From positions 1 to 64,000 of the forward strand of contig QWPT01000010.1 of NCBI GenBank assembly GCA_003671075.1: DNA of 64,000 nucleotides, given 5' to 3'. Source of the DNA: Planctomycetota bacterium (GTDB taxonomy: Bacteria > Planctomycetota > Phycisphaerae > Phycisphaerales > SM1A02). The position numbers were made by a program, and so were the translations under genes. Of this stretch, positions 1 through 64,000 are shown in pieces. Numbering within the stretch: the stretch's first letter is position 1; every line of letters starts with the position of its first letter. A model generated the notes under the pieces. It ran no database searches and had not been told where the DNA came from. It saw only the letters and a program-made list of their open reading frames with translations.

Positions 1-61
1 CGATTCGCGCCCGCTCACGCGCTGCGCTTTCCGCCCCTCCCAAGACGCCGGCCCGAAGGGC

Positions 62-99
62 CGGGTGGCACGAGGGGCGAAGCCCTCGTGCTCTCTGAC
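62..99 (+). repeat. REP-like palindrome, left arm of inverted pair
   Basis: This 38-bp segment is a perfect reverse complement of 205-242. Internally it is itself a hairpin, with arms gcacgaggg and ccctcgtgc around a small GC-rich loop. Short palindromes arranged as inverted pairs between genes are typical of REP/BIME elements mobilised by RAYT transposases. No RAYT gene is visible in this window, so the class assignment is inference. Confidence 0.8.
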
Positions 100-204
100 G
101 CGGAGACCGGCTCTTTCGGTGGAGCGTGGAATGCGCAATGCGATGGGAATCAACGCGAATCAACGCGCCGGTGACGAAGCGCAACCGATCGACGCGGTAC
201 GGAT

Positions 205-242
205 GTCAGAGAGCACGAGGGCTTCGCCCCTCGTGCCACCCG
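205..242 (-). repeat. REP-like palindrome, right arm of inverted pair
   Basis: Reverse complement of 62-99 with no mismatch over 38 bp, separated from it by 105 bp. The pair could fold into one long cruciform or two short hairpins. It lies downstream of the smc stop codon and could also end transcription. Confidence 0.8.
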
Positions 243-354
243 CGCTCACGCGCGGCGTCCTGCGTGGTTTGCGGCGCATTGCGCGCTACTGACCCGCGCT
301 CACGCACCGCATCCTTCGTGGTCTCCGCCACCTCATCCACCCCGCACCCACCCC

Positions 355-3300
355 TCACTCCCACGCGTTCGCCAAACTCGAACTCGGTGCAGCTGTTGCC
401 GCGGGAATCGTCTCGATTTCCACGGAGGCGAGCGCGTTGCGCGGTCGTTCTTCTGCTTGCGGTTCGAGCGCGGCGCGTTCGGCGGCGGCCTTGTTGAGCC
501 GACCGTCTACGCCGACTTCGTCGAACTTCACTGCTACGCGACGGCTCACGCCGCGCTCGGGCATCGTGACGCCGTACAGCTGGTGGCAGGCTTGCATTGT
601 TCGCTTGTGGTGGGTGATGACGATGAAGTGCGATACATCGAGGAATGGCTCGAGCGCGTGGCAGAAGCGCTCGACATTCGATTCGTCGAGCGCGGCGTCG
701 ACCTCGTCGAGAATACAGAACGGCGATGGCTTCGACTGGAAGATCGCCATGAGCAGCGCAACCGCAGTCATCGTCTTCTCGCCGCCCGAAAGCTGGCTGA
801 TGACGCGTGGTTCCTTGCCGGGCGGCTTGGCGCGAATCTCAACGCCCGACTCGAGCCAATCGGTTTCGCCGTTCTCCATCGGCAACAGATAGATGTCCGC
901 GCTACCGCCACCGAACAGCCGACGGAACATGCCCGTCTGGCCTGCGAAGGTTTCGCGCACGCGATCAAATGTCTCCTGAAAGCGAGTGCGGCTGGCGTCG
1001 TCGAGTTCTTTCACCAACGCTTCGAGGCTGGTCTTGGCGCTGTCGATATCGCCCAACTGCTTGACCAACTCGTCGTTGCGGACCTCCAGCTGCGTCAGTT
1101 CCTCGATGGCGTCGAGGTTCACATTGCCCAGCTTTCGGATGATTTCCTTCAGCTCTTCCGCCTCGCGCTGGCCGCTCTCGCGCTCGATGGCGACGAAGCC
1201 TTCCGTCGCGCGCTCGAGCAGATATGCCTCGTAGCAGGCACGCAGATCGAGCTCGACTTCGGACAGCGTCTGCTCCTCAAGGCTTTCGCGGCGAACCTCG
1301 AGTTCGCGGCGCGATAGTTCGACCGCATGTGCGTTGCGCTCCACGCGCGTCGCCTCGGTGCGGGCGCCGTCAACCTGTCGCGACACTTGCTCGACGGCCG
1401 TCTGCGCGGTGCGCAAACTCTCGGCGATGGCAGCGAATTCGCCAGTGAGTCCGGCAAGGCCGGCCGAAGCCTCGATCAGTTCTGCATTGCTCTCTTGCAG
1501 CATCGCCTCCGCGCGTTCGATGGCGCCGACGCGACGCAGCGTGCTCTCGCGCAGCGCCGCATCCTGGCGAGCGATTTCGCCCGACCGACTGTCGATGTGA
1601 CGGACCTCGCGCTTGGCGGCGTCGAAAGCAGCCTGCGCTTCAGCGGCGCGCACGCGTGCGGCTGACAGTGCATCGCCAGCCTCGGTTGCGAGGATCTTGG
1701 CGCCATCAAGTGCCCCACGCGCTTGATCGCGCTTGGCCGCGGCCTCATTCGCATCGCGGGTGATGACCTCAAGCCGCGACTGCACGCCGCCCGCTTCTTC
1801 CTCGCTGGCGTGATGGCGCTCGACGAGATGACCGCGTTCGGTCGAAGCCGAATCACGCTGACGCTCGATCTGGCGCATGAGTTGCTCGGTGCGCTCAGTC
1901 TGATGTGTCGCATCGAGTGAACTGCGCCGAGCGTCGGCAAGCGATTGATTGGCGGCGCGCGCGGCTTCCTGTGCAGCCTTCGACTCAACATCGAGCTGCA
2001 GCGATTCTTCTTCGAGTACCGCCACCTGAGTGGAGAGCTCGTTGGAACGGGTGACCAGTTCGGTGTGCTCGGCGCGTCGGGCGAGGAAACCGCCCGCTGC
2101 GGCGTCGGCGCGTGCGGAAGCGTTGGCGATCACGCGGCCGCGATCGTCGACCAATCCGCCCGAACGCGTGGCAATGCGGCAGCCGGCCAACGGCCCACGA
2201 GCGAGCTCAATCGCGCGCTCAATGGTGTCGACAACGAAGGTTCCGTCCAACAGCCGCTCGGCGAGCGGACGGATGCGGGCATCGATGCGCACGAGTTCAA
2301 GCAGGGGAGTCGCGCCTGCGACTGTTGCCATCGCGCGCGTCGTCGGCAGGATGGCCAGTGGCGCGTTTGACGCAAATGCCACGCGCACGCGCAACGACAG
2401 CGCCGCATCGGCGTGGGCGCCAAGCAGCGCGGAGTCACTGATGACGACCAACTCAAGCAGATCGCCGAGGGCAGCCTCGACCGCATCGGCATTGGCGCGG
2501 TCGGTGTCGACGAGATCGGCAACGACGCCAATGACCGCGCTAAATCGCGCGCGATCGTTGAGCACAGTGCGAACGCCCGAGCCAAGGCCCTCATGCGCGC
2601 GACCCATTTCGTCCAGCACGCGACGGCGGCTTTCGACCGCGGTTTTTTCGTCGCGCACCTTCGCAAGCGTGCGCGCCAATTGCGACTGCGACTCGCTCAG
2701 CGAACTCGCCGCAGTGGTGCGCTCATCAAGCTGACGCTGGATTCGAGTGATCTCATCAGTGGCGACGAGTCCGCGCACAAGATGTTGCAGTCGGGTTGCC
2801 CGCAGCGAATCGAGTTCGCGAGCGAAGGGAGCGATGCGCGCGTCAAGTCTGCGAAGTTCGTCGGCCAATGATCGCGAACGCGATTCGATTCCTGCAAGCC
2901 GCTGCGCCTGTGCGCCGCGTTCACGCTCAAGTCGCGTGGCCTGCTCGCCAACGAGATCCGCCGCGCGCTGCGCGTCGAATGCTGCTTGTTGCGCCTGTTG
3001 ACGGCGTTCGCTGTGTCGAATCGCCGACTGCTCGACTTCGGTCGCGTCGCTTTGCGCATTTTCCAAGGCATTTTTCGCCGCGCCGAGTTCTTCGGCCAGC
3101 GCCGCGCCTTCTTGACCGAGAGTCGCCAACTGTCCGCGCTCAGTGGCGAGAGCGCCCTGGGCATCGGTCAGCGAACGATGAGCGAAATCCGCGCGTTGGC
3201 GCGCCTGCGCTTCGGTCGACGCGAGTTCGAGACGCTTCTGCTCAAGCTGATGTTGCGCAGTCACAATCCGATGACGCGCAATCTCCGCGTCTTGCTTGGC

Positions 3301-4227
3301 GTCCTCCGCGCTCGAAAGCGCGGCAACCAGAACGGCCTTCTCTTCCTCAAGAATTCCCAACTCGCTGGTGAGCCCGTTCAGGCGCTCCACGAGTTCATGA
3401 AAAACATCGAGCGAAAGCGATCGACGCAATTCGCGTCGGCGCACATCGAGTTCCTGAAAGCGCCGCGCCTTGTCGGCTTGTCCGCGCACGATGCGCAGCC
3501 GGCGCTCGGTGTTGGAGAGCTGCTCCCTGGTCGTGACCAGGTTTCGCTCCGCGCTCTCAAGCTTGCGCGCCGCCTCCACCTTGCGCACGCGAAAGCGCGC
3601 GACGCCTGCCGCCTCTTCGAGGATCGAACGACGCTCGATGGGATTGGCCGTGAGCATCGCGTCGACCTTGCCCTGCTCGATAATCGAGTAGGCGTCGTTG
3701 CCGATTCCCGTGTCGAGAAACAGGTCGCGAATGTCCTTCAGACGCACCTTTTTGCCGTTAATCAGGTAGTCGCTCTTGGCGTCGATCGTCAGCCGGCGCG
3801 TGACCTCGACAAGATCAGCGTCGATGGGCAGTCGACGGTTTCGAACGGCGCGGCGGTCCACCACGCGCTCGATCGGTTCGCCAGTTTCAGGATCGGTTTC
3901 ATTGTCGAGCAGCGGGGTGTCTTCCTCGCCGCGGTCGATCAACTTGATTTCGGCTTCGCCGAGCAGCGGATTCTCGAAAGAGAGCGTGACGCTCGCCATG
4001 CCCGCGGGCTTGCGCGCCGCCGAACCGGCAAAGATGACATCGAGCATCGCGCCACCGCGCAGGCTCTTGGCGCTGCGTTCGCCGAGCACCCACTTGATCG
4101 CATCGACGACATTGGACTTGCCGCATCCATTTGGTCCGACAATGCCCGTGATCGGCGCATCGAAGCGGAACTCGGTGGTATCTGCAAAACTCTTGAAGCC
4201 ACTCAGGACCAATTTGGCGAGACGCAT
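355..4227 (-). CDS. smc: Chromosome segregation protein SMC
   Basis: SMC ATPase that compacts and segregates the chromosome as a dimer with ScpA/ScpB (family knowledge). The 1290-residue length suits SMC. The Walker A motif GPNGCGKS lies at residues 31-38 after the typical start [14 protein letters not shown]. Two long coiled-coil arms surround a hinge at about residues 540-690, recognised by [10 protein letters not shown] and the following GVVADLV segment. The ABC signature LSGGEK is at about 1146 and the Walker B DEVDAALD at about 1174. The C-terminal tail of about 60 residues after the ATPase head is low-complexity and Ala/Glu-rich. The ATG at 4227 is preceded by a strong GGAGG about 9 nt upstream. 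No scpA or scpB is adjacent; the gene follows the FlgI-like gene on the same strand. Confidence 0.97.
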
Positions 4228-4435
4228 CGTTCAACGACCTCCGTGTCAAAACATCTTTCGGACAACTTCACACACACAAGCATGCCTCTCGCGAGGATTT
4301 GCCTCGACCAATCGCGCAAACGATTTGTCGTGATGGTCTCGGGTTGGCCAATCAAGGCACCACCCGTCCATCTCGTCGCGGCTCCATCTGTCCAAGCGCG
4401 ACGCGCGCCTTTGAATCACGGGAATCCCGTAAAAC
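4228..4435. other. Intergenic region upstream of smc
   Basis: No gene. A perfect dyad at 4418-4430 (acggga, one base, tcccgt) lies just after the FlgI-like stop codon. It has no U-tract, so it is a weak terminator or operator candidate. The smc Shine-Dalgarno lies next to 4227. Confidence 0.4.
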
Positions 4436-6301
4436 TCAGCGTGGCACAGTATCGCGTCCCTGACGCGGAACTTCAACCGCTGCGGGCGGCTCGACTCCCG
4501 CAAGATCGCTGCTGCCGCGACTCGCTGGCGCGCCCGTTCCCGAGCTGAGCGTGGCGCTTTCCTCTGGCTCGAAATCTGGGCGATTCACTTGCTCGTCCTC
4601 GGCATGGTTGCGGAGAATCGCCGCGAGCACGCGGTCTTGTTCGGCCTTGAAATCAGCCTTGATATAGCCCGCACGCCACAAACTGTGGACCGCGCCAATC
4701 GTCTCGCCGTAGGAAAGTCCGATGCCGGGCAGCGGCTTTTCGACGGTCACTTGATGGCCGAGGAAAGCGAGGAGCTCCGACAACTGCGGATCGACAAGTT
4801 GGATTTCCGCCCGCGATTCAGGCAGGGGACGGTAGAAAATCTGCAACTCGTCGTCGTTGTGATCAGCCTTGACGATGAGTCGATTTCCCCACGCGGCGTG
4901 GGTCAGCGGACGCGACACCGCCGTCGAGTCGCCGAATACGGCGATGGTCGGACGACCACTCTGCGCCACATAGATCATGGGAATGCTGCTCGGCACCAAT
5001 GCGACATCGAACTTGCCGTCGATGTCCATGATTCGAATAGAGCGGTCGCTGCGCTTGGCCAGGGTTTCATAGGTGGCGAGGCGAATGTCGGGATCAGCGT
5101 CATCGAGCAGGGGACGCAGGCCGATGTCGATATCTGGATTGAAGCCGAGCTTCGCCAAAAGCGTGATGGCGCGAAGGCGGTTGACGACCGCGCCCGACTT
5201 GGCCATCTCCACCAGTGGCAGCGCGACAAGCGCATCGTCGAGCGCCGCGCCCGCCTCGAGCGCCGCCATGCGCGGGTCTTCTTCGCTGTAGGTGTATAGA
5301 TCCTGAATGACGGGAAGCGCGCGCTTTCCTAACGCCCGGAAGCGCCACATCGCTGAAGTCGCACTACCTGGATTTGCGATCAGCGCCTTGCGAATGGCCA
5401 GCGCGGTGACCTCGGTCGCCGAGGTGTCCATCGGCACATGGCGAACAAGCTCGATGAACTCCTCGGTCCGTCCGTCGAAACTCGGCGGCACGGTGATCTC
5501 GATCGAATCGGCGTTCTCGCCGCGTGCCGTGTTGTGCGACTGCTTGGGCTCGCGCGGGAACAGCGAGTTGATCGCCGACTGGATTGTGCGCGCGCGGGTG
5601 TGGCTCGAGGTCGCGAGCTTCAGTTTCAGCGGCAGATCCTTCGCAACCGTGCCGCCGTCGAGGATGCGACCAACGAGACGGTTCACCGCATCAAGATTGG
5701 TCGCTCCTGGCTCGACGAACGGATTGATGAAGATGTTGCCTTTGGCCATCGCCAAAATCTGCGCCTGCCGCGAGCCGATCAGCAGCGGTCCTGGGCGCAG
5801 GTCGGTGCTGTAGAGCCGACCGCCCTCGAGGCTCGAGACATCGGAACCAGGAAGACCGCTCACGCGCAGATCAAACTTGGTGTTCTTGGTCGCACCAGCT
5901 GGGATGACGCCTTCGACGACGACGACAGCGGTATCGATGCTGTTCAACATCGCTTCGGGCGTGATATCCATACCCGTGCCCGGATTGCCGACGCCCCGCC
6001 GCGCGAGCTCCTGCAACATAACCGCCCGCACTTCAGCAGGCATCAGCCGCCCGCCAGTTCCCTTGAGCCCAACCACCAGGCCATATCCACGCACGACGAC
6101 CGGCTTGAGGCCAGCGACGACGGTTTCACTGGCCACCGTTCCGCGCATGATCGGATCGACATCGAGAATGAAATTGGCCGTGCCCGCGCGGTCTTGCTTT
6201 GGTCGATCAGGAACACGCTCAACGATTTCGCCACAGGCAGACAGCGCCGTCGCGATGGTGGCGATGGAGGCGAGGCGAAGCAGGGCGGAAGAGAGTCGCA
6301 T
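4436..6301 (-). CDS. FlgI-like (flagellar P-ring family) lipoprotein with C-terminal extension
   Basis: The N-terminal half matches the FlgI P-ring family: a ring-forming domain with VRGYGLVVGLKGTGG near residue 55 and the usual VVVVEGVIPAG and FDLRVSGLPG blocks. FlgI proteins are about 365 residues; this one is 621. The extra C-terminal half contains HEAT-like helices (around LLDDADPDIRLATYETL) followed by a beta-rich domain and a disordered Pro/Glu-rich tail. It starts at the ATG at 6301, giving a signal peptide with lipobox ALSAC (Cys23); longer in-frame starts would run through the tRNA. No other flagellar gene is in the window, so the protein may be an outer-membrane or periplasmic ring or scaffold outside a flagellum. 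Function unproven; family call firm. Confidence 0.85.
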   Translation of the reverse strand: MRLSSALLRLASIATIATALSACGEIVERVPDRPKQDRAGTANFILDVDPIMRGTVASETVVAGLKPVVVRGYGLVVGLKGTGGRLMPAEVRAVMLQELARRGVGNPGTGMDITPEAMLNSIDTAVVVVEGVIPAGATKNTKFDLRVSGLPGSDVSSLEGGRLYSTDLRPGPLLIGSRQAQILAMAKGNIFINPFVEPGATNLDAVNRLVGRILDGGTVAKDLPLKLKLATSSHTRARTIQSAINSLFPREPKQSHNTARGENADSIEITVPPSFDGRTEEFIELVRHVPMDTSATEVTALAIRKALIANPGSATSAMWRFRALGKRALPVIQDLYTYSEEDPRMAALEAGAALDDALVALPLVEMAKSGAVVNRLRAITLLAKLGFNPDIDIGLRPLLDDADPDIRLATYETLAKRSDRSIRIMDIDGKFDVALVPSSIPMIYVAQSGRPTIAVFGDSTAVSRPLTHAAWGNRLIVKADHNDDELQIFYRPLPESRAEIQLVDPQLSELLAFLGHQVTVEKPLPGIGLSYGETIGAVHSLWRAGYIKADFKAEQDRVLAAILRNHAEDEQVNRPDFEPEESATLSSGTGAPASRGSSDLAGVEPPAAVEVPRQGRDTVPR

Positions 6302-6356
6302 TGGCGGTGAGTCGCGGCGCGGACGAAAAAAGATGCACGAACGGCATTGGGCGGAA

Positions 6357-6429
6357 TGAGCGCTGCAGGACTCGAACCTGCGACACCCTCCGTGTAAAGG
6401 AGGTGCTCTACCAACTGAGCTAAGCGCCC
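6357..6429 (-). tRNA. tRNA-Val (anticodon UAC)
   Basis: Read on the minus strand this gives a full cloverleaf. The acceptor is GGGCGCT paired with AGCGCTC (one G-U pair), the D-arm contains AGCTCAGTTGGTAGAGC, the anticodon stem is CCTCC/GGAGG with loop TTTACAC (anticodon UAC), and the T-arm is GCAGG TTCGAGT CCTGC. The 3' CCA is not encoded. It lies 55 bp upstream of the FlgI-like start on the same strand. Confidence 0.95.
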
Positions 6430-6458
6430 CAAATGAGGGATCCCGTGGCGGGGGGCGG

Positions 6459-6464
6459 AGTGTA
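6459..6464 (-). promoter_or_regulatory. -10 box of tRNA-Val
   Basis: TACACT on the minus strand, about 30 nt before the tRNA 5' end. The same hexamer precedes tRNA-Arg, the MFS gene and the ECF sigma gene. No clear -35 box. Confidence 0.35.
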
Positions 6465-6517
6465 ACGGCTTTGGCGCCAGCGCCCAGAGAAATTGCATCT
6501 TCTTCGGGCGCTTCGGC

Positions 6518-6523
6518 TATCGT
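6518..6523 (+). promoter_or_regulatory. -10 box next to hrpA start
   Basis: TATCGT lies 9 nt before the GTG start, with a TTGCAT-like -35 at 6493-6498 (19-bp spacing). No Shine-Dalgarno is present, which suggests a leaderless or nearly leaderless transcript. Confidence 0.35.
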
Positions 6524-6532
6524 CGCGACCCC

Positions 6533-9500
6533 GTGTCTCCGCTGCGCGACCTCGTTTCCCAACTTGAGCATGTGCTTCCGGCCGACCGCCGCGAGCTCAG
6601 GGCGCGGATCGGAGGCTTGGAGAAGAAGTTGCGTGATGGTGGCACGACCGATCCGCGCGCGTTGCGGGTGGTCGAGGAGGCGATTCAACGCTCGGTCGCC
6701 GAGCGTAAGCGTCGGAGCGCGCTCGTTCCGTCGGTGACTTATCCCGCCGAACTGCCTGTGACGGCGGCGCTCGAAACGCTGCGCGAGGCCATCGGATCAA
6801 GCCAGGTGGTCGTGGTCGCGGGCGAGACGGGCTCGGGCAAGAGCACGCAACTACCCAAACTCTGCCTCGAACTCGGGCGCGGCGTCCATGGCCGCATCGC
6901 GCATACGCAGCCGCGACGCATCGCCGCCCGCAGCGTGGCGCGACGGGTCGCCGACGAACTCGGCGTGAAGTTCGGAGGCGGCGCCGGTGCCATCGTCGGC
7001 GTCAAGGTCCGATTTGGCGACGACACTGGCCGCGACACTCTGGTCAAGGTACTCACCGACGGCATGCTCCTAGCCGAAACTCGCGGCGACGGCCGTCTCG
7101 ACGAGTACGACACCATCATCGTTGACGAGGCGCACGAGCGCAGTCTCAACATCGACTTTCTTCTCGGCTACCTGCGCAGGCTGCTGCCGCGGCGCCCCGA
7201 TCTCAAGGTGATCCTCACCAGCGCCACCATCGATGTTCAGCGCTTGTCTGCGCATTTCGGCGGTTGTCCGATCGTTGAGATTCCTGGCCGCGCCTATCCG
7301 ATCGACATCCGCTATCGGCCGGCCGAAGTCGACGATCTCGATGAAGAAGATCCGCGCATGCTTGAGCACATCGGGCTGGCCATCGATGAGATCGACGAGG
7401 CGTTTGCGGGCGGCCTTTCGCCAGGATTTCCTTCGGATGGGCTTCCCGACATCCTGGTGTTTCACTCAGGCGAACGCGAGATTCGCGAGTGCGAGCAATT
7501 TCTCATCGGTCGTTTCAAGTCACGCGAGGGTGCTCGATCGCGCAGTGCGCAGTTGACTGAAATCGTTCCGTTGTTCGCGCGCCAAGGACTTGAAGAGCAA
7601 GAGCGGATCTTCACACCGGGACCCAAGCGGCGCATCGTGCTCGCGACCAATGTCGCTGAGACCTCGCTCACGGTTGCGCGCATCAACGCGGTGATCGATC
7701 CCGGATTCGCGCGCTTGCTGCGTTACAGCGCAAAGAGTCGCGTGCAGCGTTTGCCCATCGAGTCGATTTCGCAGGCCAGCGCGCGTCAACGCGCTGGACG
7801 CGCCGGGCGGCTTGGGCCTGGTATCGCAATCCGTCTGTATGGCGAAGACGACTACGCGGCACGCGCACCGTTCACGCCGCCAGAAATTCTCCGCACCAAT
7901 CTCGCCAGCGTCATCCTGCAAATGGAGGCGCTTTCGCTGGGAAAGGCAGAGGAATTCCCATTTGTTGATCCACCTTCGGCGCGTTTGCTTGCCGATGGCC
8001 GCGCAACTCTCGTCGAACTCGGCGCGTCGACCGCCGAGGGAAGACTCACCAAACTCGGCCGAGTGATGAGCCTGCTTCCGCTCGATCCGCGGCTGTCGCG
8101 CATGTTGCTCGCATCGATCGACGAGCGTTGCATCAACGATGTGTTGGTTGCCGTCGCCGCGATTGCGGTGCAGGATCCGCGCATTCGTCCGCAGGATAAG
8201 CGTGACGGCGCCGATCTCGCCCACGCGCGATTTCGAGATTCTCTCAGCGATTTCGTCACATTCCTGCGCATTTGGAAATCGTGGCGATCGGAGACCAAGG
8301 AACTAGGATCGAGCGCGCGGCGCAAGTGGTGCGAGAAAAACTTTCTCTCGCACCAACGCATGCGCGAGTGGAGTGACACCGTGACCCAGTTGAAGGAACT
8401 GGTTCAGGATCATCTCGAACTCAAGGTGGGCGAACCATCGGTCGAAGTCGACCATGGCGCCTTTCACCGCGCAGCGCTTGCGGGATTTGCGTCGCATGTC
8501 GGCATGCGAACCGAGAAGGGCGAGTATCGCAGCCCAAGTGGTGCGCTCTTCTCGCTGCATCCATCGAGCACGCTGGCCCGACGCGCGCCCAACTGGATTG
8601 TCGCCGCCGAAATCGTTGAAACCACCAAGCGCTACGCCCGCATTTGCGCGCGGGTGCAGCCGGAGTGGATCGTGCGCGTGGCACCGCATCTGTGCACGCG
8701 CTCGCAGTTCGATCCGCATTTCGTCGAGGAAACTGGGCAGGTCGCCGCGTGGGAGCGCACCAGTTTCGGCGAGCTGTTGGTGGTGGCCAAGAAGCGAGTG
8801 TCCTGGGGTCCGATCGATCCCGTCGGCGCGCGCAATGTCTTCATTCAAGAGGGACTGGTCTGCCATCGCGCGCGCAGCGAAGGGCGTTTTTTGCTGGAGA
8901 ATCTCGCGCTTCGCCAGGAACTCGAACGCGAAGAGGCACGTGGTCGCCGACGCGGACTGCTGCTTGAGGAGGAGGCGGCGTTCGCGTTCTATGACGAGCG
9001 TCTGCCCGATGACATCCACTCGACGCCATCGTTCGAGCGTTGGCGGCGCGAGGTCGAGGCCGTCGATCCCGAGCGGCTGCGGATGCGCGATACCGACCTC
9101 ATGCGCGACGGCGCGCAGCGGGTTGACGCGCTGGCCTATCCGCGACAACTCACCGTCGAATCGCTCGCGCTTCCCCTTGACTACGCGCACGATCCCGACG
9201 ACATCGGCGACGGCGTTACCGCGCGCATCCCCGTCGAAGCGCTTTCGGTGCTCGATCCCGCGCCGTTTGAATGGATGGTCCCCGGGGTCTTCGCCGAGAA
9301 GATTGAGGCGCTCATTCGCTCGCTTCCCAAGCATCTGCGCGTGCGATTGTTTCCGGTGGAGGAGGTCGTTCAGGGCGCGGTCGAGGCAATCCCATTCGGA
9401 AAGGGATCGCTGAAGTCGCGCCTGGCTCGTCATCTGACCGGCGTCGCGCAGGCGGAGATTTCCGCTTCGGACTTTCGCGAGGAGCAACTTCCATCGCATC

Positions 9501-10531
9501 TCACCATGCGCTTCTGCGTCGTCGACGCCGATGGAACCGTGCTCGGCGAAGGGCGCGATCTCTCGGTACTTTCGCGCAAATTCGCCATGGTTGCCCGTGA
9601 TCGGCTGCGCTCGTCGATCGATCGCGCGCGCGATCCCGTGGCGTTGATCGAGCGCGATGGCGTCGAGTCGATGCCCGACATCGCGATTCCTGAAACGATC
9701 GCCTATCGACGCGCCGGCATCGGCATGATTGGATTTCCTGCCCTGGTTCTTGAGGGCGAGGCGGGCGCGCGCACCATCGTGTTGCGTGTGCTCGACGGCG
9801 CGGCCAAAGCGCGCGCGGCTCATGGCGCGGCGGTGGCGATGTTCTTGGCGCGCGAGATTCGCGCCGCAGTCGAGCATCATCTCGCCTACGACCCGCTGTG
9901 TGAATCGCTGCTTGCGCTGGTGGCCCATGCAGGCGAGCCCGATGGCGTGACGCTGGTTGCGCGGATGGTGGCCGCGCAGGTGATTGCGCCGTTACCGCGC
10001 GCGCCGCGTTCGACGGTCGAGTTCATTGACGCTGAAAAACTGGCGGCGCAAGACCTGCACGAGCGGGTGGCGGTGGTGGTGCGCGCGCTGCACGCGATCC
10101 TGACTACGGCGGAGGAGCTCAGTGCGCGCATGCGCGGAGTCGTGGCCAACGCCGCGGGCGATCCGCGCGCGCGCATTGCGGCACGGCTCGTGGAGATCGT
10201 CGGCGTGCACGCGCTTGAATCGCTTGCGTCCTGCGACCGCGAGGAACTTTCGCAACGCCTGCGACTGGTCAACATGCTATTGGCGCGGCTCGAGCGCTTG
10301 CGCGAAATCGGCGCCGTCCGTGATCGCGCGCTCGATGACGAGATCACGCCGCTCGGGCAACGAGTCGCTGATGCGCTGCGCGATCGCTCACGCAGCGACG
10401 CGCAACTGCGCAACCTGCGCAGGATGTGGGAGGAAATCGAAATCAGTCGATTTGCGCCGAAGCTACCGCGCGCATTCCCAGCCAGCGAACGAAGGCTCGA
10501 GCAACTTCTCGACGAGTTTGCCCGCGATTAG
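6533..10531 (+). CDS. hrpA: ATP-dependent RNA helicase HrpA (DEAH box)
   Basis: DEAH/RHA helicase of the bacterial HrpA family (RNA unwinding, mRNA processing and ribosome-rescue roles in other bacteria). The 1332-residue length matches HrpA (about 1300). Motifs in order: Walker A GETGSGKST at residues 97-105, DEAH at 198-201, SAT near 230, and motif VI QRAGRAGR near 420. These are followed by the winged-helix/ratchet region, an OB fold, and the long C-terminal domain specific to HrpA ending in PRAFPASERRLEQLLDEF. Start is GTG at 6533; the next in-frame ATG would remove conserved N-terminal sequence. It converges on the FtsK-like gene with 45 bp between stops. Confidence 0.96.
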   Translation: MSPLRDLVSQLEHVLPADRRELRARIGGLEKKLRDGGTTDPRALRVVEEAIQRSVAERKRRSALVPSVTYPAELPVTAALETLREAIGSSQVVVVAGETGSGKSTQLPKLCLELGRGVHGRIAHTQPRRIAARSVARRVADELGVKFGGGAGAIVGVKVRFGDDTGRDTLVKVLTDGMLLAETRGDGRLDEYDTIIVDEAHERSLNIDFLLGYLRRLLPRRPDLKVILTSATIDVQRLSAHFGGCPIVEIPGRAYPIDIRYRPAEVDDLDEEDPRMLEHIGLAIDEIDEAFAGGLSPGFPSDGLPDILVFHSGEREIRECEQFLIGRFKSREGARSRSAQLTEIVPLFARQGLEEQERIFTPGPKRRIVLATNVAETSLTVARINAVIDPGFARLLRYSAKSRVQRLPIESISQASARQRAGRAGRLGPGIAIRLYGEDDYAARAPFTPPEILRTNLASVILQMEALSLGKAEEFPFVDPPSARLLADGRATLVELGASTAEGRLTKLGRVMSLLPLDPRLSRMLLASIDERCINDVLVAVAAIAVQDPRIRPQDKRDGADLAHARFRDSLSDFVTFLRIWKSWRSETKELGSSARRKWCEKNFLSHQRMREWSDTVTQLKELVQDHLELKVGEPSVEVDHGAFHRAALAGFASHVGMRTEKGEYRSPSGALFSLHPSSTLARRAPNWIVAAEIVETTKRYARICARVQPEWIVRVAPHLCTRSQFDPHFVEETGQVAAWERTSFGELLVVAKKRVSWGPIDPVGARNVFIQEGLVCHRARSEGRFLLENLALRQELEREEARGRRRGLLLEEEAAFAFYDERLPDDIHSTPSFERWRREVEAVDPERLRMRDTDLMRDGAQRVDALAYPRQLTVESLALPLDYAHDPDDIGDGVTARIPVEALSVLDPAPFEWMVPGVFAEKIEALIRSLPKHLRVRLFPVEEVVQGAVEAIPFGKGSLKSRLARHLTGVAQAEISASDFREEQLPSHLTMRFCVVDADGTVLGEGRDLSVLSRKFAMVARDRLRSSIDRARDPVALIERDGVESMPDIAIPETIAYRRAGIGMIGFPALVLEGEAGARTIVLRVLDGAAKARAAHGAAVAMFLAREIRAAVEHHLAYDPLCESLLALVAHAGEPDGVTLVARMVAAQVIAPLPRAPRSTVEFIDAEKLAAQDLHERVAVVVRALHAILTTAEELSARMRGVVANAAGDPRARIAARLVEIVGVHALESLASCDREELSQRLRLVNMLLARLERLREIGAVRDRALDDEITPLGQRVADALRDRSRSDAQLRNLRRMWEEIEISRFAPKLPRAFPASERRLEQLLDEFARD

Positions 10532-10576
10532 ATCGGCGTATCGAGCGACCTCACCGCGGCAATCGAACATACACCC

Positions 10577-13500
10577 TTAGGCGTACGGTCGGAACTTCTC
10601 CAGCATTCCCAGCTCTTCCGAGTGGAGCAAGCCGCGATTGGTTCCGAGCCTGCTTGCTGCGGGCGAATCGATCAACGAACTCGAGTCCGCTGGCGACATC
10701 TGGAACAGCACCTTCCAATCGAACTCACGCAGACCGTTGCGATCGAAGCTCCGTTGCAACGAAGACAGCGTGTCGCAAGCAACCACAACATGCACGCCCA
10801 CCACCGGGCCTTCGCGCACAATGCCGACGAGCATCTTGTCGGCCGATGGTGGCGCGTCGCTGGCGCCAAATGAATAGTCGTCTTCGTTGCGGCGCAATGC
10901 GCGGTAGCGCTGCAGTTGGTGCACGAGCAGGAATCGACGCGGTCGGCCAGAATCGTTTGCCCGCGCCGCAACGTCCTCGGCAATCTCAAGCATGCGCTGC
11001 TCGATCTCGCGATAGGGCGTAAAACGCGCAGGAATCGAGTGTTGTCCAGCGATGCGCTCGAGCGTTCCGAATTCAGGCGCGTCGGAGGGAGTTCCATCGA
11101 ACACATCGATCATCGAGCCCGGCGCTTCTTTGGCAATCGACAGCAGCATCGCCACACTCGTCGCCACCGATTGATCGTCGCGCGGGCTGATGATCGCAAC
11201 ATTGGCACCCGCCGCGCGCGCAAGCCGAGCGCAGGTCGGATCCTTGATCGCCACTGCTTCGCCGAGCCAAAGTCGGATGTTCCCTCGCGGTTCAGGCTTG
11301 ATGCCGCCGCCGCGCAGCGCAGGGTGCAACTTCATCTCCGCCCGCGCATCGCCCTCAAACACGATGCGGGGAAGGTCATCGAAACGGCCCTTGGCGCGCC
11401 GCGATGCTTCGCCGAGCCAGGTGTCGCGCTTTTCATCAGGCAGGTACGCCACTTGGAACGGGCTGTTGCCCTCGAGGCGGCCGCCCGCATCGTTGTAGAT
11501 AGCTTCGCCCGGCCGTGAAAGCAGGCGCGCGGCGAGGTTCTCGTCGCTGAGGATCAACTGCGAATCAGCCTCGTTGCACTGCAACGCGATGCGCACGCCC
11601 ATCTGCCCCATCGTGCTGCGCGCCAGCGAATACGCGCCGCCGAGCGTCTGCGAACCGAGCAACGCATGCATGCCAAACGCGCGACCTTGACGAACCAGGC
11701 GATCGAGCAGCATCGACGCGCCTTGCGCAACGCGATCGTCGTCGAGAAAGAACTCCTGGAATTCGTCGATGACCAGCATGACTCGCGGCAAACGCACGCC
11801 TGGGCGAATCCTGCGGAAACTAGCGATGTCCTGCACGCCCGCTTCGCGAAACAACTCGCCGCGACGGGTGAGTTCTGCGTCAAGACCCTCGAGCACGCTG
11901 AGTCCGAACTCACGATCGGACTCGATGGCCACAGCGCGCGCGTGAGGCAGTCCGCTTTGCGCGTAGGTCTTGAACTCGACGCCCTTCTTGAAGTCGATCA
12001 GCCAGAGCTCGACCTCGTCGGGTGAATACCAAGTGGCAAGACCAGTGATGATCGCGTGCAACAGTGTTGACTTACCCGAGCCGGTTTTGCCCGCAATCAG
12101 CGCGTGCTGGCTGGTTCCTTCGCCGAGCGCAAACTGTTGCAGCCGAGTTGCGCCCGCGCGGCCGATGGGCACGCGAAGTCCGCCCGCGCTTGAAAGCGAC
12201 CAGAACGCGTCAGGCTTGGGCGCGATGGCGTCAAAGGGAACCTCGACGCGCGATGCGCTCTTCGCTGCCCGACCAATCCGTGCCAACAAAGGAATCAGTC
12301 GCTCGTCGGGCAATGGTGTATCGAGCAGCAACGCCAACGCCGAGAGCGGCGAATTGACGATGCGAAATGCGTTGGGATCTTGATCGGACGGCCGCAAGAG
12401 CAGGCAACTCTCGGTGATGTCTTCGAGGCGCATTCCATCAGGAAGCGCTGACTTGCGGTCGCGCAACAGGATCACATGCACGCCGCAGCGTTGGCCCGCG
12501 CGCAGGATCGAGACCATGCGCGCCGCGGCTTGCTCGCTGAAATTAGCAGGGAAATCAGCGCAAACCAGGAAGCGGTAAGGCTCGGCGATTTCGCCGGCCG
12601 CGTCGTTGTACGCATCGATGTCGTTGAACTCGTTGCGCAGATACTTCTGGATCACCGTCTCCATGTGCTCGGAGATGTCAACGAGCCGCTGCTCGATCGC
12701 GCGCGGATCAGTCCAAATCCGCTCGCCAACCAACTGCTCGTATTCGTCGCCGAGATGCATGAATGCAGCAAAGCTTTCGCCGAGGGCCACGGGATCGATG
12801 AAGGTGAAGCGCACCTTCGAAGGCGGGATCGAAACCAAGATTCGACCGATCAGCGACTGCACCGCGTGCAGCGCCTGCAACCGGGTTTGCGGTGAGGTTT
12901 CGATCACGAGGTTGCCGCGCATCGGAAATCCAAGCGCTGCAGGAATCGCGAAACGCTCGGGCATCGGCACTTGTAACTCGGGCTCACTCGGCAGACCGCC
13001 CGGATGCGCGCGCGGATCGAGCATCAGTGTTCCGAAGCGAAACCACGGAGCGCGCGCCGACGCGATGCAGCGCGATTCATCCATCATGCTCCAACCCGGA
13101 TGAAGCGATGCGTCGGCGCGCTCGGCGTAGGCGAGCAGATCGCGGGCATCGGTTGCGCGATCGATCCACTGCGCGCGGGCCTGCGTCTTTCGCGCCGCGT
13201 CTTCATCGGCGATTTCAGCCAATTCCGCTTGCACGCGCGCGAACTCAACTTGCTCTTCTTGTGCGGCGGTCTGTTCGACCGCAAGGCTGTTGCGCGCGAG
13301 ATCCTCGTCCGCCGCGATCAATCGCGCACGACGCTGAGCCGTTGCCGCGGACTGCTCTGCTTCGGACGCATCGCGCACGCGCCGCGATCGGCGCTCAAGC
13401 GCGCGCGGCAATTCTGCGATCGGACCGTCGTACTTCGCGTGCGCCTCCGCCTCTTCGGCCTGCTCCTTGGCAAGCAAACGCTCGTGGGTTTCCTTGCGCT

Positions 13501-14479
13501 GCTTCGCGGCGTCTTGCTCAGCGCGCAGCTTGGCGGAGCGGATAGCGGCGAGGTCGGATTGAAACGGTCCCCACACTCCGCGCATCGACCGTCCTGCCAA
13601 GAACCGCACAATGAGCAGCGTGATCACCGCAAACACCAGTGCGCCGCCCGCGCTGTATAAGGCCATCAGTTGCCAGGCGAATTCGTCGAAGCGCGTGGTT
13701 GCGCCGCCGATGACGCCAGCGCCGATCACCACCAGCGCCAACAGCGCGAAGGGCACGAATCCTGACAGCAGTCGAGATGTGCGCGCGCGCAGAATCTCAT
13801 CAAGATGCTCGCGCGCGCGCTGCAGCCGCTCACTCACCAGTTGTCCAGCAGGAATCGACGCGTCGGTGACTTCAGCGTCCATCGCGCGTGGAATGGCCAG
13901 GCGGCAACTGCGCATGTGTGCGCGTCCCTGTGCCTCCAACTCCGCCGCTTCGGCGAGATGCTTGGCGAGAAGTTCGGCGAACTCGCGCGCACTGCGACGC
14001 TCGCTCTCCTCGCCCGCTTCGCGCCAGGCTTCCGCCATCAGGATGTTCTCCTCGAGCTTCTGCTTGAGGCGCACGAGATCCTGATCATGGAGCGTCTGAA
14101 GTTCGTCGAGCCGTTGATCAAGTTGCTCGATGGCGCGCTGGAGTCGGGTCTCGCAGTCCGATTCGGCCGAGGCGACGGCTTGAATTCGGGCGGCAACGGC
14201 GGCAGTGCCATCGGTGGTGCGCTTGGTTCGAATCAGCGCCAACTGCCGGTCGTGGAATATGCGCGCCTTATCGCGCCGCGCCTTGATGTCGGCACCGATC
14301 TCCTCAAACGCGCGCTGTCGCGCCACCATCGCATCAAGCAATCCGCTGGCGGTGCGTTCGATTCCAATCGCCGCATCGCTGTTGCCACGCGCCACCAACG
14401 CCCGCAGCGCGTCCGTGGCTTCATGGCCAGAACTTGCGCCGCTCGAAGAAGGGGGAGTGTGCGAAAACGAAGCGCTCAT
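10577..14479 (-). CDS. Membrane-anchored FtsK/EccC-like ATPase, three modules
   Basis: About 1300 residues. Order: coiled coil (about 60-240), two membrane segments (about 245-305), second coiled coil rich in Arg/Glu/Ala (about 320-450), then three FtsK/SpoIIIE-type modules. The first (about 530-760) lacks a Walker A but keeps the fold (VRFTFIDPVALGESF). The second is canonical, with GKTGSGKST near 797-805, ELWLIDFKKGVEF, and Walker B VMLVIDEFQEFF near 905. The third is degenerate, with IISPRDDQS where a P-loop would be. This resembles EccC of type VII secretion, but here only the middle module keeps the motifs. No WXG100 or other ESX gene is nearby. The ATG at 14479 is chosen because TACTCT lies 6 nt upstream; a GTG at 14500 is possible. 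Substrate (DNA or protein) unknown. Confidence 0.85.
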   Translation of the reverse strand: MSASFSHTPPSSSGASSGHEATDALRALVARGNSDAAIGIERTASGLLDAMVARQRAFEEIGADIKARRDKARIFHDRQLALIRTKRTTDGTAAVAARIQAVASAESDCETRLQRAIEQLDQRLDELQTLHDQDLVRLKQKLEENILMAEAWREAGEESERRSAREFAELLAKHLAEAAELEAQGRAHMRSCRLAIPRAMDAEVTDASIPAGQLVSERLQRAREHLDEILRARTSRLLSGFVPFALLALVVIGAGVIGGATTRFDEFAWQLMALYSAGGALVFAVITLLIVRFLAGRSMRGVWGPFQSDLAAIRSAKLRAEQDAAKQRKETHERLLAKEQAEEAEAHAKYDGPIAELPRALERRSRRVRDASEAEQSAATAQRRARLIAADEDLARNSLAVEQTAAQEEQVEFARVQAELAEIADEDAARKTQARAQWIDRATDARDLLAYAERADASLHPGWSMMDESRCIASARAPWFRFGTLMLDPRAHPGGLPSEPELQVPMPERFAIPAALGFPMRGNLVIETSPQTRLQALHAVQSLIGRILVSIPPSKVRFTFIDPVALGESFAAFMHLGDEYEQLVGERIWTDPRAIEQRLVDISEHMETVIQKYLRNEFNDIDAYNDAAGEIAEPYRFLVCADFPANFSEQAAARMVSILRAGQRCGVHVILLRDRKSALPDGMRLEDITESCLLLRPSDQDPNAFRIVNSPLSALALLLDTPLPDERLIPLLARIGRAAKSASRVEVPFDAIAPKPDAFWSLSSAGGLRVPIGRAGATRLQQFALGEGTSQHALIAGKTGSGKSTLLHAIITGLATWYSPDEVELWLIDFKKGVEFKTYAQSGLPHARAVAIESDREFGLSVLEGLDAELTRRGELFREAGVQDIASFRRIRPGVRLPRVMLVIDEFQEFFLDDDRVAQGASMLLDRLVRQGRAFGMHALLGSQTLGGAYSLARSTMGQMGVRIALQCNEADSQLILSDENLAARLLSRPGEAIYNDAGGRLEGNSPFQVAYLPDEKRDTWLGEASRRAKGRFDDLPRIVFEGDARAEMKLHPALRGGGIKPEPRGNIRLWLGEAVAIKDPTCARLARAAGANVAIISPRDDQSVATSVAMLLSIAKEAPGSMIDVFDGTPSDAPEFGTLERIAGQHSIPARFTPYREIEQRMLEIAEDVAARANDSGRPRRFLLVHQLQRYRALRRNEDDYSFGASDAPPSADKMLVGIVREGPVVGVHVVVACDTLSSLQRSFDRNGLREFDWKVLFQMSPADSSSLIDSPAASRLGTNRGLLHSEELGMLEKFRPYA

Positions 14480-14485
14480 CCGCAA

Positions 14486-14491
14486 AGAGTA
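14486..14491 (-). promoter_or_regulatory. -10 box next to FtsK/EccC-like start
   Basis: TACTCT on the minus strand with 6 nt to the ATG at 14479 and no Shine-Dalgarno. This fits leaderless initiation and argues against the GTG at 14500. Confidence 0.4.
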
Positions 14492-14581
14492 CCAAAGCAC
14501 CCGCGCTTCACGCGCGCGATGATTACGCCGCAGTTCACGGCGATTTCGCGCCGCACATCAAGCCGTACTTGCCGCGCGACC

Positions 14582-17491
14582 TCACGCCGATTTCGATCGA
14601 GTCGGCGTCGGCCGCAGCACGCGTGCCGCGATGACTTCTGCGGCGCGATACGGCGGCAGCACCAACTCGGCGACTTGCGTTCCCGCAGCTTCCTTCACCG
14701 AGTCGGGATGAATCGGCAGCGTGACCACGCTCTCGGGCAGGATCAAGTCCTGCACGGCGGTGCCGCCATCGATCGGCGTTCCGTCGCGTCGACACAGCGT
14801 TGCCGGCGCATTCGCCGCCGAATGTTCGGCCACCGCCTGCATGAGCGCCGTCTGCTTCACTTCGCCCAGCGCTTTCCAGTCGGCGCGACCGCGGCACTTG
14901 GGGAATCCGCTGCAACCGAGCCAAGGTCCGCGCTTGCCATCGCGCACATTGCACGGTTTGCCGCACTTCGCGCACACGACCTCGGGGTCCTGCAGCGGCG
15001 GCGCGGTCGGCAGCACGACCTTGTCTTTTTTGTCCAGGCGCACCACCATCTTCACGGTCGGGTAGTTGACGCTCGACACATATTTGCCGAATTTGCCGCT
15101 GCGCAGCACCATCGCCGACCCATCGACCGGGCAGAGCATGTCGAGTCCGACATCGCTCACTGGCTCGCCGTCATCATTCAGTCGCGATGCGAAGGTGCAG
15201 TCGGGATATCCCGAGCAGGAGAGGAACCAACGCCCGCCGCCGAGCCGCGCCTTGGTGCGCTTGCCACATTTCGGGCACGCGTAGCGCGTCCAGCTGTACA
15301 GCGGCACTTCGCGCATGCGTACAAAGCACTCGTCGACCTTCGTGGGATCGAGCATCCCCTTGATTTCGCGGAGAATCGCCCGCCAGTCTTCTTCGTTGGC
15401 CTCGACCTTGTCTAGTCGCGCCTCCATGTTCCGGGTGTATTCGTAGTCGAACAGCAGGGGGAATCCCGCAATCAACATGGAAACCACCGCTTCGCCGAGA
15501 GGGGTGGCGAAGAACCGCCGCGCCTTCTGCTCGACATAGCCGCGGTTCTCGATGGTGTTCACGATGGATGCGTAGGTGCTGGGGCGGCCGATGCCGCGCG
15601 ACTCGAGTTCCTTGACCAACGATGCTTCCGAGTAGCGCGCGGGTGGTGAACTAAAGCGTTGCACTCCGTCGACCGATACGCCCGCGAGCTCCTGCTCTTT
15701 CGCCAGCGTGGGGAATGTGGCCTCTTCGTCGTCTTCAATGATGTCGGCAACGAGCTTGAGGTACCCGTCGAACACCACGACGCTGCCCGATGCACGCACG
15801 ACCGCGCCGGTTGGCTTGTCGCTGCGCGCAAGCTTCACCGTGGTCAGGTCGTACAACTTCGCCGACATCTGGCAGGCAACGAATCGGCGCCAGATCAGCG
15901 CGTACAGAGCGAACTGCTCGGCGCTCAACGCATTGCGCAACGACTCGGGCATACGGAACGGATCGGTCGGGCGGATCGCTTCGTGCGCCTCTTGAGCATT
16001 GGCGTTTGATGCGTAGAAATGCGGCTTTTCTGGCAGATACTGGTCGCCATAGTTGCGCTTGATCAGATCACGCGCCGCGTGCAGCGCCTCGCCAGCAATG
16101 TGAGTCGAGTCGGTTCGCATGTAGGTGATCAGACCCACGCGATCGCCATCGGTGTCGATGCCTTCGTAGAGTTGCTGGGCGATGCGCATGGTGCGATCGG
16201 TGGAGAATCCGAGCTCGCTCGAGGCCGACATCTGCAGGGTGCTGGTCTTGAACGGCGGCATCGGTCGGCGCGACTTGCGCTCGGTTTCGATGCTGATCAC
16301 TCGATAGCTCACCCCCGTGCCGACGCTGCCAGCGATGGTGCGGATCATGCGCGCCGCGCCCTTGCCGCGCGGATCTTCACGAACCGAGAACGACACGCTT
16401 TCAAGGCCAGCCGCCTCGACCGCGGCCTTCACTGGCACAGTGAGATCCTTGGGATTCACTGCATCGGCAACGGATTCGAGCTTGAGTTCCTTGCCGCCAA
16501 CCTCGATGAGTTTCGCTTCAAGCGCGCCTTGCTTGGAGAGGAACGCCAGTCGTTCCTTCTGCGATCGCTGCTTGCCCTTGTCATCGCGCTGCGCCAAGAA
16601 TTCCGCAATGGCCTTGGCGACGGCGTTGCGCTTGGCCAACTCCGGGGTCAGGCGCACGAGCACCTCCCACGATTCGGTCGGAATGAACTCGCGAATATCC
16701 TGCTCGCGCTCGACAACCAGACGCGCCGCGACCGTCTGCACGCGGCCGGCGCTCAGTCCGCCCTGGCGCATGATGCGCCACAACAGCGGAGAAATTCCGT
16801 AACCGACGATGCGATCAAGGATGCGCCGCGAATTCTGCGCGTTGACACGCGACATGTTGATCGGACGCGGATGCTCGAACGCTTCGCGGATCGCGCTCTT
16901 GGTGATCGCGTTGAACACCACGCGCTTGGCGTTCTCTGGCTTCACATCGAGGACTTCAGCAATGTGCCACGAGATCGCCTCTCCCTCGCGGTCCAAGTCG
17001 GTTGCGAACCACACATCGCTGGCGGTCTTCTTCAACCTGCGGAGTTTCGACACCAGTTCGCGGCGATCGGGGGTGATGACATAGGTCGTTGCAAACGACT
17101 CCATATCAACGCCTGGAATGTCCATCGGCTTGGGCGGGGCCTTCTCCGCCTTTGGCTCGCCCTTCTTGGCGCGTGGTTTCTTGGGCGCCATTTCGGAGGC
17201 GTCCTTCTTGGTCGCCTTCTCGGGCAGGTCGCGGATATGCCCCTTGCTCGCTTCGACGACGAACTTCCCAAGCTCGCGCAGATACTTCTCGATCGTCTTC
17301 GCCTTCGCGGGGCTCTCGACGATGACCAGCGCCGATCCTGCAGCCATTTGCGTGTCGGCCGACTCAGAGTCCCCAATAAAGCCGCCCTCGGTCTGCGCAG
17401 CAGCGGTGGGTCGACGCGTAGGCCGGCGCGTGGAAGGGCGCTTGGACGGGGTGGTGGCCAGCTTGGTGGATGTCGTTTTTTTGGCGGCCAT
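14582..17491 (-). CDS. topA: DNA topoisomerase I
   Basis: Type IA topoisomerase relaxing negative supercoils. Length 969 residues. The TOPRIM domain starts at ALVIVESPAKAKTIEKYL (about residue 54) and contains DLDREGEAISWHIAEV. The active-site Tyr is in LITYMRTDST (about residue 456). At least two C-terminal CxxC zinc ribbons are visible (YACPKCGK...CSGYPDC and VCAKCGKPC...CSGFPKC), plus a partial one (LCPVDGSAM). A Lys/Thr/Arg/Pro-rich N-terminal tail of about 50 residues and a basic Lys/Pro insert inside TOPRIM (about 103-125) are extra compared with E. coli TopA. Start is ATG at 17491 (MAAKK); the longer frame upstream has no family similarity. It lies between miaA and the FtsK-like gene on the same strand. 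Confidence 0.97.
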   Translation of the reverse strand: MAAKKTTSTKLATTPSKRPSTRRPTRRPTAAAQTEGGFIGDSESADTQMAAGSALVIVESPAKAKTIEKYLRELGKFVVEASKGHIRDLPEKATKKDASEMAPKKPRAKKGEPKAEKAPPKPMDIPGVDMESFATTYVITPDRRELVSKLRRLKKTASDVWFATDLDREGEAISWHIAEVLDVKPENAKRVVFNAITKSAIREAFEHPRPINMSRVNAQNSRRILDRIVGYGISPLLWRIMRQGGLSAGRVQTVAARLVVEREQDIREFIPTESWEVLVRLTPELAKRNAVAKAIAEFLAQRDDKGKQRSQKERLAFLSKQGALEAKLIEVGGKELKLESVADAVNPKDLTVPVKAAVEAAGLESVSFSVREDPRGKGAARMIRTIAGSVGTGVSYRVISIETERKSRRPMPPFKTSTLQMSASSELGFSTDRTMRIAQQLYEGIDTDGDRVGLITYMRTDSTHIAGEALHAARDLIKRNYGDQYLPEKPHFYASNANAQEAHEAIRPTDPFRMPESLRNALSAEQFALYALIWRRFVACQMSAKLYDLTTVKLARSDKPTGAVVRASGSVVVFDGYLKLVADIIEDDEEATFPTLAKEQELAGVSVDGVQRFSSPPARYSEASLVKELESRGIGRPSTYASIVNTIENRGYVEQKARRFFATPLGEAVVSMLIAGFPLLFDYEYTRNMEARLDKVEANEEDWRAILREIKGMLDPTKVDECFVRMREVPLYSWTRYACPKCGKRTKARLGGGRWFLSCSGYPDCTFASRLNDDGEPVSDVGLDMLCPVDGSAMVLRSGKFGKYVSSVNYPTVKMVVRLDKKDKVVLPTAPPLQDPEVVCAKCGKPCNVRDGKRGPWLGCSGFPKCRGRADWKALGEVKQTALMQAVAEHSAANAPATLCRRDGTPIDGGTAVQDLILPESVVTLPIHPDSVKEAAGTQVAELVLPPYRAAEVIAARVLRPTPTRSKSA

Positions 17492-17575
17492 CGTGTGCGT
17501 CTTACTCTTGAGCGACTTCGCTTGGCGCGCTTCATCGGCAGGGCGGGCCTGTTCCGATGAACGGTTGGATGTGGG

Positions 17576-17605
17576 GAAATACGCGAGACCGCAGGGTGAA
17601 GTCAA
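17576..17605 (-). promoter_or_regulatory. Candidate topA promoter
   Basis: Minus strand TTGACT (17600-17605), 18-bp spacer, TATTTC (17576-17581), placing transcription about 80 nt upstream of the topA ATG. Confidence 0.4.
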
Positions 17606-17694
17606 GCGGCGGACGCGGTTTCTTTGCGGTTGATTCAGTTTCGCGAGGCTGGTTGCGCGCGCGGTCGAGTGCCTGTACACGCGCGCTCGCATTC

Positions 17695-17766
17695 GCGCCC
17701 ACCCATGCGCCCACCCATGCGCCCACCCATGCGCCCACCCATGCGCCCACTCACGCGCCCACCCAC
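17695..17766. repeat. 12-bp tandem repeat (six units)
   Basis: Four exact copies of gcgcccacccat followed by two one- to two-base variants, then a degenerate seventh. The array abuts the miaA stop codon at 17771 and sits in the 279-bp miaA-topA gap. No spacers exist, so it is a minisatellite and not CRISPR. Confidence 0.9.
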
Positions 17767-17770
17767 GCGA

Positions 17771-18778
17771 TCACGCGCGCGCAAGCACCACTTCGCACGC
17801 GTCTGCCAAGTTGATCGCGGTGGCGTCATCTGCACATTCGATGGCGATTCCCGGCCGCAACGCGCGAAAGCGTTTGAGCCAAGTTCGCTGCTGCTTGGCA
17901 AGCCGACGCGAACGGATCTTGGTGCTCTCGGCCGCGAGATCGATGTCAACTTGGCGCGGCGCGCGCGTCATGTCGCCGAGCGCGCCGATGAGTTCCTCGT
18001 ATCCACATGCCGCGCGTGCCTGCGGGCAAAGTCCGCCGCGCGACAGAAGCGTCGATACTTCCTCGATGAATCCGCCGTCAAACATGCGCCGCACCCGCGC
18101 ATTGATCCGCCGATTGATCAACTCGACCGGCCAGTCGAGGATCACGGTGAACAGATCGCCGCGGCGTGGCGTGACACTCGCGTCATCCCACGCCGTTCGT
18201 CGCTCAGTCGCGGTTTCACCAGTTGCGTGAGCGATTTCAAGCGCGCGAATCACGCGGCGTCGGTCGTTGACATGCAGACGCGCGGCGGCGGTGGGGTCGC
18301 TCGCGCCAAGGCGTGCGTGCAACTTCTCGCTGGAGATCGCCGCCAATTCCGCACGAAACTCGCTGTCGGCGGCGGGGGCTTCGTCGAGGCCCTCGAAAAA
18401 CGCGCGGATATACAGGTTGGTTCCGCCCACGACGATGGGCACCCGGCCGCGCGCCTGAATCTCCGTGATCGCCTGCTCGGCCACCGCCAACCACTTCGCC
18501 ACCGTGAAACCTTCCTCATGCGCATCGACGAGATCGATGGCGTGATGCCGAATCTCCGCGCGCTCCTGTGCGGTGGGTTTCGCGGTGCCGATGTCCATCC
18601 CTCGATAAACCTGCATCGAATCCGCGGAAATCAGCTCGCCGTCGTAGCGCCGCGCCAACTCCATCGCCAGATCGCTCTTGCCACCGGCCGTCGGCCCGAG
18701 CACGACGATCACCCGCGCGCGCGCCGCCGCACCAGCCTGCGCACGCAATTCTTCGGCAATGGATGCAGATTCAGCCAT
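17771..18778 (-). CDS. miaA: tRNA dimethylallyltransferase MiaA
   Basis: Transfers a dimethylallyl group to A37 of tRNAs reading U-starting codons, the first step to ms2i6A. 335 residues, slightly above the usual 300-320. P-loop GPTAGGKS at about 28-35, then ISADSMQVYRGMDIGTAKPT, GGTNLYIRAF, and the catalytic-region block around DWPVELINRRINARVRRMF. The C-terminal RSRRLAKQQRTWLKRF is characteristic. It lies 52 bp downstream of pgk and upstream of topA. Confidence 0.97.
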   Translation of the reverse strand: MAESASIAEELRAQAGAAARARVIVVLGPTAGGKSDLAMELARRYDGELISADSMQVYRGMDIGTAKPTAQERAEIRHHAIDLVDAHEEGFTVAKWLAVAEQAITEIQARGRVPIVVGGTNLYIRAFFEGLDEAPAADSEFRAELAAISSEKLHARLGASDPTAAARLHVNDRRRVIRALEIAHATGETATERRTAWDDASVTPRRGDLFTVILDWPVELINRRINARVRRMFDGGFIEEVSTLLSRGGLCPQARAACGYEELIGALGDMTRAPRQVDIDLAAESTKIRSRRLAKQQRTWLKRFRALRPGIAIECADDATAINLADACEVVLARA

Positions 18779-18830
18779 CAGTCGTGTCGTGAGGTCATGT
18801 CGTCAGTCATGTCGTCAGGTCCAATCATGA

Positions 18831-20063
18831 TCATCCACGCTGCGGCGCATCGTCCAACGCATCAAGGCACACAAGATGCTTGCCTTCGAGCACCTCAAGG
18901 CTCGCGCCGCCGCCCGTTGAGACATGGGAAAATTTGTCCGCCAATCCAAACTGTTCAACCGCAGCCGCAGTGTCGCCGCCGCCAGCAATTGAGATCGCTC
19001 CTGCAGCCGTCGCCGCGACGATCGCGTCAGCAACAGCGCGGGTTCCTTCATCGAACGGCGGCATCTCAAACACGCCCATCGGTCCGTTCCACACCACAGT
19101 CTTCGACGCGCCAATCGCCTCGGCAAATCGTGTGCGAGTCGCCGGCCCGATGTCGAGTCCCATCCATCCGTCCGCGATCGCGCCAACGCTGTTCATCGAT
19201 TCGGTGCCCGCCTTGAACGCGCGCCCGCAAGCGTGGTCGGTCGGCAACAGGATCTCGCAGCCCTTCGCTTTGGCCTTGGCGAGGATCTCTCGCGCCAAAT
19301 CGATCTTGTCCGCCTCGACCAAACTATTTCCCGTCGCTACGCCCTGCGCGCGCAGGAATGTGTAGGCCATCGCGCCGCCGATCACCAAGCGATCGACTTT
19401 CGCCATCAGGTTTTCGATGGCCATGATCTTGTCCGATACCTTGGCGCCGCCGAGGATCGCGGTGAACGGCCGTTGCGCCGCCGCGATGCGCGTGATCAGG
19501 TATTCCAGTTCGGCCGCGAGCAGAAACCCGCTTACGCACGGTTTGCCGCGCGCGCGCATCGACATCGGCAGCGCGTACATCGAGGCATCGGCGCGGTGGC
19601 TGGTGCCGAACGCGTCGTTCACATAGACATCGCACATTCCCGCCAGCGTGTCGGCGAAGGCGGCGTCGCCATTTTTCTCGCCGGTGGCAAAACGCAGGTT
19701 CTCCAGCAGAATCACGCCGCGGTCGGGCATCTCCAGAACCGCGGTGCGCGCGTCGAGATCGGTGCAGTCGTTGGAAGGAAAGCCCACGCCGTGGGGCGCA
19801 TTGGTCGCGAGCAATTCCGCCAGCCGCCGCGCCACGGGCGCCAACGAGTATTCCGCCTCGAAACCCTTGCCTTTGGGCCGTCCGAGGTGGCTGGCGAGCA
19901 CGACCCGCCCCCCGCGATCAAGCACCGAGCGAATGGTCGCAAGGCTCGCCTTGATCCGGCGATCGTCCGAGATCACGCCGCCTTCCATGGGGACATTGAA
20001 GTCGACCCGAATGAACACTCGCTTGCCGGCCACTTGCGTTGAATCGATGCGCATCTTCTGCAT
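18831..20063 (-). CDS. pgk: Phosphoglycerate kinase
   Basis: Glycolytic enzyme converting 1,3-bisphosphoglycerate and ADP to 3-phosphoglycerate and ATP. 410 residues. N-terminal signature RVFIRVDFNVP, substrate-binding LASHLGRPKG, and C-terminal nucleotide-binding GPMGVFEMPPFDEGT and IAGGGDTAAAVEQFG. The first ATG (20063) lies 8 nt after a TATAGT box, so the transcript may be leaderless; a second ATG three codons later is also possible. Followed by miaA on the same strand. Confidence 0.98.
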   Translation of the reverse strand: MQKMRIDSTQVAGKRVFIRVDFNVPMEGGVISDDRRIKASLATIRSVLDRGGRVVLASHLGRPKGKGFEAEYSLAPVARRLAELLATNAPHGVGFPSNDCTDLDARTAVLEMPDRGVILLENLRFATGEKNGDAAFADTLAGMCDVYVNDAFGTSHRADASMYALPMSMRARGKPCVSGFLLAAELEYLITRIAAAQRPFTAILGGAKVSDKIMAIENLMAKVDRLVIGGAMAYTFLRAQGVATGNSLVEADKIDLAREILAKAKAKGCEILLPTDHACGRAFKAGTESMNSVGAIADGWMGLDIGPATRTRFAEAIGASKTVVWNGPMGVFEMPPFDEGTRAVADAIVAATAAGAISIAGGGDTAAAVEQFGLADKFSHVSTGGGASLEVLEGKHLVCLDALDDAPQRG

Positions 20064-20071
20064 GGGGTCGC

Positions 20072-20101
20072 ACTATACGGATCGCGCCGATGGGGGGTGA
20101 A
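20072..20101 (-). promoter_or_regulatory. pgk promoter
   Basis: Minus strand TTCACC (20096-20101), 18 bp, TATAGT (20072-20077). The -10 box ends 8 nt before the pgk ATG and there is no Shine-Dalgarno. Confidence 0.5.
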
Positions 20102-20187
20102 TACTCCCGAGTCGACGCTTCTGCATCGGGGCTTCGTTCGCTATCATCGCAACCTTCCGGTTCCTCTCTACGCACACAGGAGCAATC

Positions 20188-21273
20188 ATGAGCCTTCGCT
20201 TCGCCCTTCGCCTTCTCGCCATTCCCGCGCTTCCCATCCTCATTGGCAGCGTCGGCGTCGCAGGATTCACCACGCCAGCCGTCGCGCAGGAGCAGTCGCT
20301 CAAAGTCGGATCGAGCGCTCCCGAACTCACGATTGATTCGTGGGTGCAGGGCGAGGTCGCCAAGCTCGACGACCCGAACAAGACCTATGTCGTCGAGTTC
20401 TGGGCCACTTGGTGCGGACCGTGCAAGCGTTCGATTCCGCATCTGACCGAGTTGCACAACAAGTACCGCGGTCGCGGGCTCACCATCATCGGCATCAGCG
20501 ATGAGCCGCTCGCCACTGTCAAGCCGTTCGTCACCAAGATGTCGAGCTCGATGGCGTACGCCGTCGCGGTCGACAAAGAGAAGAAGACCGGTCAGGACTG
20601 GATGCAGGCCGCCAAGCAGAACGGCATTCCGTGCGCGTTCGTCGTGCGTAAAAACAAGATCCTCTGGATCGGCAATCCTCTCGACGACTCGTTTGACTCA
20701 GTCATCACTCAGTCGCTCGCGGGCCGCTACAACCCATCGCTCACCAAGCAGGGTCAAGCCACCATTCGCGCCGCCGACGAAGCGATCGCCTTGAAGAACT
20801 TCAAGGATGCGTTCAAGCACTTCGACACCGTCATCGCCATCGACCCGCAGTTCTTTAGTGACATCGCGGTTCGCAAGTACACCACCATGCTGGTCAACGC
20901 CAACGATCCGGTCGCTGCGCGCGCGTGGGGCCAGGAGATGCTCACCAAGTATTCCACCGACGGGCAGGCTCTCGGAGACCTGGCGCTTGCCATCGCCAAG
21001 AGCGATGCCGTCAAGGATCGCGACTTCGAGTTGGCGATGATGGCGGCCGATGCCGCGGCTCTCAACTCCAAGCCGAGCGATCCATCGAGCCTGGCGTTGC
21101 GCGCCGAAGTGCGCTACCTCGCAGGAAACATGGCTGAGGCGAAGAAGCTTCAGTACGAGGCGATGAGGTCCGCCGATCCTGCGGATAAGGCTGAATACCA
21201 GCGCGAATACGAGAAGTATTCCAAGCTCGCCGCCAAAAGTGCCGCCAAGAGCGCCCCCAAGGCTGGATCCTAA
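20188..21273 (+). CDS. Secreted TlpA/ResA-like thioredoxin with C-terminal helical repeats
   Basis: 361 residues. A signal peptide (about 1-34, AVA-QEQ) precedes an AhpC/TSA-TlpA-type thioredoxin domain with FWATWCGPCK (Cys76, Cys79) and the cis-Pro region NGIPCAFVV. After about residue 180 a TPR-like helical region follows (repeated ADEAIALKNFKDAFKHFD and EVRYLAGNMAEAKKL), then a Lys/Ala-rich tail. It probably reduces or isomerises disulfides in the periplasm; partner unknown. A good AGGAG lies 6 nt before the ATG. Divergent from pgk. A terminator follows at 21334. Confidence 0.88.
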   Translation: MSLRFALRLLAIPALPILIGSVGVAGFTTPAVAQEQSLKVGSSAPELTIDSWVQGEVAKLDDPNKTYVVEFWATWCGPCKRSIPHLTELHNKYRGRGLTIIGISDEPLATVKPFVTKMSSSMAYAVAVDKEKKTGQDWMQAAKQNGIPCAFVVRKNKILWIGNPLDDSFDSVITQSLAGRYNPSLTKQGQATIRAADEAIALKNFKDAFKHFDTVIAIDPQFFSDIAVRKYTTMLVNANDPVAARAWGQEMLTKYSTDGQALGDLALAIAKSDAVKDRDFELAMMAADAAALNSKPSDPSSLALRAEVRYLAGNMAEAKKLQYEAMRSADPADKAEYQREYEKYSKLAAKSAAKSAPKAGS

Positions 21274-21333
21274 GCCCGCCCAAGGGCCTTTCCGATGACC
21301 GGCGCACCCATTGATTCCAACCGCAATCTCAGC

Positions 21334-21369
21334 ACGGCGTCCCCCACATTCGGGGGACGCCGTTCCTTT
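21334..21369 (+). terminator. Rho-independent-type hairpin after TlpA-like gene
   Basis: Perfect 12-bp arms (acggcgtccccc and its complement) with a 6-nt loop acattc, followed by tccttt. It lies 60 bp after the upstream stop codon and inside the longest possible reading frame of rpe, so it bears on the rpe start. Confidence 0.7.
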
Positions 21370-21387
21370 GGCCGCCTCTCCAGTGGG

Positions 21388-22026
21388 TTGCTCATCGCGC
21401 CTTCGATTCTCTCCGCGGACTTCTCCCGACTGGGCGACGATTGCCGTAACGCACTCACCGCGGGCGGCGATCTTCTGCATGTCGATGTGATGGACGGCCA
21501 TTTTGCCCCAAATCTTTCGATGGGGCCCGCCGTCTGCGCCGCGCTGCACCGCGCTCTTCCCGATGCTTGCCTCGATGTCCATCTGATGGTCACCGATCCA
21601 GCCGCCTACATCGAGCCGTTTCACAAGGCGGGCGCATCGCACATCAGTTTCCATATCGAGGCGGTGGCCAACCCGCGTCCACTCCTGGCCGAGATTCACG
21701 CGCGCGGCATGTCCGCAGGCCTCGCCATCAATCCCGATACTCCTGCCGAAGCGATCTTTGCCTATCTCGGCGAGATCGACCTCGCGCTGGTCATGAGCGT
21801 AACCCCCGGTTTTTCTGGACAGTCGTTCATGCCCCGCGTGCTGACCAAGACGCGCGCGCTGCGCGATGCCGCTCCCAAGGGAATGCGGATTCAGATGGAT
21901 GGCGGAGTCGCGCCCGACACCGCATCAGCTTGCCGGGCGCATGGATGCGACCTCATCGTCGCCGCCAGCGCCATCTTCAATCGTGGCGATTACGCCGCTG
22001 CCATCCAAGCGTTGCGAACTGCTTGA
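21388..22026 (+). CDS. rpe: Ribulose-phosphate 3-epimerase
   Basis: Interconverts ribulose 5-phosphate and xylulose 5-phosphate (pentose phosphate pathway). TIM barrel with the family hallmarks LIAPSILSADFSRLG at the N-terminus, HVDVMDGHFAPN, VHLMV, VMSVTPGFSGQSF and QMDGGV. I place the start at the TTG at 21388, which gives the usual N-terminus and 212 residues. The ATG at 21295 would add 31 residues unlike the family, encoded across the 21334-21369 terminator hairpin. That upstream start cannot be excluded, since TTG starts are rare and no Shine-Dalgarno is clear. Confidence 0.93.
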   Translation: MLIAPSILSADFSRLGDDCRNALTAGGDLLHVDVMDGHFAPNLSMGPAVCAALHRALPDACLDVHLMVTDPAAYIEPFHKAGASHISFHIEAVANPRPLLAEIHARGMSAGLAINPDTPAEAIFAYLGEIDLALVMSVTPGFSGQSFMPRVLTKTRALRDAAPKGMRIQMDGGVAPDTASACRAHGCDLIVAASAIFNRGDYAAAIQALRTA

Positions 22027-22052
22027 GCCGCTCCCGTCATTTGCAGTAGACT
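22023..22052 (+). promoter_or_regulatory. accD promoter, leaderless
   Basis: TTGAGC (22023-22028), 18 bp, TAGACT (22047-22052), then six C residues before the GTG start. The -35 hexamer is the same as at 30427. Confidence 0.5.
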
Positions 22053-22058
22053 CCCCCC

Positions 22059-22898
22059 GTGGCTGAAACGACCTGGACGCAGACCGACCTCGCGCAAGTT
22101 CCCAAGAAGGGCGTGCCCGAAGGCCTTTGGATGAAGTGTCCCTCTTGCGAGGAGACGCTGTTCAAGAAGGCCGTCGAGTCGAACCTCTGGGTTTGCCCCA
22201 AATGCCAGCATCATTTGCGCATCAGCGCCCGCGTGCGCGTGGAGCAGTTGCTCGACCCGGGAACCTACGAGCCGTTTGACGACGGCCTCGTTGCCGTCGA
22301 CCCGCTCAAGTTCGTCGACCAGCGTCCGTACGGCCAGCGCATCAGCGATGCACAACGCAAGACCGGCGAGAAGGACGCGCTCCTTTCCGGCTTCGGCTTC
22401 GTGAAGGGCCGCCGCGTTGTGGTCGCAGTGATGGACTTCACTTTCCTCGGCGGATCGATGGGTTCGGTGGTCGGTGAGAAGATCACGCGGGCGATCGAGC
22501 GCGGCATCGACCACAACATTCCCGTCGTCACCGTTTCGTGCTCAGGCGGCGCACGCATGCACGAATCGGGTTTCTCGCTCATGCAGATGGCCAAGACTAG
22601 CGCCGCGCTGGCGCGTCTCGATGAAGCCAAGGGTTTGTTCATCTCTGTGCTGGCCGATCCGACCACTGGCGGCGTCACCGCGAGTTTCGCCATGCTTGGC
22701 GATGTCATCTTCGCCGAGCCGCGCGCGCTCATCGGCTTCGCTGGTCCGCGCGTCATCAAGCAGACAATCCGTCAGGAACTTCCCGAAGGATTCCAGACAT
22801 CCGAGTTTCTCCTTGAATCCGGTTTCGTCGATCGCATCGTGCACCGCAAGGATCTCCGCTCGGAAATCGGCCGCGTGATCGACTATGCAGGACGCTGA
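22059..22898 (+). CDS. accD: Acetyl-CoA carboxylase carboxyltransferase subunit beta
   Basis: Beta half of the carboxyltransferase that makes malonyl-CoA for fatty acid synthesis. 279 residues. The N-terminal zinc ribbon has four Cys (27, 30, 46, 49). The crotonase-like core contains GGSMGSVVGEKITRA, SGGARMHE, DPTTGGVTASFAMLGD and the oxyanion-region FAGPRVI. GTG start at 22059, 6 nt after a -10 box. Its end overlaps lnt by 14 bp. accA is not in the window. Confidence 0.97.
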   Translation: MAETTWTQTDLAQVPKKGVPEGLWMKCPSCEETLFKKAVESNLWVCPKCQHHLRISARVRVEQLLDPGTYEPFDDGLVAVDPLKFVDQRPYGQRISDAQRKTGEKDALLSGFGFVKGRRVVVAVMDFTFLGGSMGSVVGEKITRAIERGIDHNIPVVTVSCSGGARMHESGFSLMQMAKTSAALARLDEAKGLFISVLADPTTGGVTASFAMLGDVIFAEPRALIGFAGPRVIKQTIRQELPEGFQTSEFLLESGFVDRIVHRKDLRSEIGRVIDYAGR

Positions 22899-24621
22899 AG
22901 CAGGGCGCGATCAGGCGCGCGGCCGGTTGATCGCGGCGCTGCTGGCAACGCTTTCGGCACTCGCCTTTGCGCTCTCGTTCCCGCTCTCCGAACAATTCGT
23001 CGCCGGTTGGCCGCTGGTGTTCGTCTGGCCCGCGTTGCTCGGCGCCGCCGCCCGCATCGCTCCGCGCAAACGCGAACTGGTCGTCGGAACCGCGGTTCCC
23101 TTCCTCGTGGTCTTTCTCGCCCACGAATGGTGGATGCGCCACATCACTGAACTCGGCATGCCGCTGCTGGCCATGTATCTCGCGGGCTGGACCGTCGTGC
23201 TCGCGCTGCTCATGCGCCGCCTCGGTGGCACCGCCGCTCGTCCACGCTGGCCGTTCGCCGTCGTGTTGCCGATCGCCGTCGTCTGCGTCGAACACTTGCG
23301 TGGCGATTTGGTTTGCAGCGGATACGCCTGGTTTTTCGCAGCGCATCCGTTGGTCGAGTGGACCGAGGTTGCGCAGATTGCCTCAATTGGCGGCGGCTGG
23401 CTGCTCTCGGCTCTCGCGGCCTTCGTCTCCGGCGCGGTGCTTGACGCGATCGTCGGTCGCGGCAAATTGCGCATCGCCTCGCCCATCATCGCGCTCACCG
23501 CTCTCGCCGCAGCCTTCGTCATCGGCGCGCAACGCATTGCCGCAATCGACAACTCCAACACCGCTCATCCGCCCGCGCTCAACATCCTGTCGGTGCAGAC
23601 CGATCTGCCCATGTCCAACAAACTCTCGTGGACGCCAGAAGAGCAGGTCGAGGATTTTCTCGTGTTTGCGCGGCTGACCATCGAAGGTGCCGCCACAGCG
23701 CGCGAAGCAGGAGCAACGATCGACCTCGCGCTCTGGCCCGAGACCACGCTGCCCGGACTGGGACTCGAGCGCGACTCGATCAAGACACTCGTCGATGGTC
23801 ACTACTATCCAGGCGACCGCTACCTCGAAGCGTTGCGCGATCTATCGACGCGCATCGATGCGCCGATGCTCGTCGGATCACCCGCCTACATCGACTTGCG
23901 CGTCGAAGGCAACCGTTTCAAGTGGAAGAATCAATTCAACAGCGCGTACCTCGTCGGTCCTGACGGCGCGCGCGGTCGCACCGACAAGATTTATCTCACG
24001 CCCTTCGGAGAAATGATGCCAATCATCTCCAACTGGGATTGGCTGGAGACGCAGTTGCTTGACCTCGGCGCGGAGGGCATGACCTTCGATCTCGACGCGG
24101 CAGCAGCACCGAGCAACTTCACGCTGCAACGCAAAGTCACGCAGTCTGGCGCGGTTTCGGGAGCGGCCTCGGGAACGGCCTCGGGAACGGAAGGCGTCGG
24201 GCTCGGCGTGCCAATCTGCTTTGAGATCACCATGCCCTGGGCCTCGCGCCGCATCGCCTTTCCCGACGGCAAGCGCGCCGCGGGAGTGTTGCTCAATCTC
24301 TCCAACGACGGTTGGTTCGGCCCGTCGCGCGCCGGGCGCCGCCAGCACCTGCAGGTTGCGCAGTTGCGCGCCATCGAGCTCGACACCCCGGTGGTGCGCT
24401 CAGCCAACACTGGTATCTCCGCCAGCATCGACGCTGTCGGGCGCATCGAAGCCATCTTGCCGTCACAACAAGCAGGGACGCTTCTGGTTCATCCCGTGCC
24501 GAGCACGAGCGTTCCCACCTCAGTGTTCCTCGGCGATAGCGTCGCGTTTCTCGCGTTGCTCGGCGCCTGCGTTGGACTCTTGCCCGTTGGAAAGCAGAAA
24601 GCTGCTCGGCCCCAGTTGTAG
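22885..24621 (+). CDS. lnt: Apolipoprotein N-acyltransferase
   Basis: Inner-membrane enzyme that adds the third acyl chain to lipoproteins. 578 residues. Several N-terminal membrane helices (about 12-220) precede a nitrilase-fold domain with the catalytic triad: Glu in LWPETTLPG (about 285), Lys in RTDKIYLTPFGE (about 367) and Cys in GVPICFEI (about 445). A short Ala/Gly/Ser repeat (SGAVSGAASGTASGT) is inserted just before the Cys strand. Overlaps accD by 14 bp, suggesting co-translation. A predicted lipoprotein gene follows. Confidence 0.95.
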   Translation: MQDAEAGRDQARGRLIAALLATLSALAFALSFPLSEQFVAGWPLVFVWPALLGAAARIAPRKRELVVGTAVPFLVVFLAHEWWMRHITELGMPLLAMYLAGWTVVLALLMRRLGGTAARPRWPFAVVLPIAVVCVEHLRGDLVCSGYAWFFAAHPLVEWTEVAQIASIGGGWLLSALAAFVSGAVLDAIVGRGKLRIASPIIALTALAAAFVIGAQRIAAIDNSNTAHPPALNILSVQTDLPMSNKLSWTPEEQVEDFLVFARLTIEGAATAREAGATIDLALWPETTLPGLGLERDSIKTLVDGHYYPGDRYLEALRDLSTRIDAPMLVGSPAYIDLRVEGNRFKWKNQFNSAYLVGPDGARGRTDKIYLTPFGEMMPIISNWDWLETQLLDLGAEGMTFDLDAAAAPSNFTLQRKVTQSGAVSGAASGTASGTEGVGLGVPICFEITMPWASRRIAFPDGKRAAGVLLNLSNDGWFGPSRAGRRQHLQVAQLRAIELDTPVVRSANTGISASIDAVGRIEAILPSQQAGTLLVHPVPSTSVPTSVFLGDSVAFLALLGACVGLLPVGKQKAARPQL

Positions 24622-24759
24622 AGATTGCCGATGATTTTGCAGGCCTACGCGGTCCAGTCAGCCTGAAAGCCTGTACAAAACCACTCACCTCAGCCGATGA
24701 TGGCGACCCGTGCGGAGCACGGCGAGTACCGAGATTTTCCGTTCGAATGGAGTTGAACG

Positions 24760-26001
24760 ATGTTGCAGACCTTTCCATACGCCCGTGACTTTCCAATTGC
24801 ATGGACACTCGCTGCGGCAGTGCTCAGCGCTGGCGCTTCTTGCGCACCGCGCTTTGATCCTGCCAACGCGCGCGCGCAGTTCAGCTCCAAGGCGCAGTCC
24901 ATGGAAGGCAGTGAACCAACAACTGCCGATCCACATCCATCGACGAATTCGCCAGCGCCGATCGCCGTTGCGACGACCGGTGCGACGAACGTTGCTGTTC
25001 CTCAAATCGCCGCGCCTGCGCAGTCTGAAGTCCTCGTCGTTGATTCGGTCATCATTCCGGTTCCTCCTTCGTTGCCCGTCGAATCTCTGCTTCATGAACC
25101 CACTGACGCTCAGACCACGCATGAAGCCAGTCGAGTTCTGCGTGAAGCATCGGTGAGCAAGTGGGCCGCGGTGCGCGCTCATGCCATCGAGGCGTCGATT
25201 CGCAGCCCGAAGCTTCTTGCCGAGCTCGTGCCCGCCGCACTCGACGATGAAAATCGCGGCGTTCGCTTCGTGGCCTGCATGGCCATTGCCGAGGCGCGCA
25301 TGCCGACGCTCGCCAAAGCGGTCGCGCCGCTGCTCAGCGATCCAAGTGCATCGGTCCGCGCCGCGGCCATGCTCGCGTTGTCGCGCTGCGGGCGAACGGT
25401 TGATTTCACGCCCCTCGCGGCGATGCTCAGCGACAATGATCCCGAGATTCGCGCCAACGCATATCTCGTCCTCGGCGAGTTAGGCAATCCGTCGGCAACG
25501 CCGCTCATTCGTGAATCTCTCGGCAAGGGCATGAAGTTGGTCAATCCGCTGCGCGTTCGCCTCGTCGATCTCGCGGCCGCTGAAGCCCTGGTCAAGCTCG
25601 GCGACGAGAATGAGATCGAGCCTATTCGCGCCGCGCTTTTCGCCCCTCCCGAGCAGGGCGAGCTCACGGTCGTTGCTTGCGATTCGGTTCGTCGCCTGAA
25701 CGACGAGGTTTCGCGGCCGATGCTCCAACGCATCATCAGTGCCAGCGGCTCCGATCAGCGCGGCCCCGAGATCCGTATCGCCGCCGCTCGCGCGCTTGCC
25801 AAGCTCGGTTCTTCACGCGCGCCCATCATGATTGCCCAGCAATACGCCGAGCATTCCGACCCTCGAGTTCGCGCGCAAACCGCTTCTTTGCTCGCGCAAA
25901 TCGGGTCTCCCGAGGCAGCGACCCTCCTGACCAAACTGCTGCGCGACTCCAATCCCAGCGTCCAAATCGCTGCGGCCGCAGGCTTCGAAGCCGTCGATTG
26001 A
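24760..26001 (+). CDS. HEAT-repeat lipoprotein
   Basis: 413 residues. Signal peptide with lipobox LSAGASC (Cys28), a Ser/Thr/Pro/Ala-rich linker to about residue 120, then HEAT/PBS-type helical repeats to the end (for example PSASVRAAAMLALSRCG, DPEIRANAYLVLGELG and DPRVRAQTASLLAQIG). It is likely a surface or periplasmic protein-binding scaffold; no enzyme motif is visible. ATG at 24760 with GGAG 7 nt upstream. It lies 138 bp after lnt. Confidence 0.85.
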   Translation: MLQTFPYARDFPIAWTLAAAVLSAGASCAPRFDPANARAQFSSKAQSMEGSEPTTADPHPSTNSPAPIAVATTGATNVAVPQIAAPAQSEVLVVDSVIIPVPPSLPVESLLHEPTDAQTTHEASRVLREASVSKWAAVRAHAIEASIRSPKLLAELVPAALDDENRGVRFVACMAIAEARMPTLAKAVAPLLSDPSASVRAAAMLALSRCGRTVDFTPLAAMLSDNDPEIRANAYLVLGELGNPSATPLIRESLGKGMKLVNPLRVRLVDLAAAEALVKLGDENEIEPIRAALFAPPEQGELTVVACDSVRRLNDEVSRPMLQRIISASGSDQRGPEIRIAAARALAKLGSSRAPIMIAQQYAEHSDPRVRAQTASLLAQIGSPEAATLLTKLLRDSNPSVQIAAAAGFEAVD

Positions 26002-26059
26002 GCCGACACGAATTCTCAAGAGGAATCCTCGGAACGACCGCAGTTTGTGCATGGGGCGA

Positions 26060-26088
26060 TTGACACGATCGCCGAGGATCGGTACAAA
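26060..26088 (+). promoter_or_regulatory. Strong sigma-70-type promoter upstream of the mre locus
   Basis: TTGACA (26060-26065), exactly 17 bp, TACAAA (26083-26088). This is the best consensus match seen in the window. The transcript would carry a leader of about 220 nt. Confidence 0.7.
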
Positions 26089-26094
26089 ATCGGA

Positions 26095-26133
26095 CCTTCG
26101 CAGATCCTCGATCTCAATCGAGATCAACGAAGG
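26095..26133 (+). promoter_or_regulatory. Leader hairpin 1
   Basis: Outer arms ccttcg (26095-26100) and cgaagg (26128-26133) enclose a second perfect stem gatctc/gagatc (26110-26115 with 26120-26125) and a 4-nt loop. It starts within a few bases of the predicted transcription start. Confidence 0.4.
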
Positions 26134-26172
26134 CGAGAGACAGGACGGATCCGCTGCCCAAGCAGTCCGTAT

Positions 26173-26196
26173 CTCTGAGGCGCAGAACGCTCAGAG
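26173..26196 (+). promoter_or_regulatory. Leader hairpin 2
   Basis: Stem ctctga/tcagag continued by gcg/cgc across one bulged G, with loop cagaa. It lies in the middle of the long leader. No U-tract follows, so it is not a simple terminator. Confidence 0.4.
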
Positions 26197-26316
26197 TCCA
26201 GTAGCAGTGAAGTTGGGTTCAACCGTAGAACAAGTTCCCGTACTGCTCACGACACCGGCGCAGAGAAGCCGTTTGAAGTCCGAAGCAGAATTATTCAGAA
26301 AGCAAGGAAACCTGAA

Positions 26317-27210
26317 GTGCACGTCCTGACCAAGATCTTCATCGTGCTGGTAGCGCTCCTCACCGTGGCAATCGTGCCGCTCGTTGCTGTCAATGCGACC
26401 AACGAGTCCACATTCCAGAAGAAGTTCAAGGAGGCTCAGGCTTCCGCTTCTGCCGCCGAGGCGATTCTGAGCACGGAGCGTTCCGCGTGGCTTGCTTCGC
26501 AGCAGAAGCTTGAGACCGACATCCGCGCCATGGAGTCCAAGGTCGCCGACCTGCAGAAGCAGGCCGATTCGAAGGGCGCCGAAGCCCGCAAGGCTGCTCA
26601 GGAGCTCGCCGGAACCAAGGCCGCGCAGGCTTCGATCGCCGCCAGCCTCGAGGTTCTTGCTCAGAACGGCAAGGCCACTGGCGAACTCACCGAGACGCTG
26701 GTTGCCGAACTGCGCAACCTCCGAACCCGTTCGATGGAGGCCGAGAAGCGCCTTGTCGAAGTCCAGGAAGCTTTCGACTCCTCGCAGTCGAGCCTCGAGG
26801 TCGCCGACGCCGCCCGTCGCGCGCTTCAGGAAGAGGTCAAGCGCCTCGCCGATGAGAAGGATCATGCGCTCGCAACCGTTGCTGACTATGTCGCTTCGGT
26901 CGGTGAACTCGCCAAGGCTCGCGCTGGCGCCGTCGGTGAGCGCGTTGTGGCCACCCGCAGCGTCTCCTCGACCATCATCAGCGTCCGCCGCGACGGCAAC
27001 ACAACCCTCGCCGAGATCAACGCTGGCTCCCGTGACGGCCTGAAGGCTGGCTGGGTCATGACCATCGGCGACGGAAGCACCTTCGTTGGCAACCTCCGCA
27101 TCACCGAGGTCGATGTGAATCGTTCGGTTGGCGTTGTCGAGCTCGAAGACGCCACCGCTCGTGGCGAAGTCAAGGTCGGCCAGCGCGCCATCTCCCGCTC
27201 GGGCGAGTAA
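26317..27210 (+). CDS. Membrane-anchored coiled-coil protein with MreC-like C-terminal domain
   Basis: 297 residues. One N-terminal membrane segment (about 5-25), a long Ala/Glu/Lys-rich coiled coil (about 30-205), and a C-terminal beta-rich domain (about 215-297: ISVRRDGNTTLAEINAG, GLKAGWVMTIGDG, NRSVGVVEL). The architecture (helix, coiled coil, small beta barrel) is that of MreC, but the sequence is not a clear MreC, and a true mreC lies 1.7 kb downstream. It may be a planctomycete cell-shape or envelope scaffold (inference from context). GTG start, AAGGAAA about 7 nt upstream. Confidence 0.75.
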   Translation: MHVLTKIFIVLVALLTVAIVPLVAVNATNESTFQKKFKEAQASASAAEAILSTERSAWLASQQKLETDIRAMESKVADLQKQADSKGAEARKAAQELAGTKAAQASIAASLEVLAQNGKATGELTETLVAELRNLRTRSMEAEKRLVEVQEAFDSSQSSLEVADAARRALQEEVKRLADEKDHALATVADYVASVGELAKARAGAVGERVVATRSVSSTIISVRRDGNTTLAEINAGSRDGLKAGWVMTIGDGSTFVGNLRITEVDVNRSVGVVELEDATARGEVKVGQRAISRSGE

Positions 27211-27269
27211 ATCCGCGATTCCCTACCTTTCCGATCCGTTCAAATTTCGGTCTTTTGCAGGTCCTTTCC

Positions 27270-27464
27270 ATGGCAAAGTCCACCGCCCGTACCTCCACCA
27301 CCCGCAGCGCCGGAACCCGTCGTGGTGAGATGAGCGTCTACACCGCGCTCCTCGTCATCGCCGCGCTCATTCTGGGAGCTGGTGTGACCGTCCTCTGCCT
27401 TTCCAACATGAAGCAGGCCGAATCAGGCGGTCAGCCCGGTTCGCCGCTCAATCTGATTCGCTGA
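27270..27464 (+). CDS. Small single-pass membrane protein
   Basis: 64 residues. A basic Ser/Thr/Arg-rich N-terminus, one membrane helix (about 24-45, TALLVIAALILGAGVTVLCL) and a short polar C-terminus. ATG at 27270. It lies 60 bp after the coiled-coil gene and 200 bp before mreB, so it probably shares the first part of that transcript. I do not recognise the family. Confidence 0.65.
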   Translation: MAKSTARTSTTRSAGTRRGEMSVYTALLVIAALILGAGVTVLCLSNMKQAESGGQPGSPLNLIR

Positions 27465-27562
27465 CACGACAGTCCCTCACGCGGCATTGCGCGCGGCATC
27501 GACGGCCTGTTGAGCTGATCGGGTTGGGACAGGCCTACTTCCAAGTTCAAGTTCGCTTCCGA

Positions 27563-27594
27563 GCAACGCCGCTTTCGCGGCGTTGCTTCATTCT
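27563..27594 (+). terminator. Terminator-like hairpin before mreB
   Basis: Perfect 10-bp arms gcaacgccgc/gcggcgttgc with loop tttc, followed by ttcattct. It would end or attenuate the transcript of the two upstream genes before mreB. Confidence 0.6.
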
Positions 27595-27664
27595 GCTACG
27601 CTTGCGCTCCGCTCGGCGACCCCGCTGGGCATGAATCGCGGCGGAGCTTCGCCAGGGAGAAAAT

Positions 27665-28720
<1,056 letters not shown>

Positions 28721-28788
28721 GTAGGCAGTGAGGGCTGATCAAGGATTACGAGGTGCAACAACCGGATCTCCGAGGTCGTTGCTTCCCC

Positions 28789-28848
28789 GATCTTGGCGTC
28801 CCAGATCTTGGCGTCCCAGATCTTGGCGTCTCAGGTCCTGGCCTGCGA
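28789..28848. repeat. 15-bp tandem repeat upstream of mreC
   Basis: Three near-identical copies of gatcttggcgtccca and a degenerate fourth, in the 177-bp mreB-mreC gap. If translated it would give repeated A-S-Q-I-L, but the mreC start with a good ribosome binding site lies downstream at 28898, so it is treated as non-coding. Confidence 0.85.
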
Positions 28849-28897
28849 ATCCCCGCTCTCCTGCCCGCCTGAACTGTGTCGACCCGCTAGGTGGACC

Positions 28898-29788
28898 ATG
28901 AACGGGACTCGCTTCTTTCGGATCATCTTCTCTCGACTCACCGGTCGACGGCTTGACTGGTTGCTTGCGGGGTTTGCGCTGCTCTTGGCCATCCTCCCTG
29001 CGCGCGCCCTTGCCCCTTGGACGGGCGATGTGGCCCGCATCGTCGTCGTGCCCATCGTTCCACTCATGCACCTAGGAATGGTCGTACGCGACCGCATCCG
29101 CCCTCCGCGCGCGGCCTTTGACGCGCGCGCTCCCGAGGTCGTGGAATTGGAACTGGCTACCGAGCGCTACCGCACGCTGTTCGAACAGTCGCGGCTCAAG
29201 GCCGAGGCGCTCGACCGCGAGATTGCCCAACTCAAGGCCGTTCGCACTCGTCTCGGCAATTCAGGGGTGCAACTGGAAACCGCCAGCGTTGTCGGCATCG
29301 ATCCGACGCGCCGTGAGGGCCTAGTCCGAATCAACGCGGGGCTGCGGCAGGGCGTTCATCGCGACGCTGCCGTCATCATTCACGGGGACATTCTCGGCGG
29401 CATCGTTGCCAACGATCCTGGTGAGTTCGTCTCCTTGGTCAAGCCGGCCCAGCGCTGCAGTCTGAGTGTTCGCCTGTATCCCGCCGATGGCGTCGATGCC
29501 GGGCTCAATCCGAGCGCCTATCCGGGCACGGTGCTCAAGCCCATCGATGGAGGCCTGTGGATCGGTGATATCGCCAGCGATGTCGAGATCCGCGAAGGCC
29601 AGATCGCGCGGGTCACCGACGACCGTTTCGGCAGCGTTGCGCGCGGAATGCGGGTTGGTCGAGTTCGCCGCATCCTTCCCAACGAGCAGGTGCCCCTTGC
29701 GCGGCGCGTCGAGGTGGAGCCTCTCGCTCAGCTCATCGACGAGTCCACCGTTGTCGTGGCCATCGATCCGCCTGAGGCCCGTCCATGA
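28898..29788 (+). CDS. mreC: Rod shape-determining protein MreC
   Basis: Periplasmic scaffold of the elongasome. 296 residues: N-terminal membrane helix (about 20-40), a coiled coil (about 80-115) and the double beta-barrel domain (SVVGIDPTRREGLVRINAG, GDILGGIVA, RGMRVGRVRRI). The ATG at 28898 has AGGTGG 5 nt upstream; an upstream in-frame start at 28793 would run through the 15-bp repeat and is rejected. It is 13 bp from mreD. Confidence 0.93.
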   Translation: MNGTRFFRIIFSRLTGRRLDWLLAGFALLLAILPARALAPWTGDVARIVVVPIVPLMHLGMVVRDRIRPPRAAFDARAPEVVELELATERYRTLFEQSRLKAEALDREIAQLKAVRTRLGNSGVQLETASVVGIDPTRREGLVRINAGLRQGVHRDAAVIIHGDILGGIVANDPGEFVSLVKPAQRCSLSVRLYPADGVDAGLNPSAYPGTVLKPIDGGLWIGDIASDVEIREGQIARVTDDRFGSVARGMRVGRVRRILPNEQVPLARRVEVEPLAQLIDESTVVVAIDPPEARP

Positions 29789-29801
29789 AAACCGAGCAAT
29801 C

Positions 29802-30386
29802 ATGAGATGGGCCATCTACATCCTCGCAGTGCTCGTTGCCGTCGCCATTGACTCCAGCCTCGGCGGGGTCCTCAAGATCGGCGACGCCCAACCGCGCTTC
29901 CTCGCCTGCGTGGTGGTTTACGCGATTCTGTCCGCGCCCAGGGCGTACGCGGTGCGCATCGCCATGTTGGCAGGACTTCTCGCCGACCTACTGTCGCCCA
30001 CGATTCGCCCCGACGATTCGCAGTTGGTGGTGATCGGCCCGTGGACGCTCGGTTTCGCGCTCGGCGCGCTCGCGGTTCTGCCTTTGCGCTCGCTGCTTTA
30101 CCACCGAAATCCAATCTCCAGCGGCTTCGCCACCTTCGTCTTCTCGCTGTTGGCCGCCATCGTCTTTGTTGCGGTGTGGGTGCTGCGCATCAATCTTCTC
30201 TCCGACGAAAGTCCGTCATGGTGGCCGGGCACGGGCGCCTCTGAGGTTTGGCACCAATCGAAGGTCGCGATCGCCAACGGCGTGGTCGCGATTCCGACGG
30301 TCTGGCTTCTCGATCGAAGCCGCGGCATCTGGGGTTTCTCAACAGCGAAGCGACTGGTGCACGGCGCGGCGCGCGAGACCGTCTAA
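29802..30386 (+). CDS. mreD: Rod shape-determining protein MreD
   Basis: 194-residue membrane protein with about five hydrophobic segments (start MRWAIYILAVLVAVAIDSSL; others around ARAYAVRIAMLAGLLADL, GFALGALAVLPL and FVFSLLAAIVFVAVWVL). Size and position directly after mreC identify it; sequence conservation of MreD is generally low. No pbp2 or rodA follows. Confidence 0.85.
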   Translation: MRWAIYILAVLVAVAIDSSLGGVLKIGDAQPRFLACVVVYAILSAPRAYAVRIAMLAGLLADLLSPTIRPDDSQLVVIGPWTLGFALGALAVLPLRSLLYHRNPISSGFATFVFSLLAAIVFVAVWVLRINLLSDESPSWWPGTGASEVWHQSKVAIANGVVAIPTVWLLDRSRGIWGFSTAKRLVHGAARETV

Positions 30387-30426
30387 CGGGCGAGCATGTC
30401 CGCCTCGCCGTCGGAATCATGGCCCG

Positions 30427-30454
30427 TTGAGCGAATGGGGTCACGCGCTACAGT
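30427..30454 (+). promoter_or_regulatory. Promoter of GlmU-like/polA operon
   Basis: TTGAGC (30427-30432), 16 bp, TACAGT (30449-30454), then gcgtcg directly before the ATG at 30461. A leaderless transcript is expected. Confidence 0.5.
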
Positions 30455-30460
30455 GCGTCG

Positions 30461-31744
30461 ATGAGCGCAAGCGCCTCGAGTTCTCCGTCGATTTCCCCGC
30501 CGATTTCCAAGCATGACGCACGCCCGTTGATCGTCTTCGATGATGGCAAGGGCACCTTTGGTCCCCTGACCGATTTGCGCGCGGCCTTTGAGTTGCGCGC
30601 GGGCGTGGGCACCATGCTCGAGCGCATCGAGGCCGCGGTCGGACGCAAGGCTTCCGCGCTCATCGTCAACCCGAACATGGCCGTGGTGGTCGGCGAATCG
30701 ACAGCACGCATGACGAATGCGTTGCCCGACGGCGAGGAGTTTCTCGTAGTCAACGGCCGACTCCTGAGCGTTGATCATGCGTTCGCCGCTCGAGGAGAAG
30801 TCGTTGTGGATGCCGAGGGCACGCTGGTTTGTTCCTCATTGGCGCGCGCGGCGGTGCTCAACCTTGACTGCACCGCACTGCCTGCGCCAAAGACGGTGCA
30901 CGCGCAATTGGCCAAGGCTCCGTGGGATATCACGAGCCGCATCGGAACCTCGCTCGACGAGGACTTGCGCATGGCTGATCCCGCCGGGCCGCTCGGCGCA
31001 TCGGTCAACCGACAACTTCGTCCCGATGAAGGCCAGTCCTTCGGAACCCATGCGATTCGCATCGATCCAAGCGCATCCATCGGCCCGCTTTGCGTCATCG
31101 ATGCATCCAAAGGTCCCGTGATCATCGGCGCCAATGTTGTCCTTCGCCCGCTTTGCGTGGTCGTTGGACCATGCGCCGTGCTCGAAGGTTCCACCGTTTC
31201 CGAGCGCGCGCTGCTGAAAGGTTCGACCGTCATCGGCCCGCATTGCCGAGCGGGCGGCGAGATCGGCGGCACCATCTTCCAGTCTTACTCGAACAAATCG
31301 CACGACGGACATCTCGGCGACAGCTTCGTCGGCGAGTGGGTCAACATCGGCGCGGGCACCGACAACTCGAATCTTCTCAACACCTATGGCGAGATCATCG
31401 TTCGCCTCGAAGCAGACAGCGGACTTCTGCGCACTGGCCGGCAGTTCTGGGGCTCGATCCTCGGCGACCATGCAAAGCTCGCCATCGGCACGCGGCTGAT
31501 GACGGGAACGACCGTCGGTACTGGCGCCATGATCGCCCAATCGCGTCCGCCCGCGGCGCTGGTTGCGCGCTTCAGCTGGCTCGTTGATGGCGGCGATGCC
31601 AGCAGAAATGAAGCGCCGAAGAGTTTCCGCTTCGACAAGTTCATCGAAACTGCGCGCGCCATGATGTCGCGTCGCGGCAAGTCCCCATCGGCGGCGGTTC
31701 AGGAAAGACTGCGCACGCTGCACGCCAAGGCGACGGGGGTTTGA
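30461..31744 (+). CDS. GlmU-like putative sugar nucleotidyltransferase with left-handed beta-helix
   Basis: 427 residues. A degenerate nucleotidyltransferase-like N-terminal half (LIVFDDGKGTFGPLTDLRAAFELRAG) precedes a hexapeptide-repeat beta-helix (about 200-370: IGPLCVIDASKGPVIIGANVVLRPLCVVVGPCAVLEG). The N-terminal half lacks the LAAGxGTRM signature of true GlmU, so pyrophosphorylase activity is uncertain. The helical half, with NKSHDGHLGDSFVGEWVNIGAG, is typical of bifunctional GlmU relatives found beside true GlmU in Bacteroidetes and planctomycetes. Likely role: envelope sugar nucleotide metabolism. Its stop codon directly abuts polA. Confidence 0.8.
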   Translation: MSASASSSPSISPPISKHDARPLIVFDDGKGTFGPLTDLRAAFELRAGVGTMLERIEAAVGRKASALIVNPNMAVVVGESTARMTNALPDGEEFLVVNGRLLSVDHAFAARGEVVVDAEGTLVCSSLARAAVLNLDCTALPAPKTVHAQLAKAPWDITSRIGTSLDEDLRMADPAGPLGASVNRQLRPDEGQSFGTHAIRIDPSASIGPLCVIDASKGPVIIGANVVLRPLCVVVGPCAVLEGSTVSERALLKGSTVIGPHCRAGGEIGGTIFQSYSNKSHDGHLGDSFVGEWVNIGAGTDNSNLLNTYGEIIVRLEADSGLLRTGRQFWGSILGDHAKLAIGTRLMTGTTVGTGAMIAQSRPPAALVARFSWLVDGGDASRNEAPKSFRFDKFIETARAMMSRRGKSPSAAVQERLRTLHAKATGV

Positions 31745-34687
31745 ATGGCTGAGGTTGGCATCCACAGCGCGATCATCGACGGCCACGCCCAGTTTTTTCG
31801 CGCCTACTACGCGATTCGCGGCGGACTCTCGAGCCCAGTCACCGGCGAGCCGACCAACTTGGTGTTCGGTTTCATCGCGACGCTTTTCTCCTACATTCGT
31901 AGTGAAAAGCCAACGGAGCTCATCGTCGTTATCGACGCCGCCGGCGACACCGAGACATTTCGTTCGCAGCTGTATCCCCAGTACAAGGCGCACCGCGACC
32001 CCGCGCCCGCCGACTTTCATCCGCAGGTCGAGCGTTGCCTTGAGGCGCTGGCGCTGATGGGGATTCCAGTGCTTGGCATCGGCGCAGTCGAGGCCGATGA
32101 TGTCATCGGCACACTCGTGCACCGCATGCGCGCGGCCAAGGCGGACACGCGGATTCGCATGGTGAGCCGCGATAAGGATCTTGGTCAGCTCGTCGACGCG
32201 CACACCACACTGTTCGATCCGCATCGAAATGCCGATCTCGGTCTCGAGCAACTCTTCGATTCCAAAGGCGTGCGTCCTGATCAGGTGATCGATCTGCTTA
32301 CGCTCATGGGCGACAGCGCCGACAATGTTCCTGGTGTCCCGGGCATTGGTCCCAAGACCGCCGCTGCACTCCTCGCTGAGTACGGCTCGATCGAGGGCAT
32401 CTATGAAAACATCGATAAAATCAAGGGAAAAAAGGGCGAATCGCTGGCTGCCAGCCGTGAACTCGTCGCGCTTTCCCGCAAGCTGGTCACGCTGAAATGC
32501 GATTGCGATTTCATCTTCGATCCAGCCAGCGCGCGCTTTGATCCGACGCGCTGCGACCTTCCAAAGCTGCTCGAGTTTCTGCGCGTTCTCGGATTCAACC
32601 GCTTGCGCTCAGAAGCGCAGGACATATTCGACAAGGACGGTCGTCCTGCGCCCGAGGCCGACAAAGTGCCAGTCGTAGGCGCAAAGCGAAGTGGTTCACG
32701 CGCGCGCGATGAAGGTCTGTCGCTCTTCTCATCGGATCCGACCGCCACCACGCCTCCACCGGCGATTGTCACCGGCCGCCACGAAGCCGCCAGCTTTGGA
32801 ACGCTGTTCGATGGAGTCGCCGCCGCCGACACGCCGCCGACATCCGCGCGGCCGATGAAGGTGGTGGTTGTGCGTTGCGTCAGCGAGCTGAAGTCGCTTG
32901 TTGCCCGCATCCGCGCTCACGGCCGTTGCGCGATGGATACCGAGACCGACTCGCTCATTCTTCCAGTCGCCAGATTGGTGGGATTCTCATTTGCGCTCGA
33001 GGAAGGCGAGGGTTTCTATGTTCCCGTCCGTTCTCCCGAACCCAGCACCCACCTTGGTATTGACGATGCGCTCAACGAGCTGAAGCCTCTGTTCGAGGAT
33101 CCTTCGGTTGCGATGGTCGGGCACAATCTCAAGTACGACTGCGCTGTCTTGGCCAATCACGGGGTTCAACTGCGCGCCATTGCCGGCGATTCGATGATCG
33201 CAAGTTGGCTGGTCGATCCAACGCGGCCTTCGCACGGGATGGACGCGGCGAGCGAGCATGTCCTGGGAATCCGGCCGATTCCCATCGAGTCAGTGATCGG
33301 CGCGCGCGGCCTCAGCCAGCGCCGTTTCGATGAAGCGCCGCTTTCCCTCGCTGCCCCATACGCCGCCGAAGATGCTGAGATCACGCTCGCGCTTGCCAAC
33401 AGGCTCGAGTCCACCATCCGCACGCGCGGGCAATGGAATGTCTACAGCGAGATCGAGATTCCGCTGGTACCCGTGCTTTCTCGCATGGAGCGCGCGGGCA
33501 TCCGCATTGATCGCGATGAGTTGGCGATGCAAAGACGCGGCCTCGAAGTTCGACTGGCGAAATTGCGGCAGGAGATTGCCAGTGCGGCGCCGTGGCCGTT
33601 CAATCCCGATAGCCCCAAGCAACTTTCGCAGTTGTTGTTCAATGCGCCCGATGCGCAACCGCCCGGCCTCGGGCTACGGGTGATCAAACGAACGACCACA
33701 GGCGCGAGCACCGACAGCGAAGTTCTCGAGAAACTTGCCGAAGATCCAAACTGCCACTCGCAACTTCCCGAGCAGATTCTCGAGTATCGCCAGTTCGCCA
33801 AACTCGTCGGCACCTACCTCAAGGCGCTCGACGCAGCCGTGCTTCCCGAGACCGGTCGCATCCATTGTTCGTTCCACCAGACGGGCACGGCGACGGGGCG
33901 ACTTTCATCGAGCGAGCCGAACCTGCAGAACATCCCGATTCGCACCGAGGTTGGCGCGGCCATTCGTCGCGCGTTCATTGCCGATGAGGGAATGACCTTT
34001 GTGAGCGCCGATTACTCGCAAATCGAGTTGCGCTTTCTGGCGCATTTCTCGCAGGATCCAGGCCTTTGCGATGCCTTCGCCCGCGGCGAGGACATTCACC
34101 GCGCCGTTGCCGCGCAGGTCTTCGCCGTTGCTCCCGATGCCGTAACCGATGTCCAGCGCTCAGCCGCCAAGATGGTGAACTTCGGAATCGTCTACGGCAT
34201 CACCGCCAATGGTCTCGCCCGTCGACTCGGATCGGGCTATACCATCGGGCGCGCGAAAGAGATCATGGAAAGCTATCGCGCCCGTTTCCGAGGAATCGAT
34301 GCGTTTCTGCGGGAAAGCGTGGAAGATGCCAAGCGCACTGGCCACGCGTCCACCATCACCGGCCGCTGGCGACCTATTCCGCAGATGCATTCGCGCAACC
34401 CTGCGGAGCGGGCGTTTGGCGAACGCGTCGCCGTCAACACGGTGGTGCAGGGCTCCGCAGCCGACCTCATCAAGATCGCGATGATTCGATTGGACCAGCG
34501 GCTCCACGCGCGATTTCCACGCGCGCGGCTCTTGCTGCAGATTCACGATGAACTCTTGGTGGAAACGCCGACGGCCGATGCGGAGGAAGTGCGCACGCTC
34601 CTCTCGGAGACGATGCGCGGCGCTATGGAACTGCGCGTTCCGCTTGAAGTCTCGTCAGCGACGGGACAGCGTTGGTCGGACATCTGA
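31745..34687 (+). CDS. polA: DNA polymerase I
   Basis: Repair and Okazaki-fragment polymerase, 980 residues. The 5'-3' exonuclease domain has GDSADNVPGVPGIGPKTA (helix-hairpin-helix). The 3'-5' exonuclease is intact: DTET (about 397), GHNLKYDCAVL, YAAEDAEITL. Polymerase motifs: A SADYSQIELR (about 755), B KMVNFGIVYGITANGL (about 810), C LQIHDELLVE (about 932). A Pro/Arg/Thr-rich linker (about 300-370) joins the first two domains. The ATG immediately follows the upstream TGA, so translation is likely coupled. Confidence 0.98.
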   Translation: MAEVGIHSAIIDGHAQFFRAYYAIRGGLSSPVTGEPTNLVFGFIATLFSYIRSEKPTELIVVIDAAGDTETFRSQLYPQYKAHRDPAPADFHPQVERCLEALALMGIPVLGIGAVEADDVIGTLVHRMRAAKADTRIRMVSRDKDLGQLVDAHTTLFDPHRNADLGLEQLFDSKGVRPDQVIDLLTLMGDSADNVPGVPGIGPKTAAALLAEYGSIEGIYENIDKIKGKKGESLAASRELVALSRKLVTLKCDCDFIFDPASARFDPTRCDLPKLLEFLRVLGFNRLRSEAQDIFDKDGRPAPEADKVPVVGAKRSGSRARDEGLSLFSSDPTATTPPPAIVTGRHEAASFGTLFDGVAAADTPPTSARPMKVVVVRCVSELKSLVARIRAHGRCAMDTETDSLILPVARLVGFSFALEEGEGFYVPVRSPEPSTHLGIDDALNELKPLFEDPSVAMVGHNLKYDCAVLANHGVQLRAIAGDSMIASWLVDPTRPSHGMDAASEHVLGIRPIPIESVIGARGLSQRRFDEAPLSLAAPYAAEDAEITLALANRLESTIRTRGQWNVYSEIEIPLVPVLSRMERAGIRIDRDELAMQRRGLEVRLAKLRQEIASAAPWPFNPDSPKQLSQLLFNAPDAQPPGLGLRVIKRTTTGASTDSEVLEKLAEDPNCHSQLPEQILEYRQFAKLVGTYLKALDAAVLPETGRIHCSFHQTGTATGRLSSSEPNLQNIPIRTEVGAAIRRAFIADEGMTFVSADYSQIELRFLAHFSQDPGLCDAFARGEDIHRAVAAQVFAVAPDAVTDVQRSAAKMVNFGIVYGITANGLARRLGSGYTIGRAKEIMESYRARFRGIDAFLRESVEDAKRTGHASTITGRWRPIPQMHSRNPAERAFGERVAVNTVVQGSAADLIKIAMIRLDQRLHARFPRARLLLQIHDELLVETPTADAEEVRTLLSETMRGAMELRVPLEVSSATGQRWSDI

Positions 34688-34749
34688 CGATCGAGCTCCG
34701 ACCGAGAGAGCCCCTTGAAATCAAGGCGGTTTGGCTCGACTTCGGCCGC

Positions 34750-34777
34750 TTGACACCCGAAGAACCTTTGCTATTCT
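34750..34777 (+). promoter_or_regulatory. tRNA-Asp promoter
   Basis: TTGACA (34750-34755), 16 bp, TATTCT (34772-34777), about 33 nt before the tRNA 5' end. Confidence 0.6.
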
Positions 34778-34810
34778 TTGTATCCCTCGTCGGCAACGAC
34801 GCGGGTGTTT

Positions 34811-34884
34811 GGGGTGGTAGCTCAATTGGTTAGAGTACCGGCTTGTCACGCCGGTGGTTGCGGGTTCGATTCCCGTCCGCCTCG
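34811..34884 (+). tRNA. tRNA-Asp (anticodon GUC)
   Basis: Acceptor GGGGTGG pairs with CCGCCTC (two G-U pairs). D-arm AGCTCAATTGGTTAGAGT, anticodon stem CCGGC/GCCGG with loop TTGTCAC, T-arm GCGGG TTCGATT CCCGT. CCA is not encoded. Followed by a terminator hairpin. Confidence 0.96.
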
Positions 34885-34903
34885 TTGAAAGATTTGCAGA
34901 AAA

Positions 34904-34945
34904 AACACGCAGCCCTCGATTTCATCGAGGGCCGCGCTGTTTTTA
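34904..34945 (+). terminator. Terminator of tRNA-Asp (possibly bidirectional)
   Basis: Nine-bp stem gccctcgat/atcgagggc with loop ttc, flanked by an A-run on the left and ctgttttta on the right. The flanking A and T tracts would let it work for the converging AhpC/TSA-type gene as well. Confidence 0.75.
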
Positions 34946-34963
34946 GGCCCATGCGCTTCGTGG

Positions 34964-35515
34964 TCAGGCGCGCCATTTGATGCTGCATCCAACCGATGGT
35001 CGTTGGTCGGGGTTGACCCCGCGACCTTCGAGAACGGCGTCGAGCGCCGCTCGGAGATCCTTCCCCGTCACCGGGATCTCGGACTTTGGACGGCTGTCGT
35101 CGAGTTGCCCGCGATAGACCAGCCGATGGGACGAGTCGAACAAAAAGATGTCGGGCGTGCACTGCGCGTCGAAGGCGCGGGCGACGGCCTGGGACTCGTC
35201 GAAGAGGTAGGGGAAGCAGTAGCCCGCATCGCAGGCCTCGGCGATCATCTTGGTCGGACCGTCGGCCGGAAACGCGCGCTCATCGTTCGAAGAAATGGCC
35301 GCAATTGCCAATCCCCTCGGCATGTAGGCTCGACCAATCGCCGCGACTTCATGGCGGAGATGCTTCACAAACGGGCAGTGATTGCAAAGAAACAACACCA
35401 GAAGCGGTCGATCGCGCGCGTCGCGGTTGGACATGCGCAGTCCACGCGGATCAGGCAGGTCAAAGTCGGGACAATCGGTCCCGAGTGGAATCATGGAACT
35501 TTGGAGTGGAGGCAT
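34964..35515 (-). CDS. AhpC/TSA-type thioredoxin-fold protein
   Basis: 183 residues, cytoplasmic (no signal). The thioredoxin-like fold carries CNHCPFVKHL (CxxC near residues 44-47) and IAAISSNDE, the signature of a common redoxin family annotated as thioredoxin-family protein. Probably reduces a protein or peroxide; substrate unknown. The ATG at 35515 is 8 nt from a TAACAT box; a second ATG (MIPLG) eight codons in is possible. Divergent from the zinc-ribbon gene. Confidence 0.85.
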   Translation of the reverse strand: MPPLQSSMIPLGTDCPDFDLPDPRGLRMSNRDARDRPLLVLFLCNHCPFVKHLRHEVAAIGRAYMPRGLAIAAISSNDERAFPADGPTKMIAEACDAGYCFPYLFDESQAVARAFDAQCTPDIFLFDSSHRLVYRGQLDDSRPKSEIPVTGKDLRAALDAVLEGRGVNPDQRPSVGCSIKWRA

Positions 35516-35523
35516 GGGGCGCT

Positions 35524-35529
35524 ATGTTA
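35524..35529 (-). promoter_or_regulatory. -10 box of AhpC/TSA-type gene
   Basis: Minus strand TAACAT, 8 nt before the ATG at 35515; no Shine-Dalgarno. The same bases form TATGTT on the plus strand (35523-35528) for the divergent gene. Confidence 0.35.
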
Positions 35530-35544
35530 CGGGTGGAGTTCACC

Positions 35545-35895
35545 GTGGCGCGACGCCGACCTGCTGATGACAGTTTCAAGCCTGACGATTTTGACTCGTC
35601 CGACGACGACTCCTTCGAGTCGTCGGAGTCGGAGGATGCGGGCGACGATCACGACGCGAACGACGACGAACACGGCTCGTCGCGTTTGGCTTACTGTCCT
35701 GAGTGCGCGGCGAAGATCTATCACGCCGCCGACATTTGCCCAAAGTGCTTCGCTTGGATCGATGGCGATACTTCGCGACACGGACCGCGCTTCCGACGCA
35801 ACGCCCAGTTTCTGAAAGCCGTCGTCGTCTGGGCGCTCATCGCTGCGCTCTTAATCAGCGCAGGCATCCTCGGCGTGCTGTCGATTTTCGGATGA
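35545..35895 (+). CDS. Zinc-ribbon membrane protein
   Basis: 116 residues. An acidic Ser/Asp-rich N-terminus (about 10-45), a zinc ribbon YCPECAAKIYHAADICPKCF (two CxxC pairs) and one C-terminal membrane helix (about 92-113). Such tail-anchored zinc ribbons are common and mostly uncharacterised. I chose the GTG at 35545 because GGTGGAG lies 6 nt upstream; an ATG at 35524 is an alternative. Confidence 0.7.
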   Translation: MARRRPADDSFKPDDFDSSDDDSFESSESEDAGDDHDANDDEHGSSRLAYCPECAAKIYHAADICPKCFAWIDGDTSRHGPRFRRNAQFLKAVVVWALIAALLISAGILGVLSIFG

Positions 35896-35905
35896 CGATC
35901 CAGCC

Positions 35906-36622
35906 TCAGGCGACTTCGCCTTTGGCAGCGCGCCATGAAAAGAGATCGCGCGTTGAGGCCGAGTTTCCGCTGCCGATCCCGTCGCTCCCTCGGTTGCCAA
36001 CGTTCATCGGCTTGGTTTCGATGTCCATGCGAGCGTGGCGCGACTTTGGCATCCGCGCAGGCTGCTCGATGGTCTCGAACTCCGCCACGCGCTTCAGGTT
36101 CGTACCGTCGGCGGTCACCATGGCGCGCAGCTTTACGATCGCCCGGTGCTTCCAGTTGTTGATCGTCGTGACCGAAACGCCGAGCGCCTCGGCCGCGTGT
36201 TGGTAACTCTTTCCTTCGCAGACGATCAGGCGGATGGCGTCCTGCTCATCCTTCCCGAGCAAGCCCAGCGCGGTTTCGAGGATGTCCGCCCCGATGTCGC
36301 TCTCCGCTGCCTCTCGGCGAGCGCCTGGCGTGTAGACATCGAGGGTCTCGTCGGCATGCGACCGCTCTTCAAGGAGCTCACGGAGCCTTGCTGCTCGGGC
36401 GTAGCGCCGACGGAGCAGGTTGTGAGCGATTTTCAGCAGATAGCTGATGGAGATCGTCAGTCGCTCGAGGTCCGGGTGCTGGAGCAACCGAAGAAAGACC
36501 TCTTGAGCCAAGTCCTCGGCGACATCAGGAGTCGTGGACTTGCGAAGGAACGCATAGACCCGCTCGTAGTACAGGTCGAACAGATCAAGGACGAGTGTTG
36601 CGCGTTGTGTGGTTGCGGCCAT
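35906..36622 (-). CDS. ECF-type RNA polymerase sigma factor
   Basis: 238 residues. Sigma region 2 is recognised by FDLYYERVYAFLRKSTTPDVAEDLAQEVFLRLL; region 4 by GKDEQDAIRLIVCEGKSYQHAAEALGVSVTTINNWKHRAIVKL. A tail of about 55 polar residues follows region 4, beyond the usual ECF length; its role is unknown. The ATG at 36622 has AGGAG 7 nt upstream; a longer in-frame reading to 36787 has no support. No anti-sigma gene is adjacent. Divergent from the response regulator, 254 bp apart. Confidence 0.88.
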   Translation of the reverse strand: MAATTQRATLVLDLFDLYYERVYAFLRKSTTPDVAEDLAQEVFLRLLQHPDLERLTISISYLLKIAHNLLRRRYARAARLRELLEERSHADETLDVYTPGARREAAESDIGADILETALGLLGKDEQDAIRLIVCEGKSYQHAAEALGVSVTTINNWKHRAIVKLRAMVTADGTNLKRVAEFETIEQPARMPKSRHARMDIETKPMNVGNRGSDGIGSGNSASTRDLFSWRAAKGEVA

Positions 36623-36876
36623 TTGCAGTCTCCTGACAAATCGTATTGCGGCGCCTCTGAATGAAACATGCTGTACTTGGCTCAACAACTCACCAGCGAA
36701 ACAGCGCACAAGCAAACTCTCTGCAAAACGAAGATATGCCGTTGCGGGAACCGTTCCAGTGGGCAAATCCCCCAAAGCCGCCAACAACCCGCATCAGGCT
36801 GCGCCCAACCACCTGATTGAACCGAAAGCAATGCGTAGAATCCTCCACCCAAAAACGACGAGGCTCAGGTTCATTT

Positions 36877-37590
36877 ATGACCAAAATGATGTTGTCAAAC
36901 CCTATGTTTTCTGCTGCAATCGCCGACATGGCTGCACTGAAGACAATCTCCGTTCTGCTTGTTGATGACCATGCGCTTATTCGCGCCGCGTTGGTGACGG
37001 TGCTCAATGCAACCGATGACCTTCGCGTGGTAGCTGAAGCTTCGAATGGGGCAGATGCCGTAGAGCTTGCTCACAAGCTCAGTCCCACCGTCGTCGTGCT
37101 CGATGTCGAGATGCCCGGCGTCGACGCGTTCCACGCCGCTACTCACATCCTCCAACTGCGACCAAGCACCGCGATCATGTTCCTCACTGGTCACGCTCAC
37201 GATCGCGCCATCGAGCAGGCGATCAAAGTCGGAGCGCTTGGCTTCGTGTTGAAGGGCGATGATCCGAGTGCGATTCCAACCGCGATCCGCACCATTGCGC
37301 GCGGCGAACAATATTTCTCTCCGACCATCGCGCTGCGCGTGCGTGGAACTGCGGCGGAAATTCGCAAGCGCAAGGTCACCGGCACCCGCGGCGGTTCGCT
37401 TTCCGAGCGTGAGGTCGAAGTGCTTCGCTATGTCGGCAAGGGCTTTGCCAAGAAGCAAATCGCAGACATGCTGGGGATTTCCGTCAAGACGGTCGACAAG
37501 CATGTGACCAGCGTGATGGAGAAGCTCGACATCCATGATCGTGTCGAGCTTGCGCTTTACGCGGTTCGTGAGAAGTTCATCTCGGCCTGA
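36877..37590 (+). CDS. NarL/FixJ-type response regulator
   Basis: 237 residues from the ATG at 36877. Receiver domain: VLLVDDHALIRAAL, phospho-acceptor Asp in VVLDVEMPG (about residue 76), conserved Lys in FVLKGDD. LuxR-type DNA-binding domain: LSEREVEVLRYVGKGFAKKQIADMLGISVKTVDKHV. No histidine kinase is nearby, so its partner is elsewhere. An alternative shorter start (MFSAAIADM or MAALK) is possible. Confidence 0.92.
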   Translation: MTKMMLSNPMFSAAIADMAALKTISVLLVDDHALIRAALVTVLNATDDLRVVAEASNGADAVELAHKLSPTVVVLDVEMPGVDAFHAATHILQLRPSTAIMFLTGHAHDRAIEQAIKVGALGFVLKGDDPSAIPTAIRTIARGEQYFSPTIALRVRGTAAEIRKRKVTGTRGGSLSEREVEVLRYVGKGFAKKQIADMLGISVKTVDKHVTSVMEKLDIHDRVELALYAVREKFISA

Positions 37591-37596
37591 CTTTCG

Positions 37597-38337
37597 ATGG
37601 ATCGTCGCGACGCACATGCTTCTCCGCGCATCGGTGCGGCGCTCGAAGTTGTTTCGCGCCTCGGCGACGAGGCACTGGTGTTCAAGCCCGCCGGACTTTC
37701 GAGCGAGCGTGGCGCGGGTGATCCTGGCGATTGCCTGGTGCGCCGCGCTGAGCAACAGTTTGGTTGGACGAAGTGTTGGCTGCCGCATCGCCTCGACCGA
37801 CCGACCCGCGGTCTACTGATGGTCGCGGGCTCGAAGGAGACGGCGGCGCGCCAAAGCGAGGAGATTCGCGCGGGTGCGTGGACCAAGTGGTATGTCGCGC
37901 GGATACTTGACGCCTCGGCCGCGATGGGAATCGTCGGAGAGCACCGCGCGTATCTCAAGCGCGTCGGCCGATTGGCGACGGTGGTTCGATCGGGCGGCGA
38001 TCCGTCGCGATTGACGATTCATTGCGTCGCGCCGGCGCTCGATGCGCCGCATCAAGCCCACGCGCTCATTCGCCTTGATACCGGTCGATTCCATCAGATT
38101 CGGATCATGCTGGCAAACCTCGGATTTCCGCTCGTTGGCGATGTCGAGTACGGCGCTTGGCCGACGAGGTCGCAATCAACCGAGTATCCCGACCTGGATC
38201 TCGAGGCGATTGCATTGCGCATTGTCCGCCCAGGCGAAACAATCGTGCATCGGTTGGCGCAACATCCTGCTCGACGGGGACTCGCGCCGCAGATTGACGC
38301 GGCGCTCGACAAGGTTCTGAGCGAAGAAGGCTGTTAG
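37597..38337 (+). CDS. RluA-family pseudouridine synthase
   Basis: 246 residues. Converts specific uridines in rRNA or tRNA to pseudouridine. Catalytic motif HRLDRPTRGLL with Asp; later HALIRLDTGRFHQIRIMLANLGFPLVGDVEYG is the second family signature. It lacks an S4 domain. It follows the response regulator by 6 bp and its last 4 bp overlap the opposing lipoprotein gene. Which RNA is modified cannot be told. Confidence 0.9.
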   Translation: MDRRDAHASPRIGAALEVVSRLGDEALVFKPAGLSSERGAGDPGDCLVRRAEQQFGWTKCWLPHRLDRPTRGLLMVAGSKETAARQSEEIRAGAWTKWYVARILDASAAMGIVGEHRAYLKRVGRLATVVRSGGDPSRLTIHCVAPALDAPHQAHALIRLDTGRFHQIRIMLANLGFPLVGDVEYGAWPTRSQSTEYPDLDLEAIALRIVRPGETIVHRLAQHPARRGLAPQIDAALDKVLSEEGC

Positions 38338-38990
38338 CGAAGCAGACTGAACGCGCCGAGCGCATCGTCGCGGCGAGGGGCCGACACCCACATGGAACGG
38401 CCGAGCGTGTTGGTCACGAGTTGCGAAACGCCGCGTCGCCATTTCGAGGCTTCGTCGTTGGATCGCTTTGCCGTCAAGCGGCCCGTGAGCCCAACCGGAC
38501 TGAGCAGGTCGTGAAATCCGGCGGTTTTAGCCAGAAGCGTCAGGGTTCCGCCGCGCAGGTCGAACTCGACCGAGTCGCCGCCGAGTTCTTCATCTGGTCT
38601 CGCGAACGCAGCACCGCCGTACAGACCGAGCTCTCCGCCAGAAATGATCACGATCCGCGTTACCACATTGGTCGCAGTGCTCACCAGTGGCGTGCGGCCA
38701 GGTTCGGGTTGCCAAATGATCTGCGCATGCAGGAAAATCGCCTCGGGCAGTGGGGTTTCCTTGCTGTGGGACGCGAGTGCTTCGAAGGTCACATCGGAGA
38801 ACCAGAAGCTGAATTCCGATTCGAGTTCGGTGTACGAGCCGACGGCAAAGTCCCGTTCAAGTACCAAAGGCTTGGAGCCAAGCGCGGTGAGCTCGATCCG
38901 TCCCATCGAGTTTTTCTGGGCGCAGCCTGTCAGCGGAACGAGCATGCCGATGGCGGCGATCGCCGCACCGATGCAGAAAGTTGCATTCAT
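38334..38990 (-). CDS. Hypothetical lipoprotein
   Basis: 218 residues. Signal peptide with lipobox LTGC (Cys23). The rest is beta-rich with no motif I recognise (for example VLERDFAVGSYTELESEFSFWFSD). Its ATG overlaps the stop codon of the upstream hydrolase-like gene (4 bp), so they are probably co-translated. Confidence 0.75.
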   Translation of the reverse strand: MNATFCIGAAIAAIGMLVPLTGCAQKNSMGRIELTALGSKPLVLERDFAVGSYTELESEFSFWFSDVTFEALASHSKETPLPEAIFLHAQIIWQPEPGRTPLVSTATNVVTRIVIISGGELGLYGGAAFARPDEELGGDSVEFDLRGGTLTLLAKTAGFHDLLSPVGLTGRLTAKRSNDEASKWRRGVSQLVTNTLGRSMWVSAPRRDDALGAFSLLR

Positions 38991-39925
38991 TGCGATTCTC
39001 CTGAAATCCGCAGTGGCTGAGGCGAGGCCAGCTCGTGCATCGCGTCGCGATCGATGCTATCGGGCGGAGTGCCAAGGCCAAGCAGGCTGATCGAGTCGCG
39101 CTCAACGATCTCGCGCAGTGCTGATCGGGCGATGTGCGGAAGTGAAGTCATTGCCATCATCGCGTTCACGCTGTAGAGGGCCTCGATGGCGCGAGCTGGG
39201 GTATCAAAGGGGAAGCCCGACGCAAAGAGAACCTTGTGTTCGACGGCGAAATCGCGGCAGGCCTGCAGGGTTTGCAGCAATTCCCATGGCCTCGCCGCAA
39301 CGCCCGCAGTGGTCGCGAACACGCGGTCGTGCTTGGCCAGCAAGGTGACGGTTTCCGCATGAAACGGAGCGGCGAAACCAGCGATGACCAGGGAGAGCCG
39401 TGGGAAGGTGCGGGCAACTTCATCGAGCAGGTAAGGGCGCGAGAACTCAAGCCGCGCCGAAGCTGCCTGCGGACCGCTCCAGCCGAGCAGCACGGGGAGC
39501 TGCTGTGCCTCGGCGCGGTCGAAGATGCGCATGGCGCGGGTATCGGTCGGGTTGAATCCCTGCAGCGCTGGATCCATCCAAATGGCACAGAAGCCGTCCT
39601 TGCGTGCTGATTCGACGCGCGCCGATTGGAGGAGCGCCGACGCGCCGGCGGCCAGCGGGTCGATCGCGCGGGCGAGGAAGAGTCGGCCGTTGGACTCCTT
39701 GGCCGCAGCCAGCATCTGCGCTTCGGAAATTGATCCGCGGACGAGGGAACTCTCGAATCCACACAGTAGGCCGGCGTCGACCGCACGCCGAGCCGACATC
39801 AGCGCCTCGGGACCCGCGTCGGGCCGCAGCCAACGGCCAGCACCAACTCGGCGAACTGCTGCGGCCAGCTCGTTACCGAGCTCTTCGGTCCGGGTCCAAC
39901 TGCGCATATCGAGGTCAACGATCAT
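38987..39925 (-). CDS. Amidohydrolase-superfamily (TIM-barrel) protein
   Basis: 312 residues resembling the amidohydrolase-2 group (metal-dependent TIM barrels). Recognisable parts: LVIAGFAAPFHAETVTLLAKHDRVFATTAGV and VLFASGFPFDTPARAIEAL, where ACMSD-like enzymes have H and D metal ligands. The usual N-terminal HxH is absent (start is IVDLDMRSW), so catalysis is doubtful. Start ATG at 39925, 8 nt from a TACATT box. Coupled to the lipoprotein gene. Confidence 0.7.
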   Translation of the reverse strand: MIVDLDMRSWTRTEELGNELAAAVRRVGAGRWLRPDAGPEALMSARRAVDAGLLCGFESSLVRGSISEAQMLAAAKESNGRLFLARAIDPLAAGASALLQSARVESARKDGFCAIWMDPALQGFNPTDTRAMRIFDRAEAQQLPVLLGWSGPQAASARLEFSRPYLLDEVARTFPRLSLVIAGFAAPFHAETVTLLAKHDRVFATTAGVAARPWELLQTLQACRDFAVEHKVLFASGFPFDTPARAIEALYSVNAMMAMTSLPHIARSALREIVERDSISLLGLGTPPDSIDRDAMHELASPQPLRISGESQ

Positions 39926-39933
39926 CGAGTCCG

Positions 39934-39939
39934 AATGTA
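39934..39939 (-). promoter_or_regulatory. -10 box of amidohydrolase-like gene
   Basis: Minus strand TACATT, 8 nt before the ATG at 39925. Divergent and 30 bp from the ubiE -10 box. Confidence 0.35.
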
Positions 39940-39968
39940 CCCGAGCGGGGGTTGCGCGGGTGGCACCC

Positions 39969-39974
39969 TATACT
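39969..39974 (+). promoter_or_regulatory. -10 box of ubiE/menG
   Basis: TATACT, 7 nt before the ATG at 39982. No Shine-Dalgarno; leaderless transcript likely. No clear -35 box. Confidence 0.45.
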
Positions 39975-39981
39975 CACCGCC

Positions 39982-40740
39982 ATGTCGAAAGCCGTTTGGG
40001 AACAGAACGAACTTGTGAACGATCCGCATCAGCGCGCCGACAAGGCCCAGAAGGTGCAGGCGATGTTCTCGTCGATCGCGGGCGCGTACGACCTGAACAA
40101 TCGGTTGCACTCATTCGGGCTCGACCAGGCCTGGCGGCGCGCGGCGGTGCGCATTGCCAAGGTTGGTCCGCGGGATGATGTGGTCGATATCGCGTGCGGA
40201 ACCGGCGACCTCACCGAGCTCTTCGCAAAGAGCCCAGCGCGCACTGTGCTTGGTCTCGATTTCACGCCGCCGATGCTGGATATTGCGCGGCAGAAGAGCG
40301 GCCGCCGCAAGCACGCCCACGCGGTTCCCCGTTACGAACACGGCGATGCGACGGCGCTCGCGTTGGCCGATGGGAGCGCCGATGTTGTGTCGATTGCGTT
40401 TGGTCTGCGCAATGTCGGCGACCCGCTGCGCGCCTTGCGAGAGTTCCGTCGAGTTCTGCGTCCGGGCGGTCGTTTGGTGGTTCTTGAGTTTGACGAGCCG
40501 GCCAATCCGCTGATTCGAGCGATGAATCGGTTCTATACCCATCGCATCATGCCGTGGACCGCGTCGCTTATCGCGCGCGACAGCTCAGGCGCGTATCGCT
40601 ACTTACCGCGGTCGGTGGAGACTTTCCTAGACCGTGATCGGCTACGAACAGCCATGCTTGAGTGTGGATTTGTGCATGTCGAGCAGATTCCACTGACCTT
40701 CGGAACATGTGTCGCAAGTTGCGCGACAGTGGCGCGCTGA
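39982..40740 (+). CDS. ubiE: Demethylmenaquinone/ubiquinone C-methyltransferase
   Basis: 252 residues, SAM-dependent methyltransferase of quinone synthesis. Family marks: VQAMFSSIAGAYDLNNRLHSFGLDQAWRR near the N-terminus, SAM motif VVDIACGTGDLTELF, and VSIAFGLRNVGDPLRALREFRRVLRPGGRLVVLEF. In most planctomycetes menaquinone is expected, so MenG is the likelier biological name (inference). Monocistronic by layout. Confidence 0.95.
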   Translation: MSKAVWEQNELVNDPHQRADKAQKVQAMFSSIAGAYDLNNRLHSFGLDQAWRRAAVRIAKVGPRDDVVDIACGTGDLTELFAKSPARTVLGLDFTPPMLDIARQKSGRRKHAHAVPRYEHGDATALALADGSADVVSIAFGLRNVGDPLRALREFRRVLRPGGRLVVLEFDEPANPLIRAMNRFYTHRIMPWTASLIARDSSGAYRYLPRSVETFLDRDRLRTAMLECGFVHVEQIPLTFGTCVASCATVAR

Positions 40741-40876
40741 CAGGCGCGACTTGCGCGTAACGCCGACCGAAAACCGACGAATTGATTGATTCCTAAGCGC
40801 GCGCGAGCATCATCGAAAATGCGGCCGCTCGTTGGACTTGTCCTTGCGGTTCGATAGCGAGCCGCACCCGAACAGG

Positions 40877-40943
40877 CCGGAGGATCCGGTCCAAATTCAA
40901 GACGCGAACGGGTTGAAGAGGATTCTTCAATTCGATCCGAATT
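40877..40943. promoter_or_regulatory. Cluster of three perfect dyads upstream of B12-domain gene
   Basis: Dyads: ccgga-gga-tccgg (40877-40889), ttgaaga-ggat-tcttcaa (40913-40930) and aattcg-atc-cgaatt (40929-40943). All lie within 80 bp of the start codon at 40956. They could be operator sites or a structured leader. Confidence 0.45.
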
Positions 40944-40955
40944 TGGAGTAAGGCC

Positions 40956-41711
40956 ATGCCTCAGGCCCATCACGGAAACGACGGTTTTTCAAAGCGTCAT
41001 TCGCCACAATCTCGGCGAGCCCCAACCAACCAACCCGATTTGCCGCGCTTCGTCGAGCGGCTTGTTTCTGGCGACCGCATCGGTTGCCGCGATCACCTGC
41101 GCGAGTACATCGCGCAGGGCAACGACTCGTTGGCGGCGTTGCGTGAGCTGGCCTGGCCGGCGTGCGCGAGCATCGACGAACTTTCGCGCAAGGATCAGAT
41201 CGCCCCAGTTCACGAACACGGCGCGCTGGTTTTGCTGGCGCAGTTGGTCCAGCGCCTGGAATGCGGGCTGACCAAGCACCCCGCCCGTTGCCGGCAAGTG
41301 CTGGTGACCAGCGGCCGTTCGCGCAGCGAGGAGCTCGCAGCTGAAATCTTTGCCGGGATCGCCGAAGCCGATGGTTTCGATGTGCTGTTCCTCGGCGGGG
41401 GCGTCGAATCGGACGACCTGTTTGCCGAGATCGGCCGTCGGACGCCTGACTTTGTGGTCAGCTTCGCCGCGGCCGGTCCCGATGCTCCGCGCCTGCGCCG
41501 GCTCCTCGACGCCGTCCGCTCCCAGGATCCTGTTCCTGGCCTTCGCATCGGCGTCGGCGGCGGGGTCTTTGGAAGGGTTCCCGGTCTCGCAGACGAGATC
41601 GGCGCACACTTCTCGGCGGATTCGCCCTTCGAAATGCTTGAGGAACTGCGCCTGATCGCGCTGAGTCCGCGCGCGGTCGAGCAGCGGGTTCGTCGTTCGC
41701 GAGCAGCCTGA
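40956..41711 (+). CDS. B12-binding-domain protein lacking the cobalamin histidine
   Basis: 251 residues. A helical cap (about 28-105, like the B12-binding-2 domain, with VHEHGALVLLAQLVQRL) precedes a Rossmann-like B12-binding domain (about 108-240: VLVTSGRSRSEELAAEIFAGIAEADGFDVLFLGGGV). Where cobalamin proteins have DxHxxG, this one reads SGRSRSEE, so the axial His ligand is missing. No DNA-binding or output domain is present. It may be a sensor or adaptor. It lies 254 bp upstream of an ECF sigma gene. Start ATG with GGAGTAAGG upstream. Confidence 0.75.
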   Translation: MPQAHHGNDGFSKRHSPQSRRAPTNQPDLPRFVERLVSGDRIGCRDHLREYIAQGNDSLAALRELAWPACASIDELSRKDQIAPVHEHGALVLLAQLVQRLECGLTKHPARCRQVLVTSGRSRSEELAAEIFAGIAEADGFDVLFLGGGVESDDLFAEIGRRTPDFVVSFAAAGPDAPRLRRLLDAVRSQDPVPGLRIGVGGGVFGRVPGLADEIGAHFSADSPFEMLEELRLIALSPRAVEQRVRRSRAA

Positions 41712-41890
41712 ATCGTGGTCCTGTCACCATGCGCATGCCCGATGGCCCGCGACGAGAGTCGCGTGGCTCTCGGGCGTGCGGGTGTTGGCTGGGTCGAGGT
41801 CTGCGGGAAATGGGGCAATCGACGAGCGCGGGTGGCGTTGGCCTCTTGCTTCGAGCAACTCTCGGAGTTTCTCAGGATCAACAAAAAATC

Positions 41891-41919
41891 GGAACGACCG
41901 GGTTTCAAGCCCGTACACT
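41891..41919 (+). promoter_or_regulatory. Candidate promoter of ECF sigma gene
   Basis: GGAACG (41891-41896), 17 bp, TACACT (41914-41919). GGAAC is a classic ECF -35 element and TACACT a sigma-70-like -10, so both autoregulation and housekeeping transcription are possible. Confidence 0.4.
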
Positions 41920-41965
41920 CAACCGCCTCACCGCGGAAGTGGGGCGTTTCGACGGAGTTACTGCC

Positions 41966-42547
41966 ATGCTTGACCCGCAAACCGAACGAAAAACCATTCA
42001 GCGAGCGCGCCGCGGCGACCGCGAGGCTATCGCTGAATTGATCCGCGCCTACCAGCGCCCGCTCGAGGCCTTTCTGTTTCGTCTCTGTGGAAAGAGCGAC
42101 CTGGCCGAGGACATCTCTCAAGAGGCGTTCGTGCGCGTCATTCGGTCACTCGACCGTTTCGACGAGCGGTTTCGTTTCTCGACTTGGCTCTTCACCATCG
42201 GCAAGCGCTTGTTGGTGAATCATCAGCAGAAGATGCGGCCGACTGCGGACAGCGATTTCATCGAGTACCGCGCCAGCGATGCACGGACTCCCGCGACCGA
42301 GACGATCGAGATTGAGCGAACGCAGCAAGTCTCGAAGATGGTGGAGATCGCAATCGAATCGCTGGTCAGTCCACAGCGCGAGATCGTTCTGCTCTTTCAT
42401 CAGCAGGGATGGTCGGTGCAGCAGATCTCAACCGAATTGTCGATGCCGGAGGGGACGGTCAAGAGCCATCTCTTCCGCGCTCGTCGACGCATGCTCGACG
42501 CCATCGAGCGAACCGGCGTTCGCAATCCCGAGGATGTGTTGCGATGA
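41966..42547 (+). CDS. ECF-family RNA polymerase sigma factor
   Basis: 193 residues. Region 2: YQRPLEAFLFRLCGKSDLAEDISQEAFVRVIRSLDRFDERFRFSTWLFTI. Region 4: LVSPQREIVLLFHQQGWSVQQISTELSMPEGTVKSHLFRARRRML. Close to the RpoE/SigW type. The ATG at 41966 has GGAG 9 nt upstream; the longer frame to 41729 reads unlike a sigma factor. The stop overlaps the next gene by 4 bp, typical of sigma/anti-sigma pairs. Confidence 0.93.
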   Translation: MLDPQTERKTIQRARRGDREAIAELIRAYQRPLEAFLFRLCGKSDLAEDISQEAFVRVIRSLDRFDERFRFSTWLFTIGKRLLVNHQQKMRPTADSDFIEYRASDARTPATETIEIERTQQVSKMVEIAIESLVSPQREIVLLFHQQGWSVQQISTELSMPEGTVKSHLFRARRRMLDAIERTGVRNPEDVLR

Positions 42548-43044
42548 CATGGCGCAACGATTCGCGCTCGAACAACGACGCTGGCCGCGATGATGCGGCC
42601 GGTCGAAATGGGTTCTCCCATCGCGCGGAGCGTTTGCTTGTCCGCGTCCTGCTTTCGTTGCGCCGCGAGGCTCGACATTCTTCCGATCGCGCGCTCGACG
42701 CGCAGCGTGCCGAAGATCTCGCCGATGTCATCCTCTCTGACTTTCCGCGCCGAGTGATTCCCTTCGGAATCGCGGCGTTGGCGCTGATCACGCTGGTCTG
42801 CTCCATGCCGCTGCTTCGCGATGCGATGGTTGGCGTGAGCGATGGTTCCGCGGCCGTGGTGCCGGTGGCCAATGTGGTCGAGTCAAGCCTGCGCAATCAC
42901 GGCGCGGCGATGAGCGATGGGATCGAAACCATTCGCGCCGTCGTTTCGCCGTTCGCTGGTGAGTCTGCGGCCGAGTCTGCCAACGACGAAGTTGAGAAAG
43001 TGGTTCCGCCATCGGTTGCTGCTGCTCCATTCAAGAAGTCCTGA
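42544..43044 (+). CDS. Putative anti-sigma factor (membrane protein)
   Basis: 166 residues: a charged cytoplasmic N-terminus (about 1-75), one membrane helix (about 78-95, FGIAALALITLVCSMPL), and a periplasmic Ser/Ala/Val-rich part. No ZAS zinc motif (HxxxCxxC) is present. The role is inferred from its 4-bp overlap with the ECF sigma gene and its single-pass topology. Confidence 0.65.
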   Translation: MTWRNDSRSNNDAGRDDAAGRNGFSHRAERLLVRVLLSLRREARHSSDRALDAQRAEDLADVILSDFPRRVIPFGIAALALITLVCSMPLLRDAMVGVSDGSAAVVPVANVVESSLRNHGAAMSDGIETIRAVVSPFAGESAAESANDEVEKVVPPSVAAAPFKKS

Positions 43045-43053
43045 GGTCTATTG

Positions 43054-44745
43054 ATGCGCGCGTTGATCCTGCGACTCAGCGCCGCTTCCCTCGCCTTGAT
43101 CGAATTGATCGCGCTGCTTTCAATCGGAACACTCGCGCGCGCTGACAACGCTGGATTCGCGCTTGCGCCCAAAGGCGCGGTCTTTGCCGTCGATGCGCGC
43201 GGCGTTGCTGATCTGCTCGAGGGCGACCGCGGCGCGCTCGTGCGCCCTGTCCTCGAGGCCTTCGCTGGTCCTGATGCGCTGGCGACCTTTGATTTGCTCG
43301 CCAAACGCGCGAACGCCCCTGGCGAGCGGCTCGCGAACGAGGTGTTCGGTGGACGCGTTGCGTTCCTGCTTCCGGCCGCAGCGGAAAGTTCGGCGTGGCT
43401 TCTTGGGTTTGAAAGCGACGACCAGCGTTGCCAACACCTTCTGCTTATGTTGAGCGCGAAACTGACCGCGCCGGGTAGGTATGACAGTGCGAGCGAGCAT
43501 CTGGCGCTGCGCCGAGTCGGTGGCTGGCTGCTCATCGCTCCTTCAAGCGCAGAAGGGCGCGCGTTGATCGATGCGTCGGCGCTGCGTGTTCCGGCGGAGG
43601 ATGCCAGCGAATCGCTCATCGGCGAACCACTCATGCAGGACTTGCTCGCCAGCGACGCATCGGTGCGGATCTTCATGCGCCATCGCGCGCCACTGGGCGG
43701 CGCAACCACCATCGCATTGCGCGGCAAAAAGCGCGGACTTCACGCCGAGATCGGTGGAAGTTACGACGCTCCTCCCCTCGGGCTCTCCCCTGGTCGTCAT
43801 GAACTCGATGCGCATCTGGTCCGCGCTTTCGAGGATCGCGCGGTGCTCGTGGTCTCGAATCCCGCGAACGGGATTCCTGGCCGAGGCGATGCGTTCTGGG
43901 TGGCCTTGCTGCCCGAGCTGGTTCCGCCGCCGGCAATGCGCGCGAATCTATCGGGAGAACGCGTGTTTCTTGTGGGCATGTCCAACGATTGCGACATGCC
44001 AGCGCTCGCGTGCGCGTGGCGTATCGAGGACGTCGAACAAGCTGAAGTCGATCAGGATCACTTCATGCGTGGCGTGTCCTGCGCGATCGGTCGAAGCGTC
44101 GAGCAGGGCAAGGTTTTACCGCCAAGCGGCGCTCCTCCGCGAGGACCGACCGTCGCGCAATCCACCAACGATCGGCATCCTGTTGCTCGTGATGTCGAGC
44201 CGGCTCATACGCATGAGTCCGATGCGGCGATGACGACGCGAAGTTGCGCGGAGCTTGGTCCGTTCGCCGACCGCTATCTCGGAACGCCCTTTAAACTCGG
44301 CCAATGGCAACTTTGCTGGAAGACGGTGGCAACGCCGTGCGGCGGCTGGCAGGTCTACTCCAGCGACCCGAATTGGTTGGCGAGCGTGGCTGAACGGCTG
44401 ACGGTTTCGTCGTGCAGCGACGACGTACGGATCGGCGCGGGCGGCATTGGCTTCTGCGACGGTCCGCGTGCCGCAACGCTTCTCCGCCGTTGGCAACCAC
44501 TGGCGGTTCCTGGTGGTCGTGACCGAGTCTCCAGCGGACTGGCAGCGGTGTCCCAGATGTTGGAGCGGATGGGCCGGATGCGATTTCGCTACGAACTCAG
44601 CGGCCCGAGACAAATCCGCGCCATCATCGACATCGAGCCACTTGGTCGTTTGTCTGAGACGCCGGGGAAAAAATTGGCAGCTCCAGTTGGTGACGCGCCT
44701 CTGGGTTCATCAAGCCAACCATCCCCAAAGGGCGCGCCGCGCTAA
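43054..44745 (+). CDS. Secreted hypothetical protein in sigma operon
   Basis: 563 residues. Signal peptide (about 1-30, ending near ARA-DNA). The mature part is mixed alpha/beta (FALAPKGAVFAVDARGVADLLEGD near the start), with several Cys in the C-terminal third and a Pro/Ser/Lys tail. I see no known catalytic motif; its layout loosely resembles DUF3352-type secreted proteins. It lies 9 bp after the anti-sigma gene and 7 bp before tilS, so it may be an envelope sensor or target of the sigma factor. ATG at 43054 preferred to TTG at 43051. Confidence 0.7.
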   Translation: MRALILRLSAASLALIELIALLSIGTLARADNAGFALAPKGAVFAVDARGVADLLEGDRGALVRPVLEAFAGPDALATFDLLAKRANAPGERLANEVFGGRVAFLLPAAAESSAWLLGFESDDQRCQHLLLMLSAKLTAPGRYDSASEHLALRRVGGWLLIAPSSAEGRALIDASALRVPAEDASESLIGEPLMQDLLASDASVRIFMRHRAPLGGATTIALRGKKRGLHAEIGGSYDAPPLGLSPGRHELDAHLVRAFEDRAVLVVSNPANGIPGRGDAFWVALLPELVPPPAMRANLSGERVFLVGMSNDCDMPALACAWRIEDVEQAEVDQDHFMRGVSCAIGRSVEQGKVLPPSGAPPRGPTVAQSTNDRHPVARDVEPAHTHESDAAMTTRSCAELGPFADRYLGTPFKLGQWQLCWKTVATPCGGWQVYSSDPNWLASVAERLTVSSCSDDVRIGAGGIGFCDGPRAATLLRRWQPLAVPGGRDRVSSGLAAVSQMLERMGRMRFRYELSGPRQIRAIIDIEPLGRLSETPGKKLAAPVGDAPLGSSSQPSPKGAPR

Positions 44746-44752
44746 GCGCTGC

Positions 44753-45790
44753 ATGCCATTGTCGACGCACACCGATCTTCCAATCAAGCCGTTGCGGGCC
44801 GAGTTGTTGCTGCGCGCGTCACGCCATAGGCTCGCGGCCGTTCTCGCCCGCGGTTTGCAGCAAGCGGAGGTTCCCCATGACGCGCCCGTTGTGCTCAGCG
44901 TGAGCGGCGGCGGTGACTCGATGGCGATGCTCGTGCTTATGGCGGCGCTGCGCGATCGCACCGAGGGCGGGTTGGCGAGTATGGCGGTGGTTGCGATTGA
45001 CCACGCAATTCGGGCGGAAAACGCAGAGGAAGCCCGTCAGGCGGTTGCGCTTGCTCGGCATTTGGGCGTGCTTGCTGCGGAGGTTCGCCGCGTCGAGGTC
45101 GCGCGCAGCGGAAATACGCTTGATGCTGCGCGAAACGCGCGACTTGCTGCGGTCCGCGACTTCGCGGCCTCGTGCAACGCAACCCATGTGCTGCTCGCTC
45201 ATCAGGCCGACGATCGTGCGGAAGGACTGCTTCTTGCGCTCGGGCGCGGCGCTGGAATCAACGCGGCGGCAAGCCTGTTGCCTGCTCGCGCGCTGAGCGA
45301 AGGACCAGGTGCGGGGCTCGTTCTCTGCCGTCCGTTGCTCGCGGCGCGACGGGAGGAACTGCGTGCGTTTCTGCGCGAAATGGATGTTTCTTGGCGCGAC
45401 GATCCGTCCAATGCGATGCGCGCGCGCGGTTCGATGCGAGAGGATCCGTCGATAGCCGCGTTGGTTGATGGAATTGCAACGGGCGCCGGAGACTTTCTGG
45501 AGGAAGCCGCTCAACTGCTCGCTTTGCGCGAGGATTTGCTCGATCAGGCGCTTCCACAGGGAGCAGTGGCGATTGCGCGTGCACGCTTCGACGCGTTGCC
45601 TCGGGCCCTACATGCACAGGCATTGATTCGGTTGGTCCGTCACGCGGGTTCGAGCGCAAGCAGGGTGACCATCGACGCGGCGGTTGCTTCAATGACAAGC
45701 TCCGATCGCACGCCGCGGCAGTATGGTTGTCAGTCGGGAGTTGTGCTCATGGTCGATGCGCGCGAAGTACGCGCGCTTACTTCTCGTTGA
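44753..45790 (+). CDS. tilS: tRNA(Ile)-lysidine synthase
   Basis: Modifies C34 of tRNA-Ile(CAU) to lysidine. 345 residues. PP-loop SVSGGGDSMAML (about 44-55), ATP-binding AIDHAIRAENAEEAR, LAHQADDRAEGLLLALGRG, and RPLLAARREELRAFL. Shorter than E. coli TilS (432), with a reduced C-terminal domain. Start ATG at 44753. Its last 14 bp overlap the opposing membrane-thioredoxin gene. Confidence 0.93.
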   Translation: MPLSTHTDLPIKPLRAELLLRASRHRLAAVLARGLQQAEVPHDAPVVLSVSGGGDSMAMLVLMAALRDRTEGGLASMAVVAIDHAIRAENAEEARQAVALARHLGVLAAEVRRVEVARSGNTLDAARNARLAAVRDFAASCNATHVLLAHQADDRAEGLLLALGRGAGINAAASLLPARALSEGPGAGLVLCRPLLAARREELRAFLREMDVSWRDDPSNAMRARGSMREDPSIAALVDGIATGAGDFLEEAAQLLALREDLLDQALPQGAVAIARARFDALPRALHAQALIRLVRHAGSSASRVTIDAAVASMTSSDRTPRQYGCQSGVVLMVDAREVRALTSR

Positions 45791-46694
45791 CGCAGTCGCC
45801 GCCGAACCGATCGGCAACGCAGGTAATCACGCCCTGCTCAACCTTCACCGTCATCGGCGGTGTGACGAGCCAAAGCGGTCCAGGTGGAAGTGTGTCGAAC
45901 ACGCACTGAGGACAATCGATCGGGCCGAGATCTTCCTGGCTGATGATGATGGCATCCTTGACCGGTGGTACCTCGATGGCGAACACCATTTCAAGCCTCG
46001 GCGCCGAGAAATCAGACTCGAAGATGGTGTGGCAGGCGTCGCAGAACGGATTGTAAAAAACAATGAATGCGGTCTGGTTGCCGATGCGCTCCACCACGGT
46101 CGGAAGGTAGGTGCCGAGGGGCGATTCAGACATGCGCTTGCCGATGTACCCCTTCATATCAAGGTCAATCGACATGGCGTGCGCCTTGGCTTCGGCCGCG
46201 CTGATCGTGTGGTCTGAGCGAAAGTCAGCGCGAGCGGAGAGGTGCGAGGCCGCGGTTCCTGCAGCGATCGCCGCAAGCGCTGACCATGCGGGCGAAAGTC
46301 CGCGGCGCGCATCGGCCCGACGAGGTTGCGCAGGAAGCTTGGCTGCGAGCACGATCGTTCCGATGGAAAACAGCATCGCCATTGCGGGCGCAACGACGGC
46401 GCCTTGACGAAGTCCCGCCGAAACACTGGCCAACGCAATGAATGCGAGCGTGACCCCGCCGGCCATGCTGACAATGCGCGTTCCCGCGGCGGCAATTCCC
46501 GCAGCGAGCGCAAACTCAAGAGCGACGATGAGGCGCGCCGAAACCTCCATCTCGAAGCCGAACAGGAATGCAAGCAATTGGCGCATTGGTTCGGGAGTCG
46601 ATTCAGGACCCGCCCACAGTTGGTATCCGCCGCACGCGCCATAAATCAGCGCGACAAGTAGGCAGAGAGATCGAGGAGCAGTGACTCGTTTCAT
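45777..46694 (-). CDS. MauE/DoxX-like membrane protein with four-cysteine thioredoxin-like module
   Basis: 305 residues. Four hydrophobic segments in the N-terminal half (about 8-160), similar to MauE/DoxX-type proteins, then a thioredoxin-like module with CDAC in FIVFYNPFCDACHTIF and a second pair DCPQC about 45 residues later. The same module occurs twice in the neighbour upstream. Probably a membrane-tethered thiol-disulfide protein. Its ATG is 3 bp after the neighbour's stop. Confidence 0.75.
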   Translation of the reverse strand: MKRVTAPRSLCLLVALIYGACGGYQLWAGPESTPEPMRQLLAFLFGFEMEVSARLIVALEFALAAGIAAAGTRIVSMAGGVTLAFIALASVSAGLRQGAVVAPAMAMLFSIGTIVLAAKLPAQPRRADARRGLSPAWSALAAIAAGTAASHLSARADFRSDHTISAAEAKAHAMSIDLDMKGYIGKRMSESPLGTYLPTVVERIGNQTAFIVFYNPFCDACHTIFESDFSAPRLEMVFAIEVPPVKDAIIISQEDLGPIDCPQCVFDTLPPGPLWLVTPPMTVKVEQGVITCVADRFGGDCVNEK

Positions 46695-46697
46695 GCT

Positions 46698-48299
46698 TTA
46701 TTTCCCAGCAAACTTGAGGCACGCTTCGAGCGCAGCCATATCTTCTGCATCGACCACCACGCACTCGATGACGCCATTGTTGATCGCAACAATCACGGGC
46801 GTACCGATCACATAGTTCGGTCCCTTGACCAGCGAAACTTTGACGCACTCGTCGCACGGATTGTCGAGCAGATTGTTTGGATCGGCGTCGGGAATGGCGA
46901 CAGCGAGCGTGCGCACGGGCAGTTTGCCGCTGAAGTAAGTCGTGAGCAACTCTTGGCAGTGGTCGCAATCTTCGCGGTAAAACACGATGATCCAGCGACC
47001 AGTGAGGAAGTCAGCGGGAACTCCGCCAGCGATCATGCGCGCGAATTTGTTTGCGGCGATCGGCTGACCAATCGCGCCAGGAAACTCTGCGATGTAGAAC
47101 GGTTCAAGTTTCGACGGCGGTCCGGGCCATGCGGAAATCTCAGGCTTTACTGGCGGCGCGACGCTCACGGTCGGCTCTTCGCCGAGGACGCGCTTCAGAT
47201 CGTCGAGCTTGTCCACATCAGGACAGACCGCCGTGACGATGCCGTCCTTCAGACGAATGACGGTCGGCGCCGTCACGAGATAGTTCGGTGAAGTCCCCGA
47301 CTGTCCCGCCTTCACCCGATAGAGCAGACGGCTCTCGCAACCCTCGCACGGCATCGCCAGCGGTTGGCCAGTGGTGTCGGGAATCGAAACTTTCAGTACG
47401 CGTTCCTTGCGTGGAGTGGCGAAATGAGCGCGGTAAAGCTCTTGGCAACGGTCGCAGTCTGTGCGAGAGAAGACCACGATCCAATCGCCGCGCTCGAGGT
47501 CATCGGGTAGCGGACGCTCGATGGCCAGCGCGAGTTTTTGCGCGCGAAACGGCTTGCCGACCCACTCGGGCCACTTGGTGAAGTAGTTCTTCTCATACTT
47601 CACCGGCGCTGCTGGCCATGGTCCGTCGAGCGTGCTTGGATCGGTCGGAGTCACAACGATTGGTGGTTTCGCCGCGTCGTTCGAGTCGTTTTGTACTTCG
47701 GGCGTCGGTATGGCGAAGATCGCCACTAGACCGATGAGTGCCGGAATTGCAATCGGGAGTCGCCCGCGCACTGCTTGGCGGGGAACGAGCAGCAGTGCTG
47801 ACGAAAGCAGCGCTGCATCGATAAGAAACATCACGCTGGCGGGTAGGCCAGCCTTGCCGAAACAGCCGCAACTTCCGGCAAGCGCTTCCTTGAAGCCTTC
47901 GCCCGCGTTGGCCTTGAGGCCCGCCTGCACCATGGCGATGAGCAGAATGATGCAGAACAAACTCAGCGTGGCGATGGCGATTTGCCGCGCCCAACGCGAG
48001 GTCAGAATGGCGAGTGCGATGAAGATCTCAACGCCGATGATCGCGCGCAGTGACCACTCGAGGAACGCGGTGGCGTCGACGGAGGTGCGGTCGATGATCG
48101 CAGTGATCGCCGCCAGGATGGGAGGCGGGAGCAGGAGGGGATTGAACTCCGCGGCCTTCACGAATGCGCCGTAACCGATCCAGCCAGCGGTGGCGACATG
48201 GAGCAGCAGCAGGGCGATGCGTTGCACGGGCGAGAGGTTGATGCGCGGCAGGTTGCCGTTGGGCGTGAAGGCAGTCGGTTGGTTCATCGGCAGGCTCAT
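46698..48299 (-). CDS. MauE-like membrane protein fused to two four-cysteine thioredoxin-like modules
   Basis: 533 residues. The N-terminal MauE/DoxX-like membrane part (about four helices to residue 200) contains GSCGCFGKAG, the SCGCFG motif common in MauE proteins. Module 1 (about 225-370): SRTDCDRCQELY, then PCEGC and TAPTVIRLKDGIVT. Module 2 (about 385-533): YREDCDHCQELL, then PCDEC and GTPVIVAINNGVIE. MauE relatives transfer reducing power across the membrane (family knowledge). Start ATG at 48299; an ATG at 48287 is also possible. Confidence 0.8.
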   Translation of the reverse strand: MSLPMNQPTAFTPNGNLPRINLSPVQRIALLLLHVATAGWIGYGAFVKAAEFNPLLLPPPILAAITAIIDRTSVDATAFLEWSLRAIIGVEIFIALAILTSRWARQIAIATLSLFCIILLIAMVQAGLKANAGEGFKEALAGSCGCFGKAGLPASVMFLIDAALLSSALLLVPRQAVRGRLPIAIPALIGLVAIFAIPTPEVQNDSNDAAKPPIVVTPTDPSTLDGPWPAAPVKYEKNYFTKWPEWVGKPFRAQKLALAIERPLPDDLERGDWIVVFSRTDCDRCQELYRAHFATPRKERVLKVSIPDTTGQPLAMPCEGCESRLLYRVKAGQSGTSPNYLVTAPTVIRLKDGIVTAVCPDVDKLDDLKRVLGEEPTVSVAPPVKPEISAWPGPPSKLEPFYIAEFPGAIGQPIAANKFARMIAGGVPADFLTGRWIIVFYREDCDHCQELLTTYFSGKLPVRTLAVAIPDADPNNLLDNPCDECVKVSLVKGPNYVIGTPVIVAINNGVIECVVVDAEDMAALEACLKFAGK

Positions 48300-48361
48300 C
48301 TGTGGATCATCGGTGGCTGATCGGTGGACGCGGCGGTCGGCGCGGCGGTTGGTTCATCGGC
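48277..48361. repeat. Direct repeat duplicating the start region of the MauE-thioredoxin gene
   Basis: The 16-bp string cggttggttcatcggc occurs at 48277-48292 (inside the gene, encoding M-N-Q-P on the minus strand) and again at 48346-48361 in the non-coding gap. It looks like a small duplication with slippage between. Confidence 0.7.
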
Positions 48362-48645
48362 GCAAGCGGTCGCGATTCTATGGGCGAAGCGGCGCGGGGT
48401 TCGGGTCGAGTAGACGGTTTGCCGCATCCAGTCGGCGTGCGGCGGCGAAATAGGGCGCGTGGTAGGACCGACGCGTTCACGAAACCCTCCATTGTTCGCG
48501 CCCGCCGCTCGCATTTGTGGGCGGGAGTCCCGTGGCCGTCATGAGGCCGGCATGAGGTCGGCACGGCTTGGTCATGGGGTTGACGCGGGAAGTCGCGGGA
48601 AAAACTGGCGCCCGCAAACGGGGCGGTCTGTGCGAGAATCAAACC
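48300..48645. other. Intergenic gap without a clear gene
   Basis: 346 bp, GC-rich, with short repeats of gcggcggt and tgatcggtgg near 48310-48350. Frames in both directions read as low-complexity Arg/Pro sequence. No convincing promoter or RNA gene. Confidence 0.5.
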
Positions 48646-48819
48646 ATGAAACTTTCGCTGTCCGGAGCGGGCACATCATCCGAATTGAAATGGGCGCAGG
48701 AGTGCGCGATGTTTGATGCGCTCCTTGCGGGGGCGGCTTCGATCAGGCTCGCCGAGGAGCGGATTGTGCTCGGTGCAGGCGATTGCATCGATGTTTTTGC
48801 GAGGGGTCGACGGCGATGA
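48646..48819 (+). CDS. Small protein, possibly META/HslJ-like C-terminal fragment
   Basis: 57 residues. It begins MKLSLSGAGTSSELK; its second half, ALLAGAASIRLAEERIVLGAGD, resembles the C-terminal strand pattern of META (HslJ) domains, but this is a weak match by eye. The stop codon overlaps the ATG of the next gene (ATGA), which supports translation. No Shine-Dalgarno. Confidence 0.5.
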   Translation: MKLSLSGAGTSSELKWAQECAMFDALLAGAASIRLAEERIVLGAGDCIDVFARGRRR

Positions 48820-50237
48820 GCGACGGACGCTACAGCTTTCATCGTGCTTCGACCATGGCTGTGTCGGCGGACGAGCTCGGGCGCTGGCACTTTCGCGCCG
48901 GCGCGATTCACCGATTGATTCCTCCGTGGGAGTCCATCCGCGTGGTGCGCGAGGCGGCGCCGCTGGTCAACGGCGCGCGCGCAGAGATTCGCATTCGCAA
49001 GGGCCCTGTTGCCACGACGCTGGTGGCACTGCATGGCGAAGTGGATGCGCCTCGGCAATTCGTCGATACGCAAGAGCGTGGGCCTTTCGGCTCCTGGCGC
49101 CATGTCCATCGGTTTCTCCCCGAGTCCGCCGATCGTTCCATGCTCGAAGATTCAATCCGATTCGATCCGCCATTTGGCGTAGTCGGTCGGCTGATTCCTG
49201 CAGGGCTGCTTCAACGCGAACTCGCGCGGCAGTTTGCCTTTCGCCACGCACGCACCCGTGAGGATTTGCGGAGACATAGCGAGGATGCCGCGCGATTTGG
49301 AGAGCGGCGGATGCGTGTCGGAGTGACGGGCGCTGGTGGGCTCGTTGGCGTGCAACTGTGCGCGTTTCTTTCGACCGGTGGCCATCAAGTCGTGCGCTTC
49401 GTACGCGGCGAGCCGCGCGATGAAGGTGAAAGGCGATGGAATCCCACTGATCCTGAGAACGGACTCGCCCCCGCGGCGGTGGAGGATCTCGACGCGATCG
49501 TGCATCTCGCCGGCGAGCCGATCGCGGCCGGGCGTTGGACCGACGCGCGCAAGCGCATGATTCTTGAGAGTCGCACACTTGGCACCGCCACGGTTGCGCG
49601 CGCGATCGCCCGCGCGACCCGCAAGCCGAGCGTGTTCATTTCGGCGAGCGCCATCGGTTTCTACGGCAATCGCGGCGCAAACTGGGTTGACGAGCGCAGC
49701 GCGCCCGGGACCGACAATTTCCTTTGCGAAGTCACGCAAGCCTGGGAGCGCGCGACGGCGGCGGCACGTGATGCAGGCGTTCGTACGGTGCATCTGCGCA
49801 TTGGCATCGTTCTTTCGGCGGCAGGTGGAGCGTTGGCGAAGATGTTGCCGGCTTTCCAACTTGGCGCCGGCGGACCAATTGGCGCGGGAACGCAGGGATT
49901 CAGCTGGATTTCTCTTGATGACCTCGTGGCCTGCGTGCTCTTTGCCGCGCGCAATCCTGCAATCGAGGGTGCGGTCAATGCAGTGTCGCCAGGCGCGCTG
50001 ACTCAGAAGGGGTTTGCGGGCGTGCTCGGCCGCGTGCTGCATCGGCCTAGTTTTGCGCCACTTCCGGCCTTCCTCGTGCAGGCGGCCTTTGGCGAGATGG
50101 GTCGTCGACTGTTGTTGGAGGGCGCGTTGGTCCGCCCGACCGTGCTTGAACGTGAAGGCTTTCGCTTCACTCATGCGTCGCTCGAGCAAGCACTGCGCCT
50201 CGAACTGGGGCGGATCCCGAGCGCGGGGATCGACTGA
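48816..50237 (+). CDS. Cyclase-like domain fused to TIGR01777-type epimerase
   Basis: 473 residues. The N-terminal part (about 1-150) resembles an SRPBCC/polyketide-cyclase-type ligand-binding domain (FHRASTMAVSADELGRWHF, WRHVHRFLP). The C-terminal part is an NAD(P)-binding epimerase of the TIGR01777 group: GVTGAGGLVGVQLCAFL, IVHLAGEPIAAGRW, SASAIGFYG, LRIGIVLSAAGGAL. Start ATG at 48816 overlaps the small upstream gene; its stop overlaps the photolyase start. This fusion is common next to photolyases in other bacteria. Substrate unknown. Confidence 0.85.
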   Translation: MSDGRYSFHRASTMAVSADELGRWHFRAGAIHRLIPPWESIRVVREAAPLVNGARAEIRIRKGPVATTLVALHGEVDAPRQFVDTQERGPFGSWRHVHRFLPESADRSMLEDSIRFDPPFGVVGRLIPAGLLQRELARQFAFRHARTREDLRRHSEDAARFGERRMRVGVTGAGGLVGVQLCAFLSTGGHQVVRFVRGEPRDEGERRWNPTDPENGLAPAAVEDLDAIVHLAGEPIAAGRWTDARKRMILESRTLGTATVARAIARATRKPSVFISASAIGFYGNRGANWVDERSAPGTDNFLCEVTQAWERATAAARDAGVRTVHLRIGIVLSAAGGALAKMLPAFQLGAGGPIGAGTQGFSWISLDDLVACVLFAARNPAIEGAVNAVSPGALTQKGFAGVLGRVLHRPSFAPLPAFLVQAAFGEMGRRLLLEGALVRPTVLEREGFRFTHASLEQALRLELGRIPSAGID

Positions 50238-51691
50238 TGGCTTCGGGCGCAATCTGGTGGATTCGCCGCGATATGCGGCTCGATGACAACCCGGCCGCGC
50301 AACGGGCGATGCGCGCGGTCGCGATGATTCCGCTCTATGTTCATTCACCGAGCGAAGAAGGCGCGTGGCCGTTGGGTGGCGCGCAGAAATGGTGGCTCGC
50401 GCGCGGTCTCAAAGTATTCGCCGCATCGCTGGCGGCCAACGGATCGCGATTGGTCGTTCTTGAGGGCGAACATGCGAAGGTGATCGTGGATCTTGCCCGC
50501 AGCGTTGGCGCAACCGAAGTGTGCTGGACTCGGCGTTTGGATCCAGCGGGCATTGCGCAGGAGCATCGGGTCGAGGAAGCACTCGACAAAGCAGGGATTT
50601 CCTGGAGTTCCTCGCTCTCGAATCACCTCGTCGATCCAGACGACATCGTGACGCAAACTGGAAATCCGTATCAGGTCTACACGCCGTTCGCGAAGAATCT
50701 CCGAGCGCGCGGCAAGCCTTCTCCACCGAAGCCCTCTCCGTCGAAGTCTGTTCGCCTCGATGTCCTTCCGTCAGTCACCGGCGCGCCCGCGGGTGTCGCT
50801 ATTGAAACGCTCGGACTTGAGCCATCCCGTAATTGGGCCGACGGCTTTCAGGCGATGTGGACGCCGGGTGAGGCGGGGGCGCAACAAAGGCTCGCGCTCT
50901 TTGTCGAGTCGGGTCTTGCGCACTACCCCAGCGGACGCGACGAGCCCGCGGCCGACGGATCAAGTTTGCTGGCACCGCATCTGGCGTTCGGCGAAATCGG
51001 CATTCGCCGCATCTGGCACGCCGCAGCAAACTCGAAGTCGGCGCCCCCGGAGAGCATCGACAAGTTTCATGCCGAGCTTCTCTGGCGCGAGTTCGCAACT
51101 CATGTGCTGTTTCATTTCAAGCACACCGATCTCAAGCCGCTGCGCGCTGAATACGCGAAGTTTCCTTGGCGTGACGATCAAGCCGCGCTCATCGCCTGGC
51201 AGCGCGGACGCACGGGCTATCCATTGGTCGACGCGGGCATGCGACAACTTTGGCAGACGGGATGGATGCACAATCGCGTGCGCATGGTTGCGGCCAGCTT
51301 TCTGGTGAAGCACCTTCTGCTTCCGTGGCAGGATGGCGCGCGCTGGTTCTGGGATACGCTGGTGGACGCGGATCTCGCCAACAATTCGCTGGGCTGGCAG
51401 TGGGCGGCAGGTTGCGGTGCCGACGCCGCGCCGTATTTCCGTATCTTCAATCCGACGATGCAGGCGGAGAAGTTCGATGGAGAGGCGGCGTACATCAAGC
51501 GCTGGGTTCCTGAATTGGCGGGGCTTCCAGCAAAACAAGCCATTTCCCCGTGGAATGCGCCGTTGTTGTGGCGGGATTCCGCGCCACTCACGCTCGGCGA
51601 AGCCTACCCGCCGCCCGTCGTCGATCATGTCTTTGCACGCCAACGCGCCTTGGCCGCATTGACCAGCGTTTCGCGATCAGCGGCGAAGTAG
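50237..51691 (+). CDS. phr: Deoxyribodipyrimidine photolyase
   Basis: Class I CPD photolyase, 484 residues: light-driven repair of cyclobutane pyrimidine dimers using FAD. N-terminal antenna domain WWIRRDMRLDDNPA; C-terminal FAD domain ELLWREFATHVLFHF, GRTGYPLVDAGMRQL, TGWMHNRVRMVAASFLVKHLL, and DADLANNSLGWQWAAGCGADAAPYFRIFNP. ATG at 50237 overlaps the preceding TGA (ATGA). Confidence 0.96.
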   Translation: MASGAIWWIRRDMRLDDNPAAQRAMRAVAMIPLYVHSPSEEGAWPLGGAQKWWLARGLKVFAASLAANGSRLVVLEGEHAKVIVDLARSVGATEVCWTRRLDPAGIAQEHRVEEALDKAGISWSSSLSNHLVDPDDIVTQTGNPYQVYTPFAKNLRARGKPSPPKPSPSKSVRLDVLPSVTGAPAGVAIETLGLEPSRNWADGFQAMWTPGEAGAQQRLALFVESGLAHYPSGRDEPAADGSSLLAPHLAFGEIGIRRIWHAAANSKSAPPESIDKFHAELLWREFATHVLFHFKHTDLKPLRAEYAKFPWRDDQAALIAWQRGRTGYPLVDAGMRQLWQTGWMHNRVRMVAASFLVKHLLLPWQDGARWFWDTLVDADLANNSLGWQWAAGCGADAAPYFRIFNPTMQAEKFDGEAAYIKRWVPELAGLPAKQAISPWNAPLLWRDSAPLTLGEAYPPPVVDHVFARQRALAALTSVSRSAAK

Positions 51692-51737
51692 GGGTGGACG
51701 ACTTGAATTCATGGCCTTCACGGCTGAGAATACGTTG

Positions 51738-53360
51738 ATGCGCCTCGCCGTCTACTTCGCGAACTTTGTTCTGTTGATCGCGCGGGGTAGTGCCTTCGCC
51801 CACACTCCCTGCGTTCCACCTGATCGCGGTGATCTCGGTGTCGCCTATATGCGCTTCGACGCGCTCGCTCGGGCAATGCCGAAGGATCCAGCGATGCGCG
51901 AGCAACTCAACCGTGGATTCGATGCACTCACCGCCGACTTCTTCGCGATGCGCTTTAGCAACGCGCTGAGTTCGTTGGCGCGCATCCAAGCCGATGTGCG
52001 CCAGCTCGATGACGATAGTCGTGCAGAGTTTCAGTTCGTCGCTTCACATCGGTTCGAGTTCACGCCGCGCACAGTTTCGATTGGCGCGGGCGGACTCGAT
52101 CCGACCAGTCCCATCAGTCCCATCAGTGCCATCGTCCGCGTCACCGACCTCGACCTCATGGAGCAGGGCACCGCGCCGATCTCGTTGATAGTTCTTTGCG
52201 GTTCGATGCGCATCGAGGTTCCATTTCAACGCGAGGCATCCATCGTGTTTCCGCCCGAAACCAAGGCGGATGTGATTCGAGTCTTCGCCTCGTTTGGTCG
52301 GATCGGCGACATAGAAGTCGCGCGCGGATATGCCATAGTCTCTGCGCTTGACACAACGGCGGCCGCACTGACGGTTCGCATCGCCGCGCTGGAAAGTGCT
52401 GGGAATACCCCATCTTCTGCGCTCGCGTCGCTCAAGGCGCGCTGCTTGCTGCTCACCAATCGAGTCGATCGCAGCAAGTCCTCATCGTTGCTTTGCGATG
52501 TCCACGCGACGCTGTCGGCGCTTGAACGCGAGGTCGCCGCTGCGGAATTGGGCGCCAAGCCTTACGCCATTGCCGGCGATCTTTGGCGAATCTATCGCGC
52601 GCTTGGCGTCGATTTGCCAACCCGGCAATTCGTGCCCGATGGCGATGGGCCCTTTCCACTGGTGATCGCCTTTCATGGCGCAGGCGCCGACGAGAACATG
52701 TTCTGCGAAGGTTATGGCGCTGGGATGCTGCGAAGTCTTGCCAAGGAAAAAGGGTTTGCCCTGGTTTGTCCGCCGACGATTCCGTTTGGGTTGAGCGATC
52801 GCTTGTTTGAGCGCTTCGTCGACGAGGTCGCACTCGACATACCGATCGATCGTTCGCGCGTGCTTCTCCTCGGCCACTCGCTTGGCGCAATCACCGCTTC
52901 ACGATTGGCATGTGCGTGTCCGACCGCGATCGCGGGGGCCGTTTGCATCGCTGGATTTCTCGACGCCCCCGGAGTTCAGCCGAGCGCGCCGCGCAGCGTT
53001 TATCTCGCCGAACTTGATCCGATCTTTCCAGCAGCAGGCGTGCGACAAGCGGTGGAGTCGGCACGCACGCGTGGCTGCTCGGTCGAACTCGCCGAGATTC
53101 GCCATGAAGGTCACATGCTTGTGGTTGACCGCGTCCTGCCTCAGGCGGTCGATTGGCTGCTCGCACGAGCAGCGCGCACGACCGCGACAACAAAGCCGAC
53201 CGAAAGCGCGCCCAGCACCAGTCCGATGAAGACCGATGGGTCGGTTCCAGGGCGCAGCGAGGCCAGCCCAAGCGCAGGCCCGATGAAGAACCCCGCGCCC
53301 ACCAACGCCTCATGGGTTCCGCCAGCTTCGACCTCCGCGCCGCCAACAGCGAGCCCGTAG
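51738..53360 (+). CDS. Secreted alpha/beta hydrolase with antisense C-terminal tail
   Basis: 540 residues. Signal peptide (about 1-22, GSAFA-HTP), a beta/helical N-terminal region, then an alpha/beta hydrolase domain (about 300-485): oxyanion HGAGADENMF, nucleophile LLGHSLGAITA, Asp in YLAELDPIF, His in RHEGHMLVVD. The fold naturally ends near VDWLLARAA (about 53175). The last 60 residues (Thr/Ser/Pro/Ala-rich) lie antisense to the MFS gene and look like read-through after loss of a stop codon. ATG at 51738 is preferred to 51711 because it starts the signal peptide. Esterase, lipase or peptidase cannot be separated. Confidence 0.8.
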   Translation: MRLAVYFANFVLLIARGSAFAHTPCVPPDRGDLGVAYMRFDALARAMPKDPAMREQLNRGFDALTADFFAMRFSNALSSLARIQADVRQLDDDSRAEFQFVASHRFEFTPRTVSIGAGGLDPTSPISPISAIVRVTDLDLMEQGTAPISLIVLCGSMRIEVPFQREASIVFPPETKADVIRVFASFGRIGDIEVARGYAIVSALDTTAAALTVRIAALESAGNTPSSALASLKARCLLLTNRVDRSKSSSLLCDVHATLSALEREVAAAELGAKPYAIAGDLWRIYRALGVDLPTRQFVPDGDGPFPLVIAFHGAGADENMFCEGYGAGMLRSLAKEKGFALVCPPTIPFGLSDRLFERFVDEVALDIPIDRSRVLLLGHSLGAITASRLACACPTAIAGAVCIAGFLDAPGVQPSAPRSVYLAELDPIFPAAGVRQAVESARTRGCSVELAEIRHEGHMLVVDRVLPQAVDWLLARAARTTATTKPTESAPSTSPMKTDGSVPGRSEASPSAGPMKNPAPTNASWVPPASTSAPPTASP

Positions 53361-54334
53361 TAAATCGCGCTGTAGTAGATGGTGCCTTGTCCAAGTCCAA
53401 GAGCGATGAGCCCGATCACCAGCGTCGGCTCGTTGGGCGCGGCGACACACGCTGCGAATCCAACTGAGAGCAGCAGGCCGGCGATAACGAGGCTCGCCGC
53501 CCGACCGTGCCAAAACGCCGTTCGCCAAAGGACAATCACCACACAAAGCCGGGCAACATGCCAGGTGGCACCGATCGGCGCCTGCAATCCCGGCGCGATG
53601 GTAAGCCGCTCGAACAAGTAGGGGAGGATTGGCGAGAGCGCACCGATGACCAGATAGCCCATCGGATGAAGCACGCGTGCACCACCGAGAAGCGATCGAT
53701 ACGAACGCGGAACATGGTGGGCGTTGGCGTGAGTGTTGTGTTCGGGCGGATGCGAGGGAAACCGCGCGAGAAACAGCAACGCCAGCAGATTGATCGGCAT
53801 CAGCGCGGGGATCGCCCATCGAGTGAGACCAGCGTGCTGAAGTGGACCAGCCGCCGCCAATCCAATCGCGGTCGCCGACATCCACGATGCGTTCCACCAA
53901 CCGATGGCGTTGCGCATATTGCGGCCATGGCGTCCCGAGGCAAGGTAGTGCTGCACGATCGGCCACTGCAACGCGCCGAGTGCGCTCATGGTCACTGCGG
54001 CGATCCACAACAGCGTGACATTTTGAATCAGCACCAGCGGCGCCAGCACCGCTTGAACCAGCAGCACCAAACCAAGTGCGCTTCGTGGCGACATGCGGTT
54101 CTCAAGGAATCGCAGCGTGCGCCCCGCATTGACCGCCACCACGGTGTAGAGAATGCCGTTGACGAGAGCCAGCACCAGATTGTCGCGCTGGGTGAATCCG
54201 TACTCACTGGCGGCGATGAAGTAGAGCGCGTTCCAGAGCACGCCGGTTCCGAGCGAACACAGGAAAGTCAGGCCCGCAATGGGGATGGCGCGGGTGGGCT
54301 CGTGGCTGTTGGAGGTCATGGACTTGCCGGGCAC
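53141..54334 (-). CDS. MFS transporter
   Basis: 397 residues with about twelve hydrophobic segments (for example IAGLTFLCSLGTGVLWNALYF, VTLLWIAAVTMSALGAL and LVLGALSVGFVVAVVRAA). Major facilitator fold; substrate not predictable. The GTG at 54334 is chosen because TACACT lies 7 nt upstream; the ATG at 54319 (MTSNSH) is an alternative. Its 3' end overlaps the opposing hydrolase by 220 bp; the last membrane helix lies in the overlap, so this gene's frame is the authentic one there. Confidence 0.85.
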   Translation of the reverse strand: MPGKSMTSNSHEPTRAIPIAGLTFLCSLGTGVLWNALYFIAASEYGFTQRDNLVLALVNGILYTVVAVNAGRTLRFLENRMSPRSALGLVLLVQAVLAPLVLIQNVTLLWIAAVTMSALGALQWPIVQHYLASGRHGRNMRNAIGWWNASWMSATAIGLAAAGPLQHAGLTRWAIPALMPINLLALLFLARFPSHPPEHNTHANAHHVPRSYRSLLGGARVLHPMGYLVIGALSPILPYLFERLTIAPGLQAPIGATWHVARLCVVIVLWRTAFWHGRAASLVIAGLLLSVGFAACVAAPNEPTLVIGLIALGLGQGTIYYSAIYYGLAVGGAEVEAGGTHEALVGAGFFIGPALGLASLRPGTDPSVFIGLVLGALSVGFVVAVVRAARASSQSTA

Positions 54335-54341
54335 GGGCGCG

Positions 54342-54347
54342 AGTGTA
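54342..54347 (-). promoter_or_regulatory. -10 box of MFS gene
   Basis: Minus strand TACACT, 7 nt before the GTG at 54334. No Shine-Dalgarno. Confidence 0.4.
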
Positions 54348-54362
54348 CGGCGGAACCCGTGC

Positions 54363-54368
54363 TACACT
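54363..54368 (+). promoter_or_regulatory. -10 box of tRNA-Arg
   Basis: TACACT, 9 nt before the tRNA 5' end. No clear -35 box. Confidence 0.4.
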
Positions 54369-54377
54369 TCCGCCTCG

Positions 54378-54451
54378 GTCCGTGTAGCTCAATTGGATAG
54401 AGCGTTGCCCTCCGAAGGCAAAGGTTGCAGGTTCGATTCCCGCCATGGACG
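54378..54451 (+). tRNA. tRNA-Arg (anticodon CCG)
   Basis: Acceptor GTCCGTG pairs with CATGGAC (one G-U pair). D-arm AGCTCAATTGGATAGAGC, anticodon stem TTGCC/GGCAA with loop CTCCGAA, T-arm GCAGG TTCGATT CCCGC. The middle T-stem pair is A-C, an unusual mismatch. No encoded CCA. A terminator follows. Confidence 0.93.
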
Positions 54452-54458
54452 CTTCCGC

Positions 54459-54485
54459 GAGGGCCCCGATTGCAGGGGCTCTTTT
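54459..54485 (+). terminator. Terminator of tRNA-Arg
   Basis: Stem gagggcccc/ggggctctt (two to three G-U pairs) with a 7-nt loop and a run of T at 54482-54485. Confidence 0.7.
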
Positions 54486-54522
54486 GCTTGATTTCGCCTC
54501 ACGTGCACCGATCGATCGAACC

Positions 54523-54810
54523 ATGACTCTTCACGAGCTGCAGCAACTCATTCGCGCCAAGTACTTCGCCACCGACAACGCGCGCGGTGCGCCGGGGACA
54601 TACCTATGGTTTGTGGAGGAGGTCGGCGAACTCGCGCACGCCATCGCCAACCGCGAGCGCGGGAAGCTCGATCAGGCCAATCTCGAGGAAGAGTTTGCCG
54701 ATGTCATCGCGTGGTTGGCAACGCTGGCCAACATCTGCGAGGTCGACCTAACCAAGGCGATCGCCGACAAGTACATCAAAGACGGCGGCCCGGAGGGGTT
54801 CAAGGTATGA
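54523..54810 (+). CDS. MazG-like nucleotide pyrophosphohydrolase
   Basis: 95 residues. All-alpha NTP-PPase fold with the EEVGELAHAIANRE (ExxE) and EEFADVIAWLATLANI (ExxD) metal-binding motifs. It probably hydrolyses non-canonical or surplus NTPs. Its stop overlaps the HIT gene start (ATGA). Confidence 0.85.
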   Translation: MTLHELQQLIRAKYFATDNARGAPGTYLWFVEEVGELAHAIANRERGKLDQANLEEEFADVIAWLATLANICEVDLTKAIADKYIKDGGPEGFKV

Positions 54811-55271
54811 GCGTCGAAACAGGTTGCCCCTTCTGTGATGCGAAGCAAACGGTGTATCTCGAAAGTGAGCGCTGGCAGTTGCTGCGCCACGCCGATCCGG
54901 TCGCGCTTTCCGGCTGGATGATGCTGGCGACCCGCGCGCATCGCAGCGGAGTCGACGCGATGGACGAGGTCGAGCAACGCGAGGTCGGAGTGATTCTCGC
55001 CGAGGTTGCGCGCGCGGTTCGCGCTGAGACCGGTTGCGAGCGCACCTACTCGATCACCTTCAATGAGGCGGTCAAGCATCTGCACCTTCATGTGATTCCG
55101 CGCCATGAAGGCGATGTTTCCACGACAAGTTGGGCTTTGGCCGACCGCTACCGAGCCACGGCGCGCAAGGAGCGCGAGGCCGCGGATCCGACCGAGGCGG
55201 AACGCTGCGCCAAGGCCATCGCGGTTCGCTGTATTGACGCGTTGCGACCTCTTGGTTTCCGTCTGCCCTAA
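54807..55271 (+). CDS. HIT-family hydrolase
   Basis: 154 residues. CPFC-type N-terminus, then the histidine triad HLHLHVIPRH (His91, 93, 95). HIT proteins hydrolyse nucleotide conjugates such as AppppA or AMP-NH2. ATG overlaps the upstream MazG-like stop by 4 bp; pairing of two nucleotide-cleaning enzymes is sensible. Followed by trpA after 67 bp. Confidence 0.9.
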   Translation: MSVETGCPFCDAKQTVYLESERWQLLRHADPVALSGWMMLATRAHRSGVDAMDEVEQREVGVILAEVARAVRAETGCERTYSITFNEAVKHLHLHVIPRHEGDVSTTSWALADRYRATARKEREAADPTEAERCAKAIAVRCIDALRPLGFRLP

Positions 55272-55338
55272 TCGGGCAAGCTTCGATTGGTCGCGCGCAG
55301 TTTGGTTCTCATGTTCCTCACGCTGTATGGAAATCGCC

Positions 55339-56181
55339 ATGTCCTTCACCAAGCCTTCGCCAACGCCTGACACTTCATCCAGCGGCATCGAGCGTGTGCA
55401 CGGGGCCTTTGCCAAGGCGCGTGCAGAGGGACGCTGCGCGCTGCTGCCGTTTATCACTGCGGGGTTCCCCGATCTTGCCACCACCGAGCGGTTGTTGAGA
55501 GAACTGCCCGCAGCGGGCGCCGACATCATCGAACTGGGTATTCCGTTTTCCGATCCGATTGCCGACGGCCCAGTGATCGCCGAATCAATGCACCGTGCGT
55601 TGTTGGCGGGCGTGACGCCCGACGCGGTGTTCAGCGCCGTCGCGCGCGTGGCGCCCACGATTCCCGTACTGGCGATGGTGTCGATTTCGATCGTCGAGAA
55701 GATGGGCGCCGCTGAATTCATCCGCCGTGGCGTCGAGTGTGGCCTCGCGGGATTCATTGTGGCTGACGCAGATCCTGCCACAGCGGTGACTCTGTCGGAG
55801 CTCGCGCGAAACCAGGGCGCCGGTTTCTGCGCGCTTGTTTCGCCCAGCACCAGCGCGGCTCGCCTGCGCGACCTTGTGGATATTTCAACGGGATTTGTCT
55901 ACCTGCTCGCGCGCGCCGGAGTCACGGGCGAACGCGACGATGCGCCTGAGATCGCGCAACGCGTGCAGCAGATTCGTGCCGTGACCAACACGCCGATCGC
56001 TGCTGGTTTCGGAATCGCAACGGCTGCGCATGTTGCCGCAGTCGGTGCCCATGCTGACGGTGCCATCGTTGGTAGTGCGATCGTTCGTCGGATGACCATC
56101 GCTCACGATCAGGCGCACCTGCAAAACGGCGAAAGCGCTGCCGATGCAGCGCTTTCGCTTGTTCGTTCGCTTCAAGCCTGA
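55339..56181 (+). CDS. trpA: Tryptophan synthase alpha chain
   Basis: Cleaves indole-3-glycerol phosphate to indole and G3P as part of the TrpAB complex. 280 residues. Catalytic-region IIELGIPFSDPIADGPVI (Glu and Asp), VADADPATA, FVYLLARAGVTGE and GFGIATAAHV. Start at the second ATG (55339); the ATG at 55327 is also possible. trpB and other trp genes are not in the window, so the pathway is split. Confidence 0.96.
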   Translation: MSFTKPSPTPDTSSSGIERVHGAFAKARAEGRCALLPFITAGFPDLATTERLLRELPAAGADIIELGIPFSDPIADGPVIAESMHRALLAGVTPDAVFSAVARVAPTIPVLAMVSISIVEKMGAAEFIRRGVECGLAGFIVADADPATAVTLSELARNQGAGFCALVSPSTSAARLRDLVDISTGFVYLLARAGVTGERDDAPEIAQRVQQIRAVTNTPIAAGFGIATAAHVAAVGAHADGAIVGSAIVRRMTIAHDQAHLQNGESAADAALSLVRSLQA

Positions 56182-56211
56182 TCGCAGCGTTCGTGCTCGA
56201 CCGGGCCGAAG

Positions 56212-56880
56212 CTAGTAGCGGCGCAACACGCCGATGACCACACCCTGGATGGTGCAGTCGTCGACGATGATCGGATCGAAATCAGGGTTGGCTGGCTGAA
56301 GTCGAATGCGACCATCGCGTTCCTTGAAGAACGCCTTGAGCGTCGTCTCGCCATTGGGAAGCAGCGCCACCACCCGCTCGCCATTGCGTGCCGTGTTGCG
56401 CTGATCGACAAGCACATAGTCTCCGTCGAAGATTCCCTCGTCACGCATGGACATTCCGTCGACCTGCAACGCGAATGTCGTTCCAGATCGGGTCTTGCTC
56501 GTTCCGCTGCGCGGGCCAAAGAGTTCCTCGAGCGCAAGCGTTTGGCTCTGCTCGAACTTCTCAATTGGATATCCCGCGGCGACCTTGCCGACGAGCGGAA
56601 ACGAAAGCCGAACCGGATGGTCGGCCTCAATCTGCCGCGGCGGAAGTTCGTCTTCCTCCGTCGGTAGAAACACATCAGGCGAGAGTGTCAAAGAGCGTGC
56701 TTTGTTGGCATCCCGAATCAGCGCTCCCTTGGAGATGAGCGCTTCGATGTGCTCGAACACCGTGACCTTGCTGACGCCGAGTTGGTCGGCGAGTTCCTGC
56801 ATGGTCGGCGAGAAGCCCTTCGTTCGCCGGCATTGATCGACCAGCCGTAGGACGCGGAGTTGCTTGGGGGTAAGGTTCAT
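56212..56880 (-). CDS. lexA: SOS repressor LexA
   Basis: 222 residues. Winged-helix DNA-binding domain: MNLTPKQLRVLRLVDQCRRTKGFSPTMQELADQLGVSKVTVFEHIEALISKG. Self-cleavage site AAGYP (about 101-105), catalytic Ser in DGMSMRDEG (about 142) and Lys in TTLKAFF (about 180). Represses DNA-damage genes. No Shine-Dalgarno. Direct repeats lie just upstream. The gene is convergent with trpA. Confidence 0.96.
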   Translation of the reverse strand: MNLTPKQLRVLRLVDQCRRTKGFSPTMQELADQLGVSKVTVFEHIEALISKGALIRDANKARSLTLSPDVFLPTEEDELPPRQIEADHPVRLSFPLVGKVAAGYPIEKFEQSQTLALEELFGPRSGTSKTRSGTTFALQVDGMSMRDEGIFDGDYVLVDQRNTARNGERVVALLPNGETTLKAFFKERDGRIRLQPANPDFDPIIVDDCTIQGVVIGVLRRY

Positions 56881-56895
56881 AGGTAGGCTCGGCCT

Positions 56896-56925
56896 GATGC
56901 GAGAGCTGATGCGAGAATCGATGCG
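56896..56925. promoter_or_regulatory. Direct repeats upstream of lexA
   Basis: ctgatgcgaga at 56896-56906, ctgatgcgaga at 56908-56918 and a third partial copy (atcgatgcg) after it, with a 12-bp period, 15-45 bp upstream of the lexA start. Position suits autoregulation. Confidence 0.4.
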
Positions 56926-57637
56926 CGTTGGAATCGTTGGTGACGGAGAAGACTTCGATGGCGAGTTGTTCGAAGCGCTCGACCAGTCGCCACCACGCCT
57001 GCGTAAACGCGGACGAACGGCTTTTTGCGAAAGGGCGAGTTTGCGAGCGCGCCGATTGCGCCGTGACTGCGCAAGTCGCTTCTGCGTGCGAACCAGGCAC
57101 GATCGAGGTTCCGATCGCGAAGTACTGGCGGGTGAAGTCGCCACCCGAACCAAGAATCACCAAGGGCCAGTCGCGCGAATCACAGCGCGCGCTCTTCTTG
57201 TCGACGCGCGACTTTGCAGCGTTCTGACGGGCAGTAGTTTGAACGGACATCAAGGAGCTCTCTCTTCCTCGAGCGCACGCCTGGTTGGGCGTCGCATCGA
57301 TCCAGAGCGCGCGTTTTCCCCGCAGCGTCGGATGATCAATTCCAGTGGCAGCGATCGATGCTCCCTCGATCGCACGAATGTGGCTAGCCCCAACACGGAC
57401 CGCCCCAACCCGGACCAACCGGCAGACAGATCCGCTCGCGCGGCGTCGGTTGGTCTTGGTTTGCGTGGTTCGCGTCATGCGGGGAGGTATTCGGCGCTTG
57501 TTCGGGTCGGCCATGAGAATTTGTTCGGTCAATGTTCGCCCAAACGGACCCCGTCCGCAAGGGGTTGACCTCGAACTCTTGCAAATTGATCTCCTCCCAT
57601 AGTTTGCGGCGCGGGTGGGGCGGCGCGGTCGAGCGGG

Positions 57638-57643
57638 TAGCGT
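57638..57643 (+). promoter_or_regulatory. -10 box of class V aminotransferase gene
   Basis: TAGCGT, 7 nt before the ATG at 57651. Weak -10; no Shine-Dalgarno. Confidence 0.3.
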
Positions 57644-57650
57644 GGACGAA

Positions 57651-58820
57651 ATGACCGCTCCCCAACCCATTGCTTCTGGCGATCTGGCCGACCTCTTCCC
57701 GCTTGATCGGTCGTACACCTTTCTGAACCACGGAAGCTTCGGCTCAGTGCCGTTAGAGGTGCTGGCCGCGCAGCAGGCGATTCGTATGGAGATCGAGGCT
57801 CGGCCTATCGAGATGATCGACCGCCGCATGAAGACGATGTTGCCGGTGGCGCGCGCTCGGGTCGCACGGTTCGTTGGCGCGACCACTGATCGCCTTGGCT
57901 TCGTCGCCAACGCAACCGAGGGGGTGAACGCCGTTCTGCGCTCGATGGTCTGGGAGCGCGGCGACGAGGTCGTGGTGGTCGATCATGTGTACAACGCCAT
58001 GCGGAAGTCGCTTCTTCGGCTCGAGGGCGAGTTCGGCATCGTTCTACGCCAGATCACGGTCACGCTGCCGATTGATGGACCGCAACGGTGGATGGACGCG
58101 GTCGTCGGCGCGTTTGCTCCGCGCACGAAGTTGCTGCTGCTCGATCACATCACCAGTCCGACCGCGCTCATTCTTCCGGTGGCGGAGTTGGTCGCGGCCG
58201 CACGCAAACGCGGAATTCTGACTCTGATCGACGGTGCGCACGCCCCGGGATCGATCGAGCTCAACATCGATCAAATCGACGCCGATGCCTACACCGCCAA
58301 CTTGCACAAGTGGGTTTGCGCGCCGAAAGGTTGTGCGTTTCTCACGGCGAACGCCGAGTTCTGCGCGAGGCTGCATCCGCTCGCCACCAGTCACTGGTTT
58401 GGCGATGGATTCGCGCGCGAGTTCGATTGGCAGGGCACCCGCGACATGTCGCCGTGGCTGACGGCGCCTGCGGCCATCGATTTCTTCGCACGATTTGGCT
58501 GGGATAAAGTTCGCGCGCACAACCACCAACTCGCCGTCTGGTCGCAGCGCTTTCTGTGCGATACCTGGCAGGTCGCGCCGCTTTCGCCCATCGATGGCAG
58601 CATGCTCGCGTCGATGGCGGCAGTCAAACTTCCCGCCGGCGTACAACCGCTCTTCGAAAGCGCAACCGCGCTGCAGGCCCATCTCTACGACCAGCACCGC
58701 ATCGAGATTCCGATCATCGATTGGCACGGCACCTGGCACGCGCGCGTCTCCTGCCACCTACACACCAGTCCAGCATTGGTGGAGCGGCTTTCCGCGGTGG
58801 TTCTCGGGCTTCGCCAATAG
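57651..58820 (+). CDS. PLP-dependent class V aminotransferase-fold enzyme
   Basis: 389 residues. Family of isopenicillin-N epimerase/cysteine desulfurase-like enzymes. Marks: FLNHGSFGSVP near the N-terminus, FVANATEGVNAVLRS, LTLIDGAHAPGS, and the PLP Lys in ANLHKWVCAPKGCAFL. Substrate not predictable; such genes are often called isopenicillin-N epimerase without evidence of that activity. ATG at 57651. Confidence 0.87.
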   Translation: MTAPQPIASGDLADLFPLDRSYTFLNHGSFGSVPLEVLAAQQAIRMEIEARPIEMIDRRMKTMLPVARARVARFVGATTDRLGFVANATEGVNAVLRSMVWERGDEVVVVDHVYNAMRKSLLRLEGEFGIVLRQITVTLPIDGPQRWMDAVVGAFAPRTKLLLLDHITSPTALILPVAELVAAARKRGILTLIDGAHAPGSIELNIDQIDADAYTANLHKWVCAPKGCAFLTANAEFCARLHPLATSHWFGDGFAREFDWQGTRDMSPWLTAPAAIDFFARFGWDKVRAHNHQLAVWSQRFLCDTWQVAPLSPIDGSMLASMAAVKLPAGVQPLFESATALQAHLYDQHRIEIPIIDWHGTWHARVSCHLHTSPALVERLSAVVLGLRQ

Positions 58821-58883
58821 AGGTCGCTGCCTCGCCTCCTGCTTCGCCTGCATTTGTGTCCGCCGATCGCCGACGAAACCTTC

Positions 58884-59321
58884 ATGTTTCGCCGCGCCTT
58901 CATAGCCCTCAACCTCGTCGCCTTCTCGCTGCTCCCATCATGCCGCGAAACCTCGGGCCTCGAGAAAGGCGTCCTGTACGAGGTCTACGCCGACACGGCC
59001 AGCATCGGACAGTGGGTCGATCCGCGCGCGCCGATTTCTCAGCTCAAGCTCATCATTGACGGACCGAAGAAGGCCAACAGTTACTTCCGCCCCAACTCGA
59101 CGGTGGTCATCACCACCAACAACGAGAAGATCGCTGCGCGCGTCGATGACATCGTCAGCGGACGGATTCCCGTTCCCGCTCGAATGACGACCGACTATTC
59201 GCTCGGTGGAACTTTCACGGTCAAGATCGAGAAGATCGTCGAGGGTGGAAAGCGCGTTCCTCTCGGCGAAGGTCGAGTGAACTTCCTTGAGATCGTCAGC
59301 CCCGAAACTTTGGAGCGCTAG
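58884..59321 (+). CDS. Hypothetical lipoprotein
   Basis: 145 residues. Start MFRRAFIALNLVAFSLLPSC gives a lipobox (Cys20). The rest is beta-rich (YFRPNSTVVITTNNEKIAARV) and probably a small periplasmic domain. Family not recognised. It follows the PLP gene by 63 bp. Confidence 0.7.
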   Translation: MFRRAFIALNLVAFSLLPSCRETSGLEKGVLYEVYADTASIGQWVDPRAPISQLKLIIDGPKKANSYFRPNSTVVITTNNEKIAARVDDIVSGRIPVPARMTTDYSLGGTFTVKIEKIVEGGKRVPLGEGRVNFLEIVSPETLER

Positions 59322-59349
59322 GGCAGCCGGCGGTGCCCGCGTCGGAGTT

Positions 59350-60432
59350 TCATCCGTCGTGTGCAGCTGGCCGCGTAACCGTCTTTGCAGTTTCAGCGTC
59401 GCGTTCGCGCTCGGCTTGATGCGCGGCCATGAGTCGTGGTAGTTCGTCGCGCGTCCACACCATCCAACGAGCTTCGTCGTAGCCCAGCGGTGGCGCTGGC
59501 TGCCCCGTCGTTTCTTCCACCACGGTCGCCAGGTTCATGTGGACCTCAGTGCGAAAGATCTCGACCATCGACTCCATCACCCGCAACAGGCTGCCTTCGA
59601 AAAGGGTTCCAATGACAGGCTGAAACGAGGTCGAGGCATCGCCCACGATGGGAATCTGATTCTGTACATAGCTGCGAGCGGTGCCGATGGCGATCCAAGC
59701 TTCGTCGCCACGCTTCACCTTGGGAGCGGCGTATTGCGCGCTGACCAGCGACGGAATCAGCGATGCGGCCGGATGGCTACCGGCGATGCTGGCCGCGCGG
59801 TTGATGTGCATCTCGCGATCGGATCCGAGTTGGCGCGCGATTTCATCGAGCGCGCGCGGAGAAAGTTCGGCAGGAAGAGAATCAAGCGCGCGCTGGCGTA
59901 CCGGGTCATCTGCGACCACTGCCAACTCGACGAGTTTCGGCTGGCCGACGCTTGGATCTTTCGCCATCGCGGCAAAGATCGCACGGCGAACCTGTGGATC
60001 GCATGCGATGAAGTTCGGCCTCGATCCCTCGCCGTCGAGAACCTTGAGCGCACACTGAATCTCAAGCGGCGTCGAAAGGCACGCCAGCGTCGCGATCGCG
60101 CGTGCGCGTTCGTCCGCGCTGATCGGCTTGGCGTGTGCGTCGATCGGATTCAACGCGCGACTGACGAGCTGGCGCAACGCAGCGCAAGTGGCACGCTCGC
60201 GCATCTCGGCGCCAACCTTCGCAGATGCGCGCTGCGCCTTCACCAACAACTGACGAGCATCATCGTCGGCGTACTCGCCGAGAAGCCCACTGGAATCTGT
60301 GGCGCCAGACGCGAGTGAAGACGCAAGTGCAGACGGAAGCGACGACGCAAGCGCGGGCGCAACTTCGGCGCCACTCGGCGGGTCGACGACGGTGGCGGTG
60401 AGTGCTGCGAGTAGGAGGGTTGTTGTCAGCAT
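59350..60432 (-). CDS. Secreted helical-repeat protein
   Basis: 360 residues from the ATG at 60432. Signal peptide (about 1-20, MLTTTLLLAALTATVV), Ser/Ala-rich linker, then helical HEAT-like repeats (for example DPVRQRALDSLPAELSPRALDEIARQLG). No enzymatic motif. The longer start at 60489 is rejected because a TATATT -10 box lies within that extension. Confidence 0.7.
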   Translation of the reverse strand: MLTTTLLLAALTATVVDPPSGAEVAPALASSLPSALASSLASGATDSSGLLGEYADDDARQLLVKAQRASAKVGAEMRERATCAALRQLVSRALNPIDAHAKPISADERARAIATLACLSTPLEIQCALKVLDGEGSRPNFIACDPQVRRAIFAAMAKDPSVGQPKLVELAVVADDPVRQRALDSLPAELSPRALDEIARQLGSDREMHINRAASIAGSHPAASLIPSLVSAQYAAPKVKRGDEAWIAIGTARSYVQNQIPIVGDASTSFQPVIGTLFEGSLLRVMESMVEIFRTEVHMNLATVVEETTGQPAPPLGYDEARWMVWTRDELPRLMAAHQAERERDAETAKTVTRPAAHDG

Positions 60433-60473
60433 TCGGTTTCCAACAAGGTGCCGCAAGCAGGCGTGCGCGTTCG

Positions 60474-60479
60474 AATATA
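60474..60479 (-). promoter_or_regulatory. -10 box of secreted helical-repeat gene
   Basis: Minus strand TATATT, about 40 nt upstream of the ATG at 60432. Supports that start. Confidence 0.4.
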
Positions 60480-60579
60480 CGAAGCGCATCCCGCGGCGCT
60501 ATGGAATTTCGCCAATTGCGCGCCATATTGGTAGTTCCACCGTTTCGGCTTCGCCCCCGTCTCCGCCAGCGTCTTCGAT

Positions 60580-60585
60580 TACCCT
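60580..60585 (+). promoter_or_regulatory. -10 box of truncated haemoglobin gene
   Basis: TACCCT, 6 nt before the GTG at 60592. No Shine-Dalgarno. Weak. Confidence 0.3.
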
Positions 60586-60591
60586 CGCCCC

Positions 60592-61017
60592 GTGCATCCG
60601 ATCACACCCTCCCAATCGCCATCGTCGGGTCCGACGGTCTATGAGCGTATCGGCGCCGCTCCGCTTGCTGACTTTGCCGTCGGTCTTTACCGGCGTATCG
60701 CAGAGGACGCCAGCATCCGCTCCATGTTTTCCGATGACCTTTCGCCGGGAAGCGCTGCGGTTGGCGACATGCGTGAATTCGTCACCCAGTTTTTCGGCGG
60801 TCCGAATGCGTACTCCGATCGCAAGGGCCATCCGCGATTGCGCGCGCGTCACATGCGTTTCGCCATCGGCCAAACTGCGCGAGACGCGTGGCTCGGGCAT
60901 GCGATGGCCGCACTAGACGAGGTCGCCGCCGCACACGCGATTGACTCCGCGACTTTGGCCGAGATGCGCGCCTACTTCGCCCACGCGTCCGCGTTCATGA
61001 TCAATCACTCGGACTGA
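60592..61017 (+). CDS. Truncated haemoglobin (group II type)
   Basis: 141 residues. Globin fold with YERIGAAPLADFAVGLYRRI (B/CD region), proximal His in RARHMRFAIG (about 87) and the group II Trp in RDAWLGHAM (about 100). Likely binds O2 or NO for detoxification. GTG start. The last 13 bp overlap the opposing SPOR gene. Confidence 0.88.
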   Translation: MHPITPSQSPSSGPTVYERIGAAPLADFAVGLYRRIAEDASIRSMFSDDLSPGSAAVGDMREFVTQFFGGPNAYSDRKGHPRLRARHMRFAIGQTARDAWLGHAMAALDEVAAAHAIDSATLAEMRAYFAHASAFMINHSD

Positions 61018-61895
61018 TCGATGCCTGCGAGGTAAACCTCGATCTTGAACGCTGAGCGGGGAAACTTCAGCAACATCTTGCTGGCCACGCCGCGATTCTC
61101 GAAATCGCCCAATTGCACGATGTGCAATGTGCTGCCGTCGGAATTTTCCCGGGCGATGACGCGCGGTGCATCGATGTGAAGTTCCGTACAGCGGGCCGCG
61201 AGTTTCTCTGCGGCAGCGTGCGCTTTCTCCACCGTCGAATACGCTCCTACCTGGATTGAGTAGCGGATCGGCGCAATCTCAGCGACCTTCGGCTTGGACT
61301 CGGGCCCGACGCGCAATCGCGGTTCGGTCATGGTTGGCGCGGGCGAAGTTGCAGGCGTGATCGCAGGCGTGAGTATGGGCGTGGGCGTAGATGGAGGTTC
61401 GCCCGCAGCAACACGCTCGCCATCGGCAAGAATGGTCAGCCCCGCGCCATCGAAACAGCGCGCCGCGTATGAATGTGCGCGTTGCGATTCTGCGCCGGTG
61501 AGAAATCCGGCAGCCTTGCGAAATGCGTATCCAGCACTGTCAAAGTGCTTGCGTTCGATCTCGACGCTTCCCAGCGTCACTCCCGCTTGCCCCGCGACGA
61601 ACGCATCCGCCGACGCCGCCGCGAATCGCAACGCATTTGCGGCGGCATCGAAGTCGTTCACCTTAAAAAGGGAGATTCCTTCGAGGTAGCGCGCGCTCTC
61701 GCGCTCGAGTCCGGTGGCGCGATCGCCGGCCATGCGCGCGAGTGTCGCGGCGCGACGGTAGTCCTTCGACTCGAATGCCGTGAGCGCGTCACCAAGCGAG
61801 CGGATCGATGACGGCGGGGTCGCCAGCGCGGACGAACAAATTCCGAGCGCGATGATCGTGAGCAGCAGCAGCGATCGAAGGAAAGCCATGGGCAT
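61005..61895 (-). CDS. Secreted SPOR-domain protein
   Basis: 296 residues. Signal peptide (about 1-25, LATPPSS), a helical TPR-like region (about 30-165), a Pro/Thr-rich linker with repeated TPI/TPA units, and a C-terminal SPOR domain (about 220-290: YSIQVGAYSTVEKAHAAAEKLA). SPOR domains bind denuded peptidoglycan at division sites. ATG at 61895 with a -10 box 6 nt upstream; a second ATG two codons in is possible. Confidence 0.85.
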   Translation of the reverse strand: MPMAFLRSLLLLTIIALGICSSALATPPSSIRSLGDALTAFESKDYRRAATLARMAGDRATGLERESARYLEGISLFKVNDFDAAANALRFAAASADAFVAGQAGVTLGSVEIERKHFDSAGYAFRKAAGFLTGAESQRAHSYAARCFDGAGLTILADGERVAAGEPPSTPTPILTPAITPATSPAPTMTEPRLRVGPESKPKVAEIAPIRYSIQVGAYSTVEKAHAAAEKLAARCTELHIDAPRVIARENSDGSTLHIVQLGDFENRGVASKMLLKFPRSAFKIEVYLAGIDQSE

Positions 61896-61901
61896 TCGTG
61901 T

Positions 61902-61931
61902 ACTCTACGATGCCAATTCGGGCCTGACCAA
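61902..61931 (-). promoter_or_regulatory. Promoter of SPOR gene
   Basis: Minus strand TTGGTC (61926-61931), 18 bp, TAGAGT (61902-61907), 6 nt before the ATG. Leaderless-type arrangement. Confidence 0.4.
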
Positions 61932-61943
61932 CGGAGAGCCGCT

Positions 61944-63428
61944 GTGGAACTTCTTTCTTCGATCCGTCGCAACCTTCTTTTGCGTCCCTTTCGCGCTGTA
62001 GTCATCGACGATTACCGCACTTGGAAGGGGATTGAGCTCATGGTGGCGAGTTGGCACATCGCCCGTGCGATCGAGCGCAACAGCACCGCCCCGCGCATCG
62101 GCGTAATGCTGCCGACCTCGGGGATGTTTCCCGCCAGCGCCATCGCGGCCTGGACGCTCGGTCGCACCATCGTTCCTCTCAACTATCTGCTTTCGCGCAG
62201 CGACCTCGAGTATGTCGCCCGTGATGCGGGGATCGACTGTCTCGTCACCGTTGGCCCGATGATGGACCTCGTGGGCGGCCCGCTGCCGGGCGTTGCCGAA
62301 GTGCGGCTCGACAAGTTGAAGTTCACCGGTTTGCCGCCGATTCGCATGACGAATCCGCTGAAGCGCGACGATCTCGCCGTCGTCCTCTACACGTCCGGAA
62401 CCAGCGGCCGCCCGAAAGGCGTGATGCTGACCTGCGGCAATCTCAGCGCCAATGCCCGACAGATTCAAGAGTGGGTTGGGTTTGGTCCCGCCGATCGAGT
62501 CCTCGGTGTACTGCCCCAATTCCATTCGTTCGGCTTGACCGTTCTCACCATGCTCCCGCTCGCAACCGGCGCGAGCGCGATCTACACCGCCCGTTTCATT
62601 CCGCGCAAACTCGTCGAGCTTGCGCGCACGCACAGGCCAACGGCGTTCGTCGCGATCCCATCGATGTACAACGCGCTGCGGCTTCTGAAGGACGCGGCTC
62701 CCGACTCATTCTCTTCGCTGCGCTTCACTGTTTCCGGCGGCGAACCACTTCCCGAGGCCGTCTTCGAGGGGTTCAAGGAGAAATTTGGAGTCGAGATCAA
62801 TGAGGGCTATGGGCTCACCGAGACCGCGCCCGTGACCAATTGGTGCCGCCCGCGCGAGCAGCAGCGAAAGTGCGTCGGCAAGGCGCTCCCAGGAATCGAT
62901 CAGCGCATCGTCGGTCCGGATGGCAAGGTCCTCGGCCCCAATGAGGACGGCGAGGTTCGCATGCGCGGGCCCAACATCATGAAGGGCTATCTGAATCTGC
63001 CTGAAGAAACCGCCGCCGCCTTTGACGAGCATGGGTTCTTCAAGTCAGGCGACATGGGCCGACTCGATGAGCAGGGCAGACTCTTCATCACTGGTCGATT
63101 GAAGGAGATGCTCATCATCGCCGGCGAGAATGTGTTCCCGCGCGAAATCGAGGAAGTGCTGAATCGCCACGAATCCGTGAAGGACGCCGCGGTGATCGGC
63201 ATGGCCGACGGCATGCGCGGAGAGGTCGCGCTCGCATTCGTCGAGCTGAAGGAAGGCGCCGTGTTTGACGAAGGTGCGTTGAAGTCGTGGTGCCGAGAGC
63301 ACATCGCCGGCTTTAAGGTCCCGCGCGAGATCCGGCTGGTGAGCGAATTGCCGCGCAATCCCACGGGAAAAATCATGCGGCGCAAACTCTCGCTTGAAAC
63401 TCCGTCACAAGCGCCCGCTCGCGCCTAG
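61944..63428 (+). CDS. AMP-forming acyl-CoA/acyl-ACP synthetase family protein
   Basis: 494 residues. ANL superfamily: P-loop VLYTSGTSGRPKGVM, VSGGEPLPEAV, GYGLTETAPVTNW, GDMGRLDEQGRLFITGRLKEMLIIAGENVFPREIEEVL and the catalytic Lys in PTGKIMRR. Activates a carboxylic acid (fatty or other) by adenylation, then transfer to CoA or ACP. GTG start at 61944. Possible role in phospholipid recycling or lipid activation; substrate unknown. Confidence 0.92.
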   Translation: MELLSSIRRNLLLRPFRAVVIDDYRTWKGIELMVASWHIARAIERNSTAPRIGVMLPTSGMFPASAIAAWTLGRTIVPLNYLLSRSDLEYVARDAGIDCLVTVGPMMDLVGGPLPGVAEVRLDKLKFTGLPPIRMTNPLKRDDLAVVLYTSGTSGRPKGVMLTCGNLSANARQIQEWVGFGPADRVLGVLPQFHSFGLTVLTMLPLATGASAIYTARFIPRKLVELARTHRPTAFVAIPSMYNALRLLKDAAPDSFSSLRFTVSGGEPLPEAVFEGFKEKFGVEINEGYGLTETAPVTNWCRPREQQRKCVGKALPGIDQRIVGPDGKVLGPNEDGEVRMRGPNIMKGYLNLPEETAAAFDEHGFFKSGDMGRLDEQGRLFITGRLKEMLIIAGENVFPREIEEVLNRHESVKDAAVIGMADGMRGEVALAFVELKEGAVFDEGALKSWCREHIAGFKVPREIRLVSELPRNPTGKIMRRKLSLETPSQAPARA

Positions 63429-63460
63429 TTCAGATCGCCGACACCATTTATTCATCGCGC

Positions 63461-64000
63461 TTACGGACACGGTCCCCAGGCATTGAGGACGAAGGCGAGA
63501 TCCTGTGCGTTGGTGTTTCCATCGCCGGTCAGGTCAGTCGACGCCGTGCCCCATCCGTTCAAGAGCACGGCAAGATCCTGCGCATCGACAATGCCAGTGT
63601 GGTTGAAGTCCGCCGAGCATTGGAGGCACGACACCGATTGCACATCGGTAAGCCGAAGAATGACCTCGCCGCCCTGGTTGATGGTTTTTCCCGCCTTGGG
63701 TCCGACGCGAAACAGATAGCGCGCGCCGCACTGCACGGGGAAGTTGACTCGACTCGCGCCCGTTCCAGAACACTGCGTCGAATCGTCGTTGCAGTTGACG
63801 AGGGTTGGCGAGGCGCATGTACCCTCGTACACCGCTAGCACGGTGTTGAACCAACTGCCGCAAGTCGACAACTCGAGAGTTCCTGTTGTACGGGCGGTAT
63901 GGAAGTACCAAACATCGCGGTCAAAAACGCCGCTGCCGCAGATGATCGGCTGGGCGATTTCGAGGGAGCTACGCGCGGTGTTCACCAGCTGCTCGGATCC
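63461..64000 (-). CDS. Secreted dockerin-type protein, 5' end beyond the window
   Basis: At least 179 residues; the reading frame continues past 64000. The visible part is a beta-rich domain (DVWYFHTARTTGTLELSTCGSW, like pre-peptidase/PPC-type domains) with several Cys, then a C-terminal tail of two EF-hand-like repeats: DFNHTGIVDAQDLAVLLNGWG and DLTGDGNTNAQDLAFVLNAWG. This tail is common in Phycisphaerae-type planctomycete secreted proteins and probably binds calcium; its role as surface anchor or sorting signal is inferred. Confidence 0.85.
   Translation of the reverse strand, partial: GSEQLVNTARSSLEIAQPIICGSGVFDRDVWYFHTARTTGTLELSTCGSWFNTVLAVYEGTCASPTLVNCNDDSTQCSGTGASRVNFPVQCGARYLFRVGPKAGKTINQGGEVILRLTDVQSVSCLQCSADFNHTGIVDAQDLAVLLNGWGTASTDLTGDGNTNAQDLAFVLNAWGPCP

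Follow-up and report, generated by a model that had tools for sequence, protein, structure and literature searches.

MauE-like membrane proteins fused to thioredoxin-like modules with two CxxC pairs in a family of planctomycetes

MauD is the thioredoxin-like partner of MauE (PF07291), and the MauE family is needed for the maturation of a disulfide-rich enzyme subunit. Among the thioredoxins of the TlpA/ResA/CcmG type, ResA and CcmG are reductases. Human thioredoxin has a second cysteine pair in its fold, the regulatory Cys62-Cys69 disulfide, located after the strand that follows the CxxC helix. The VKOR-thioredoxin fusions (cyanobacterial VKOR and plant LTO1) join a membrane domain bearing a cysteine centre of its own to an outward-facing thioredoxin-like domain, and the electron path reported for them leads from the substrate to the thioredoxin CxxC, a loop pair, the membrane CxxC, and quinone (PMC3800646, PMC3842002). 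The thioredoxin-like part of the plant fusions is reported to have four conserved cysteines (PMC4555120). FetE (8t4c), of the TlpA/ResA/CcmG type, is described with a CPSC active site, in passages that mention no second CxxC (PMC10783030). Our search of the open-access literature found nothing on MauE-thioredoxin fusions with two CxxC pairs.

Here, we describe two such genes in a stretch of 64,000 nucleotides from a planctomycete contig (QWPT01000010.1), referred to below as the window. The genes are separated by three bases and, like all features given here, lie on the minus strand. ORF1 (P0001; 46698..48299; 533 aa), which has orthologues in relatives, encodes a MauE-like membrane domain with a CxCFG motif followed by two thioredoxin-like modules. 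The motif, read from the sequence as CGCFG (C144 and C146; 47856..47870), lies in a loop (residues 125-153) that separates two called hydrophobic segments, 106-124 and 154-172. ORF2 (P0002; 45777..46694; 305 aa) encodes a MauE-like membrane domain followed by a third module. Its membrane part lacks CxCFG, a feature that an earlier, sequence-only reading of the locus had overlooked.

Modules 1-3 are homologous, are about 145 residues long, and have two CxxC pairs apiece. Module 1 (P0001 residues 226-377; 47169..47624) contains CDRC (C282 and C285; 47445..47456) and, at a spacing of 36 residues, PCEGC (C318 and C321; 47337..47348). Module 2 (P0001 residues 389-533; 46701..47135) contains CDHC (C445 and C448; 46956..46967) and PCDEC (C482 and C485; 46845..46856), spaced by 37. 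Module 3 (P0002 residues 162-305; 45780..46211) contains CDAC (C218 and C221; 46032..46043) and DCPQC (C261 and C264; 45903..45914), spaced by 43. The 40-50 residues originally proposed for this spacing thus hold for module 3 and are slightly too long for modules 1 and 2. Similarly, the V-x-D/N-G-V/I strand described in the same reading is represented by LKDGIV and INNGVI, whereas module 3 has VEQGVI, with QG in place of DG or NG. The likeness of the three modules is not due to chance, since ORF2 as a query on the whole genome recovers both ORF1 modules (E 1.5e-5 and 1.8e-4) and 11 modules from four genomes share several invariant positions (G23, F52, C57, C60, C94, C97, P106, P113, and G121). 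The claim of three two-pair modules in adjacent genes is therefore sound. A module has four to six cysteines; a third pair near the C-terminus, not remarked on before (C513 and C527 in module 2, within 46719..46763), is probably structural.

As modelled, the module adopts a divergent thioredoxin fold, apparently of the TlpA/ResA/CcmG type. The model of module 2 (pLDDT 84) has a strand at residues 47-53, then the first pair (C57 and C60) at the N-terminus of a helix (58-67). The second pair, model residues 94 and 97, comes right before a strand (98-102) in a block with a mean pLDDT of 90 (residues 91-100). Structural comparison by VIA gave DsbE-like, CcmG, and ResA chains at Z 9.4 to 8.2 (rmsd 3.1-3.8), the best being 3gl3 (Z 9.4, rmsd 3.1 across 114 residues); 51 of 1000 chains reached Z 8 or more, and although the top rows are of the TlpA/ResA/CcmG type, thiol peroxidase rows lie within 1-2 Z of them. 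VKOR-fused thioredoxins are absent from the 50 VIA matches listed, an absence that does not exclude likeness. Foldseek returned FetE, PilB-N, and ResA (probability mostly 0.98-1.00, TM 0.34-0.54, none at E <= 0.001), and FetE is also the best profile match across most of the module (E 0.0013). The module shares the fold and the first CxxC with FetE but adds the second CxxC and the third pair; it differs from human thioredoxin, whose second pair is not a CxxC and which is not membrane-fused. The module passes no Pfam or NCBIfam cut-off, and the window proteins have no thioredoxin family match over cut-off. Among 24 modules searched in Pfam, Thioredoxin_2 matched two (best E 0.0084) and Thioredoxin_7 one, in each case with the cut-off not stated. 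A full-length model of ORF1 from four sequences (pLDDT 34.6) was set aside.

The membrane part of ORF1 matches PF07291 below the cut-off (E 0.014-0.044), and that of ORF2 has no PF07291 match in Pfam. In a sample of 12 CxCFG-type membrane domains, eight from the window's bacterial family (window included) and four from outside it, ten have a PF07291 match at or below E 0.1 (the lowest being 1.2e-10), as against none of nine sampled from the 60 ORF2-type domains. The ORF2 type is nevertheless related to the CxCFG type by profile comparison (probability 94.5, E 7.9e-8). The fusion to MauE-like membrane parts is supported, even though the window's own match is weak. C-G-C-x-G is invariant in 12 aligned membrane domains, which have no second conserved cysteine pair, and Pfam gave no VKOR (PF07884) or DsbB (PF02600) match for P0001 or P0002 (limit E 10, with weak matches possibly filtered). 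Unlike the VKOR fusions, the proteins described here have a MauE-like membrane part with one conserved CxC pair, up to two modules per protein, and a second gene whose membrane part is CxC-less. They resemble MauE/MauD in combining a MauE-type membrane domain with a thioredoxin-like partner, but here the two are fused, a module has more cysteines, and no methylamine-related family occurs among the nine window neighbours searched.

All 60 ORF2 proteins lack CxCFG, and all 60 retain the second CxxC. Because the ORF1 label was assigned by the presence of CxCFG, its occurrence in ORF1 is true by definition; the non-circular test of the split comes from the tree and from gene order. The CxCFG-less proteins form one clade on the module tree (61 rows, comprising 60 ORF2 proteins and one short one; support 96, starred), and 59 of the 60 ORF2 genes directly follow another module gene in the same orientation. 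One CxCFG-less frame (L167, start 1762), which looks like a lipoprotein and is preceded by a long open frame, was left out of ORF2, and in 12 family frames the upstream part is too short to judge CxCFG.

The module profile, a search that had been suggested from the sequence, finds matches in 112 of the 121 genomes of the window's bacterial family. Both cysteines of the first CxxC are present in 209/209 family modules, a count made with a profile that includes this pair, so that modules without it could be under-found. A proline at the cis-Pro position (profile P121, assigned by position and not by cis geometry) is likewise present in 209/209, both features being typical of an active thioredoxin site. 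The second CxxC, which had been expected to be conserved in orthologues, is indeed present in 178 of the 209 modules, mostly 36 to 45 residues from the first, in 99 of the 114 genomes read, and in all three module types. It is missing in 31 modules and has been lost in whole clades, the module tree implying about four changes; wherever it is lost the first pair remains, and CxCFG mostly stays too. Outside the family, where 35 genomes have a profile match and 20 loci were read, the second CxxC occurs in one of 22 modules from other planctomycetes, with the first CxxC and CxCFG kept. Since most of the fusions read in other planctomycetes lack it, the second CxxC looks, from these alignments, as if it had been added to a more widespread MauE-thioredoxin fusion, and the plain fusions indicate that membrane coupling as such does not depend on it. 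CxHC, the DsbA/PDI type of active site, forms the first pair in 89 of 90 single-module ORF1 proteins; in two-module ORF1 proteins it is present in 23/23 second modules versus 12/23 first modules, module 1 of the window having CDRC instead. In two genera (g51 and g56) the module is also found by itself, preceded by a lipobox recognised by eye, and so would lie outside the cytoplasm.

At E 0.001, neither VKOR nor DsbB nor DsbA is matched in the window's genome, which is 97.6% complete, and Thioredoxin_4 matches below cut-off only. All three enzymes are missing from 19 of 61 genomes, 18 of which have the module; the nineteenth (G084) is 55% complete. VKOR or DsbB is found in 34/61 genomes, and the gene pair is therefore not a simple replacement. 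DsbA is found in 8/27 genomes with ORF2 versus 22/28 without it (Fisher p 0.0004) and VKOR in 6/27 versus 15/28 (p 0.026), associations that rest on about three ORF2 changes on the RpoB tree and on one to three independent pairs. DsbB leans the opposite way (9/27 versus 3/28, p 0.055), and VKOR and DsbB combined show no association with ORF2 (13/27 versus 16/28, p 0.59). For these reasons, the idea that ORF2 replaces DsbA was rejected. DsbA is also present in 12/13 genomes in which every second CxxC is lost versus 18/42 others (p 0.003, with kinship on the tree ignored). In this table G066 was moved by hand to the genomes having the second CxxC after its ORF2 was read (12/14 versus 18/41, p 0.011, before the move), and G061, G063, G068, G094, and G095, which are not in the module table, were checked by eye.

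Gene neighbourhood was also considered as a functional clue, as the sequence-only reading had suggested, and was rejected, as the nine window neighbours gave no lead. In Pfam they are a UbiE methyltransferase, a B12-binding domain, a sigma-70 factor, a PP-loop protein (tilS-like), an epimerase/DUF1731 protein, a photolyase, a hydrolase, an MFS transporter, and one protein that matches nothing; no redox partner or cytochrome-maturation family was found among them. Several of these genes are seen again in other members of the family, and the neighbours differ in other genera; the Pfam search covered those of the window. A search of plasmids gave no match.

Gene anatomy, conservation, fold class, and co-occurrence are shown by these data, whereas export, the oxidising direction, quinone coupling, and any role of the second pair in transfer are inferred. 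We give an even chance to the best overall explanation, namely that ORF1 and ORF2 are a membrane-bound thiol-disulfide exchange pair acting outside the cytoplasmic membrane. Such a pair would probably be oxidising. The MauE-like part of each protein (about five segments by eye) would set the C-terminal modules on the outer face, where the first CxxC of each module would be the redox site. The CxCFG loop of ORF1 is a putative membrane redox centre that may re-oxidise the modules, probably against quinone, comparable to VKOR or DsbB with thioredoxin-like partners. For ORF2, which has lost this loop, the expected exchange partner is ORF1 or a substrate, not the membrane part of ORF2 itself. The second CxxC may be an auxiliary redox pair that passes or holds a disulfide beside the first. 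The relay proposed earlier, from the membrane domain through two disulfides, is thus half supported: it agrees with the two-CxxC fusion and the conserved pair, but inside ORF2 it cannot pass through a CxCFG centre, given the 60/60 proteins that lack the motif and have the second CxxC.

The second CxxC could instead be a structural disulfide that pins an insert between strand 2 and the cis-Pro strand, leaving the modules as ordinary one-site thioredoxin-like domains. Exported proteins often carry structural disulfides, a third pair of structural look is present, the second pair changed about four times and was lost in several clades (31/209 modules) with the first never lost, and ORF2 keeps it without the CxCFG centre (60/60). 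However, the pair is found in all three module types and in 99/114 genomes, it lies right before a strand in a well-modelled block, and a CxxC at a turn is less usual for a structural disulfide than distant cysteines. We regard this reading as possible, if on the unlikely side. That the four cysteines bind metal (zinc, iron, or a 2Fe-2S cluster) is improbable. While the distance between the two CxxC pairs (mostly 36 to 45 residues) is similar to that in zinc-ribbon and rubredoxin-like sites, the invariant cis-Pro proline, the persistence of the first pair where the second is lost, and the wide occurrence of the same domain without the second pair all argue against it.

The direction of transfer could also be the reverse, with DsbD-type proteins reducing the modules, which in turn would reduce cysteines of cytochromes or copper sites in the manner of ResA/CcmG. 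The closest folds (ResA, CcmG, and DsbE-like) agree with this, and DsbD_TM, found in 56/61 genomes and in 44/44 of those at least 90% complete, leaves room for a reducing role fed by DsbD. But a MauE domain of its own with a conserved CxCFG would be superfluous for such a reductase, CxHC predominates in ORF1, and no cytochrome-maturation family is found among the nine window neighbours searched; overall, we judge a reducing system unlikely. Returning to the oxidising exchange pair, a bolder version gives it, in this planctomycete family, the leading part in disulfide formation wherever DsbA, DsbB, and VKOR are absent, the second CxxC doing the work of the VKOR/DsbB shuttle pair and disulfides passing from the ORF1 CxC to the substrate site and to ORF2. 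We hold this version to be rather doubtful; if true, it would add a third and independent type to the quinone-linked systems of oxidative folding.

Thioredoxin-like domains with a second CxxC, present in 99 of the 114 genomes read, permit a direct test of internal disulfide passing within one fold. The clades that have lost the second pair and the ORF2 paralogue clade that lacks the membrane CxC separate the two roles. Should the pair prove to be oxidising, it would offer a candidate answer to how disulfides are formed in those planctomycetes in which no DsbA, DsbB, or VKOR is found.

The modules are encoded by two consecutive genes on the minus strand, which are separated by three bases. ORF1 (P0001; 46698-48299, 533 aa) joins a hydrophobic N-terminal part to two modules, and ORF2 (P0002; 45777-46694, 305 aa) joins a hydrophobic part to one. 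Each module carries two CxxC pairs: CDRC and PCEGC in module 1, CDHC and PCDEC in module 2 (both in ORF1), and CDAC and DCPQC in module 3 (ORF2). From the first pair to the second the distance along the chain is 36, 37 and 43 residues, respectively. With ORF2 as the query, both ORF1 modules were recovered from their own genome (E 1.5e-5 and 1.8e-4), and in an alignment of 11 modules from four genomes both CxxC pairs, one phenylalanine, two prolines and two glycines are invariant. Judged by these comparisons, the three modules are mutually homologous, which bears out the sequence-only reading of a two-CxxC module present thrice in two adjacent genes. Neither protein had a Pfam or NCBIfam match above cut-off; PF07291 (MauE, Pfam) matches ORF1 weakly and below cut-off (E 0.044). 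The 3' end of ORF2 overlaps by 14 bases (45777-45790) the 3' end of a plus-strand PP-loop (tilS-like) gene, taken as the longest ORF (44447-45790), and the same neighbour recurs in relatives. Terminator-like sites within 45600-48800 number 8, versus 3.1 expected from shuffles.

Module 2 was modelled with AlphaFold2 from eleven sequences (pLDDT 84.2, pTM 0.83). The model has predicted strands at residues 47-53, 75-80, 98-102, 114-119 and 122-127 and helices at 58-67 and 133-140; the first CxxC marks the start of helix 58-67, and the second (residues 94-97) lies immediately ahead of strand 98-102. The top Foldseek rows include FetE, PilB-N, ResA and CcmG, with probabilities of 0.96 to 1.00, TM of 0.34-0.54 and a best E of 1.4e-3. 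VIA-align ranks a DsbE-like protein first (Z 9.4), ahead of CcmG, DipZ and ResA; thiol peroxidases score about 1 Z lower. A profile of 24 modules matches FetE over most of the domain (E 0.0013); the chain that heads its list is a protein of PDI type (E 2.6e-8) and is aligned only around its three CxxC sites. From these matches the module, as modelled, is a thioredoxin-like domain, apparently nearest to the TlpA/ResA/CcmG type.

Of 61 near genomes, P0001 has a match in 36, all of them among the 37 genomes of the family SM1A02 (own genome counted); the 24 genomes from other families of the same order have none. With the module profile, matches were obtained in 112 of 121 family genomes and, phylum-wide, in 45 of 392, ten of the 45 being in the family. 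The modules compared come from 114 genomes of the family and, outside it, from 20 loci; 35 outside genomes had matched. The first CxxC is universal (209/209 family modules, 22/22 outside), as is a proline at the cis-Pro position in the family (209/209). The second CxxC is found in 178 of 209 family modules versus 1 of 22 outside, and at least once in 99 of 114 family genomes (100 if an ORF2 of genome G066 is counted); the second pair is conserved in these relatives. Among family modules without it, 13 keep at least one cysteine in that segment and 18 keep none. The state of the second pair changes only four times on a FastTree module tree built without the second-pair columns, a tree flagged for few columns and long branches. 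It is reasoned from this distribution that the plain MauE-thioredoxin fusion is the wider and probably the older form, and that the second CxxC appears to be mainly a trait of the family, with a few later losses.

A plain paralogue occurs on another contig of the window's genome (L106, G000:C95, 3929-5320, minus strand), with the motifs SCGCFGG and CNHC and no second CxxC; a neighbouring gene is presumably CutC-like. In the modules of seven loci (L061, L142, L145, L155, L165, L171, L179) the second pair has lost its first cysteine and kept its second. About nine residues further on, these modules have another cysteine within a GCDW/GCSW stretch, perhaps a relocated disulfide. An ORF1 homologue, 69-73% identical, lies on CAMBUI010000039.1 (L006).

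The membrane parts are of two kinds. A CxCFG-type motif, by which ORF1 was recognized in relatives, precedes the module in 113 family frames. A long upstream part without CxCFG occurs in 61, namely 60 ORF2 proteins and one lipoprotein left out of the ORF2 count; in 12 frames this part is too short to judge. On the module tree the 60 ORF2 proteins form one clade, together with one short row. For 59 of the 60, another module gene lies directly upstream of the ORF2 gene; in the sixtieth (L043) the open-frame overlap exceeds the script's rule, yet the two genes do follow each other. The sequence-only reading had suggested a relay from the membrane domain through both disulfides. The CxCFG of the ORF1 membrane part favours it, but the strongest counter-evidence to a simple relay of this kind inside each protein is that all 60 ORF2 proteins keep the second CxxC without CxCFG; a further CxCFG-less ORF2 at a separate site in G066 also keeps it. 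A simple scan finds six hydrophobic segments in ORF1 and four in ORF2 (five by eye). Charge and hydrophobicity suggest that the N-terminus is inside and the modules outside, the simple scan being ambiguous. Lone modules without the second CxxC stand behind a lipobox, identified by eye, in genera g51 (L160, L161, L162, L169, L139) and g56 (L138, L167), near ORF1- or ORF2-type genes, and lend independent support to module export.

The first CxxC reads CxHC in 89 of the 90 ORF1 proteins with a single module and, where ORF1 has two modules, in 23 of 23 second and 12 of 23 first modules, whereas in ORF2 its third residue varies (A 14, H 11, S 9, R 8, T 8, Q 5, D 3, L 2). These counts suggest a division of labour. 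A third pair near the C-terminus has cysteines at both positions in 128 of 209 family modules; the 23 first modules of two-module proteins have at most one (20 with one, 3 with none).

Among 61 family genomes, VKOR is matched in 25, DsbB in 13 and DsbA in 33, at thresholds that distant DsbA-like proteins would escape, DsbD_TM in 56 and the module profile in 55. No VKOR, DsbB or DsbA match was found in 19 of the 61; 18 of these, including the window's genome, carry the module, and the nineteenth is 55% complete. DsbA is rarer with ORF2 (8/27 genomes versus 22/28 without, p 0.0004), as is VKOR (6/27 versus 15/28, p 0.026), whereas DsbB shows the opposite trend (9/27 versus 3/28, p 0.055), and VKOR or DsbB combined shows no association with ORF2 (p 0.59). 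An RpoB tree of 51 genomes shows only three changes of state for ORF2, so that common ancestry can account for the pattern. Several genomes (G035:C128, G065:C92, G097:C10 and G022:C15 among them) have VKOR and DsbA matches about a kilobase or less apart on one contig, in open frames of equal length (458 to 693 codons); these probably represent VKOR-DsbA fusions, and some have a second DsbA match. As to direction, oxidation is somewhat favoured by CxHC and by the lack of matches to Dsb proteins, reduction by the likeness to ResA/CcmG and the general presence of DsbD.

We propose that the modules, facing the envelope, would swap disulfides via the first CxxC. By analogy with the way VKOR-thioredoxin fusions work (PMC3800646, PMC3842002), the CxCFG loop of ORF1 would be the membrane redox centre. 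ORF2 would be a partner without a redox centre of its own, and the second CxxC an accessory pair, acting either in structure or, as we prefer though it is unproven, in disulfide transfer. The parts are already known. In the open-access literature searched, no description was found of the four-to-six-cysteine module, of its duplication or of the paired gene whose membrane part lacks CxC.
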